The translations under genes were made by a program, and so were the position numbers. The notes below the pieces were generated by a model. That model saw only the letters and a program-made list of their open reading frames with translations. It ran no database searches and was not told the origin of the DNA. This document shows, piece by piece, positions 1 to 37,561 of a DNA stretch of 37,561 nucleotides (the first letter of the stretch is position 1; each line of letters starts with the position of its first letter). The DNA is from Promethearchaeota archaeon (GTDB taxonomy: Archaea > Asgardarchaeota > Lokiarchaeia > Sigyniarchaeales > SOKP01): positions 1-37,561 of the forward strand of contig JAGXNS010000015.1 in the NCBI GenBank assembly GCA_019894855.1. Reading direction: 5' to 3'.

Positions 1-1
1 A

Positions 2-1309
2 AATAGAGAAGTTATCCTAGGACGGGATACAAGACCTAGTGGTGAGTACCTCGAAAAGGGCATAGTTGAAGGATTAGTTGCGACGGGTTTTAAGGTAGTC
101 AATGTAGGAATATGTCCCACGCCAATTATCATTCATACTAAAAATCTATTAAACATACCCACCGGAATTATAATCACAGGATCTCATAATTCACCAGAAT
201 GGAATGGTCTAAAACTATTATCATCGATATCCTATTTACATAATCGTGATCTAGAAGAGATATCTTTTTCTTTAAAGAGTGATAATTTCAGAAATTATAA
301 CGCGAATAGCAAGGCAATAAAGAGTAATGTTAGATTCATTAACCCCATTCCAAATTACATCAAAGCACTTTACAACCAAATAAATATAAAAGAAATAAAA
401 AAAGAAAATAATCTTAGAGTAGTTCTTGATACGGGAGCAGGGGCAGGTAAATGTGCTACACCCCAAATTCTTGCTGGTCTGGGGTGTGAAGTTAAGGTTA
501 TTAACAATGATCTACTTGTAAATAACACTTTTCCTAGAGAGATTGAACCAATATCTAAAAACCTTAAAGATATAATTATGGAAGTCTGGCAAGGTAAATT
601 TGACGTGGGTTTCGCCCACGATTCCGATGCAGATCGACTAGCAATTATAGGTGAAAATGGAGTTTGTTATCCTGAAGATATTGGATTAGCGCTTATAACA
701 GAACATTTTTTAAAACATAAGATTAAAGAAGCGAAAGAATTCATATTTGTTACAAATTTAGCTTCTTCGCTAATGTTTGAAGTTATAGCTGAGAAATATA
801 ACGCACAAGTAATAAGAACCCAAATCGGAGAGGTCTTTTTGGTTGAAAAAATGCATAAACTCTTGAATGATCATCCGAAATTTTCAATATTTGGCGGAGA
901 AGGCTCATGTGGAGGAGTTATGTTTCCAAATTTTAACAATACCAGAGATGGTCTTTTTGCAGCAGCTAAAATTATTGAAATCATGGTTGAAACAGGAGAG
1001 AATATATCTCAACTTGTCGCTCAACTTCCAAAGTTCTTTTCTCATAGAAGAAAAATTAGAATCAATCCTAAAGATGTCAGAGAAATTATTTCTAAAGTTA
1101 ACCAAGAGTTGATTAGCGAGGGTGAAAAAGTTAACCAATATGTTAATGACCTAAGATTTGGTAAAGAAAAAGATTGGTTTGTCCTAATTCATCCATCAAA
1201 TACAGAACCAATAATTAGAGTTATTAGCGAAGCAAAGAGCGATTCCTTAGCTCGAATTTATTGCGAAGCAACAGCTGAGCTTGTAAACTTAGTGATCGAC
1301 AGAATGTAA
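2..1309 (+). CDS. Phosphohexomutase (phosphoglucomutase/phosphomannomutase/GlmM family), 5'-truncated by window edge
   Basis: An alpha-D-phosphohexomutase moves phosphate between C6 and C1 of a hexose or hexosamine for nucleotide-sugar synthesis. The frame is open from base 2, so about 435 residues are visible and only the first 15 or so of a roughly 450-residue protein are missing. Visible signatures are the phosphoserine loop TGSHNSPEWNG (serine codon at 182-184), the metal loop DSDADR (usually DGDADR), the sugar-binding loop GGEGSCGG as in archaeal members, and the C-terminal phosphate-binding HPSNTEP followed by RVISEA. The first in-frame ATG is at 578, but starting there would drop the catalytic serine, so it is not the start. 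The gene converges with uvrC, leaving 7 bases between the stop codons. Substrate (glucose, mannose or glucosamine phosphate) cannot be decided from sequence. Confidence 0.93.
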   Translation, partial: NREVILGRDTRPSGEYLEKGIVEGLVATGFKVVNVGICPTPIIIHTKNLLNIPTGIIITGSHNSPEWNGLKLLSSISYLHNRDLEEISFSLKSDNFRNYNANSKAIKSNVRFINPIPNYIKALYNQINIKEIKKENNLRVVLDTGAGAGKCATPQILAGLGCEVKVINNDLLVNNTFPREIEPISKNLKDIIMEVWQGKFDVGFAHDSDADRLAIIGENGVCYPEDIGLALITEHFLKHKIKEAKEFIFVTNLASSLMFEVIAEKYNAQVIRTQIGEVFLVEKMHKLLNDHPKFSIFGGEGSCGGVMFPNFNNTRDGLFAAAKIIEIMVETGENISQLVAQLPKFFSHRRKIRINPKDVREIISKVNQELISEGEKVNQYVNDLRFGKEKDWFVLIHPSNTEPIIRVISEAKSDSLARIYCEATAELVNLVIDRM

Positions 1310-1316
1310 TGTGAAT

Positions 1317-3149
1317 CTAATTACTTAACTCTTTTAGGATGTTATCAGCTAACTTTTTTCCAACTACTTTAGCTATCTCTTCAGGAGTAGCTTTTTTCAT
1401 GTTTTCTACACTTCCAAAATGTCTAAGTAGTTTATTTCTAGTAGCGGGACCTATTCCTTTTATGTCATCTAAAACAGATCTTCTTACTCTTTTCTCTCGT
1501 TGTTTTTTATGGAGTTTAACAGCGAAGCGGTGAGCTTCATCTCTAACTCTTTGAAAGATTTTAAGGAGATTTGAATTTCTAGGTAATATTATAGGATTTT
1601 TCTCGTTAGGGACATAAATCTCTTCAAATTTTTTAGCTAATCCGATGATTGGAATGCCTTCAATACCGAGTTCTTTTAAAACAGAATATCCCGCGTTAAG
1701 TTGCCCCTTTCCCCCATCAACAAGAATTAAATCAGGTAATGATAAATTGTTCTCAATTAACATTGTATATCTTCGTTTGATCACTTCTTTCATCATTGCT
1801 ACATCGTCGGGAGTTGATTTTGTACGAATTTTGAAGTGTCGGTAATATTTATTATATGGGCGCCCTTCAAGAAAATAAACCATCGATCCGGTCGCATCTG
1901 TCCCTTCGATATTTGAAATATCAAATCCTTCAATAATCCTAGGTATTTTAGGCAAATTTAAAATCTCTTTAGCTTCTTCCAGAGCTTCTTGAATTTTGTT
2001 TTCTTCTTTTCTTTTGATCTTTTTCATTAGGATTTCTTGATCTACTATTACTTTTGCGTTTTTATTAGTAATTCTAAGCAAACCATATTCCTCTTCAAGG
2101 GGAAGCCTTATTTTTATGTCTGTTTTATGTTCGTTAAGGATTTCCTTAAACAAATTAATTCCTTCATAAAACTCGGGAATTACTATGATATCGGGTAAAT
2201 CGTGTGTGAGGTCTTGGTAAAATTGTTCGAATATCAAAGGTAAAATATCTTTCTTTTGAACGATTTTATCTTCTATATTCACAGGAAAAGAGCTTTTTTT
2301 AGCGATCTTACCTTCGCGAATGTGAATTATTACCATTGCAATATATTTCTGAGCCTCGTCTTTAAAGTAGCCTATAATATCCTTATTTTCTTTACGATCT
2401 AATAAAACATTCTGAGAGACTGTTGAATTATCAATAGCTTGAAGTTTATCTCTCCAAAAACCAGCTATTTCGTAATTTTGCGCCAGAGCCGCAGACCTCA
2501 TCTTTTCGTTAATCTGCTCTTTTAATTCATCTGTTTGTCCTTTTAGAAACAATTCTATTTGCTTCACATTCTGCATATAATCTTCTTCTGTTATGGCTTC
2601 GATACAAGGTCCCGGACATAATTTTAATTGATAATATAGACACGGTCTTTTTTTTATTTTAACTCTTTTTTTACAAGAACAATAAGGGAATATCTTGCGT
2701 AAATCACGTAATATTCTAGTGATTTCCTTTTTATCAGTGAAAGGACCCAAAAATAGGTTTTCTTTGGAGTATTTTTCTGGTCCCCTTATAATTCTGATTC
2801 TTGGAAATTTTTCTGAATAAAAAATCCCAACCCAAGGATAGGTCTTTGAATCTCGCATTACCACATTAAAACGCGGTAGATGCTTCTTAATTTGTATATT
2901 TTCGAGTATTTTTGCTTCTTTTTCGTTTTCTGTAACTATATAATTGATAGATTGAATATTTTTAACGAGTTCTTTGATTTTCTCTTCGTAAAATGGATCG
3001 TTATAATTCGTTTTGAGAAAATACTGATTTACCCTTTTCTTTAAATTTATGGCTTTCCCGATGTAAATAATCGTTTTTTTATTATTGAGAAAAAAATATA
3101 CGCCTGTCTCATTGGGTAAACTTTTTCGCTCTAGATCAATTTTACTCAT
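1317..3149 (-). CDS. uvrC: Excinuclease ABC subunit C (UvrC)
   Basis: UvrC makes the dual incisions in UvrABC nucleotide-excision repair. The 610-residue length is normal. Domain order: N-terminal GIY-YIG nuclease (TGVYFF then YIGKA, about residues 14-95); Cys-rich segment with CSC and CPGPC (about 155-185); UVR domain that contacts UvrB (about 205-240); RNase H-like C-terminal nuclease (GFDISNIEGTDATGSMVYF); and a terminal helix-hairpin-helix pair containing LDDIKGIGPATRNKLL. All parts look intact. UvrA and UvrB are not in this window. The system is bacterial in origin and patchy in archaea, so old lateral acquisition is likely. The ATG is preceded only by an A-rich tract without a Shine-Dalgarno, so translation may be leaderless. 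Confidence 0.96.
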   Translation of the reverse strand: MSKIDLERKSLPNETGVYFFLNNKKTIIYIGKAINLKKRVNQYFLKTNYNDPFYEEKIKELVKNIQSINYIVTENEKEAKILENIQIKKHLPRFNVVMRDSKTYPWVGIFYSEKFPRIRIIRGPEKYSKENLFLGPFTDKKEITRILRDLRKIFPYCSCKKRVKIKKRPCLYYQLKLCPGPCIEAITEEDYMQNVKQIELFLKGQTDELKEQINEKMRSAALAQNYEIAGFWRDKLQAIDNSTVSQNVLLDRKENKDIIGYFKDEAQKYIAMVIIHIREGKIAKKSSFPVNIEDKIVQKKDILPLIFEQFYQDLTHDLPDIIVIPEFYEGINLFKEILNEHKTDIKIRLPLEEEYGLLRITNKNAKVIVDQEILMKKIKRKEENKIQEALEEAKEILNLPKIPRIIEGFDISNIEGTDATGSMVYFLEGRPYNKYYRHFKIRTKSTPDDVAMMKEVIKRRYTMLIENNLSLPDLILVDGGKGQLNAGYSVLKELGIEGIPIIGLAKKFEEIYVPNEKNPIILPRNSNLLKIFQRVRDEAHRFAVKLHKKQREKRVRRSVLDDIKGIGPATRNKLLRHFGSVENMKKATPEEIAKVVGKKLADNILKELSN

Positions 3150-3323
3150 TTTTTTTTTAATATTTATTTTTTCAAATCTAGATTAGGAATTTAAGTTTTA
3201 AATCGTTTCTACTAAATGGTAATTTACTATATATTAATAATGAAAGAGACTAAATGTTATTTATGATTATGGAATATAGCTACCAATTTTTAGGTGCTAA
3301 TTCCCTATCACGCGAAAAAATGA

Positions 3324-3330
3324 TATAAAG
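3324..3330 (+). promoter_or_regulatory. Candidate TATA box for the 3354-5845 gene group
   Basis: TATAAAG centred about 27 bases before the ATG at 3354. Archaeal TATA boxes lie about 26-27 bases before the transcript start, so the mRNA may begin at or next to the start codon (leaderless). The spacing is seen directly; use as a promoter is inference. Confidence 0.4.
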
Positions 3331-3353
3331 ATAAATATTTTATTAATAATAAG

Positions 3354-3548
3354 ATGGTACGTATCAGAATTTGTCCAAAATGTAAAAATGCTACCTTAAA
3401 AAGCGCTGTCAATATTTCTGGTTGGTTAGCACCGAGAATGTATGAGTGTAAGTCGTGTGGATACATCGGTTCTCTGTTTATAGAAATCGATCCTGAAGAT
3501 TTTAAAGAAATTAATAATTCTTCTGAAGTCGATACCGATACTAAATGA
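3354..3548 (+). CDS. Small zinc-ribbon protein
   Basis: A 64-residue protein with two CxxC knuckles (CPKC near residue 8 and CKSC near 33) separated by about 22 residues, the spacing of a classical zinc ribbon. The second knuckle is followed by GYIGSLFIEIDP and an acidic Ser/Thr-rich tail. Such small ribbons bind nucleic acid or protein partners; no specific role can be assigned. It is first in a same-strand run with ribose-1,5-bisphosphate isomerase (49 bases downstream) and RuBisCO, so it may be co-transcribed with them. Start is the only ATG, behind a well-placed TATA box. Confidence 0.75.
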   Translation: MVRIRICPKCKNATLKSAVNISGWLAPRMYECKSCGYIGSLFIEIDPEDFKEINNSSEVDTDTK

Positions 3549-3597
3549 ATATAGTGAAAAGTGTTGACTGTTTTTATATTAATTAAGAAATAAACAG

Positions 3598-4548
3598 GTG
3601 AATGAAATTAAACAATTATTAAAAGATGCTGAAAAGATTAAATCGTTAGAAATACAGGGGGCGACAAATGTAGCCTTAAGTGCTATAGACTTTTTAAATA
3701 GCTACGCCCAAAGACTAGTGGATTTCAATACTGCTGAAGAGTTTTTAAACAAATTAGAAGAGGCAAAGAAAATACTGTTTGATGCTCGTCCCACTGAACC
3801 AGCGTTGAGGAATGGACTAAATTTCATAACCAATAGATTGAAAAAACCTAAACACGAATTCAAGGAAGATCACTTTTTAGAGTTAATCAATCGCTATAAA
3901 AATAAATATCAAACAATGATTCATAATTCCAAAAAAAAGATAGCTGAAATTGGAGCTAGAAGAATTCCTTCTGTAGAATCAGATGATGACTACCTCATTA
4001 TGACACATTGTCACTCATCTGTGGTAACGGGTATCCTACTAGAAGCAAGAAAGCAAGGTAAACACTTTAATGTGATAAATACTGAAACCCAACCTCGCCT
4101 TCAAGGAAGACAAACAGCGAAAGAGTTATTAGACGCCGGAATAAAGGTTTATCATGTCGTGGATAGTGCTATGCGGTGGGCTGTAAATCATTACGAAGTT
4201 AATCTTATACTTATTGGAGCAGATAGTGTTACAAGCGAAGGAACCGTTTTAAACAAAATAGGATCAAGATTATTAGCTTTAGTTGCCCATGAAGAACATG
4301 TTCCTTTTTACGTTGCTACTCCCCTTTTGAAATATAATCCTCAAACTTCATTTGGCGTTATTGAAAAAATTGAAATGCGAGAAAGTTCAGAGATTTGGGA
4401 AAATCCACCAGCAGGTTTGGAAATTCTAAATCCTGCCTTTGAAACCGTAAGTAGAAGGTACATAGACGGTTTAATTACAGAGGCGGGTATTTTTGCTAGT
4501 AGCCATGTGCATAATTACTTTACAAAGTTATATCCAGATATGATTTAA
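3598..4548 (+). CDS. e2b2: Ribose-1,5-bisphosphate isomerase (eIF2B alpha/beta/delta-like family)
   Basis: The protein belongs to the eIF2B-alpha/MtnA fold. In archaea the members beside form III RuBisCO convert ribose-1,5-bisphosphate, made by AMP phosphorylase, into ribulose-1,5-bisphosphate. It has 316 residues, the usual size. Features include a helical N-terminus, HCHSSVVTGIL (substrate-binding loop region), the family hallmark NTETQPRLQGRQTAKEL, the GADSV segment, and a C-terminal Pro-rich region with ENPPAG. The start is GTG at 3598. The next gene, starting 22 bases after this stop, is RuBisCO, which strongly supports the isomerase role over a translation-factor role. AMP phosphorylase is not in the window. 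Confidence 0.9.
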   Translation: MNEIKQLLKDAEKIKSLEIQGATNVALSAIDFLNSYAQRLVDFNTAEEFLNKLEEAKKILFDARPTEPALRNGLNFITNRLKKPKHEFKEDHFLELINRYKNKYQTMIHNSKKKIAEIGARRIPSVESDDDYLIMTHCHSSVVTGILLEARKQGKHFNVINTETQPRLQGRQTAKELLDAGIKVYHVVDSAMRWAVNHYEVNLILIGADSVTSEGTVLNKIGSRLLALVAHEEHVPFYVATPLLKYNPQTSFGVIEKIEMRESSEIWENPPAGLEILNPAFETVSRRYIDGLITEAGIFASSHVHNYFTKLYPDMI

Positions 4549-4556
4549 ATTAGTTT

Positions 4557-4564
4557 AAGGTGAT
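4557..4564 (+). promoter_or_regulatory. Strong Shine-Dalgarno that places the RuBisCO start upstream of the TTG
   Basis: AAGGTGAT matches the archaeal 16S anti-Shine-Dalgarno (GGTGAT core) over at least seven bases. It ends six bases before the ATT at 4571. No in-frame ATG, GTG or TTG lies between it and 4631, where the first TTG is more than 60 bases away and too distant to be served by this site. Confidence 0.7.
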
Positions 4565-4570
4565 TTAGAA

Positions 4571-5845
4571 ATTAAATATGAAGATTTTTTAGATTTAGCG
4601 TATGAACCAAACGAGGAAGACCTAATTTGTTTGTTTAAAATTAAACCCGCCAGCGGTTTTTCAATTGAAAAAGTAGCTATTAGGGTTGCTGCTGAAAGTA
4701 GTAACGGTACTTGGACGACACTTAAAATTCCTGAACATATTCGGGCATTAAGTGCTAAAGTTTATGAAATAAATGATACATATGTTAAAATCGCATATCC
4801 CAACGATTTATTTGAGGAAGGAAATATGCCTCAAATTTTAAGTTCTATTGCCGGAAATATTTTTGGTATGAAAGCTTTAGACGGTCTGAGGTTAGTCGAT
4901 GTGAAGTGGCCTAAAAACATATTAAATTCCTTTAAAGGCCCTCAGTATGGGATAAAGGGAATTAGGGATTTACTTAAGGTTAAGAAGAGACCAATTACAG
5001 CTACAGTTCCGAAACCCAAAGTAGGATATTATGCGGAGGAGCACGCTCAACACGGGTACGAAATCTGGACAGGAGGAGTAGATCTATTAAAAGACGACGA
5101 AAACTTATCGAATCAGAAGTTTAATAGATTCGAAAAAAGGCTCGATCTTAGTATGAAAATGAGAGATAAAGCAGAAAATGAAACAGGGGAAAGAAAAAGT
5201 TATTTAATAAATATTACCTCTGAAGTTGACGAAATGAAGCGTCGTGCGAAGTTAGTAAAGAATTTTAACAACGAATATGTTATGATCGATATATTGACTA
5301 TTGGTTGGGCGGCTGTTCAAACAATTAGAGATGAATGTGAAAAATTAGGTTTAGCGATACATGCTCATAGAGCGTTTCATGCTGCTTTTGATAGAAATCC
5401 AAATCATGGGATGAGTATGAAAGTACTGGCAGAAATAGCGAGAATGCAAGGAGTAGATCAGCTTCACATTGGAGGATTGGGAAAACTAGCCGGTGATAAA
5501 ACAGAAGTGTTAAATAATTATAAGAAGATTGCTCAAAATTCTAATGAGGGCGATGTAGAGGTCTTAGCGCAGAATTGGCATGGAATGAAAAAGGTTTTGA
5601 GCGTATGCTCCGGAGGAGTTCATCCGGGTATAATTCATCGTTTAATAGAGCTTTTATCAAGGGATATTGCTGTTCAAGTCGGAGGAGGTGTGCTTGGTCA
5701 CCCTGGTGGCACGCGAAGCGGTGCGAAAGCCTTAAGACAAGCAATTAATGCTTACATGGATAATATTAGCGTAAATGAATACGCTAAAAGTCATTCTGAA
5801 TTAAAGGAAGCATTAGATATGTGGGGAGACGAAACACCGATATAA
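4571..5845 (+). CDS. rbcL: Ribulose-bisphosphate carboxylase, archaeal form III large subunit, apparent ATT start
   Basis: RuBisCO carboxylates ribulose-1,5-bisphosphate to two 3-phosphoglycerates; in archaea form III ends AMP and nucleoside salvage. From ATT 4571 the product is 424 residues. Active-site elements are present: SSNGTWTT (42-50), KPK at 148-150, the carbamylated lysine with its metal ligands in KDDE (K174, D176, E177), HAHRAFH (264-270), the loop 6 lysine in GLGKLAG (K305), CSGGVHPG and the phosphate-binding GGGVLGHPGG. The TTG at 4631 would give 404 residues and omit the segment YEPNEEDLICLFKIKP, which aligns with the conserved RuBisCO N-terminus (Y-x-P...D-x-L-x-x-F-x-V-x-P). 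I therefore prefer ATT 4571, which follows a Shine-Dalgarno. ATT initiation is inferred. The gene directly follows ribose-1,5-bisphosphate isomerase. Confidence 0.93.
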   Translation: MKYEDFLDLAYEPNEEDLICLFKIKPASGFSIEKVAIRVAAESSNGTWTTLKIPEHIRALSAKVYEINDTYVKIAYPNDLFEEGNMPQILSSIAGNIFGMKALDGLRLVDVKWPKNILNSFKGPQYGIKGIRDLLKVKKRPITATVPKPKVGYYAEEHAQHGYEIWTGGVDLLKDDENLSNQKFNRFEKRLDLSMKMRDKAENETGERKSYLINITSEVDEMKRRAKLVKNFNNEYVMIDILTIGWAAVQTIRDECEKLGLAIHAHRAFHAAFDRNPNHGMSMKVLAEIARMQGVDQLHIGGLGKLAGDKTEVLNNYKKIAQNSNEGDVEVLAQNWHGMKKVLSVCSGGVHPGIIHRLIELLSRDIAVQVGGGVLGHPGGTRSGAKALRQAINAYMDNISVNEYAKSHSELKEALDMWGDETPI

Positions 5846-5941
5846 CAATAATTTAATAATATATATTCATCTTGTTTTTTTCATATTATCATTGGAAAAA
5901 GATTAATAATGTGTTAAATTATCATATAGAGTGATTAGAAT

Positions 5942-6253
5942 TTGAGTGAAGATAATACTAAAGAATTGACTATTGACGTAAAAGATTTATCAATCGAAAA
6001 GGAACAATACATTGAGGATCTGTTAAGGTATCTCGAAGAACAATTACAACATATAGAAATTTCTCGAAGTGGAAACAGTATAGAATTGACTGTGCCAAGC
6101 AAAATGTCAAACAGAGTGATCAAATTAAGGATCAAGAAGTTTCTGCATCGAAAAAAATTAACGGAGAAATATAGACCGATTTCTTATAATAGCTCTGATA
6201 TTAAGGGTTATAAAATTAAGGAGAAAAGAACTTTAGAATTAACCTATTACTAA
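5942..6253 (+). CDS. rpl22e: Ribosomal protein eL22 (L22e) homologue
   Basis: This 103-residue basic protein resembles eukaryotic eL22, a large-subunit protein absent from most archaea but reported from Asgard lineages. The best-matching stretch runs from residue 20 to the end: IEDLLRYLEEQL aligns with the eL22 FEQFLQERIKVN helix, then IEISRSGNSIELTVP with VTIERSKSKITVTSEVP, then SNRVIKLRIKKFLHRKKL with FSKRYLKYLTKKYLKKNNL, and the final strand LELTYY with YELRYF. Eukaryotic eL22 ends in an acidic tail that is absent here. The TTG start at 5942 is the only start after an in-frame TAG at 5936, with a weak Shine-Dalgarno-like GAGTGAT just before. It stands alone between RuBisCO and a CitG-like gene. 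The alignment is from memory and should be confirmed by profile search. Confidence 0.78.
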   Translation: MSEDNTKELTIDVKDLSIEKEQYIEDLLRYLEEQLQHIEISRSGNSIELTVPSKMSNRVIKLRIKKFLHRKKLTEKYRPISYNSSDIKGYKIKEKRTLELTYY

Positions 6254-6301
6254 CTCATCTATAACTAACCTATATTAATTTTAAAAATAAATATTTCTAA
6301 C

Positions 6302-7264
6302 GTGTCAAGTATAGAAATTGTTATCGAGTCACTCGATGATTTGCTAAGGTGCATAAACCTTTCGAGTTTGTTAGAAGTTTCTGGATGGCCAAAACCAGGA
6401 AATGTGCACAGAACGAAAAATTTTAAAGGCACAAGTTTTGAGCATTTTTTAGCTGGAATTTCTGCCATTCAACCTAATCTAAGATTACTATGTAAAAATG
6501 TTTATTCTACTACTGATAATGACGAACAATCGTTTAGTAACATCGAATTAGGTGTATTTTTTAAAGAGTCTGTCATAGAAATGATGAAGTGGCAAACCGG
6601 AGGAAATGTAATATTAGGGCATATTCTTATCTTAGCTCCCCTCTCGTCTGCCGCTTCAATATGTATAAAGTTAAAAAAAAATAGACTTATAGATTTTGAG
6701 TCAATATTAAACAAGATAATAGAAGATACTACGGTTAATGACACATTACATTTATATGAGGCTATTAAACTTAGCAATCCAGGAGGATTAGGCCAAATTG
6801 ATAAGTATGATGTTAATAATCCAAGTGTTCACAAAGAAATCATCCGAGATGAAATAAATCTTAAGGAAATTTTTAAAAAATCTCAAGATTACGATTTAAT
6901 AAGCAGAGAGTATGCTAATGGCTTTAAAATCGTTTTAAAGGAAGGTTTACCTTATTTTCTTGATAGTTTTAAGGACAATCGAAACATAAATAAAACAATT
7001 GTGAATACTTTTCTGAAGCTATTATCTAGTCATTTAGATACCCTGATTATTCGTAAAGTAGGTAAACCAGAAGCATTGAAAGTTTCAGAAATGGCTTCAA
7101 AAATCATTTTACAAGGAGGAATTTCTACTAAAAAAGGATTAAAGTCAACAATTAAATTTGATAAAAAACTTCAAAAACGAAATGGAAAGCTAAATCCTGG
7201 AACAACCGCAGATCTTTTAGCGGGTGTAATTTTTTGTGCTTTATTATTTGGTTTGAATTTTTAG
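6302..7264 (+). CDS. Triphosphoribosyl-dephospho-CoA synthase (CitG)-family protein
   Basis: A helical 320-residue protein of the CitG/MdcB fold. Hallmarks are KPGNVHRTKNF near residue 31, followed by TSFEHFLAGISAI, then TGGNVILGHILILAPL near 100, and NPGGLGQ near 160. CitG builds the prosthetic-group precursor of citrate lyase from ATP and dephospho-CoA. Archaea with this family usually lack citrate lyase, and a homologue is tied to tetrahydromethanopterin synthesis in methylotrophic bacteria, so the substrate here is open. Start is GTG 6302. The C-terminus ends in a hydrophobic TADLLAGVIFCALLFG segment typical of the family. It precedes the TFS gene by 73 bases on the same strand. Confidence 0.8.
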   Translation: MSSIEIVIESLDDLLRCINLSSLLEVSGWPKPGNVHRTKNFKGTSFEHFLAGISAIQPNLRLLCKNVYSTTDNDEQSFSNIELGVFFKESVIEMMKWQTGGNVILGHILILAPLSSAASICIKLKKNRLIDFESILNKIIEDTTVNDTLHLYEAIKLSNPGGLGQIDKYDVNNPSVHKEIIRDEINLKEIFKKSQDYDLISREYANGFKIVLKEGLPYFLDSFKDNRNINKTIVNTFLKLLSSHLDTLIIRKVGKPEALKVSEMASKIILQGGISTKKGLKSTIKFDKKLQKRNGKLNPGTTADLLAGVIFCALLFGLNF

Positions 7265-7337
7265 ATTTAGAAGAAAAAATTTTTGTTATTGAAATACTAT
7301 TTTAATTATAATAAAATTTCTTAACTCGCCCAAAAAA

Positions 7338-7688
7338 ATGCAATTTTGCGATGAATGTGGCTCTATGATGTTACCCTCAACAGTGAATAGTCAGAAAGTG
7401 TTTAAATGTAAATGTGGTTACATCAAACCTCTCTTGGAAGAAAATTCTGATTCATATATCTTAAAAACCAAAATTGAACAACCTATTAGGGAAGAAGTCT
7501 CAAATCTTACTGAAGTAATGAAATGGAAGGAAGAAAATTTAAGAAGTTCTATTAAAAATTTTAAATGCAGACGATGTGGTTACGACAAAGCACACTTAGA
7601 AACGAGACAAACTCGAAGCGCCGACGAGGGTATGACTCACTTTATTACTTGTTTAAGGTGCGGAAAGATGATAAAAATTGGATCTTAA
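7338..7688 (+). CDS. tfs: Transcription factor S (TFS; TFIIS/Rpb9-like)
   Basis: TFS rescues backtracked archaeal RNA polymerase by stimulating transcript cleavage. The 116 residues hold an N-terminal zinc ribbon (CDEC at residues 4-7, then CKC near 30), a linker, and a C-terminal zinc ribbon (CRRC and CLRC). The C-terminal ribbon carries QTRSADEGMTHF, the TFIIS-type acidic hairpin. Its adjacent Asp-Glu pair inserts into the polymerase active site, so this copy should be cleavage-competent rather than an inhibitory paralogue. The stop codon directly abuts the stop of the convergent DUF167 gene. Confidence 0.93.
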   Translation: MQFCDECGSMMLPSTVNSQKVFKCKCGYIKPLLEENSDSYILKTKIEQPIREEVSNLTEVMKWKEENLRSSIKNFKCRRCGYDKAHLETRQTRSADEGMTHFITCLRCGKMIKIGS

Positions 7689-7994
7689 TTAATTTGCTAA
7701 TTTTTCTACTATTTTTGGTTTAGTTATATCTTCATAAAATTTAATTTGGATCGTTTTATTCGCATTTTTCGGTCCCGCAATTATTTGAATCTGATTGGTC
7801 GTAATACTTAGCTTTTTACTTAATAATTTAATTAATTCTTTATTCGCCTTATTTTTAACGGGCTTAGATTTTAAATTAATTGAAATCCAAGAATCCGTAA
7901 GTTGGTTGTATGATATTTTTTGTACCTTAGAGTTTGTTTTAACTCTTATCTTCAATAAAATTGTTTTGTCTGAGCTTTCTTCGAAAACAACCAT
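7689..7994 (-). CDS. DUF167/YggU-family protein (UPF0235)
   Basis: A 101-residue protein of the YggU fold. It shows the family pattern LKIRVKTNSKVQKI near the start, INLKSKPVKNKANKELIKLL in the middle and IQIIAGPKNANKTIQI near the end. The role of this family is unknown; members are widespread in bacteria and archaea. It ends exactly where the convergent TFS gene ends, with no base between, and begins 18 bases after the stop of the upstream DHH nuclease gene, so the two are probably one transcript on the minus strand. Confidence 0.85.
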   Translation of the reverse strand: MVVFEESSDKTILLKIRVKTNSKVQKISYNQLTDSWISINLKSKPVKNKANKELIKLLSKKLSITTNQIQIIAGPKNANKTIQIKFYEDITKPKIVEKLAN

Positions 7995-8012
7995 GATAAT
8001 GATTCCTTAAAC

Positions 8013-9413
8013 CTAAAATGCAATAAAATCGTCAGCATTTTTCTTAAGTATTTTAAATGAGGGCACAGATAATCTTATGCCTCCTGCTAATTTATGACCA
8101 CCACCCGTTCCTCCAAGTTTTTGTTTAATCGTACTTATAACTTCATTGACACCCATGTGATCATTTTCTAAATATTTCCGAGAGCACCTTACACTAAGTT
8201 TAACCATTTGAGTTTTCTTCTCGAGGCCACCTAAGAACAACATCTTATCGGGTCTTAACAGTCCGTTAACGGAAGTAAAACTTGCTGTGTCTGACCAATT
8301 GCTCGGTGGTATTTTACCGTTTCCTGCATCAATGAAAATTGTGCTTTTAGTTTCGTATCGAGGTAATTCATTTGCTAATATTTTTAAATTTTTAACCAGT
8401 GTATTGATATATTCGTTATAGAGTTCTTTAGCGTATCGCGTAACAGACTTTTGGTTTATAATCGAAATAGCAGCGCTAATATTTTTAAATGATAGGATGT
8501 TTAGCAGTATCGCGTGTTCAAACGCGAATCTTAATAGGCCTTGTTTTTGAGGTAATAAAGCAAAGTGTCCGACATCTATATCACTGCTTTTAAGAATTCT
8601 TTGAATTTCATCCCGCTCTAAATCAATAATTTTTTTATTGGGGTTTATACTTATGCTATTTAAAAAAGATTTAATAGTTTGATCACTTTCACCGCCATAT
8701 CCGATGAGAAAAGGCAAAATACTGTTCCTTAAGCCCTTTTTTATAGATTCGTGCATACTTCCGAAGAGAATTAACCCTTCCTTATCTATAACAAGTTCTT
8801 CGTCGCATATTTCTTGATAAATTTCCTTATTAAAAGATTGGAGTTTTTCCATGGATCGTAAGGAGTCTCCTGCAATTCCGATAACGGCTAGCCACCCTTG
8901 CTTTATAATCGATAAATTGATTTTTTTAGCGAACAAATAAGCTAAAGTAGCACCCGATACATGATCTAAGCCGTCAAATCCAAAAACCGTAGGATTAACA
9001 AAGAATAAATTTTCAGGAAGTTCTTCTAAAACTAAATCGCAATCGACTTCATGGTGATCAAGAATGTAAAAATGTTCTTTTCGCTTTTTTATAATAGGCA
9101 CTAATTCAGCTAGATTAGAACCCACATCGGTAAAGATTAGTGCAGTTCTACTATTTTGAGCTTTCGGTAAAATTCCATTTAAATAATTTCCCCACGAAAC
9201 AGAACGATTATAGATGAAATAATCATAGTTGAATTTCATTTTATGGAGCAAATTTTGAATAATTTGCAAGCTACTAATCCCATCTGCGTCATTATGTGAA
9301 ATTGCAATAACATTATTATAATGAGTTTGAGAATAGTCCTCGAAAGAGTCTACAGCAGTATCAAGGTGTTTTAAAAATTTAGTGCGATCTGGTTTTGGGC
9401 TCATAAAAATCAT
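8013..9413 (-). CDS. DHH-family phosphoesterase, RecJ-like/GINS-associated nuclease type
   Basis: This 466-residue protein has both halves of a DHH-DHHA1 enzyme. Manganese-binding motifs are in order: SHNDADGISS (motif I, near residue 40), FTDVGSN (near 95), ILDHHEVDC (the DHH, near 117) and GIAGDS (near 175). The C-terminal substrate-binding DHHA1 has GGTGGGHKLAGGIRL. Archaeal proteins of this size and layout are RecJ-like single-strand exonucleases that join the GINS/MCM helicase as Cdc45 counterparts; whether this one does so is inference. All metal ligands look intact, so it should be an active nuclease. Either the ATG at 9413 or the one nine bases inside could be the start. Confidence 0.88.
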   Translation of the reverse strand: MIFMSPKPDRTKFLKHLDTAVDSFEDYSQTHYNNVIAISHNDADGISSLQIIQNLLHKMKFNYDYFIYNRSVSWGNYLNGILPKAQNSRTALIFTDVGSNLAELVPIIKKRKEHFYILDHHEVDCDLVLEELPENLFFVNPTVFGFDGLDHVSGATLAYLFAKKINLSIIKQGWLAVIGIAGDSLRSMEKLQSFNKEIYQEICDEELVIDKEGLILFGSMHESIKKGLRNSILPFLIGYGGESDQTIKSFLNSISINPNKKIIDLERDEIQRILKSSDIDVGHFALLPQKQGLLRFAFEHAILLNILSFKNISAAISIINQKSVTRYAKELYNEYINTLVKNLKILANELPRYETKSTIFIDAGNGKIPPSNWSDTASFTSVNGLLRPDKMLFLGGLEKKTQMVKLSVRCSRKYLENDHMGVNEVISTIKQKLGGTGGGHKLAGGIRLSVPSFKILKKNADDFIAF

Positions 9414-9692
9414 TTAGTAGGATTTTCGACAATAAATTGTTTAATCTGCTATAATTGGAAAAAACTAATATATCGTAGTAAACTTCTTAATTACCTCATT
9501 ATTGATAATGTGTTTTAAGGTAATAGATATGCCTTTTATAGACGTTATGAATGATATAAAAATATATTCAATAAATATAAATATTCGTATAAGTAGGCAT
9601 TCACGGAAATTTAAGTAAAAATTAAAATCCTAAGAAATATTAATTAATTTTATTTAATTTTTTGATTAAAAAAATTTACTTTTAAAATAAAG

Positions 9693-11405
9693 ATGAAGAG
9701 CAGTAATTACAGGAAATCTATAATAATCGTTATAATACTAATGAGCACGATAATCTCGTTTATTCTTATTGATCCATCTTCAAATTACAGCTCTTTAAAT
9801 CTTGATAATAATGATATCCCTATAATTCCCGAACTTAGTTCCTTTTCAGAAGATGACTATACTCCAATTATTAATACTCCTAAACAGGGACTTGGGAACA
9901 TAACTATTACACAATTTTCATTTGACGAAGAAGGTGTTTTTAATCAATCAGAAAATTACCCTAATCTCGTAGACGATTTAAGCTCTGGAGCGTTAAAGAT
10001 ATCATATTTAGAAACTACATATCTCGAAACTACTGGAATCGCCCAATTCAATAATCTCGATGATTCTATCCCTGAATCGAACAAGATAACAGTGTTAATT
10101 AATGAATCTATTAGTGTTCAGTTTAATAGTTCCATAGAAAATTCTGAGGGTTATTTAATCTATAATCCACTCTTATATCCGAGAGTTCTTAATCAAGTAC
10201 TTGTGAAAAATAATACTGATCCTATTATTGAAGAACTTAATGAAGCCGATTACACGATTGATTCTGATAATTATTTTGTGTTCAATTATCAGAATTTCTT
10301 CTCAACAACTTTTCACAATTTTTCGCTCTACTTCATATTTGAGTATACTCTAACATTAGAAACATGGGATTTAAACCAAAACTCTAATGATGACTTGTCG
10401 CTAACGCAACAAATTCAATCCTTCAGCCCTTCATTTTATTATAACTTTACTTTAATTGGAACAAAAATCACAGCTAACCTAACAAGCCTTCCAGAACTTG
10501 CTGATAACCTCGTTTTAGAGATAATTGTAAATCCCCTTGATAAGGATTTGTTTTTTGACCATATTTTAGAAATTGATGATCAAATTAAAGTAAATTTTTT
10601 AGAACCAGACAAAAAGATAAATGTAACAATTTCTGCTGACTCAAAATTATTTTCATTAAAATTTAGTTCTAATTTTACTATGATGTTTGAGAATTCAGTT
10701 GATTTTAGCTGGGCAATTGATAGATTAATAGAGGGGAGAAATCTTCGCGAAAGAATTTACTTTCCATCGCTTATTTCAGGTCCAGAACACATTGTTCTTA
10801 AAGATATCGCACTGGTTGAGAGTACAATAATCGTAGATCAGATAATTAGTAATAGTTCATCATTTGGAAGAAATGTGAATGTTTTCGATGAGATCATTTC
10901 GATAACGCAAGAAACCATCGAGAACAGCTTGATTTTTACTAAAAATGCTGTAAAAAGGAAAGGATTAAAACTTTTTATTCCATATATGATTGCTGGTGAA
11001 ACAAATCCATGCTCCTTAAAATATTCTGCTACTAATGACCTTAAAATCGTTATAACCGATAGTATTCGGATGCCCTTAGTTGGATATAGGATTGAATTAA
11101 AGTATTATGGAAAAAATTATGGTACATATATGTCGAACGATTTTACCCAACCAATGGCTTATGCTTATTCAGATGAAAATGGGGAGATTTTGATCGAAAA
11201 TGTCCCTAATGGGAATTATACTGTTAAAGTCTATCAAGGCACTGTATTAATTACGGAATTTCAAATTAATACTTTTAGAGAAGTGAATTATTTAATTACG
11301 GATGTTATTCATTTTCCACTTTGGATTCTAATATTTGGGGGAATTAGCAGTATTTTAATACTATTAGGTTTACTTTTATATTTTAACAACATGAAGAGAT
11401 CTTAA
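9693..11405 (+). CDS. Secreted, C-terminally anchored surface protein with carboxypeptidase regulatory-like domain
   Basis: A 570-residue protein with an N-terminal signal or anchor helix (about 10-27) and a C-terminal membrane helix (about 540-562) followed by a short basic tail. The body should therefore lie outside the cell. It is rich in Asn, Ser, Thr and Asp with many N-x-S/T sites, typical of archaeal surface glycoproteins. Residues about 440-530 look like a carboxypeptidase regulatory/CnaB-like beta-sandwich (VITDSIRMPLVGYRIELKY, SDENGEILIENVPNGNYTVKV). The rest is predicted beta-rich and unrecognised. No catalytic motif is seen; a structural or adhesive role is likely. It is separated from the next small gene by only five bases. 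Confidence 0.75.
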   Translation: MKSSNYRKSIIIVIILMSTIISFILIDPSSNYSSLNLDNNDIPIIPELSSFSEDDYTPIINTPKQGLGNITITQFSFDEEGVFNQSENYPNLVDDLSSGALKISYLETTYLETTGIAQFNNLDDSIPESNKITVLINESISVQFNSSIENSEGYLIYNPLLYPRVLNQVLVKNNTDPIIEELNEADYTIDSDNYFVFNYQNFFSTTFHNFSLYFIFEYTLTLETWDLNQNSNDDLSLTQQIQSFSPSFYYNFTLIGTKITANLTSLPELADNLVLEIIVNPLDKDLFFDHILEIDDQIKVNFLEPDKKINVTISADSKLFSLKFSSNFTMMFENSVDFSWAIDRLIEGRNLRERIYFPSLISGPEHIVLKDIALVESTIIVDQIISNSSSFGRNVNVFDEIISITQETIENSLIFTKNAVKRKGLKLFIPYMIAGETNPCSLKYSATNDLKIVITDSIRMPLVGYRIELKYYGKNYGTYMSNDFTQPMAYAYSDENGEILIENVPNGNYTVKVYQGTVLITEFQINTFREVNYLITDVIHFPLWILIFGGISSILILLGLLLYFNNMKRS

Positions 11406-11410
11406 AAAAA

Positions 11411-11740
11411 TTGATAGTAATTTTCATCGACAACATTGAAAATTTCTTGAATTTTCTTGACAAGAGAATTATGGATCAAGTGTTTTATGAATTTAAAGAG
11501 ATTAAGGATGAGACAGATTTATCTAAAGAAATCAAAATCGAAATAATACTTCATTATTTAGCAAAAATTGGAGATACTTTAATCCTATACGAAACGAGAC
11601 AAAAAATTTCTAAAGATATTAATTCTAATAGTGATTCAGATGTAATTAATACTCTACAAAACATTTTTGATAAAGCAGATACATCATTAAAATTAGTAAA
11701 AGGGAAAATCAGAGAAATTTTTCTTTCATATTCGCAATAA
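11411..11740 (+). CDS. Small helical hypothetical protein
   Basis: A 109-residue acidic and basic helical protein that I do not recognise. The TTG at 11411 begins five bases after the stop of the surface-protein gene, suggesting coupling. An in-frame ATG at 11471 would give 89 residues and is an equally good start. No zinc, membrane or nucleotide motif is visible. It converges with the aIF2-gamma gene, whose stop lies 27 bases away. Confidence 0.5.
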   Translation: MIVIFIDNIENFLNFLDKRIMDQVFYEFKEIKDETDLSKEIKIEIILHYLAKIGDTLILYETRQKISKDINSNSDSDVINTLQNIFDKADTSLKLVKGKIREIFLSYSQ

Positions 11741-11767
11741 AAATCATTAGAATAAGTTATTGGTTCT

Positions 11768-13347
11768 TTAGTTTACCTCTTTACCATAACCTATTAAACG
11801 ATAACGCCGATTTATAATTCTTGAAATCGCAAAAATTGAATTCAATGGAGCACAAATTGGTGGATTTAAACTAAGAATATAGGAATTTTTTAAGATTTTT
11901 ATAACAGTTCCAGCTGTTTTTTCAGTTCCAACGACTAGTAATAACTTCTCGTTGTGTTTTAACTGTTGAACTTTCATCTGTACTTCCGATCCCAGCACTC
12001 TTTCCAAAAGGTTTACTTGTACTTCGACTTCAGAAAGTATTTCAGGCAATGTGTCAGGCCTACCAACTAGGTGTCCTATTAGAGAATCTCCCCTCGTCAA
12101 AGCAGGATCTAACATGGTCCCTAATCCAATTAGCCCTCCTGGCTTGGCTTCTTCTAAAAAATTAGATCCTTGACTTATGCTAGCTATTTTGGTCTTGAGT
12201 GGTTGATATTTATTTTTTACTCGTAATCCCGGTCTTATCTCAATTACTTCCCCAACTTGAACCTTTCCTTTTAAAACCGATCCACCAATTACACCACCGT
12301 TTAAATCGTTAATTTGCGTACCGGGACGATTTATATCAAATGAACGAGCAACTAAAAATTGGAATTCCTCGTCCTCTTGAATTTTTGGTGTTTTAATTAT
12401 TTCTTCAAACGCGCGAACTATTAAATTAAGATTTGCTCCAAACACGGCAGAAACGGGAATAATAGGAGCATTTTGAGCGATAGTGCCCTTCACAAATTCT
12501 TTAATCTGTTTATAATTTTCTAAAGCTTGTTCTTTTGAAACAGCGTCAATTTTATTTTGTATAATTATAATGTTCTCTATACTAGCAATTTTCAACGCTC
12601 CTAAATGTTCTCTAGTTTGTGGCTGAGGACATGTCTCATCAGCTGAAATTAACAAACAAGCACCATTCATTAAAGAAGCACCACTCAACATTGTAGCCAT
12701 TAAAATTTCGTGACCTGGAGCATCAACAAAAGAGATGTTTCTTTTAAATTCTAAGGTTTTTGAACAGTTTGGACAATTATATCTAGGTTGTCCTTTTTTT
12801 CTAGCAGCTTCTGCCATATAGTACGTTAAATATTCGTCGCACTCAGGACAATACAAAATTGTTGCGTTAGAATAGCCCAATTTAATTGAAATTCCCCGTT
12901 CTTGTTCTTCAGAGTGTCTATCAGTCCAATCACCCGTTAAAGCTTTGACTAGTGTGGTCTTTATAGGAATTGTCGAAACGACTAATTCATTCCATGATCT
13001 ACATGGCCCACTAGTCCAATATTGCATTCTGCTTGTTGTTTTATTAGTTCTTTAAGGTTGGTGCTTTTTCCTGGCTTTACCTTTTTTGTTGTTTTTGCTT
13101 TTTTGGTGGTTTTCTCTATTACTTCCAATTTTGGAGTTTCTACTTCTGATGATTTCTCCTTCATTAATGATCCTGCGCTTTTTATAAATCTCAATGCCGT
13201 TGCATTGCCAATACCTTTGATTTTTAGTTTCACAATATTGTCTGGCTTAGACGAGGCTAAAATTTCAACAGACTTAATGCCTGCTTCTTTTAATTTTTTA
13301 GCCATTTCAGAACCGATGCCTTTTACATCTTCTAATTGATAAACCAT
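11768..13347 (-). CDS. eif2g: Translation initiation factor aIF2 subunit gamma with N-terminal helix-hairpin-helix domain; gene split by a 29-nt BHB intron
   Basis: Coding sequence is 13347-12990 joined to 12960-11768 on the minus strand; the spliced product is 516 residues. aIF2-gamma is the GTPase core of the factor that carries initiator Met-tRNA to the ribosome. After splicing G1 reads GHVDHGKTTLVKAL, with Lys120 split across the junction. Other motifs: RGISIKLGY (G2; usually RGMTIKLGY), a four-Cys zinc knuckle (CPEC then CPNC), DAPGHE (G3), NKID (G4), SAVF (G5), then the two beta-barrel domains. Unspliced, exon 1 ends in GHVDHGMN and a stop. In frame upstream is an extra region of about 108 residues: two helix-hairpin-helix motifs (VKGIGSEMAKKL, IKGIGNATALRF) and a Lys/Thr-rich linker. 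That fusion is unusual. A pseudogene is unlikely because everything outside the insertion is intact. Confidence 0.92.
12961..12989 (-). other. 29-nt bulge-helix-bulge (BHB) intron in the aIF2-gamma mRNA
   Basis: Read on the minus strand. The 4-bp central helix pairs AUGG (12995-12992, end of exon 1) with CUAU (12966-12963, end of the intron). The 3-nt bulges are AAU (12991-12989) and AAA (12962-12960). The inner intron helix pairs GAAUU (12988-12984) with AAUUC (12971-12967) and, past one bulged A, GUCG with CGAC around a UUU loop. The outer exon helix is weak (UC/GA plus scattered pairs). Cutting after the second base of each bulge removes 12989-12961 and joins GGA-A to AG, giving Gly-Lys-Thr in frame. 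This is the geometry recognised by the archaeal tRNA-splicing endonuclease. Confidence 0.88.
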
Positions 13348-13472
13348 AATAGATTTAGTTTTTTATTCTAATTATTTATTACTAATTATTTCTTAATTTT
13401 ATTAATTCTTTTGAGAAAAAAAATAATTAATCGTAATTGCAAATAATTTTCATAAAGACTTAGGGAGAGATG

Positions 13473-13700
13473 TTAATCTATTGTTTTTAATGTTTTTGTT
13501 CCACCAGGTTTCTTCTCTAACTCTTTGTAAGACACTCGCAAAAGACTATCGACATAAAAAGTTGATGTTTTTCCACAAGAATCACTCGTATGATGAATAT
13601 AAACTGGAGCAGGATACTGAGAGGTATTTACATCTTTTTCATCTATCTTAAACACTATCCTTTGATTACAATAAGGACATGTGTTAAATCTAAGTGGCAT
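13473..13700 (-). CDS. Small putative zinc-binding protein
   Basis: A 75-residue protein with an N-terminal CPYC knuckle (residues 8-11) followed by a beta-like segment and HHTSDSCGK near residue 36. Two Cys, two His and the later Cys could bind one metal. It is not recognised as a named family. It lies 125 bases upstream of aIF2-gamma on the same strand but has its own spacer, so co-transcription is uncertain. Confidence 0.6.
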   Translation of the reverse strand: MPLRFNTCPYCNQRIVFKIDEKDVNTSQYPAPVYIHHTSDSCGKTSTFYVDSLLRVSYKELEKKPGGTKTLKTID

Positions 13701-13826
13701 AATAAATAGTTGAGTTTTACCTTTTTAATCGTATACTTATTTTTAATTATTTATAATATGTGTAAATATATTTTTTATTCTGAATATAATTATATAGTAA
13801 GTCACTTTCTATTATTTTGATTTTCC

Positions 13827-16010
13827 ATGGGAAAGCGTGGGTTACATAAACTAGTTGTTTTTTCAATTGTATTAGTGCTTATCATTCCAGTAATTACACT
13901 CTGGATGGATTTTGAAGGTCAATACACTAATGAAAAGGATATAATAGAAAATTTAAGCTCGTCAGACTCTCATCTTAGTGTAGGAAATTTGACATTACCA
14001 AAAATCGATTATGAGGCATTAAACGACGCGTGGATTAATCAAAAAATAGAAATGTTAATAATCGTAAACGATTCGAGCTTTGTGGATTCTGTTACGCCTT
14101 TGATGAATTGGAAAAACGAGAAAGGTGTCAAAACCATCATATTATATAACTATACGGAATATGAGGGAAGGGATAAGGCAGAACGGATCAGAAATATGAT
14201 AAAAGATTATTACGAGAAGGAGAATATTCAGTGGGTTCTTCTAGCGGGTGACGCAGAAGAAAACTTAATACCTATTAGAGAAGTATATAACCCAGATGTT
14301 GTTGTAGTGGGTGGAGAATCAGAATATTCAACTTGGGACAATTATGACAAACCCACTGATTATTATTATGCAGATTTAACAGGATCTTGGGATAGTAATA
14401 ATAATAACATTTGGGGCGAATCTCCTATTTATACGGGAGATCACGACGAGATTTCATGGATCCCAGAAGTGTATGTTGGTAGATTCCCAGCTGATAACGC
14501 GTTTGAACTCTCTGTGATGGTAAATAAAACATTGAAATACGAAACTGATCCTTTTATTGGAAACTGGATGAACAGAATGTTATTAGCGGGAGGAGTTTCA
14601 AGCTATTACCAAGATAATTCTGACCCTAATGAAGTAATTACTGATGAAGATGAAGCTCGTCTTACAGAATACATTTGGCAAAATTACGTAATTTCAGAAA
14701 GTAAGTTTACCCATTTAACAAAAACTACCACTGATTTTTCGCCCAGTACTCCACCAACGCCAAATTCTCTTGATGCACTTACTGTAACAAGTTTTCGTAA
14801 TGAATTTAATTCCGGCTATTCTACAGTGATAATTGCTGGACATGGGGATCCAACTCAGATTAAAGATGCCAGTTTTCTGCCCTTTCCTTACAACTATTAC
14901 AATAACGGTGATGCTTCGTCGAGTAGCAATTTTAACATGTCCTCTTTGTTTTATTCCGATGTTTGTACAACATCCTCGTACGATAAGGGAGACAATAGCA
15001 TAGGAGAAATTCTTATTAACGAAGCTGACTCTGGAGCAATCGGATTTATTGGTGGGCTTCGCGTAACTTGGTATCTTCAGGATGATGATTATTTAGAAAA
15101 ACTTAACAGGGGCAATGCTAAATTATTTTGGGAAACATTTTTCGAAGAAAAAAAATTTCAACAAGGAAGAGCTTTGTATGATTCTAAGGTATCCTATATG
15201 AATAGCGATTATTTCGAAAGAGGAGCTGCTTCTATGATTTATGAATACCAACGCAAGAATTTATTAACTTACAATTTATTAGGTGATCCCGAATTAGATG
15301 TATACACCAAGATACCTAAGAAGGTATCTAATTATTTTAATGAGGATTTATACGAAGGACAATGCGTTTCATTTCAAGTTAAAGACGATCTGGGAAGAAT
15401 TATCTCAAGAGCAAGAATTCATTTGAAGGGTTCAAACGGAAAATACCGAACAATATACGCTGATATAAACGGTCATGTTGATTTCAGGTTACCTCTAGGA
15501 GCTCATGAGAATTATAGTGTAATAATTACGGGACACAACGTAATCCCTTCTTATCATAATTTTACCACTTTACCGGATACTGATAACCCGATTATTCTTG
15601 ATGCTCATCACAGTCCTCTTGCCCCAACAGTATCAGATAATATAGAGATTTCTATACTCACCAAAGATAATCATTCAGGAATTGAGAGCATCTTTATCAT
15701 TATTTCTGAATCCAATTTCAATGATTATTCAACCTATCGCCTTAGGAACGAAATTAACGAAAATAATGAACGATTTGATCTTATTCTAAACAAAGAAGAA
15801 CCGGGATCATATTCATATATTATTGTTGCTAGAGATTATTTAAATAAAACTAGCCTCTTATTCAGTGATGAATTTAATTTCGTAATACAAAAGCCATTTA
15901 CGGATGCAGTGCTAATTATTGCTTCTATATTAATCGTAGGATTGGTAAGTGTCTCATCGCTGATTATGTTAGTCCGATTGAATAAATATAACAAGAATCT
16001 TAAGAGATAG
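13827..16010 (+). CDS. Gingipain-like cysteine peptidase (family C25), membrane-anchored
   Basis: A 727-residue protein with a signal helix at residues 8-27 and a C-terminal membrane helix at about 693-717 followed by basic residues, so the catalytic part should face outside. The C25 core runs from about 70 to 500. It has VLLAGDAEENLIP, the Asp-rich TDYYYADL, EVYVGRFPA, the catalytic His in IIAGHGDP and the likely nucleophile in YSDVCTTSSYD, then LLGDPELDVY, the usual end of the domain. After it come two beta-sandwich modules, one with the carboxypeptidase regulatory pattern RARIHLKGSNGKYRTIYADI. Peptidase activity against extracellular protein is inferred from the intact His and Cys. It has the same anchor layout as the surface protein at 9693-11405. 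Confidence 0.82.
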   Translation: MGKRGLHKLVVFSIVLVLIIPVITLWMDFEGQYTNEKDIIENLSSSDSHLSVGNLTLPKIDYEALNDAWINQKIEMLIIVNDSSFVDSVTPLMNWKNEKGVKTIILYNYTEYEGRDKAERIRNMIKDYYEKENIQWVLLAGDAEENLIPIREVYNPDVVVVGGESEYSTWDNYDKPTDYYYADLTGSWDSNNNNIWGESPIYTGDHDEISWIPEVYVGRFPADNAFELSVMVNKTLKYETDPFIGNWMNRMLLAGGVSSYYQDNSDPNEVITDEDEARLTEYIWQNYVISESKFTHLTKTTTDFSPSTPPTPNSLDALTVTSFRNEFNSGYSTVIIAGHGDPTQIKDASFLPFPYNYYNNGDASSSSNFNMSSLFYSDVCTTSSYDKGDNSIGEILINEADSGAIGFIGGLRVTWYLQDDDYLEKLNRGNAKLFWETFFEEKKFQQGRALYDSKVSYMNSDYFERGAASMIYEYQRKNLLTYNLLGDPELDVYTKIPKKVSNYFNEDLYEGQCVSFQVKDDLGRIISRARIHLKGSNGKYRTIYADINGHVDFRLPLGAHENYSVIITGHNVIPSYHNFTTLPDTDNPIILDAHHSPLAPTVSDNIEISILTKDNHSGIESIFIIISESNFNDYSTYRLRNEINENNERFDLILNKEEPGSYSYIIVARDYLNKTSLLFSDEFNFVIQKPFTDAVLIIASILIVGLVSVSSLIMLVRLNKYNKNLKR

Positions 16011-16161
16011 GGAGAAAATTAACAACTCAATACAAAGCCTTTTAAGTTTAACGGTTTATTATGAAAAAGTTTAATTACTAGCTCGTACTATTCCAATTAC
16101 TTACAACCATATAAATGAAGCATTTTACGATAATATAGCCAAAGTTATAAAATGGTTGTTG

Positions 16162-16358
16162 GTGATAGTTTTAACCACATAATCTCGTAGCAATTAGCTA
16201 CAACGCCGGAAGTTAAACTGTTTTGCGTTGCAGATAGTACTGTAGTTGAAAATCTATGGGAACTTGCAAACTGTAGCTTCGGCTACGGTCATGGTAATAC
16301 AGGATAGTACCCGGTACCATCCGAACCCGGAATCGTAAATGTGGTTAATGATTATCAC
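16162..16358 (+). other. Precursor processing structure around the permuted 5S rRNA (outer stem plus BHB-like motif)
   Basis: The 5S unit is enclosed by perfect pairings: GUGAUA (16162-16167) with UAUCAC (16353-16358), and a 10-bp stem 16171-16180 with 16339-16348. Inside lies a hairpin GUAGC-AAUUA-GCUAC (16187-16201). Then a BHB-like joint: ACG (16203-16205) with CGU (16334-16336), CCGG (16206-16209) with CCGG (16327-16330), and bulges AAG (16210-16212) and AAU (16331-16333). The inner helix is short (GUU 16212-16214 with AAC 16324-16326), so it is a relaxed BHB. Joining 16332 to 16212 reproduces standard 5S sequence. Confidence 0.75.
16212..16332 (+). rRNA. Circularly permuted 5S rRNA (121 nt)
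   Basis: 5S domains are all present but in rotated order. Helix II 3' strand (16218-16226) comes first. Next is helix V (16228-16232 with 16265-16269), enclosing loop E (AGUA 16236-16239 opposite GGGAA 16258-16262) and helix IV (16242-16245 with 16254-16257) capped by GAAA. Next is helix I (16270-16277 with 16282-16289), closed by a UUCG loop that replaces the usual free 3' and 5' ends. Last are helix II 5' strand (16294-16302), helix III (16311-16314 with 16327-16330) and loop C with the conserved CAUCCGAAC. Gene ends therefore fall next to helix III. Ligating 16332 to 16212 gives CCGAACCCGGAAGUUAAAC, matching the archaeal consensus CCGAACACGGAAGUUAAGC. The mature form is probably circular. 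It stands alone between protein genes. Confidence 0.85.
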
Positions 16359-16360
16359 GG

Positions 16361-16375
16361 ATTTTGTTATTTTCT
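16361..16375 (+). terminator. T-rich terminator after the 5S gene
   Basis: A run ATTTTGTTATTTTCT immediately follows the outer processing stem. Archaeal RNA polymerase terminates at such T-rich tracts, so the precursor would end just after the stem. Confidence 0.5.
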
Positions 16376-16447
16376 TATAAATAATGTTTTTAAAGCTTAC
16401 TGTATAAGATATAATAAGAGTAGATTAACTCTAAGTTGAAAATTTAT

Positions 16448-16990
16448 ATGCCCGGAAAATTTGTAAAAGCATTAAAGACTATTGGAAGAAAATGGTTCAT
16501 TTTTCTTATCGTTGTGATCATAATCATATTTTTCTTCGAACAAATCGTAGCTATAATTATTACAATTATTACTATAATCTTATTTGGTATTTCCTATGTT
16601 CCCACTTTAATGTTTTCTAAGAAATTGAATAAATTTTTAAGTAATATCAATGTAATTGAAGATAAGAGTGTTGCGAGGAGCCTCAAACGTCCATTATCTC
16701 AAATACAAGAAAAAATGTACAAGTTATCAAAAGATCAAAATAAGAAGGATTCGCTGATAACTTTTTATAACGGACACTATACTTTTTATAACGAGAAAGT
16801 AATTAAAAAATTCAAGATTTTTTATAATAAAGGGCTCGGAGAAAAGGAAATCCTCGAACAGCTGAAAAACTTTGAGATTAAAACAAGAGCGGAAATTAAA
16901 GCAATCGAAGACACTTTAATAAATAACGATAGATTGGAAGGAAGAAAGGTATCAGTTAAAGAATATAGAGATAAAAAAAGGTATTCTTAG
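16448..16990 (+). CDS. Hypothetical membrane protein with cytoplasmic helical domain
   Basis: About 180 residues from ATG 16448; a TTG at 16436 would add four. One long hydrophobic stretch near residues 15-60, probably two adjacent membrane helices broken near FFFEQIV, is followed by a charged helical tail of about 120 residues. The tail contains a repeated TFYNGHYTFYNEK segment and GLGEKEILEQLKNFEIKTRAEI, which resembles a short winged-helix or helical bundle. No enzymatic motif is seen and I do not recognise the family. It lies 73 bases after the 5S precursor stem, and its stop is 16 bases from the convergent sensor gene. Confidence 0.6.
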   Translation: MPGKFVKALKTIGRKWFIFLIVVIIIIFFFEQIVAIIITIITIILFGISYVPTLMFSKKLNKFLSNINVIEDKSVARSLKRPLSQIQEKMYKLSKDQNKKDSLITFYNGHYTFYNEKVIKKFKIFYNKGLGEKEILEQLKNFEIKTRAEIKAIEDTLINNDRLEGRKVSVKEYRDKKRYS

Positions 16991-17006
16991 ATTATTTCCT
17001 ATACAA

Positions 17007-19160
17007 TTAGGCTTCTTTTATAATTTTAACCATAATCCCTTCTACCTCTTTAGGGTTACCTTCATGATCCCTTATCAAGTGAGAATTTAAATAAACCACT
17101 ATATTCTCCCCTTTAGGATTCTTGATTTGTGCTTTAAAATTGGTAATATAACCGTTCTCCAATAATTCATTAAAATAACGCTCTTGTACGTTTAAATCAT
17201 TGAAAAATTGAGACGATTGAAATCCAATTAAAGACTTTGATGCATCTAATCCTAAGAGTGTGTTGAAAGCAGAATTATGCATTAATAATTTACCCTTGAA
17301 TTCACCTTTGTAAAATCCAACGTCTAAATCGTTTAATATTTTCTTGTATATCTCTTCAGACATTTTTAATTCTTTGGTTCTTTCTTCTACTTTTTCCATC
17401 AGATTTTTATTCAATAACATTAAGTTATTTTCAGATTCATTTAATGATTTTTCCATCTTTTTGTTTTCTGAAATGTCTCGAAGTATCAAAACGGCTAACT
17501 CTCTTTCTCCCTCGATGTTAAAACCTGCTACGCTTGATGTGCTCCAGTAAGTTTTCTTTTTCCCATCTATATTTGTCAAGATTTTCTCTTTTTCGTGTAT
17601 TTTTCCATCTTCAAATGTTTCAACAGCTAGACATTCTCTACATGGTTTACCCCTATGTGAAAATACTCTATAACATTTTTGTTCTATTATTCGTAAACCA
17701 AACATTTGTTTTGCCACATTGTTAGCCCAAACGACATTAAAATTATTATCCACAAGATAAATTACTTCAGTTATGGAAGAAATAACGCCAGCAAGCAATT
17801 GATGACTTCCTTTTAAAGTTTCTTCTGACCATTTGCGTTCTAAAGCATTACCAATAATCTCAGATGTCGTTTTAAAAATGTCAAAATCATCTTCTTCCCA
17901 TTCACTTATGTTAGTAATATTGTCGAATCCAATGTATCCATAGGATTCTTTGTTTATTGTAATTGGAAAAGCAAGTAATGACTTTATATTCAACTTTATT
18001 AATTCTTCCCTAGTTTTGGTTGCTTCTTTTGGGATTTCTGATAAGTTCCTAACGAGTATCATTTCATTTAGGCTCCCTATATCAAATATCCAAGGAAATC
18101 TATTTTTACTTATAGTTGTTAAGTTAATCAATTGTGGATCAACCCCCTCAACGCACCACTCTTGAATGTAAAATTCGAGCGAATCTCCTTCGTTAAATAG
18201 TAATATATAAGCGCGTGTAGCCCCAATATAAACCCCCATTTCGAGGAGTGACTTGTTTACTGCTCTATCAATGTCTACAGTACGGATAAGACTCGATGAA
18301 ATCGTGGAAATAAATGTTTCGTTCTCAAGTTTACGCTGAATTTTTTTTTCGAAATTTCTTCGCTCCGTGATATCCATTATAAAAGATTGTATCAAAATCT
18401 CCCCCCCAACATTAACTAAAGACATTTGATTAGTAATCCACGATTTAGTCCCATCCTTTTTAGTTAATTCTAATTCGACAGGTTTGATTGCTTCGCCTTG
18501 CGTTAATTGAGATATTCTTTCCTTAAGTTTTGGAATTAAATCCGGAGAATATATTCCTAAATCTAAGTAGTTTTTTCGGAGGATTTCTTTTTTAATATAA
18601 CCAAACTGTTGCTCACAAGCTTTATTACAATCAATAATAACCCCTTTAAAATCAGTAATCGCAATAGGAATTGGAGCCTTTTCAAATAACAGTTTATACT
18701 TCTCTTCAGAGTTTTTAAGTTTTTCCTCTGCTAATTTCCATTGAGTTACATCTTTTATATGAACAATTATTAGATCAGGAGGGAGGTGGTATATTTTTAG
18801 GGAAATGAATACTTTTTCTCCCGTCGTTTTCATAAGATACTCAAATTTTTCTGAAATGCTTTTTTTCTCACGAAAACATTTATTTATTGCTTCTATAATG
18901 TCAGGGCGATCCTCATGTATTACAGAAGCTTTTTCGTGAAGTAGATCCTTAATCTTCCCGTTGGTAACTTTTAAAGCTGCATTGTTATAATCAATCAATA
19001 TAAAATCGTTTTTAGTTTTCTGCCATACATATGATGGAATAGGTATACTGTTGAAAAATTGATTAATGTTCTCATCCAAGAGGAAATGCTTTCTTCCGAG
19101 GTCAGCTATATGTTTCATATATACAAGGTTAAATTCTATTAGTTGATATCGACTTGTCAA
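17007..19160 (-). CDS. Multi-PAS/GAF sensor protein without a recognisable output domain
   Basis: A 717-residue cytoplasmic protein with the order PAS (about 25-140), PAS (about 150-270, with FEKAPIPIAITDFKGVIIDCN), GAF (about 285-445), PAS (about 455-575), coiled coil (about 575-605), PAS (about 605-715). The third PAS holds CYRVFSHRGKPCRECLAVET, a Cys cluster that could bind metal or heme or respond to redox. No HisKA, HATPase, GGDEF, receiver or DNA-binding domain follows: the protein ends at the last PAS. It would therefore have to signal by protein contact. The TTG at 19160 is the longest start; ATG at 19118 (residue 15) is more likely, because homology-like sequence begins there. No partner kinase lies nearby. 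Confidence 0.85.
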   Translation of the reverse strand: MTSRYQLIEFNLVYMKHIADLGRKHFLLDENINQFFNSIPIPSYVWQKTKNDFILIDYNNAALKVTNGKIKDLLHEKASVIHEDRPDIIEAINKCFREKKSISEKFEYLMKTTGEKVFISLKIYHLPPDLIIVHIKDVTQWKLAEEKLKNSEEKYKLLFEKAPIPIAITDFKGVIIDCNKACEQQFGYIKKEILRKNYLDLGIYSPDLIPKLKERISQLTQGEAIKPVELELTKKDGTKSWITNQMSLVNVGGEILIQSFIMDITERRNFEKKIQRKLENETFISTISSSLIRTVDIDRAVNKSLLEMGVYIGATRAYILLFNEGDSLEFYIQEWCVEGVDPQLINLTTISKNRFPWIFDIGSLNEMILVRNLSEIPKEATKTREELIKLNIKSLLAFPITINKESYGYIGFDNITNISEWEEDDFDIFKTTSEIIGNALERKWSEETLKGSHQLLAGVISSITEVIYLVDNNFNVVWANNVAKQMFGLRIIEQKCYRVFSHRGKPCRECLAVETFEDGKIHEKEKILTNIDGKKKTYWSTSSVAGFNIEGERELAVLILRDISENKKMEKSLNESENNLMLLNKNLMEKVEERTKELKMSEEIYKKILNDLDVGFYKGEFKGKLLMHNSAFNTLLGLDASKSLIGFQSSQFFNDLNVQERYFNELLENGYITNFKAQIKNPKGENIVVYLNSHLIRDHEGNPKEVEGIMVKIIKEA

Positions 19161-19278
19161 CCTAATAAAAAATATTATGAGAATAGATCTCTAAACTAAT
19201 ATTTCATCAACTGATTATTTAATGATTTGTGTATTGAAAAGAAACAATTAAAAATAAAAAAAAAATAGTAAAATCCTG

Positions 19279-19566
19279 TTAAATTTTCAAATCTCCGAAA
19301 TTATAGTATTTTCTTACTGGTTTTTTGACGTTCCAAACACATTCTAATCCTTTAGGGAATTGAACTAAATCTCCCTTCTTAAATTCGAGTTTTTCGCCAG
19401 TAGAATTATCAGTAACTTCTATTTCTCCTTCTAGAATATAACAGGTTTCAGTATCGCTGTAAGACCAATCAAAAACGCTTTTCTCTTTTTCCCATATGCC
19501 CCAGGATTTAACTCCTAGTTCGTTTAACTCTTCTTCAGTAGGTATTTTCTTTTTCATTTCTAACAC
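19279..19566 (-). CDS. Small cupin protein (cupin_3/DUF861-like)
   Basis: A 95-residue single-domain cupin. It shows the DUF861 pattern: a Trp-containing entry strand (WGIWEKEKSVFDWSY), CYILEGEIEV, then KKGDLVQFPKGLECVW and the exit strand VRKYYNF. Members include ureidoglycine aminohydrolase-type and many uncharacterised small cupins. Metal-ligand histidines of classical cupins are missing here, so catalytic activity is doubtful; ligand binding is possible. It stands alone with AT-rich spacers on both sides. Confidence 0.8.
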   Translation of the reverse strand: MLEMKKKIPTEEELNELGVKSWGIWEKEKSVFDWSYSDTETCYILEGEIEVTDNSTGEKLEFKKGDLVQFPKGLECVWNVKKPVRKYYNFGDLKI

Positions 19567-19913
19567 ATTTATTTAAGCTATAATTAATGATTATCTTGAT
19601 CAACAATAAGCAATAATAAATTAAATATTAATTGTATATTGCCTTTCGGACTTTATTTAATGGAAGAAATTTTATTATTAATATAATTATTCATGTTAGG
19701 TACTAAAATTAGTAAAGAAGATAATTAAACCTTAAAATAAAAAATAGGAATTTAATTTACCTAAATCAAAAAGATAAAAAATGAAAATTTTTATTAAATA
19801 TTAAACCACATTTTTAAACTTTTAATAGGAAAAATTAGCAATTTTTATAATCATAACCTCTAAAATTTCATTTAATATAGCACCCACAATTAAGAAAACG
19901 AGAAACTAGAAAT
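19567..19913. other. AT-rich intergenic region between divergent genes
   Basis: A 347-base gap between the small cupin (minus strand) and the GTPase (plus strand). It is very AT-rich with many short A and T runs. It presumably holds both promoters, but no single TATA box is convincing. I see no RNA fold, repeat array or small gene in it. Confidence 0.5.
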
Positions 19914-20432
19914 ATGAAAAAGTTTATCTTAAAAATACTTACTGCAGGAGAAGGAGGAGTAGGAAAAACCACACTTCTTCATCGTTATGTAGAAGGTAAG
20001 TTTAGTGCTGAAACGAGGATGACAATCGGCGTAGAATTCTTTCTTAAAGAGGTAAATATCGATAGTAAACACTGTACACTTCAATTATGGGATTTTGGAG
20101 GTCAGCAGAGGTTTAGATTTCTGTTAGAGAGTTATGTGTTAGGGGCGAAAGGAGCTTTACTACTTTTTGATTTAACTCGTCCGATGACTTTAGAAAAACT
20201 AGAAGAGTGGGTAACTCTTTGCCGTAGGGGTGATCCAGATTTGCCTATTCTTTTTTTGGGAACAAAAAACGATCTAACTGAAGAGATCATGGTAACCGAT
20301 GGCTATGCTTCAGATTTTCAAGATGCTTTCAATCTTTTTGATTATCTTAAGGTTTCAAGTAAATCTGGAGAAAATGTCCTTAAGGCTTTTGAATTATTGA
20401 CAACAAAAATATTAGACCGTCAAAGTTATTAA
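19914..20432 (+). CDS. Ras-superfamily small GTPase (Rab/Arf-like), Asgard type
   Basis: A 172-residue single-domain GTPase with all five G motifs: P-loop GEGGVGKTT (12-20), switch I Thr in MTIGVEF (T37), WDFGGQ (59-64) with the catalytic-type Gln, TKND (117-120) in place of NKxD, and SSKSG near 150. Sequence around the switches (TIGVEFFLKEVNID, LQLWDFGGQQRF) is closest to Rab and Rag/Arf-like Asgard GTPases. The C-terminus ends RQSY with no cysteine, so it cannot be prenylated as eukaryotic Rabs are. Asgard genomes carry many such GTPases. It is followed 23 bases later by a PIN-domain gene. No GAP or GEF is next to it, though a longin-like protein lies 3.7 kb downstream. Confidence 0.93.
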   Translation: MKKFILKILTAGEGGVGKTTLLHRYVEGKFSAETRMTIGVEFFLKEVNIDSKHCTLQLWDFGGQQRFRFLLESYVLGAKGALLLFDLTRPMTLEKLEEWVTLCRRGDPDLPILFLGTKNDLTEEIMVTDGYASDFQDAFNLFDYLKVSSKSGENVLKAFELLTTKILDRQSY

Positions 20433-20455
20433 TTTTTTAACATATTTATGAAATA

Positions 20456-20887
20456 ATGTTAGAAAATCTTGTCGTAATAGATGCGAACTTCATATTACTT
20501 CCATTTCAGTTTAAAATTAATTATCTATATGATATAGAGAGTAATTTAGAAGGGCGCACTGTTTTCATTCTTTTTAAGCAAATTTTAGATGAATTAGAAG
20601 CGAAAAGGCTTCGAGAACCAAATGCTACAAAGTTTATTATGAATCTAAAGTCTGGCCTTTCATATTTAGAGAGTAATAATGAAAAATATAATTTTGTTTA
20701 CAACCATCTCACAAAATCAAATGAGGAAACTACTGATGATTTTTTGGTGAGAAATTGCAAAGAACTAAAAGAAAAAGAGAAGAGAGTCTATTTAGCATCT
20801 AATGATGCTGATTTACGCAGAAAAGCGAGAAAAATTGGTGTCAATACTATATTTCTTCGCCAGAAAAAGTTTCTTTCTTTTGATTAA
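20456..20887 (+). CDS. PIN-domain RNase, archaeal FCF1/UTP24-like
   Basis: A 143-residue PIN domain. Four acidic positions expected for two-metal catalysis are visible: VVIDANFIL (D9), ILDELEAKR, TTDDFLV and LASNDADLRRKARK. The end, GVNTIFLRQKKFL, is characteristic of the archaeal FCF1-like group, whose eukaryotic relatives cut pre-rRNA near the 5' end of 18S. A role in rRNA maturation is plausible; toxin-type VapC is less likely because no antitoxin gene precedes it. It is 23 bases after the small GTPase gene and probably shares its transcript. Confidence 0.85.
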   Translation: MLENLVVIDANFILLPFQFKINYLYDIESNLEGRTVFILFKQILDELEAKRLREPNATKFIMNLKSGLSYLESNNEKYNFVYNHLTKSNEETTDDFLVRNCKELKEKEKRVYLASNDADLRRKARKIGVNTIFLRQKKFLSFD

Positions 20888-20924
20888 CACAAAAACTATA
20901 TTTTGATTTTGAAAAAGAAGAAAA

Positions 20925-22112
20925 TCATATCCTATTTACTATTATCTCTTTAATATCTTCAGGATTGAGGTTAACTGGATTATTTTTTAATCCCGTTTTT
21001 TTAACGATCTTTTCGACATCTTTAGGTGTAATTCCATATTTACCTAATGTGTCCAGATTTAATTGTTTGGTCCATCTTTCGAGAGTTTCAATAAGTACTG
21101 AACAATAATAGGACGCATCCATGTTTACCTCGTAACCTTTATCAACGATTAATGCTCCTATTATTGCGTACTTCATTAACCCATGTTCACCATCATTACC
21201 AATTTGCTCTAATCTCTTCACATTCATTTTTGTGCTTTCAGCAAGCAGCGTTCCGCATACTGTTCCGTGAGGAATATTAAATAATCCACCTATTGAAGAT
21301 GCTAGACCGTGGACAATTCCCAATCCTGCGTTTGCAAGAACGATACCGGAGATTAAAGAACCATAGGCCATGGCAGATCTTGCATTGAAGTCTGAAGATT
21401 TATGGCTGTAAACGGAAATCATATTTTCCTTCATTTGTTTGATTCCACTATAGGCTAACGCGTCAGTAACAGGACTTGAACGAGGAGAGACATACGCTTC
21501 TAGCAGTTGTGTGAAAGCATCCATCCCACAAGCAGCAGTAATTGAGGGGGGACAGGACACAACGAGTTTAGGATCCACTAGAGCATAATTCGGGATCAAA
21601 TTATCGTGTCGTAAAGATTTTTTAAATCCTTCAGGACCAACCTCAGTTATAACAGCGTTTTTTGTTGCTTCGCTACCTGTCCCTGAAGTAGTAGGAATGG
21701 CGATGTATGGAATTTTTTTTCCATCGTGTACCTTATCTCCAACGCCCTCTAGGTATTTCTTGATTGAATCGTTTTTAAGAATCATCGCAGAGATTGCCTT
21801 TCCAGCATCAATAACACTACCACCCCCTATTCCAATGATTAAATCTAAATTTTTCTGTCGAAATTTCTTAACGGCCTCATCAATTAAGGTTGGAGTAGGT
21901 TCTCCAGCGATAGATATTGAATAGAAATTAATGGTTCTTCTGAGCATCTCGTTTGTTATTTCGTCCCATTTTCCAGAGGCCTTAAGTGATGATCCTCCAA
22001 TAACAAACAACACATTTTTTCCGAAATTTGCGATAATATCGTATAATTTAGGAAGTTTTCCAGCTCCAAAAATTATGTTAGGTATGCTCGCAAATCTAAA
22101 ATTAGAAACCAT
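20925..22112 (-). CDS. Iron-containing alcohol dehydrogenase family protein
   Basis: A 395-residue group III (Fe-dependent) dehydrogenase. Nucleotide binding is shown by GGGSVIDAGKA and the family signature TTSGTGSEAT. Metal-site positions are Asp in GMDAFTQLLEAY, His in VHGLASSIGG and His in FNIPHGTVCG. In the first segment the position usually occupied by the second ligand (DAxxH) is Gln here (DAFTQ), so three of the four standard ligands remain. This Gln form exists in some family branches, so the enzyme may still work with altered metal use. It would reduce or oxidise a small alcohol or aldehyde with NAD(P); the substrate is unknown. It is transcribed away from the cupin at 22212. Confidence 0.9.
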   Translation of the reverse strand: MVSNFRFASIPNIIFGAGKLPKLYDIIANFGKNVLFVIGGSSLKASGKWDEITNEMLRRTINFYSISIAGEPTPTLIDEAVKKFRQKNLDLIIGIGGGSVIDAGKAISAMILKNDSIKKYLEGVGDKVHDGKKIPYIAIPTTSGTGSEATKNAVITEVGPEGFKKSLRHDNLIPNYALVDPKLVVSCPPSITAACGMDAFTQLLEAYVSPRSSPVTDALAYSGIKQMKENMISVYSHKSSDFNARSAMAYGSLISGIVLANAGLGIVHGLASSIGGLFNIPHGTVCGTLLAESTKMNVKRLEQIGNDGEHGLMKYAIIGALIVDKGYEVNMDASYYCSVLIETLERWTKQLNLDTLGKYGITPKDVEKIVKKTGLKNNPVNLNPEDIKEIIVNRI

Positions 22113-22211
22113 TTAGTACCTTACTTAGAATTTAAATTAATAAGATTTTTAACTTAATTTAATTTAGATAATTTGTTTTTAGTAAATAAGATATAGGTTT
22201 GTTAGTAAAAA

Positions 22212-22547
22212 ATGAAACGCGTAAACGAAAAAGATTTTCATTTTAGAGGAGGAGAATCTGGTGTTAAATATTTAATGCGTGGACCGAGTATAGATTGGGG
22301 ATTAATTCTATTAAAACCTGGTGAAAAAATGGCTGAAAAAGCTCACGGGCACAATTTACTTGATGAAACATTTTATTTCGTTGAGGGGGATGGTGTTCTG
22401 ATCGTAGATGGCGAAGAATTCGATGGATTAGAAGGAAGTGTATTCTTGGTGGAACCAAAAGAAATGCATAATATTAGGAACGATTCTGAAAAACCTGTAA
22501 AAATCGTGTTTATTAAAGGCGATTATAAACCTGATGATAAATACTAA
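22212..22547 (+). CDS. Cupin_2 domain protein
   Basis: A 111-residue single cupin with a complete metal site: motif 1 HGHNLLDETFYFVEGDG (two His and Glu) and motif 2 EPKEMHNI (the last His). Such small cupins range from isomerases to dioxygenases and storage-fold binding proteins; no substrate can be read. It is 21 bases upstream of the aIF1A start on the same strand, so the two may be co-transcribed, although a functional link is not evident. Confidence 0.85.
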   Translation: MKRVNEKDFHFRGGESGVKYLMRGPSIDWGLILLKPGEKMAEKAHGHNLLDETFYFVEGDGVLIVDGEEFDGLEGSVFLVEPKEMHNIRNDSEKPVKIVFIKGDYKPDDKY

Positions 22548-22568
22548 TATTGTTTGAAGGAAAAAATC

Positions 22569-22949
22569 ATGGCAAAAAAAAAAGGAAAGCAAGTGAAGAG
22601 AGGTAAAGGACCATATGTTCCACCACCGGTCACACGCGTTAAGTTTCCGAATAGAAGGATAGGAGAAATGTTTGCGAGAGTCGTTGAGATATATGGGAAT
22701 GAACGGATGGGCGTATTTTGTACGGATGGTAAACAACGAGTAGGCAGAATTCGTGGTAAGATTAAAAAACGCGTTTGGGTAAGAAAAGGGGACCTAGTTA
22801 TAGTATCTCCGTGGGATTGGGAAACACCAGTTGAAGGTAAACTAGGAAAATGCGAAATTACTTGGAGATATACTAGGGCAGAAATATCCTGGCTCGAAAG
22901 AAACAGAAGAATTCCTGAGATATTAGACATAAATAACATACCATTCTAG
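22569..22949 (+). CDS. eif1a: Translation initiation factor aIF1A
   Basis: aIF1A binds the small-subunit A site during initiation. From ATG 22569 the protein begins with a basic tail (MAKKKGKQVKRGKG), then an S1-like OB fold: RIGEMFARVVEIYGNERM, CTDGKQRVGRIRGK, RVWVRKGDLVIVSPWDWE, and the closing helix AEISWLERNRRIPEI. The 126-residue length is slightly longer than many archaeal copies. A TTG at 22554 would add five residues, but TGAAGG at 22555-22560 sits eight bases before the ATG and favours the ATG. aIF2-gamma, its partner in initiation, is 9 kb away in this window. Confidence 0.95.
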   Translation: MAKKKGKQVKRGKGPYVPPPVTRVKFPNRRIGEMFARVVEIYGNERMGVFCTDGKQRVGRIRGKIKKRVWVRKGDLVIVSPWDWETPVEGKLGKCEITWRYTRAEISWLERNRRIPEILDINNIPF

Positions 22950-23132
22950 TAATTAATATATCAATAAAGTTGATTAAACCTTGAGGAACTTGCTCTCATA
23001 ATTAAAATCTCCTTAAAAAACAAAATTTTATAATTTAGAAATACCTTTATAAGATATCCTATTTTTTTAAGAAATCAATATAAAAGCATTCTAAATTTTG
23101 ATAATTCAAATAAGAAAAAAGCGTGTAAAAAT

Positions 23133-23903
23133 ATGGTCGACCAAGAGGGACAGACAGAAAACAATAAAGAAGAAGATTTGAAAGTAGATGTTGATCTTGC
23201 AGCTTCAGAACTCAATGATCTCGAGGGTGAAGAGCCTTCTACGACTCTTTTTGCTGTGAGAACTACGATAAACCAAGAAAGTAACATATTACGACAAATT
23301 TTTTACCGGTTTAAAATTTTAGATGTAGTTCCCGATATTAGAGCAATGCTTGTATCCCCTTTATTACCCGGTTATGTATTTTTTGAAGCACCTCAAAAAA
23401 GATCTGTTCAAATTGCTGTACAAGGAATTCCCCATATAAAAGGAAGAATCGTCCAAAATATTGATTTAGGTGAGTTAAAACACGTTTTACTGCCGAGAAG
23501 CGTCACCGAATATTTAGAATCGGGTGATACCGTTGAAATAATAAGCGGTGTATTCGAAGGTTCAAGGGCTTTAGTTATGCGTATGCCACACGATACATCT
23601 AGTAGCGAAGAAGTAGTAGTACGACTTTTACAAGAAGAAACTCCTATTACAATTAAAATTCACGGCGATTACCTCAAATTAGTTGAAAAGAAGAAATTAA
23701 AGAAAGAAGCCATCCCAGAAATTCAAATAAGCGAAGGAGAAGTAGCTGTGGATTTAGATAAAGCCATAAGCTTCGACGACGAAATCGACGAGTTTGAAGA
23801 TGAGTCAGTTGAAGGCGTAAAAGCAGAAAAATCTGAAGTACTTTATGAAGATGATGAGGAAATCGATGATGACGATGAATGGGCTAAATTTGATGGATTT
23901 TAG
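23133..23903 (+). CDS. spt5: Transcription elongation factor Spt5 with acidic N- and C-terminal extensions
   Basis: Spt5 (NusG homologue) clamps RNA polymerase for processive elongation. The archaeal core is about 150 residues: NGN domain (about 38-125, LFAVRTTINQESNIL through LLPGYVFFEA) and KOW domain (about 130-185, GDTVEIISGVFEGSRALVM). This protein has 256 residues. An Asp/Glu-rich extension of about 35 residues precedes the NGN, and about 70 residues with long acidic runs follow the KOW, ending DDDDEWAKFDGF. Eukaryotic Spt5 also has an acidic N-terminal region; typical archaeal Spt5 does not. Spt4 is not in the window. It stands alone with AT-rich spacers. Confidence 0.93.
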   Translation: MVDQEGQTENNKEEDLKVDVDLAASELNDLEGEEPSTTLFAVRTTINQESNILRQIFYRFKILDVVPDIRAMLVSPLLPGYVFFEAPQKRSVQIAVQGIPHIKGRIVQNIDLGELKHVLLPRSVTEYLESGDTVEIISGVFEGSRALVMRMPHDTSSSEEVVVRLLQEETPITIKIHGDYLKLVEKKKLKKEAIPEIQISEGEVAVDLDKAISFDDEIDEFEDESVEGVKAEKSEVLYEDDEEIDDDDEWAKFDGF

Positions 23904-24087
23904 TCTAATTTGTATCAAAGCAACAACAATAAATCTTATCTGCTTCTGCTCCGGTTAAAAAAAGCGTAATTTTATCGGTTTTGAATCAGTAGAATGATTT
24001 ATACAAGAATTTTTAAATCTAAACTTTTATTAAAAGAATATAAAACCTTAATTTTAGAGGTATTTACCTAACATTCTTTGAGTTCCA

Positions 24088-24831
24088 ATGATTAAAAATA
24101 TCTTCATTATGAAATCAACGGGCGAACTACTTTTTTATAAAACTTATGAGGATATTTTTGACATTAAACTCACAAGCAGCTTTTTAAGCGCAATTTTCTC
24201 ATTTGTTAAACAAACCTTGAAAACAAAAGAATTATCTGAAATAGAGGTTGGACCATTTCGGTTCATCTTTGAAGTAGAAAAAGCCAATTCTAGTGAACTC
24301 ATGTTTGCTCTTTTTAGCGATAGAACTGATAACCTTGTAGAGCTGAGAAACCAGTTACGGGAAATTAAAAGCGAATTTCTATCCGAATTTGATGTGAAAA
24401 ACTTAACGGATAATTTTAATGGCGAAGTTTCGATATATCAAAATTTTGAGAAAAATGTCGATGAAATAATTGAGAGCAAGAAGTTAGTTTCAGAAGAAAT
24501 TCAAAAGGATTTAATTGAAGTCTTTAAGGAACTTCATACTTTTTCCTCTTTTGTAATCTCATCCGCATTATTGACTCAAACGGGAAGAGTTATTGTTTCA
24601 TACCTTAGCTCTAATGTCCTTTCAGAGATAATAAGATTATTAGAGAGTAGATTTATAATAGGGAATTCAAGAATTAGTGAATTAATATCGCTCGAGGAAT
24701 ACGGTATCTTATCTTTAGTTGGAATTGACAACTTTATTTCTATAATCCAGTTCAAGAAAAATTGTCCATTCGAGACGAGTTTGGTAATATCTAAAAAGTT
24801 TTCGAAGAGACTCAAGAAGCTGATAATGTAA
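24088..24831 (+). CDS. Longin-like/roadblock-like regulatory protein (putative)
   Basis: A 247-residue soluble protein. The N-terminal 90 residues follow a longin-type pattern: first strand IKNIFIMKSTGELLFYKTY, an amphipathic helix (LTSSFLSAIFSFVKQTL), a strand with GPFRFIFEVE, then SELMFALFSDRTDN. Longin domains are small-GTPase partners in trafficking and regulators of Rag/Rab systems. The C-terminal part (about 155-245, with SALLTQTGRVIVSYL and IRLLESRFI) resembles a roadblock/LC7 module, also a GTPase partner. Both assignments are by eye and need profile comparison. Proteins with such folds are common in Asgard genomes and scarce in other archaea. It is a lone gene 3.7 kb from a small GTPase. 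Confidence 0.55.
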   Translation: MIKNIFIMKSTGELLFYKTYEDIFDIKLTSSFLSAIFSFVKQTLKTKELSEIEVGPFRFIFEVEKANSSELMFALFSDRTDNLVELRNQLREIKSEFLSEFDVKNLTDNFNGEVSIYQNFEKNVDEIIESKKLVSEEIQKDLIEVFKELHTFSSFVISSALLTQTGRVIVSYLSSNVLSEIIRLLESRFIIGNSRISELISLEEYGILSLVGIDNFISIIQFKKNCPFETSLVISKKFSKRLKKLIM

Positions 24832-25007
24832 AAACGCTTATTAATTGGAGAAATAATATGCATAATTTTAATTTTTTCAAATATTTCTTTGTAAATAAAA
24901 AAAGGGGCCTTATAATTTTGATTCTCTTTTCTATTATATTAAGAGAAGGCTATTTAATTTTTTTTTATCAATATTAAAAAAAAAAAGTGATGAAGAAATT
25001 GGATGTT

Positions 25008-26312
25008 TTAGATGCCCGACATCTTGTAAACTTGACGTAGTGCCATTGACATGACATAATTTTGGATTTGTCTGCTTCCACCTATGATTTCCGCTATTCT
25101 AGAGATGTTTACCAGATCGGTCATTAAAGTGTTGTCGCATAGTCCAGCGCCTCCCATTAGATTGGCAGATTCGTAGCAAATCTCTTCTGTAAGTTTAGCA
25201 ACATGATACTTGAACTGACTAGCAGAAGCTACTAAGGCTTGTGAAATGTTTCTGGGAAGCTCCCCTCCAAACTTTTCCATCTTGCTATCATAATTTTTAC
25301 AAAACATTAAAAGTCCGAGCGTGACGTTAGTTAATCTTGCCCAAAGGTCAGTTAAAGTAAAACCTACCCCTTGAAATTTCAAAATCATTTGATCGAATTG
25401 CTTTCTGTTATTTACATATATAGCCGCGTAAGCAATTGCGTTCCAAGATTTGGTGATACAATCGATTGCTATCCCTATTCTTTCCGGAACCAATCCTTCA
25501 AAAAGATGTTCTCGCCCCTTTCCTACGCCACCTAACACGTAATCCTTTGGTACTCTAAGGTTATCAAACCATTCTTTACCTAACCACACTTTTGGGACAT
25601 AAGGAATATAAACTCGTTCACACTTCCAACCCTCCCACGATGTATCAATTAAGAACTGAGCCATCGTGTTCCCGTTGTTCTGCTCTGCAGTAGCGTAAGT
25701 AACAACGTATCCTGCTTTAGGAGCGTTAGTGCTAAAAATTTTTTCGCCGTTTAGAAGAAAACTACCGTCGTCTTGCGCGTCGCATGTGGTTAACATATGT
25801 ACTGCGTCCGAGCCCCTTTCTGGTTCGGTGATTAAAATAGCTCCAGGAGTTTCTCCCGTTACGAATTTTTTTAGTACCTCTAACCTGATAGGGACGTTTT
25901 CGTGGTGTTCTAGGAGCGGATTAATGGCTAATTGAGTTGCCCCACCAGCCATTGAAAACTGGGGGTCAAAAAAACCTACGGCTAAATTCCTCATCAATTC
26001 CATGGTTAGACCATAATCGGTGTAATTAACATCAATCACCTCGAAATTGTGAGATCTTGTTAGGTATCCTTCGGCTCCAAATGCGGGGATCCAATCGTAA
26101 ACATCTTCGTCAGGACCGTGCGTAATCTCGTTTTTCTTTTCGAAACGCATGCAGAATTTTTGAGCTTTTTTTAAAAAATTAAACTCCTTTGGTTCCAAAA
26201 TAGCTGTTAAGTTCGTATTTAAAAACGAATATCTGTTTTTTAAACTTAACTTTTCGAGGATTTCGTCATTTATAGCTTGAGTCATATATTTTTTCTTTTT
26301 ATTTTCTTCCAT
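25008..26312 (-). CDS. Acyl-CoA dehydrogenase family protein
   Basis: A 434-residue FAD-dependent acyl-CoA dehydrogenase. Signatures in order: SMAGGATQLAINPLLE, the FAD-contacting ITEPERGSDA, GEKIFSTNAPKAGYV, the beta-barrel to helix junction VPKDYVLGGVGKGREHLFEG with PERIGIA, and the C-terminal LMGGAGL followed by RIAEIIGGSRQIQNYV, where the Glu falls at the usual catalytic-base position. It would introduce the alpha-beta double bond in an acyl-CoA. The physiological substrate is unknown and no other beta-oxidation gene is next to it. The N-terminal 20 residues are basic and probably disordered. Confidence 0.92.
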   Translation of the reverse strand: MEENKKKKYMTQAINDEILEKLSLKNRYSFLNTNLTAILEPKEFNFLKKAQKFCMRFEKKNEITHGPDEDVYDWIPAFGAEGYLTRSHNFEVIDVNYTDYGLTMELMRNLAVGFFDPQFSMAGGATQLAINPLLEHHENVPIRLEVLKKFVTGETPGAILITEPERGSDAVHMLTTCDAQDDGSFLLNGEKIFSTNAPKAGYVVTYATAEQNNGNTMAQFLIDTSWEGWKCERVYIPYVPKVWLGKEWFDNLRVPKDYVLGGVGKGREHLFEGLVPERIGIAIDCITKSWNAIAYAAIYVNNRKQFDQMILKFQGVGFTLTDLWARLTNVTLGLLMFCKNYDSKMEKFGGELPRNISQALVASASQFKYHVAKLTEEICYESANLMGGAGLCDNTLMTDLVNISRIAEIIGGSRQIQNYVMSMALRQVYKMSGI

Positions 26313-26499
26313 TTTTATAACTCCTATATTGAATATTGTTGAAATTAACTAGAGAAATAGTCTTACTAAGAGAAATACAAATTCTTTTTTTAATTTTGTT
26401 TATTGTGTGAATAAAATAAAAAAAATAAATCTAAATTAATTCAATAAAATATACAGAGATGACAAGTCTTAATTAATATCTAAGCTATTTAATACTACT

Positions 26500-27402
26500 A
26501 TGAAAATTTTAATAACTGGAAGCTCGGGTTTCATCGGATCTGCTCTAAAGCGGTTATTAGAAGAAAAGGGTATTGAAGTTATACCTTTTGATATTAAAGA
26601 GAGCACATTGGATGATGTTCGAGATTTTTCAGCTTTACAATCCAAAGTATTAGGAATAAATGGCATTATTCATTTAGCAGCAGTAAGTAGAGTGAAAATC
26701 GCACATGAAAATCCCTTAGAATGTGTTAATACAAATATTGGAGGGATGATTAACGTGCTCGAGTCTGCAAGACTGATACACACAGATAATAATTATCCTT
26801 GGGTGATATTTGGATCCTCTCGAGAAGTATATGGTGAGTCTCCAATCTTACCTGTCAATGAATTGTCAACTCGTAAAGCCATTAACGTCTATGGAGTCTC
26901 TAAACTATCAGGAGAGGAATTGTGTAAGGTTTACTCAGAAAATTATGGGTTAAAAGTAAGAGTATTAAGATTTTCAAATGTTTATACCGGAAAAAACGAT
27001 CATTTAGATAGAGTCATACCAAAGTTTATTTTACAAGCTTTTAACAAAGAAGATTTGGTTATTAACGGGACAGGAGAGGAAATTTTCGATTTCACTTATA
27101 TTGATGATACGATTCAAGGAATTTGGTGCTGTATTCAGGAAATAGAGAAGAATATTCATCTTTTTGACGATTTCAACATATCTACAGGAGTCCCAATATC
27201 ATTAAAACAATTAGCCGATACAATTATTAAAAAAACTCGAAGTAAAAGCACAGTTGAATTTACTAAGCCACGATCTTACGATGTCAACAAATTTTACGCA
27301 AACCCTAGTAAAGCAATAAAAATACTTGGATTTCTGCCAAAAGTAATGTTAGATGAGGGAATTAATTTATCTATAGCGAAACTAAAGAGAGAATCGTCCT
27401 AA
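26500..27402 (+). CDS. NAD-dependent epimerase/dehydratase (extended SDR)
   Basis: A 300-residue extended short-chain dehydrogenase of the UDP-glucose 4-epimerase/dTDP-glucose dehydratase class. It has the NAD loop GSSGFIGS (residues 7-14), the acidic residue after strand 2 (VIPFDIKE), HLAAVSR, the catalytic SSREVYGE and YGVSK pair, RFSNVYTG, and DFTYIDDTIQG, typical of nucleotide-sugar enzymes. Likely role is interconversion of nucleotide sugars for surface glycans, which fits the many predicted glycosylation sites in the surface proteins here. The exact substrate is not readable. It is monocistronic. Confidence 0.9.
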   Translation: MKILITGSSGFIGSALKRLLEEKGIEVIPFDIKESTLDDVRDFSALQSKVLGINGIIHLAAVSRVKIAHENPLECVNTNIGGMINVLESARLIHTDNNYPWVIFGSSREVYGESPILPVNELSTRKAINVYGVSKLSGEELCKVYSENYGLKVRVLRFSNVYTGKNDHLDRVIPKFILQAFNKEDLVINGTGEEIFDFTYIDDTIQGIWCCIQEIEKNIHLFDDFNISTGVPISLKQLADTIIKKTRSKSTVEFTKPRSYDVNKFYANPSKAIKILGFLPKVMLDEGINLSIAKLKRESS

Positions 27403-27482
27403 ATCTGTATAGGTCTTAAAAAAAGACTTAAATTTAAAAAAAATAAAATAGATAAATAGAAAATAATTAAACCATGTAAGAA

Positions 27483-27695
27483 TTAATCGTCCTCTTCATC
27501 TTCGCTCATGAGAGATTCGATTTTTTCTTCTAATTCTGCGATTTTACCATTAAGGACATCAATTTTTTTGTAAGTTTCGCAAGTTTGGCACCCGTCGTCT
27601 TCTTGGCACTGTGGAAGTGTATCGCAAACCTCTTCGAGTCCATCCATTTCATCCATTAATTTTTTTACTTGTTCTTGAAGATCATCAATACTCAT
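27483..27695 (-). CDS. Small coiled-coil protein with four-cysteine hairpin
   Basis: A 70-residue acidic protein. Two heptad-patterned helices (residues 3-24 and 44-64) flank a short loop with four cysteines in CDTLPQCQEDDGCQTC (24-39). The layout resembles an antiparallel coiled coil capped by a metal or disulfide hook. It ends in EDEEDD. It is not recognised as a known family. It could be a dimerising adapter or metal-binding protein. It is a lone gene, and its start has a clear ATG. Confidence 0.65.
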   Translation of the reverse strand: MSIDDLQEQVKKLMDEMDGLEEVCDTLPQCQEDDGCQTCETYKKIDVLNGKIAELEEKIESLMSEDEEDD

Positions 27696-27820
27696 TTTTT
27701 ACACCTATCGTAATAATACCATTAGATTATATTTTTGATATAATATTTATTTTTTTATGGAGTTTATAAACAAATAATATCTGTAATAAAAAAGAAAATA
27801 TGGGGTTTTAAAACTTTTTA

Positions 27821-29866
27821 TTAAGTTTTCAGTTTATTCAATTTATTTTCAATGGTTTTGTTCAATGAATCAATTTCCTTGTTGAGTTTTTTCGCTTCTA
27901 CAGAAATTTTCTCAAATCTGCTCTCCTGATCGTCTAATTTTTTAATATAACGCTCTTTCAGAGTTATAGATTGGGTATCTTCGCCTAATACAGAGATATT
28001 TTCTCTTAGCCTTGATTGTTCGTCAGACATTTGGTTTCTCTCTTCGACCAATTTAGATTGTTTTTTCTTCTTTTGGTTCAAATCTTGGATTAATTCTGCG
28101 ATCTCTTTTAATTGTGCTTCCAACTTTTCATTAATAAATTTCTGTTTAACATAAAATCCAACTCTCTTAAATATATCATCTCTAGACCAATTTCTTAAGT
28201 AGTTGCTTGAGTAATCCTCTCTTTGCTCTTTCATTTTAAAAGTTATAGCATCTTTAGGCTTCAAAGTAATTTTAAAACGCCAATAATTAGGTGTTTCTTC
28301 GGGATCAATAGGTTTTTCAATAAAATTATAACCATGGGTTTTAGGGTGATCTAGATAGAACTCCTTCTCTTCACTAGTTTTATTTTGTATTTTGTATGTA
28401 GTCATCATGTTCGTGTAGTAATATTCGTAAGAATAGCCGCTTCCTATAGTAATTTTATGTACGCTTAAGCTTTCGGTTTTAACTTCGTGGTTAATTAATA
28501 CTGCTTGCTCTAAAGCATAATTTAATAAGCGCGTGTCTTCTTTGTTGAGAAATGGAACTATTGCTTCGCCTGCTAAATTATCGTCGTAAATAATTGTCAC
28601 AGGTCCTCTTTCAAGAGTTAGATTTGTATTATTTGTGATTTCAAGGCATGCGTTTGGATTTTTGCCGTATTCGTTTTTGTTGTACAACAACACTCGCCTT
28701 GCTTTAATAACCTCTGTTAAAATTGGGACTAACGCTGATTGTTTCCTTTTTATTGTTACTGGATTAGAGATATTGTATTCAAAGAGTTCTCCTAAATCTT
28801 TAGTTTGTACTTGCGTTTGGGATTTTACCTTATCTAACAAAGCATCATCTGACATCACACCCATCATACCCCCATATCCAACAGCGCCGGCAGGTGCGGG
28901 TTGGGGTATTCCCGAACGTCTCATTTTGGCTTTTTTACTCATTGCTCTAGGTACTTCTTCTAGAGCGTCCATTTCGTACTCTCTATAATCCTCCATTTTT
29001 AATCCTTCTTCTATTTCAGTAGGTTTTACGCTTAAGACTCTCAGAGGTCTTATTATGGGACGTTGTATAAAAATTGGGCGATAAAATTCGTATTTAAAAG
29101 AAACAGGCATTCCAGCTACGAGTGATAACTCTACATTCTCCCAATCTTGATTAGTTGTGTTTTCTATAAGGCTCCATCCAGAAAGGAGACACTTTTCTTC
29201 TTGAGCTTGTTCTTTGCTCATTATTAAGCGATAAGACGTTTTCCAAATTGGACTTTCTCGGATATAATATACAAAAACGATCCTTTCAACTTCATCTTCC
29301 CCTCCCGATTCGCAGTGGATATTGATTTTTTTTGCGTCTTTTTTCTTCCCCGATATAACTGTATCTAAAAAGAATTTAAGATCTTTTTTAATGTCCTCAT
29401 TTTGAATATCAAAAGATTTGAAGTCAGAAAAATTGAATTTAGAAATTTCGTCATTTTCTTGGAGTAAAATTAGCAATTTTTCTACTGTTTTTTCATTCTT
29501 ATTCATCTTTTCTATTTCTTCAATTCCAATGATCGTCCCTACTATAGTTTTGCCCCCGGCAACGGTTAGCTTAACATCTGCTCCTTTTATCTGCGTGATT
29601 AGTGACGATAAAGACCCTGTATCAGGAATATTGAGCATTATTGATTTTAAAAGTTGGGAGGTTTCTAAAGCAGCATCGTATGAAATCGAACTAATATAAC
29701 CCTTTTCGCTTGTATCTAAAACAAAGAGCGATTTTAACACATCATCCATTTCGTCAATTTTAAACTCTAACTCAAAGGTACCGGTTCCTATAACATTACC
29801 TTCAAGAATGTAATAAGAGACTCCGTGTTTAAAAATTATGACTTTCTTGACATTTAATTTCGACAT
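27821..29866 (-). CDS. DUF4139 domain-containing protein with C-terminal coiled coil
   Basis: A 681-residue protein. The N-terminal domain (1-110) begins KVIIFKHGVSYYILEGNVIG and resembles the conserved start of DUF4139/MuiA-like proteins. Residues about 205-590 fit DUF4139, with ESPIWKTSYRLIMS, GWSLIENTTNQDWENVELSLVAG and a terminal beta-sandwich (YYYTNMMTTYKIQNKT). A Gly/Ala-rich loop AGAVGYGGMMG interrupts it near residue 325. The last 80 residues are a strongly charged coiled coil. No signal peptide or membrane helix is seen, so it is probably cytoplasmic. Function of the family is not known; the beta-sandwich and coiled coil suggest an assembly or scaffolding role. Confidence 0.8.
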   Translation of the reverse strand: MSKLNVKKVIIFKHGVSYYILEGNVIGTGTFELEFKIDEMDDVLKSLFVLDTSEKGYISSISYDAALETSQLLKSIMLNIPDTGSLSSLITQIKGADVKLTVAGGKTIVGTIIGIEEIEKMNKNEKTVEKLLILLQENDEISKFNFSDFKSFDIQNEDIKKDLKFFLDTVISGKKKDAKKINIHCESGGEDEVERIVFVYYIRESPIWKTSYRLIMSKEQAQEEKCLLSGWSLIENTTNQDWENVELSLVAGMPVSFKYEFYRPIFIQRPIIRPLRVLSVKPTEIEEGLKMEDYREYEMDALEEVPRAMSKKAKMRRSGIPQPAPAGAVGYGGMMGVMSDDALLDKVKSQTQVQTKDLGELFEYNISNPVTIKRKQSALVPILTEVIKARRVLLYNKNEYGKNPNACLEITNNTNLTLERGPVTIIYDDNLAGEAIVPFLNKEDTRLLNYALEQAVLINHEVKTESLSVHKITIGSGYSYEYYYTNMMTTYKIQNKTSEEKEFYLDHPKTHGYNFIEKPIDPEETPNYWRFKITLKPKDAITFKMKEQREDYSSNYLRNWSRDDIFKRVGFYVKQKFINEKLEAQLKEIAELIQDLNQKKKKQSKLVEERNQMSDEQSRLRENISVLGEDTQSITLKERYIKKLDDQESRFEKISVEAKKLNKEIDSLNKTIENKLNKLKT

Positions 29867-29951
29867 AAAAACTATATATCGATTTACTAATTTAAATATT
29901 GATTCCTTAAAAAAAAAAGAAATGAACAGTTAGGATATTATCTTATTCTGT

Positions 29952-30452
29952 TCATAGCTTTTCTTTCAATATTTCTAGAGTATCTTCTTCCATTGTTTCT
30001 TTGGGATGTTCTATAATCTGGCCGAGATATTCGTTATTTTTGTTAAAGAAATAGAATGTTGGAATTGCTTTTAAGTCAAATTTAGGGTTTGATGCTTCTG
30101 GGGGAGACCTTGTTTTATGCCATGGAGTTTCTCCGGGTTTATGTAGTGCATTAACCATTATACCATACAAAATACGAAGCTCGACATTGTTAGTTTTCAT
30201 CCGTTTTATCAGTTTAATCATGCGTGGTGTATTTTTATGGCAATCTGGACACCAATCAGCACCGAAAGCAACTATCTTTAACTGTTCGTTCCTACTTTTT
30301 AAAAGCGCGTTAATCTCTTTTAATGTGTCAGCTTTAGGTTCGTAAACTTTATAGTTATACTTTATTTTTTCTCCGAATTCTCTTAGGTAATCATCAGGAG
30401 TCATCGTAGGAGATACAAGATCCGTCCACTTTATGTCTAGATCTTTCATCAT
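29952..30452 (-). CDS. Thioredoxin-fold protein with CPDC active site
   Basis: A 166-residue protein of the thioredoxin superfamily. The active site is WCPDC (near residue 67) after KIVAFGAD, and the cis-proline loop is KAIPTFYFFN. The fold ends with a helix containing EDTLEILKEKL. The first 40 residues are helical and not part of the core. CPDC occurs in bacillithiol/thioredoxin-like reductants and in proteins related to Thioredoxin_9. It likely acts as a thiol reductant or peroxidase partner in the cytoplasm; no signal peptide is present. It lies just left of the insertion-prone region at 30518. Confidence 0.85.
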   Translation of the reverse strand: MMKDLDIKWTDLVSPTMTPDDYLREFGEKIKYNYKVYEPKADTLKEINALLKSRNEQLKIVAFGADWCPDCHKNTPRMIKLIKRMKTNNVELRILYGIMVNALHKPGETPWHKTRSPPEASNPKFDLKAIPTFYFFNKNNEYLGQIIEHPKETMEEDTLEILKEKL

Positions 30453-30517
30453 ATTTTTATAATATTTTTTCCCTTTAAAAAAAATTGTATTAATGATTTA
30501 TAATATAATACTGAAGG

Positions 30518-30606
30518 AATTCTAATAGACAATTTAGTAGAATTTTAGTATTTTTGTATTATCTTCTTTTTTTCATTTATAAAGTTAGGATTGGATACGC
30601 TTTAAT
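30518..30606 (+). repeat. Direct repeat copy 1 (element left-end-like)
   Basis: An imperfect direct repeat of roughly 90 bases shared with 30714-30803. The most conserved part is 40 bases, 30562-30601 versus 30756-30795, differing at two positions. Both begin near AATTCTAATAG. Copy 1 is followed at once by a diverged piece of the helicase 3' end and no cargo gene. Confidence 0.85.
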
Positions 30607-30617
30607 GAATAATATGA

Positions 30618-30695
30618 TTAATTGGTTTTCTCTTGATTGATATTAAGGAGTTTTCTGAATAGAAAAAGGGCGCCATCTTTATCCAAAGGATCGTG
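30618..30695 (-). pseudogene. Remnant of the MrfA-like helicase 3' end
   Basis: On the minus strand this stretch encodes HDPLDKDGALFLFRKLL followed by eight residues and a TAA at 30620-30618. The intact helicase at 34005 ends with NEPLDKKGALFLLEKL and seven more residues. Over the 15 aligned residues 11 are identical, while many differences in DNA fall at third codon positions. No start codon or upstream helicase sequence is present. It is a displaced or imported copy of the gene's terminal codons. Confidence 0.75.
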
Positions 30696-30713
30696 ATAAA
30701 AGAATACTAAAGA

Positions 30714-30803
30714 AATTCTAATAGAATTTAGGGGATTTTTAATACTTATGTTATTTCTTCTTTTTTTCATTTATATAGTTAGGATTGGTTACGCTGTAAA
30801 ATG
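30714..30803 (+). repeat. Direct repeat copy 2 (element left-end-like)
   Basis: Second copy of the repeat at 30518-30606, with 38 of 40 bases identical in the core (30756-30795). It precedes the two-gene operon at 30885-34018 by about 80 bases and contains a TATA-like TTTATATA (30770-30777), so it could include the promoter of that operon. Confidence 0.85.
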
Positions 30804-30884
30804 AAGTTTGATCGCTATTGAAAATTTGGAAAGAGTTTTTTTATTTAAATAAAGAGAATTTATGAAGAAATAAAATAAAAGGTA

Positions 30885-31532
30885 ATGAAAAGAAAAATGA
30901 ACTTTAATTTCGAGAATCCATATATAGAATACGATTCAGATGATATACCATATAGCCTATATGAAATACATGGCGTAAATAAAATAAGAGAACTTTCGCG
31001 ACAGCTCCGGACATTCCTAAATTATAAAACTGCTATGATACAATACAGGTTTCGCCCTAAAACTGCTACCTATCCTGATAGAGTAGATGAAAAGTACAAA
31101 GAAACCGAAAGGAGTCTTAAACAATTAGCTTCAAAATTCATAAAATTACTAGCTAATATTAGAGGAAATGGCTTTTCATATGAAATTGAACTTGAAAGAC
31201 TAGTATTTAACCTAGCGTATGATAAGATAAGGAAAAGTCTACTTACGGAATTAAAATATGTAACACAAAAACTCTTTACAACCATTCACGCGTTATCAGA
31301 ACAAGAAATACACTTACACCCAAAGTTTCTTAAATTCATTGCTAATCTTACTCAAGAAGCGTGTACAACATTTAAAATACTTAATAATTGGGCTTCAGGG
31401 TTTTATGAGGAGCTGAGAGTAAATTATGTTCAATTACATGATGAACTAACTTTATTAATTCCAGAAGAACATGCTGAAAAAAGCACTGTTAGGAAACATA
31501 AATCTTTGGAGGAGGGATTAAGGGAATGGTAG
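30885..31532 (+). CDS. Element-associated helical protein of unknown function
   Basis: A 215-residue, mostly helical, basic protein that I do not recognise. No zinc, nucleotide or membrane motif is seen. The middle (about 65-175) is a series of amphipathic helices that could bind nucleic acid or the partner protein. The ATG at 30885 follows AAAAGGTA; an ATG four codons later is an alternative. Its last codons overlap the start of the next gene by seven bases (the ATG at 31526 lies inside ...REW-stop), so the two are translationally coupled and probably act together. Confidence 0.6.
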   Translation: MKRKMNFNFENPYIEYDSDDIPYSLYEIHGVNKIRELSRQLRTFLNYKTAMIQYRFRPKTATYPDRVDEKYKETERSLKQLASKFIKLLANIRGNGFSYEIELERLVFNLAYDKIRKSLLTELKYVTQKLFTTIHALSEQEIHLHPKFLKFIANLTQEACTTFKILNNWASGFYEELRVNYVQLHDELTLLIPEEHAEKSTVRKHKSLEEGLREW

Positions 31533-34018
31533 AGCATACTAAAGTAAGTCGGAAAACCACAAATGAAGACAGGATTGCAATATGTCCTCAATTGGGCTGT
31601 GAAACAATAAAAAGAGTAAAACCTCTTAAATTAGGCTTTTTAGGGTTTGGAAAATATCCTACATGTAGAAAACATCATCTTCCTTTAGTATATGTTGATG
31701 AACGAATCGGAGAGGTTGTTGATGCCTCATTAGCATGCCTATTTGATAAAAGTGGTCTTCCTCCTAAGGCATTACTTACAACTATTAAAGAGAAATTCCC
31801 GAAGGAATTTAGTACTTTTATTAACAGCTGGGTTTATTGCATTACAATAGGAAGAGGTGCTAAGATCATCTCTGCTTACATGAATACTATAACCAATTCG
31901 TATTTAAAACAAATTACCAAGAAGCAGTTAAAAGATCTTAAGAATGATACAAGCATAATATGTAAGACGATAGCGAGAGGCATAGATGAGATAACTTTAC
32001 AATTTGAAAGGTTACTGAAACATCTTCGGGTTCATTCAGAAGTATTTATCAATATACAAAAAATCTTAAACCCCTCTGCTGGATTGAGGAATGTGCTGAA
32101 TAGATGGTTAGAGGTATCATCTAAAGAGAAAACAATATTGTTAAAAATAGAGGAGAAGCAATTTATCCCAATATCCCAAGTTAAAGGATATTATGATAGA
32201 ATCTTAAATATAGGCACTTGTAGGTGCTTACTTGGACTCCCCCCAATAGAAAAGAACAATAAAAAGAATAACATATCAGCATTTGACAGGTTCTCTGCAT
32301 ATTTTGAATTTTGGTTGGATAATTTAACACAAAAATTTACGATATCTGATATAGAGGATTTGTATAATACCACCAAAGTCTGTATAGTCTCCCCAAATTC
32401 CTTCACTAATGATGAGTTGGAATTTTTGAAAAGAAAAAAAATTGTTACATCTAAATTAAAGACTCGGTGGGCTTGGGTTATAAACAAACAAATCGCTATG
32501 GAGTTTTACAATGAAGTAATATTGCCTAAATTTGAAAACGTACCTAAAGCTCATGACATGGATAATTTAGGATACAGAGGATTTAGGGCATCTATTAGAA
32601 AATTAGGATTAGGGGTTAATGATTTGACTAAAGCTGCGGGTTTTAAACCATACCATGAAGAAAAATATACTGGTATGAACTACGATGAACTATTGAAATT
32701 TTTTAAGGAAAATGTATATCCTGAAGTAAAAAGTAAGTTGAAGTTGAAAACGGGCGAAGCACCAGGAGCAGGTGATTTAGAAAGGAAAGGATTAGGCTAT
32801 AGAGGGTTTGTTGATAGAGTTAGAAAAGTCTCAAAGTTGGAAGGGATAGCGCGGAATATCTGGGCTGAATTTGTTAAAAAAGCGGGTTTGGAACCTCAAA
32901 AAGATTTGATATATCAAGGTATGGATTTTGTAGAGTTAATGGATTTATTTGTTAAAGAAATATATCCTTATTTAAAGGAGAAATACAATATAGGTCATAA
33001 ACAAGCTCCTTTAAAAGAGCAAGTTGATAAGGAATATAACGGATTTCGCAAAGCGATAAGGAGATTAGGTTATAAACTTTCTGACTTATATATCGCACTT
33101 GATTTTAAACATAAATTTTGGCAGATATATCATAATAAATCATATAAAGAACTCCTTAACTTTTTTAAAGATATAATACAGCCGTCATTACAGGATATTT
33201 ATGATTTTTCTGAAACTGAGGCTCCTTCTTATGAGGAGGTTGAAATTAATTATCGTGGCTTTATTCAGGCTCTTAATCGCCATGGAAAGAAACTTTCGGA
33301 TGTTATTAAAAATTTAGGGTATATCCCCAGAAAGTTTTCTAATTTAGGAGTTATTACTCATTCAGTAATGAACTTATTATTATCTTATTATATAAACAAT
33401 AAAAATTTCCCATTAAATTATTATTCCGAAGTTGAATTGTATTCTTCTTCTAAACACAGAATTGATGGTTTCATGTTTGTAACTACACCCCTTATTTCGT
33501 TTTTTAACAAACAAATCAAAAAACTGTATTCGAATATAAATAACAAAAAAGAGAGAGAAGAAATCTTATTATTATTAAGGAAAATAGAAGGGAAACAACA
33601 TTTATTGATTGATTTTTCAAATGGATTTTTTAAGAGAAGAAAAATAAATTCGGAACTCATTGCACAAAAAGCTAAAAAGTATCTTGACTATCCCAACTCG
33701 TTTCTAATTTTAATTGGCACAAATTGGAGCAATTTAGAATTAATTAAAAGGTTGCCCATCTCGGTAAAATATAAGAACTCTAATTATGTTACAAAAAATG
33801 TAGCTTTAATTAGTCCAGAATTATTTGGAATTCTATTAGGAATAAATAACATGTATAAAGATTTTTTAGATAAAATTATCTTATATAATAAAAATGAGGA
33901 TATAGATAAGTTACAAGAGGTACATAAAGCACTTGAGAGAATTAAAGATATTCATTATTTTAGCACGGATGAATTTAATAAAATAAAGGATACGAACACA
34001 TTACTTAAGTGGCTTTAA
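31526..34018 (+). CDS. Large repeat protein with zinc knuckle, four DNA-binding-like repeats and putative PD-(D/E)XK-like domain
   Basis: An 830-residue protein of unrecognised family. N-terminal metal-site candidates are C20, C25, C47 and H50/H51. A helical region follows to about 320. Four repeats span about 325-603, each closing with a pattern like GYRGFRASIRKLG...LTKAAGFKP; the last three open with YxGMxYxELLxFF-type helices. They recall the homing-endonuclease-associated repeat, a DNA-binding module. The C-terminal domain (606-830) has a helix, VELYSSSKHRIDGFMF (D near 644), HLLIDFSNGF (D near 693), a helix with AQKAKKYLDY, and FLILIGTNW. This order fits a restriction-endonuclease fold, but the usual ExK is DxS here. 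A GGAGGAGGG Shine-Dalgarno at 31508-31516 precedes the ATG. The 3' end overlaps the convergent helicase by 14 bases. Confidence 0.65.
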   Translation: MVEHTKVSRKTTNEDRIAICPQLGCETIKRVKPLKLGFLGFGKYPTCRKHHLPLVYVDERIGEVVDASLACLFDKSGLPPKALLTTIKEKFPKEFSTFINSWVYCITIGRGAKIISAYMNTITNSYLKQITKKQLKDLKNDTSIICKTIARGIDEITLQFERLLKHLRVHSEVFINIQKILNPSAGLRNVLNRWLEVSSKEKTILLKIEEKQFIPISQVKGYYDRILNIGTCRCLLGLPPIEKNNKKNNISAFDRFSAYFEFWLDNLTQKFTISDIEDLYNTTKVCIVSPNSFTNDELEFLKRKKIVTSKLKTRWAWVINKQIAMEFYNEVILPKFENVPKAHDMDNLGYRGFRASIRKLGLGVNDLTKAAGFKPYHEEKYTGMNYDELLKFFKENVYPEVKSKLKLKTGEAPGAGDLERKGLGYRGFVDRVRKVSKLEGIARNIWAEFVKKAGLEPQKDLIYQGMDFVELMDLFVKEIYPYLKEKYNIGHKQAPLKEQVDKEYNGFRKAIRRLGYKLSDLYIALDFKHKFWQIYHNKSYKELLNFFKDIIQPSLQDIYDFSETEAPSYEEVEINYRGFIQALNRHGKKLSDVIKNLGYIPRKFSNLGVITHSVMNLLLSYYINNKNFPLNYYSEVELYSSSKHRIDGFMFVTTPLISFFNKQIKKLYSNINNKKEREEILLLLRKIEGKQHLLIDFSNGFFKRRKINSELIAQKAKKYLDYPNSFLILIGTNWSNLELIKRLPISVKYKNSNYVTKNVALISPELFGILLGINNMYKDFLDKIILYNKNEDIDKLQEVHKALERIKDIHYFSTDEFNKIKDTNTLLKWL

Positions 34019-36323
34019 TACTTGTCAATTTTTCTAGTAGGAAAAGGGCTCCTTTTTTGTCGAGGGGCTCATTTCGATTTCCGCAGCGGGGCGACATGAT
34101 ACATGCTGGGCACCCATTATTAGTTTTACAGCTGCACGATTCGATTAATTTCAAAGCTAAATGGAGTAAATCTATTAAATGAAGATATAATTGTTCGGAG
34201 ATACCTATACCGCCTCTAAATGCATCGTAAACATAAATAATGGGTTGTTGTTTCACGGGATCGAAATCGATAGAGACACCACCTAAATCCCATCTCGATA
34301 TTTGAGCTAACGCGGGAGCCATTGCTATCATAGCGTGTTCAACAGCGTGAATAGTGCCCCCTAGATCGAATCCTTCCAATTCTAGCTCTTTTTGATATTC
34401 AAACGGAATTCCAAACCAAACGGCTTGAGTTTCAAACTCGATAATAGGAATGTTATCTAATGGATGACGGGATAGAGTTTCTTGAGAAAATGTATCTATG
34501 ACTTTATAAGAATAGTACTCGTGCTCAACTTTTACTTTTCCAAAGAACTTTTCAATTATATTATCTTGTCCCGTTTTATCTTGTAACTGTTTTTCAAGTG
34601 GATATATATTCGTATGTTTAAGCGATTGGGTATAAAATTCAACATCAGATCGTAATAAGTAAACTACCCTTTCATCTAAGTCTAGATCTTGAACTACATA
34701 AGTTTCAGCTTCATAAAGATAGACAGCTCCAGGATGTAGATCTCGAAAAACATAGCTTTCGTCCTCCACTGTTAGGAGGGTTTCAGTATTATTTACTCTA
34801 AGAATTACTTTATAACTCTTAGAAGAAAGAGCGCTTAATCCATACTTCTCGTTTGGGAAAAATCCTCCTTTCCAATAATACTTTTCATTTCTCACCATTA
34901 GTAAAGAATCAGAGATTAATTCTTCGATGCAATCGTCAAATAGCTTTTTTTCCTCAATACCGAACTTTTTGTATTCGTTTTTACTTATTGGTATCTCTTT
35001 AGCTGCGCAACACATGTGATTTTTTAAAATATATTTGTTCTTTAGTGTTATTAGAATTTTTTCTTGAATATTTCCGAAGAGTTGATCGTGATTATGAACA
35101 TAAAATAAATCTAATGGGTTTTGCATTGGGATGAAAGTCGAAATTGATAAATCTGAACCTCTTCCTGAACGACCTATCTGCTGTTTAAAGCTAGATATAG
35201 TTCCTGGAAAGCCAGAGCTAATAGTAGCATCTAAGGAACCTATATCAATTCCCAGTTCTAGAGCGTTTGTGGAACTAATTCCTAGAATTTCTTTTCTCTT
35301 AAATTTTTCTTCTATTTCCCTCCTTTTACTCTTACTAATACCGGCTCTATAGCTATATATTTTGTTTTTTAAAGTTGGCAAAGCTTTTCGTGTCCAAATA
35401 GCCTGAAGTTCAGCCATTTTTCTTGAAAGGGTAAAAGTTAACGTTTGAATACCTTTTTTATATTTCAGGTGTGAAATAAACAAGTTTTTTGTTTCTTGAT
35501 GAGCGGATCTATATTTACTTGAAACTTTATCGTATGGTAAATCCCATAAAATTACCTTTTTAGCCCCAGAGGGAGAATCGTCTTTATCTATAACCACAAA
35601 ATCTTCGCCAATAAGTTTTTCACAGAATTCTTTCGCATTACTTATAGTAGCACTTGATAAAATCCAAATTGGTTTAACATCAAATAGATCAAGTATTCTT
35701 TTCAATCGTCTTAATAATAAAGCAAAATTAGAGCCGAAAATTCCCCGATAAACATGAATTTCATCCAATACAATGTATTTTAAGTTACTACACACCCTAC
35801 GCCATTTTTGTTTTAACCAAGGTAAATAGAAATGCAAGCCATATGGATTAGTTATTATTATATTTGCATTAGCTAAGATATATCTCTTTTCATTTGGGTT
35901 AGTATCGCCATCGTAAACTCCAATTCTATTTTCCTTAATATTCGTGTCAGATAGAATTTCTTTTAGTTGAAAGAATTGGTCTCGGGCTAATGCTTTAGTC
36001 GGGAAAAGATATAAAGCAGTAGTTTTCTCGTCATTTAATAACGTATCCAATACGGGTAAATTGTAACACAAAGATTTTCCAGATGCCGTTGAAGTAACGA
36101 TTACAGTGTTGTTTCCTTGCCTGATAGAGTTCACTGCTTCAGCTTGATGTCTCCATAATCGAATACCCTTATTATCTAACCATCTTTCGAGCCTTCTTCT
36201 TAAAGGTTTATCCAAATTTTCAAATCGAGCTTTTAATTCGGGTAAATGTTCGATGTGAGATATTTGGCCACAATAATAATCTTGAGACTTGAGATAGTTA
36301 AGAAAATCTTCAAAATCCACCAT
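34005..36323 (-). CDS. MrfA/Hrq1-type DEAD/DEAH superfamily 2 helicase (DUF1998)
   Basis: A 772-residue 3'-5' DNA helicase. The motor has TSTASGKSLCYNLP (Walker A), LDEIHVYRG (DExH), LSSATISNA, and in the second lobe STNALELGIDIG and QQIGRSGRG. The DUF1998 region follows (HAVEHAMIAMAPALAQ, DAFRGGIGIS). The end has the four-Cys zinc cluster CSCKTNNGCPACIMSPRCGN that marks MrfA and Hrq1. Relatives repair DNA crosslinks such as mitomycin damage. All motifs are intact. The final 16 residues (PLDKKGALF onward) are the part duplicated at 30618-30695, and the 3' end overlaps the element's large gene. Confidence 0.93.
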   Translation of the reverse strand: MVDFEDFLNYLKSQDYYCGQISHIEHLPELKARFENLDKPLRRRLERWLDNKGIRLWRHQAEAVNSIRQGNNTVIVTSTASGKSLCYNLPVLDTLLNDEKTTALYLFPTKALARDQFFQLKEILSDTNIKENRIGVYDGDTNPNEKRYILANANIIITNPYGLHFYLPWLKQKWRRVCSNLKYIVLDEIHVYRGIFGSNFALLLRRLKRILDLFDVKPIWILSSATISNAKEFCEKLIGEDFVVIDKDDSPSGAKKVILWDLPYDKVSSKYRSAHQETKNLFISHLKYKKGIQTLTFTLSRKMAELQAIWTRKALPTLKNKIYSYRAGISKSKRREIEEKFKRKEILGISSTNALELGIDIGSLDATISSGFPGTISSFKQQIGRSGRGSDLSISTFIPMQNPLDLFYVHNHDQLFGNIQEKILITLKNKYILKNHMCCAAKEIPISKNEYKKFGIEEKKLFDDCIEELISDSLLMVRNEKYYWKGGFFPNEKYGLSALSSKSYKVILRVNNTETLLTVEDESYVFRDLHPGAVYLYEAETYVVQDLDLDERVVYLLRSDVEFYTQSLKHTNIYPLEKQLQDKTGQDNIIEKFFGKVKVEHEYYSYKVIDTFSQETLSRHPLDNIPIIEFETQAVWFGIPFEYQKELELEGFDLGGTIHAVEHAMIAMAPALAQISRWDLGGVSIDFDPVKQQPIIYVYDAFRGGIGISEQLYLHLIDLLHLALKLIESCSCKTNNGCPACIMSPRCGNRNEPLDKKGALFLLEKLTSIKAT

Positions 36324-36518
36324 AAATAGCTCAAGAGAATTAATGATATATATTAATTAAAAATTTCAAAAGAGCTACGATTTTTTAATTTACCTATTGC
36401 TTGAATTTAAGATAAAGCGATTAAAACATGACCTTAAATACCTACTAAAATATAAAAATAAGTACCCCTTATTGAGATTAAATTAAATCTATAAAATTGA
36501 AGTTTTTTTCTGAATAAA

Positions 36519-37526
36519 ATGTCAGATTCAGATTGGAAAAAGGTAAATTTTCAAGATTTCATTGATGAATTTAGCAAGAAAATAATTGTTGACAGCTCAC
36601 CAAGCTTACTATACTCAAAGAAAGACAAAGAACATGAAGCGTTGAATTCTTTAATAACTTTTTTCTTTCTTACTGGAGGTTTGTTCATTTTTGTATCACT
36701 ATCTATAATCTTTAGAGTGGCAGAGGTATTCCTAGTCCTTTTTATTACACTAATTATTATCATTGCTGTAGTGGATATTGTATTAATATTTATTTACCTA
36801 CGTTCTCATACTTTTATCAAACCTTTGGAAAATTGGGTAGAGGTTTATAAAGGAGAAACTCAAGGACCTAATGTTTTTTACTGTTTCGCTTATTTTCCCG
36901 TTTTTTCTGGAAAATGTCATCCAAACCAAGCTAAAAATGTGCTATATAAAATACTCCAAGAAGAACTCTTTAAAACTAAAATAGATATTGCTCAAATTGA
37001 GGTCTATTTGAGTTTAAGTGCAAAAAATACTAAGGATTTTAAGGTAATGGGTTACTATTTTCAATACGCTGAAGGTTTTCCTTTTAATAGTGAGAAAATC
37101 AACAGAAATTCTTGGAGATTCTTCCCAATCGAAAAAACATTAAACAATAATCTTATCGCTACCGCAAATTGGGACCATCAATTTGAATGGAAAGACGATT
37201 TAGAGTTAGATTATGATAAACTTCATAAGTATGCACCTTGGATTATTCAAAAGTGGGATGAATTTAGCATAAAGCCGCTAAATAAAGCGTTTAAAAACGA
37301 AATTAGATGGGAGTTAAGAGGAATAGAATCTAAGCCAAAATTAAAGCCTTGGCAATCCAACTTCGAATCTACTTCCTACGATAATTTCAAGGCTTATAAG
37401 GATCTACAATTGATGAACGATGCAATTGAAAAAATTATAGGAAAAGATTTAAAAATAGAAAAAATAAAAGATATTAAAAAGTACATCTTAGAATTTAAGG
37501 CTTATTTAAGAGATTTAAATTCGTAA
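36519..37526 (+). CDS. Hypothetical membrane protein with soluble C-terminal domain
   Basis: A 335-residue protein that I do not recognise. Two membrane helices (about 44-65 and 68-93) are close together, leaving a 45-residue N-terminal tail and a 240-residue C-terminal domain on the same side of the membrane. The soluble part has alternating strands and helices (NVFYCFAYFPVF, IDIAQIEVYLSLSA, VMGYYFQYAEGFPF), then a charged helical end. No catalytic motif is apparent. It is divergent from the helicase gene and begins at the ATG after an AT-rich spacer with a T-rich stretch. Confidence 0.7.
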   Translation: MSDSDWKKVNFQDFIDEFSKKIIVDSSPSLLYSKKDKEHEALNSLITFFFLTGGLFIFVSLSIIFRVAEVFLVLFITLIIIIAVVDIVLIFIYLRSHTFIKPLENWVEVYKGETQGPNVFYCFAYFPVFSGKCHPNQAKNVLYKILQEELFKTKIDIAQIEVYLSLSAKNTKDFKVMGYYFQYAEGFPFNSEKINRNSWRFFPIEKTLNNNLIATANWDHQFEWKDDLELDYDKLHKYAPWIIQKWDEFSIKPLNKAFKNEIRWELRGIESKPKLKPWQSNFESTSYDNFKAYKDLQLMNDAIEKIIGKDLKIEKIKDIKKYILEFKAYLRDLNS

Positions 37527-37561
37527 AAAAATAAAAAACAAAGAATTATGTAGGGAAAAAT

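Follow-up and report, generated by a model that had tools for sequence, protein, structure and literature searches.

Introduction

5S rRNA is a near-universal part of the ribosome and is normally linear with paired ends; the 5S genes of Halobacterium and Sulfolobus are conventional. Asgard archaea are the closest known relatives of eukaryotes. The bulge-helix-bulge (BHB) motif is the substrate of the tRNA-splicing endonuclease. The closest described system to the one reported here is the SRP RNA of Thermoproteus tenax and T. uzoniensis, a circular RNA made from a permuted gene, for which cleavage by the splicing endonuclease has been shown, RtcB has been proposed as the ligase and a BHB-intron-bearing ancestor has been suggested (PMC4731332). 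Permuted tRNA genes have also been described in archaea (PMC3218864); their transcripts are circularised and then cleaved to the standard form (PMC10085705). For 5S rRNA itself, permuted genes are on record from organelles (Valach et al. 2014, as cited in PMC10085705), and the introduction of that 2023 article lists permuted 5S rRNA with the organellar paper only. Motif-directed excision and circularisation also occur in the processing of archaeal 16S and 23S rRNAs (PMC12918454; PMC7758197), shown in pure cultures for these two rRNAs and not for 5S (PMC12918454), and circular RNAs with variable ends that arise from the 5S genes of Halobacterium and Sulfolobus have been suggested to be part of 5S degradation (PMC12558985). 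A literature search of mostly open-access journal articles, by phrase in full text and otherwise by title and abstract, listed no report of a permuted or circular 5S gene in an archaeal chromosome.

The gene described here lies in a 37,561-nt stretch of DNA (the window) from a draft genome of the phylum Asgardarchaeota (GTDB) or Promethearchaeota (NCBI), in which a first-pass annotation made from the letters alone had proposed a circularly permuted 5S rRNA gene. Like the Thermoproteus SRP RNA gene, it is permuted and missed by a standard search, has its ends moved beside a functional loop, carries a BHB between leader and trailer, and has an upstream TATA box, TATA-like in the present case (PMC4731332). 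The features that define that system recur at the 5S locus, namely fused conventional ends, a BHB whose predicted processing restores the RNA, and an encoded endonuclease and RtcB. The two differ in that the SRP RNA case was described in two species (PMC4731332), whereas the 5S rRNA, whose circular form is predicted here from gene sequences, is a core part of the ribosome and is permuted in 139 of 227 genomes of the phylum. With permuted tRNA genes the locus shares reversed halves and a predicted circular intermediate; tRNA circles are then opened to restore the standard form (PMC10085705), whereas the 5S circle is likely to remain closed. The organellar examples (Valach et al. 2014, via PMC10085705) have the same kind of permuted 5S order, but the present gene is chromosomal and archaeal and has splicing-type boundaries. 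The predicted excision and circularisation follow the logic of circular 16S and 23S rRNA processing, where permutation, if any, arises after transcription, whereas here it lies in the gene (PMC12918454), and the predicted product, a circular molecule with 5S sequence, has counterparts in the Halobacterium and Sulfolobus circles (PMC12558985). The proposed mechanism matches the one described for the Thermoproteus SRP RNA; what is new, as far as we searched, is that it concerns 5S rRNA, how widely it occurs and what it would mean for the ribosome.

Results and Discussion

Architecture of the permuted 5S rRNA gene

The region 16212-16332 of the window (all features are on the forward strand) holds a complete 5S rRNA with all five helices in the permuted order II3'-V-IV-V'-I-UUCG-I'-II5'-III, so that the encoded ends adjoin helix III and the TTCG at 16278-16281 links the conventional 3' and 5' ends. 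The 3' strand of helix II (16218-16226) pairs with its 5' strand (16294-16302) with one mismatch; helix V (16228-16232/16265-16269) encloses loop E and helix IV (16240-16245/16254-16259) within 16228-16269; and helix I is an 8-bp hairpin at 16270-16289, with its 3' strand at 16270-16277 and its 5' strand at 16282-16289. These helices are supported by covariation. Helix III (16311-16314/16327-16330) encloses loop C within 16311-16330. The first-pass placement and order of the five helices, including the joining of the 3' and 5' ends by a UUCG loop on an 8-bp helix I, held when the pairs were checked and when the arrangement was found to recur in related genomes. The mature RNA is predicted to be a 121-nt circle spanning 16212-16332, on the basis of HMM rotation, folds, covariation and a cut-and-join test. 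In energy folding, the locus region beat 200 of 200 shuffles (z -4.74) and the linear fold of the rotated 121-mer had a 5S-like shape; counting against the assignment, the lowest-energy structure of the 121-mer in circular mode differs from the 5S fold.

The draft assembly of the source genome (G000) comprises 170 contigs totalling 2.5 Mb and is 84% complete. The window also codes for an aIF2-gamma-like protein, and a signature pattern of helix I gave 41 matches in named GTDB r220 contigs, 38 titled Lokiarchaeota or Lokiarchaeia and 3 bacterial. Taken together, the aIF2-gamma-like gene and the 38 of 41 titles assign the locus to an archaeal chromosome; an archaeal contig with this gene and with Lokiarchaeal relatives also sets it apart from the organelle-encoded permuted 5S rRNAs. 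The identification of a circularly permuted chromosomal archaeal 5S gene at 16212-16332 is therefore supported. The 3 bacterial signature matches were rejected as permuted 5S genes, having no match to the precursor model R1 (described below) at E<=1. Directly upstream of the 5S locus, 13827-16010 encodes a large protein that contains a domain of peptidase family C25.

Detection by 5S models

The Rfam 5S model RF00001 gave no match in the whole window, nor in 16000-16500 at E<=1, with the sequence as encoded, a miss that had been anticipated and is expected from the permuted order. The sole cmscan match near the locus, to a plastid element and far under its cut-off, was regarded as chance. An HMM of the conventional gene was therefore built from 27 conventional Asgard 5S genes taken among the RF00001 matches. 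On the encoded order it returned two partial, swapped matches of 13.7 bits (model 4-50) and 12.5 bits (model 45-118); on the rotated locus it returned a single match of 37.9 bits (E 6e-12, model 4-118), the joint best score among the 121 rotations, in keeping with the prediction of the first-pass annotation that rotation would raise the score sharply. The search it had proposed for a conventional 5S gene elsewhere in G000 (84% complete) found none with RF00001 or with R3, a conventional-order model made from rotated plus conventional sequences, leaving the permuted locus as the sole 5S candidate; at this completeness a conventional copy could still lie in a gap, for G000 alone.

RF00001 returned 4 matches in the 65 family genomes. 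Those in G002 and G007 overlap the permuted locus; the two away from it were rejected by eye as conventional family 5S genes, G018:C68 (L001) being a bacterial and G042:C263 (L002) a plastid-like rRNA contaminant. A match in another family, G105:C310, was likewise judged a bacterial or plastid-like contaminant by eye. Phylum-wide, RF00001 had matches in 75 of 227 genomes (64 above the cut-off), which are partly contaminants or pieces of permuted genes.

Flanking sequences and the bulge-helix-bulge motif

A TATA-like box, TTATAAAA (16145-16152), precedes the leader helix by about 20 nt and is a likely promoter. In some family loci CTTATWAA-like blocks precede the leader cut by about 60-70 nt; in many others, the window locus included, the TATA scan chose another position. 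In the predicted fold the arms AACCACAT (16173-16180) and ATGTGGTT (16339-16346) pair to form a leader/trailer helix, and similar arms were found again by eye in many family loci. Between the 5' arm and the gene lies a small hairpin, GTAGC-aatta-GCTAC (16187-16201), which is predicted to be discarded and has similar counterparts, by eye, in many family leaders.

Next to the gene, leader and trailer combine into an outer helix and a 4-bp central helix, and each strand has a 3-nt bulge 3' of the central helix. This is the order of archaeal tRNA-intron motifs, in which the bulge also lies 3' of the central helix on each strand. The leader strand (16203-16212) comprises the outer ACG, the central CCGG (16206-16209) and the bulge AA^G with a predicted cut at 16211/16212; the trailer strand (16327-16336) comprises the central CCGG (16327-16330), the bulge AA^T (16331-16333) with a predicted cut at 16332/16333, and the outer CGT. 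Both strands are supported by covariation and motif tests. If both strands were cut between the second and third nucleotides of the bulge and the ends joined, the product would read CCCGGAA|GUUAAAC, which is the conventional 5S sequence, and the predicted cuts fall exactly at the gene ends, 16212 and 16332, that had been assigned before the motif was recognised. The BHB motif and the phylum-wide arrangement are additions to that earlier reading.

We scored this geometry with a strict test requiring a perfect 4-bp centre, at least 2 outer pairs and a join within one mismatch of a conventional 5S 9-mer, the loop C junction 9-mers being set by hand from conventional genes. The test covered 95 of 100 permuted loci; L046 and L180 (truncated at contig ends), L184 (a near copy of L187), L195 (another junction, scanned separately) and L201 (near a contig start) were left out, and L003 and L004 are duplicates of L056 and L055, respectively. 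The strict motif was present in 76 of the 95 loci (49 of 56 family loci and 27 of 39 others) as against 93 of 1900 flank-shuffled copies, or 88 of 1900 in a second run with other random shuffles, and was top-ranked in 70 of 95 versus 30 of 1900; with 3 outer pairs required the figures were 73 of 95 and 35 of 1900. One of the 76 passes, L178 with a 138-nt circle, looks spurious, and 19 loci fail. Allowing one mismatch in the motif raised the passes to 87 of 95, but the extra passes say little, as the null then rose to 613 of 1900. The window locus (L005; CCGG AA^G / CCGG AA^T) passes the strict test, its motif ranking first of 11 candidates with a 121-nt circle; counting against it, no inner helix follows the 3-nt bulge unless the bulge is taken as 2 nt. 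The register of the join varies among loci between GGAA|G and GGA|AG.

Covariation

Compensatory changes support both the 5S helices and the flanking pairing. In a MAFFT alignment of 11 family loci, which is the basis of R1 and covers helices I, II, IV and V plus the leader/trailer helices, 96.8% of 407 pair cells are standard, both sides changed in 17 of 37 pairs, and covariation scores 0.391, where shuffling gave a mean of 0.155. Helix III, which shares a strand with the BHB motif, was assessed on a separate alignment, where standard pairs fill 100% of the cells in 25 rows and 3 of 4 pairs show both-side changes. In a phylum-wide alignment of 54 rows, fitted to the model as the MAFFT alignment was not, 94.2% of cells are standard and 645 show double changes versus 187 after shuffling; in this same fitted alignment pairing amounts to 94% in the outer, 95% in the central and 84% in the inner leader/trailer helix, with many double changes in the outer and central ones. 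Rotated and conventional genes aligned together share their pairs (covariation 0.515 versus 0.188 shuffled), with pairing in helices II and IV reaching only 65-68% there.

Distribution in the family and the phylum

With the window DNA as query, matches were found in 54 of the 65 family genomes. R1, a covariance model of the precursor built from 11 sequences, detected the permuted gene in 57 of 65, the match in G028 being partial and at a contig end; the other 8, three of them at least 93% complete, had no permuted gene by R1 and no match to R3. The recurrence of one order in 57 of 65 genomes together with compensatory changes argues against a chance resemblance. Across the phylum, R1 found the gene in 109 of 227 genomes and R2, a model made from 54 matches aligned to R1, in 140. 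G211 (E 6e-4) and G215 (E 8e-5) were dropped from the latter, being weak matches in a family that has conventional genes, which left 138, and the addition of G028, found by R1 only, brought the combined count to 139 of 227 genomes in 22 of at least 28 families. The phylum searches used stricter filters, with which weak matches are lost. Such a spread, with covarying helices, indicates that the gene is neither an oddity nor a pseudogene.

Conventional genes scoring at least 54 bits with R3 occur in 59 genomes, all in families f3, f18, f26, f27 and f28. That count omits G118 (57.9 bits), since its R3 match spans two tandem permuted copies; these copies (L169, G118:C510) are adjacent and near a contig end. 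In the family of the window, R3 matched only pieces of permuted loci and the bacterial-type contaminant G018:C68. By subtraction, 29 genomes of the phylum, a few of them more than 90% complete, have neither kind of gene. Among single-contig assemblies, G029, G030, G072, G113, G114, G115 and G173 carry a permuted gene without a separate conventional one, and G151, G184 and G213 carry conventional genes without an R2 match.

Shifted junctions and additional inserts

The majority of loci join 3' of helix III. The family loci L032, L035, L036, L037 and L040 join in loop C (GGTC|CC) and give 121-nt circles; L055, from another genus of the family, also appears to join in loop C, and L195 (family f2) appears to join in loop B, on its 5' side. 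Scanned separately, L055 and L195 each yielded a 121-nt circle with their best motif, L055 failing the strict join test. These shifted permutation points obey the same cut-and-join rule; it is the BHB motif, not the position of the junction, that is conserved.

Inserts of 30-31 nt occur in loop C of 19 of 53 family loci. All 19 lie in a motif whose 4-bp centre pairs TCCG or TCTG with CGGG, and their removal gives ..GAA|CCC.., after which 17 of 19 circles measure 120-122 nt; the remaining two, L053 and L054, contain a further insert. Other inserts, about 30 nt long, are present in the helix IV loop of L024, L044 and L053 and in the helix I loop of L048, L049, L051 and L054. The inserts of permuted genes in loop C, helix IV and helix I could be retained expansions rather than introns; a retained expansion is described for the 5S rRNA of Halococcus (PMC7530397). 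A conventional 5S gene of family f28 (L211, G211:C15) has an insert after GGAAGTTAA, perhaps another intron.

Proposed processing and alternative explanations

It is proposed that a short precursor would be transcribed from the permuted gene and that its leader and trailer would pair to form the BHB. The tRNA-splicing endonuclease would cleave each 3-nt bulge between its second and third nucleotides, at 16211/16212 and 16332/16333, and RtcB would join the released ends into a 121-nt covalent circle, which would persist and be incorporated as 5S rRNA in the large ribosomal subunit. Two genes of the splicing-endonuclease family (PF01974) and one RtcB ligase gene are present in the source genome. 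We consider it very likely that the locus is the 5S gene of this organism and is processed by BHB cleavage and RtcB ligation to a 121-nt circle working in the large subunit, a reading drawn from sequence features: the permuted order, the covarying 5S structure, the motif, the exact join, the presence of the enzymes and no other detectable copy.

The first-pass annotation had left the product as either a 121-nt circle or an RNA nicked near helix III. The former is favoured, since both ends lie in a BHB motif whose standard cut and ligation restores the 5S sequence exactly. A transcript cut at the motif and left unligated would be a linear 5S rRNA nicked beside helix III, which helices II and III could hold together, and permuted organellar 5S rRNAs are on record (Valach et al. 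2014, as cited in PMC10085705); such a product is improbable, as unligated RNA has no need of the exact cut-and-join geometry seen in 76 of 95 loci, RtcB is encoded in the source genome, and RtcB, recruited by the endonuclease, ligates the tRNA and closes the intron into a circle (PMC4731332). Somewhat less improbable, though still unlikely, is that the circle is an intermediate whose helix I loop is later cut, yielding a 5S rRNA with conventional ends, the course taken by permuted tRNA transcripts (PMC10085705). Of 54 aligned rows, 32 resolve to a 4-nt loop at this place and 22 do not; a UNCG tetraloop is present in 25 of the 54, and GNRA in none of the 32. A stable UNCG loop on a covarying stem suggests that helix I is kept closed and fits retention better than re-opening. 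We hold it to be very nearly out of the question that the locus is a decayed or misassembled copy with the working gene elsewhere: the source assembly is a draft in 170 contigs and 84% complete, which would leave room for such a gene, but the permuted gene recurs in 57 of 65 family genomes with compensatory changes throughout, and in the single-contig chromosomes G029 and G030 the permuted locus is the only one found with the Asgard 5S model.

Evolution of the permuted gene

For most Asgard archaea, it is probable that the normal 5S rRNA is a closed circle made by the tRNA-splicing machinery, and that the permutation occurred early in the phylum, its probable source being a 5S gene that was tandem or carried an intron. 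The junction would since have moved to at least three places and further splicing-type introns would have been added, while five families, without the permutation, keep the conventional gene. If so, a lineage near the origin of eukaryotes makes ribosomes with an endless 5S rRNA and depends on tRNA-splicing enzymes to do so. The permuted order would also explain why standard software frequently fails to find 5S rRNA in Asgard archaea; 5S genes could not be predicted in circular Heimdallarchaeum genomes (PMC8813620).

A conventional-order 5S gene (L206, G077:C117; also L227) is interrupted by a splicing-type insert at precisely the permutation junction and could show the ancestral form. It was not used as an evolutionary intermediate, because it is found at full length in no other of the 227 genomes and permuted copies are present in G077 as well; its contig, on which RNA polymerase genes are also found, is perhaps from another archaeon. 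In G151, an order-mate of the source genome in family f3 assembled as a single contig of 4,361,485 bases without an R2 match, three apparently identical conventional 5S genes (L207) stand in tandem, 374-375 bp apart, and tandem copies of this type are natural raw material for permutation.
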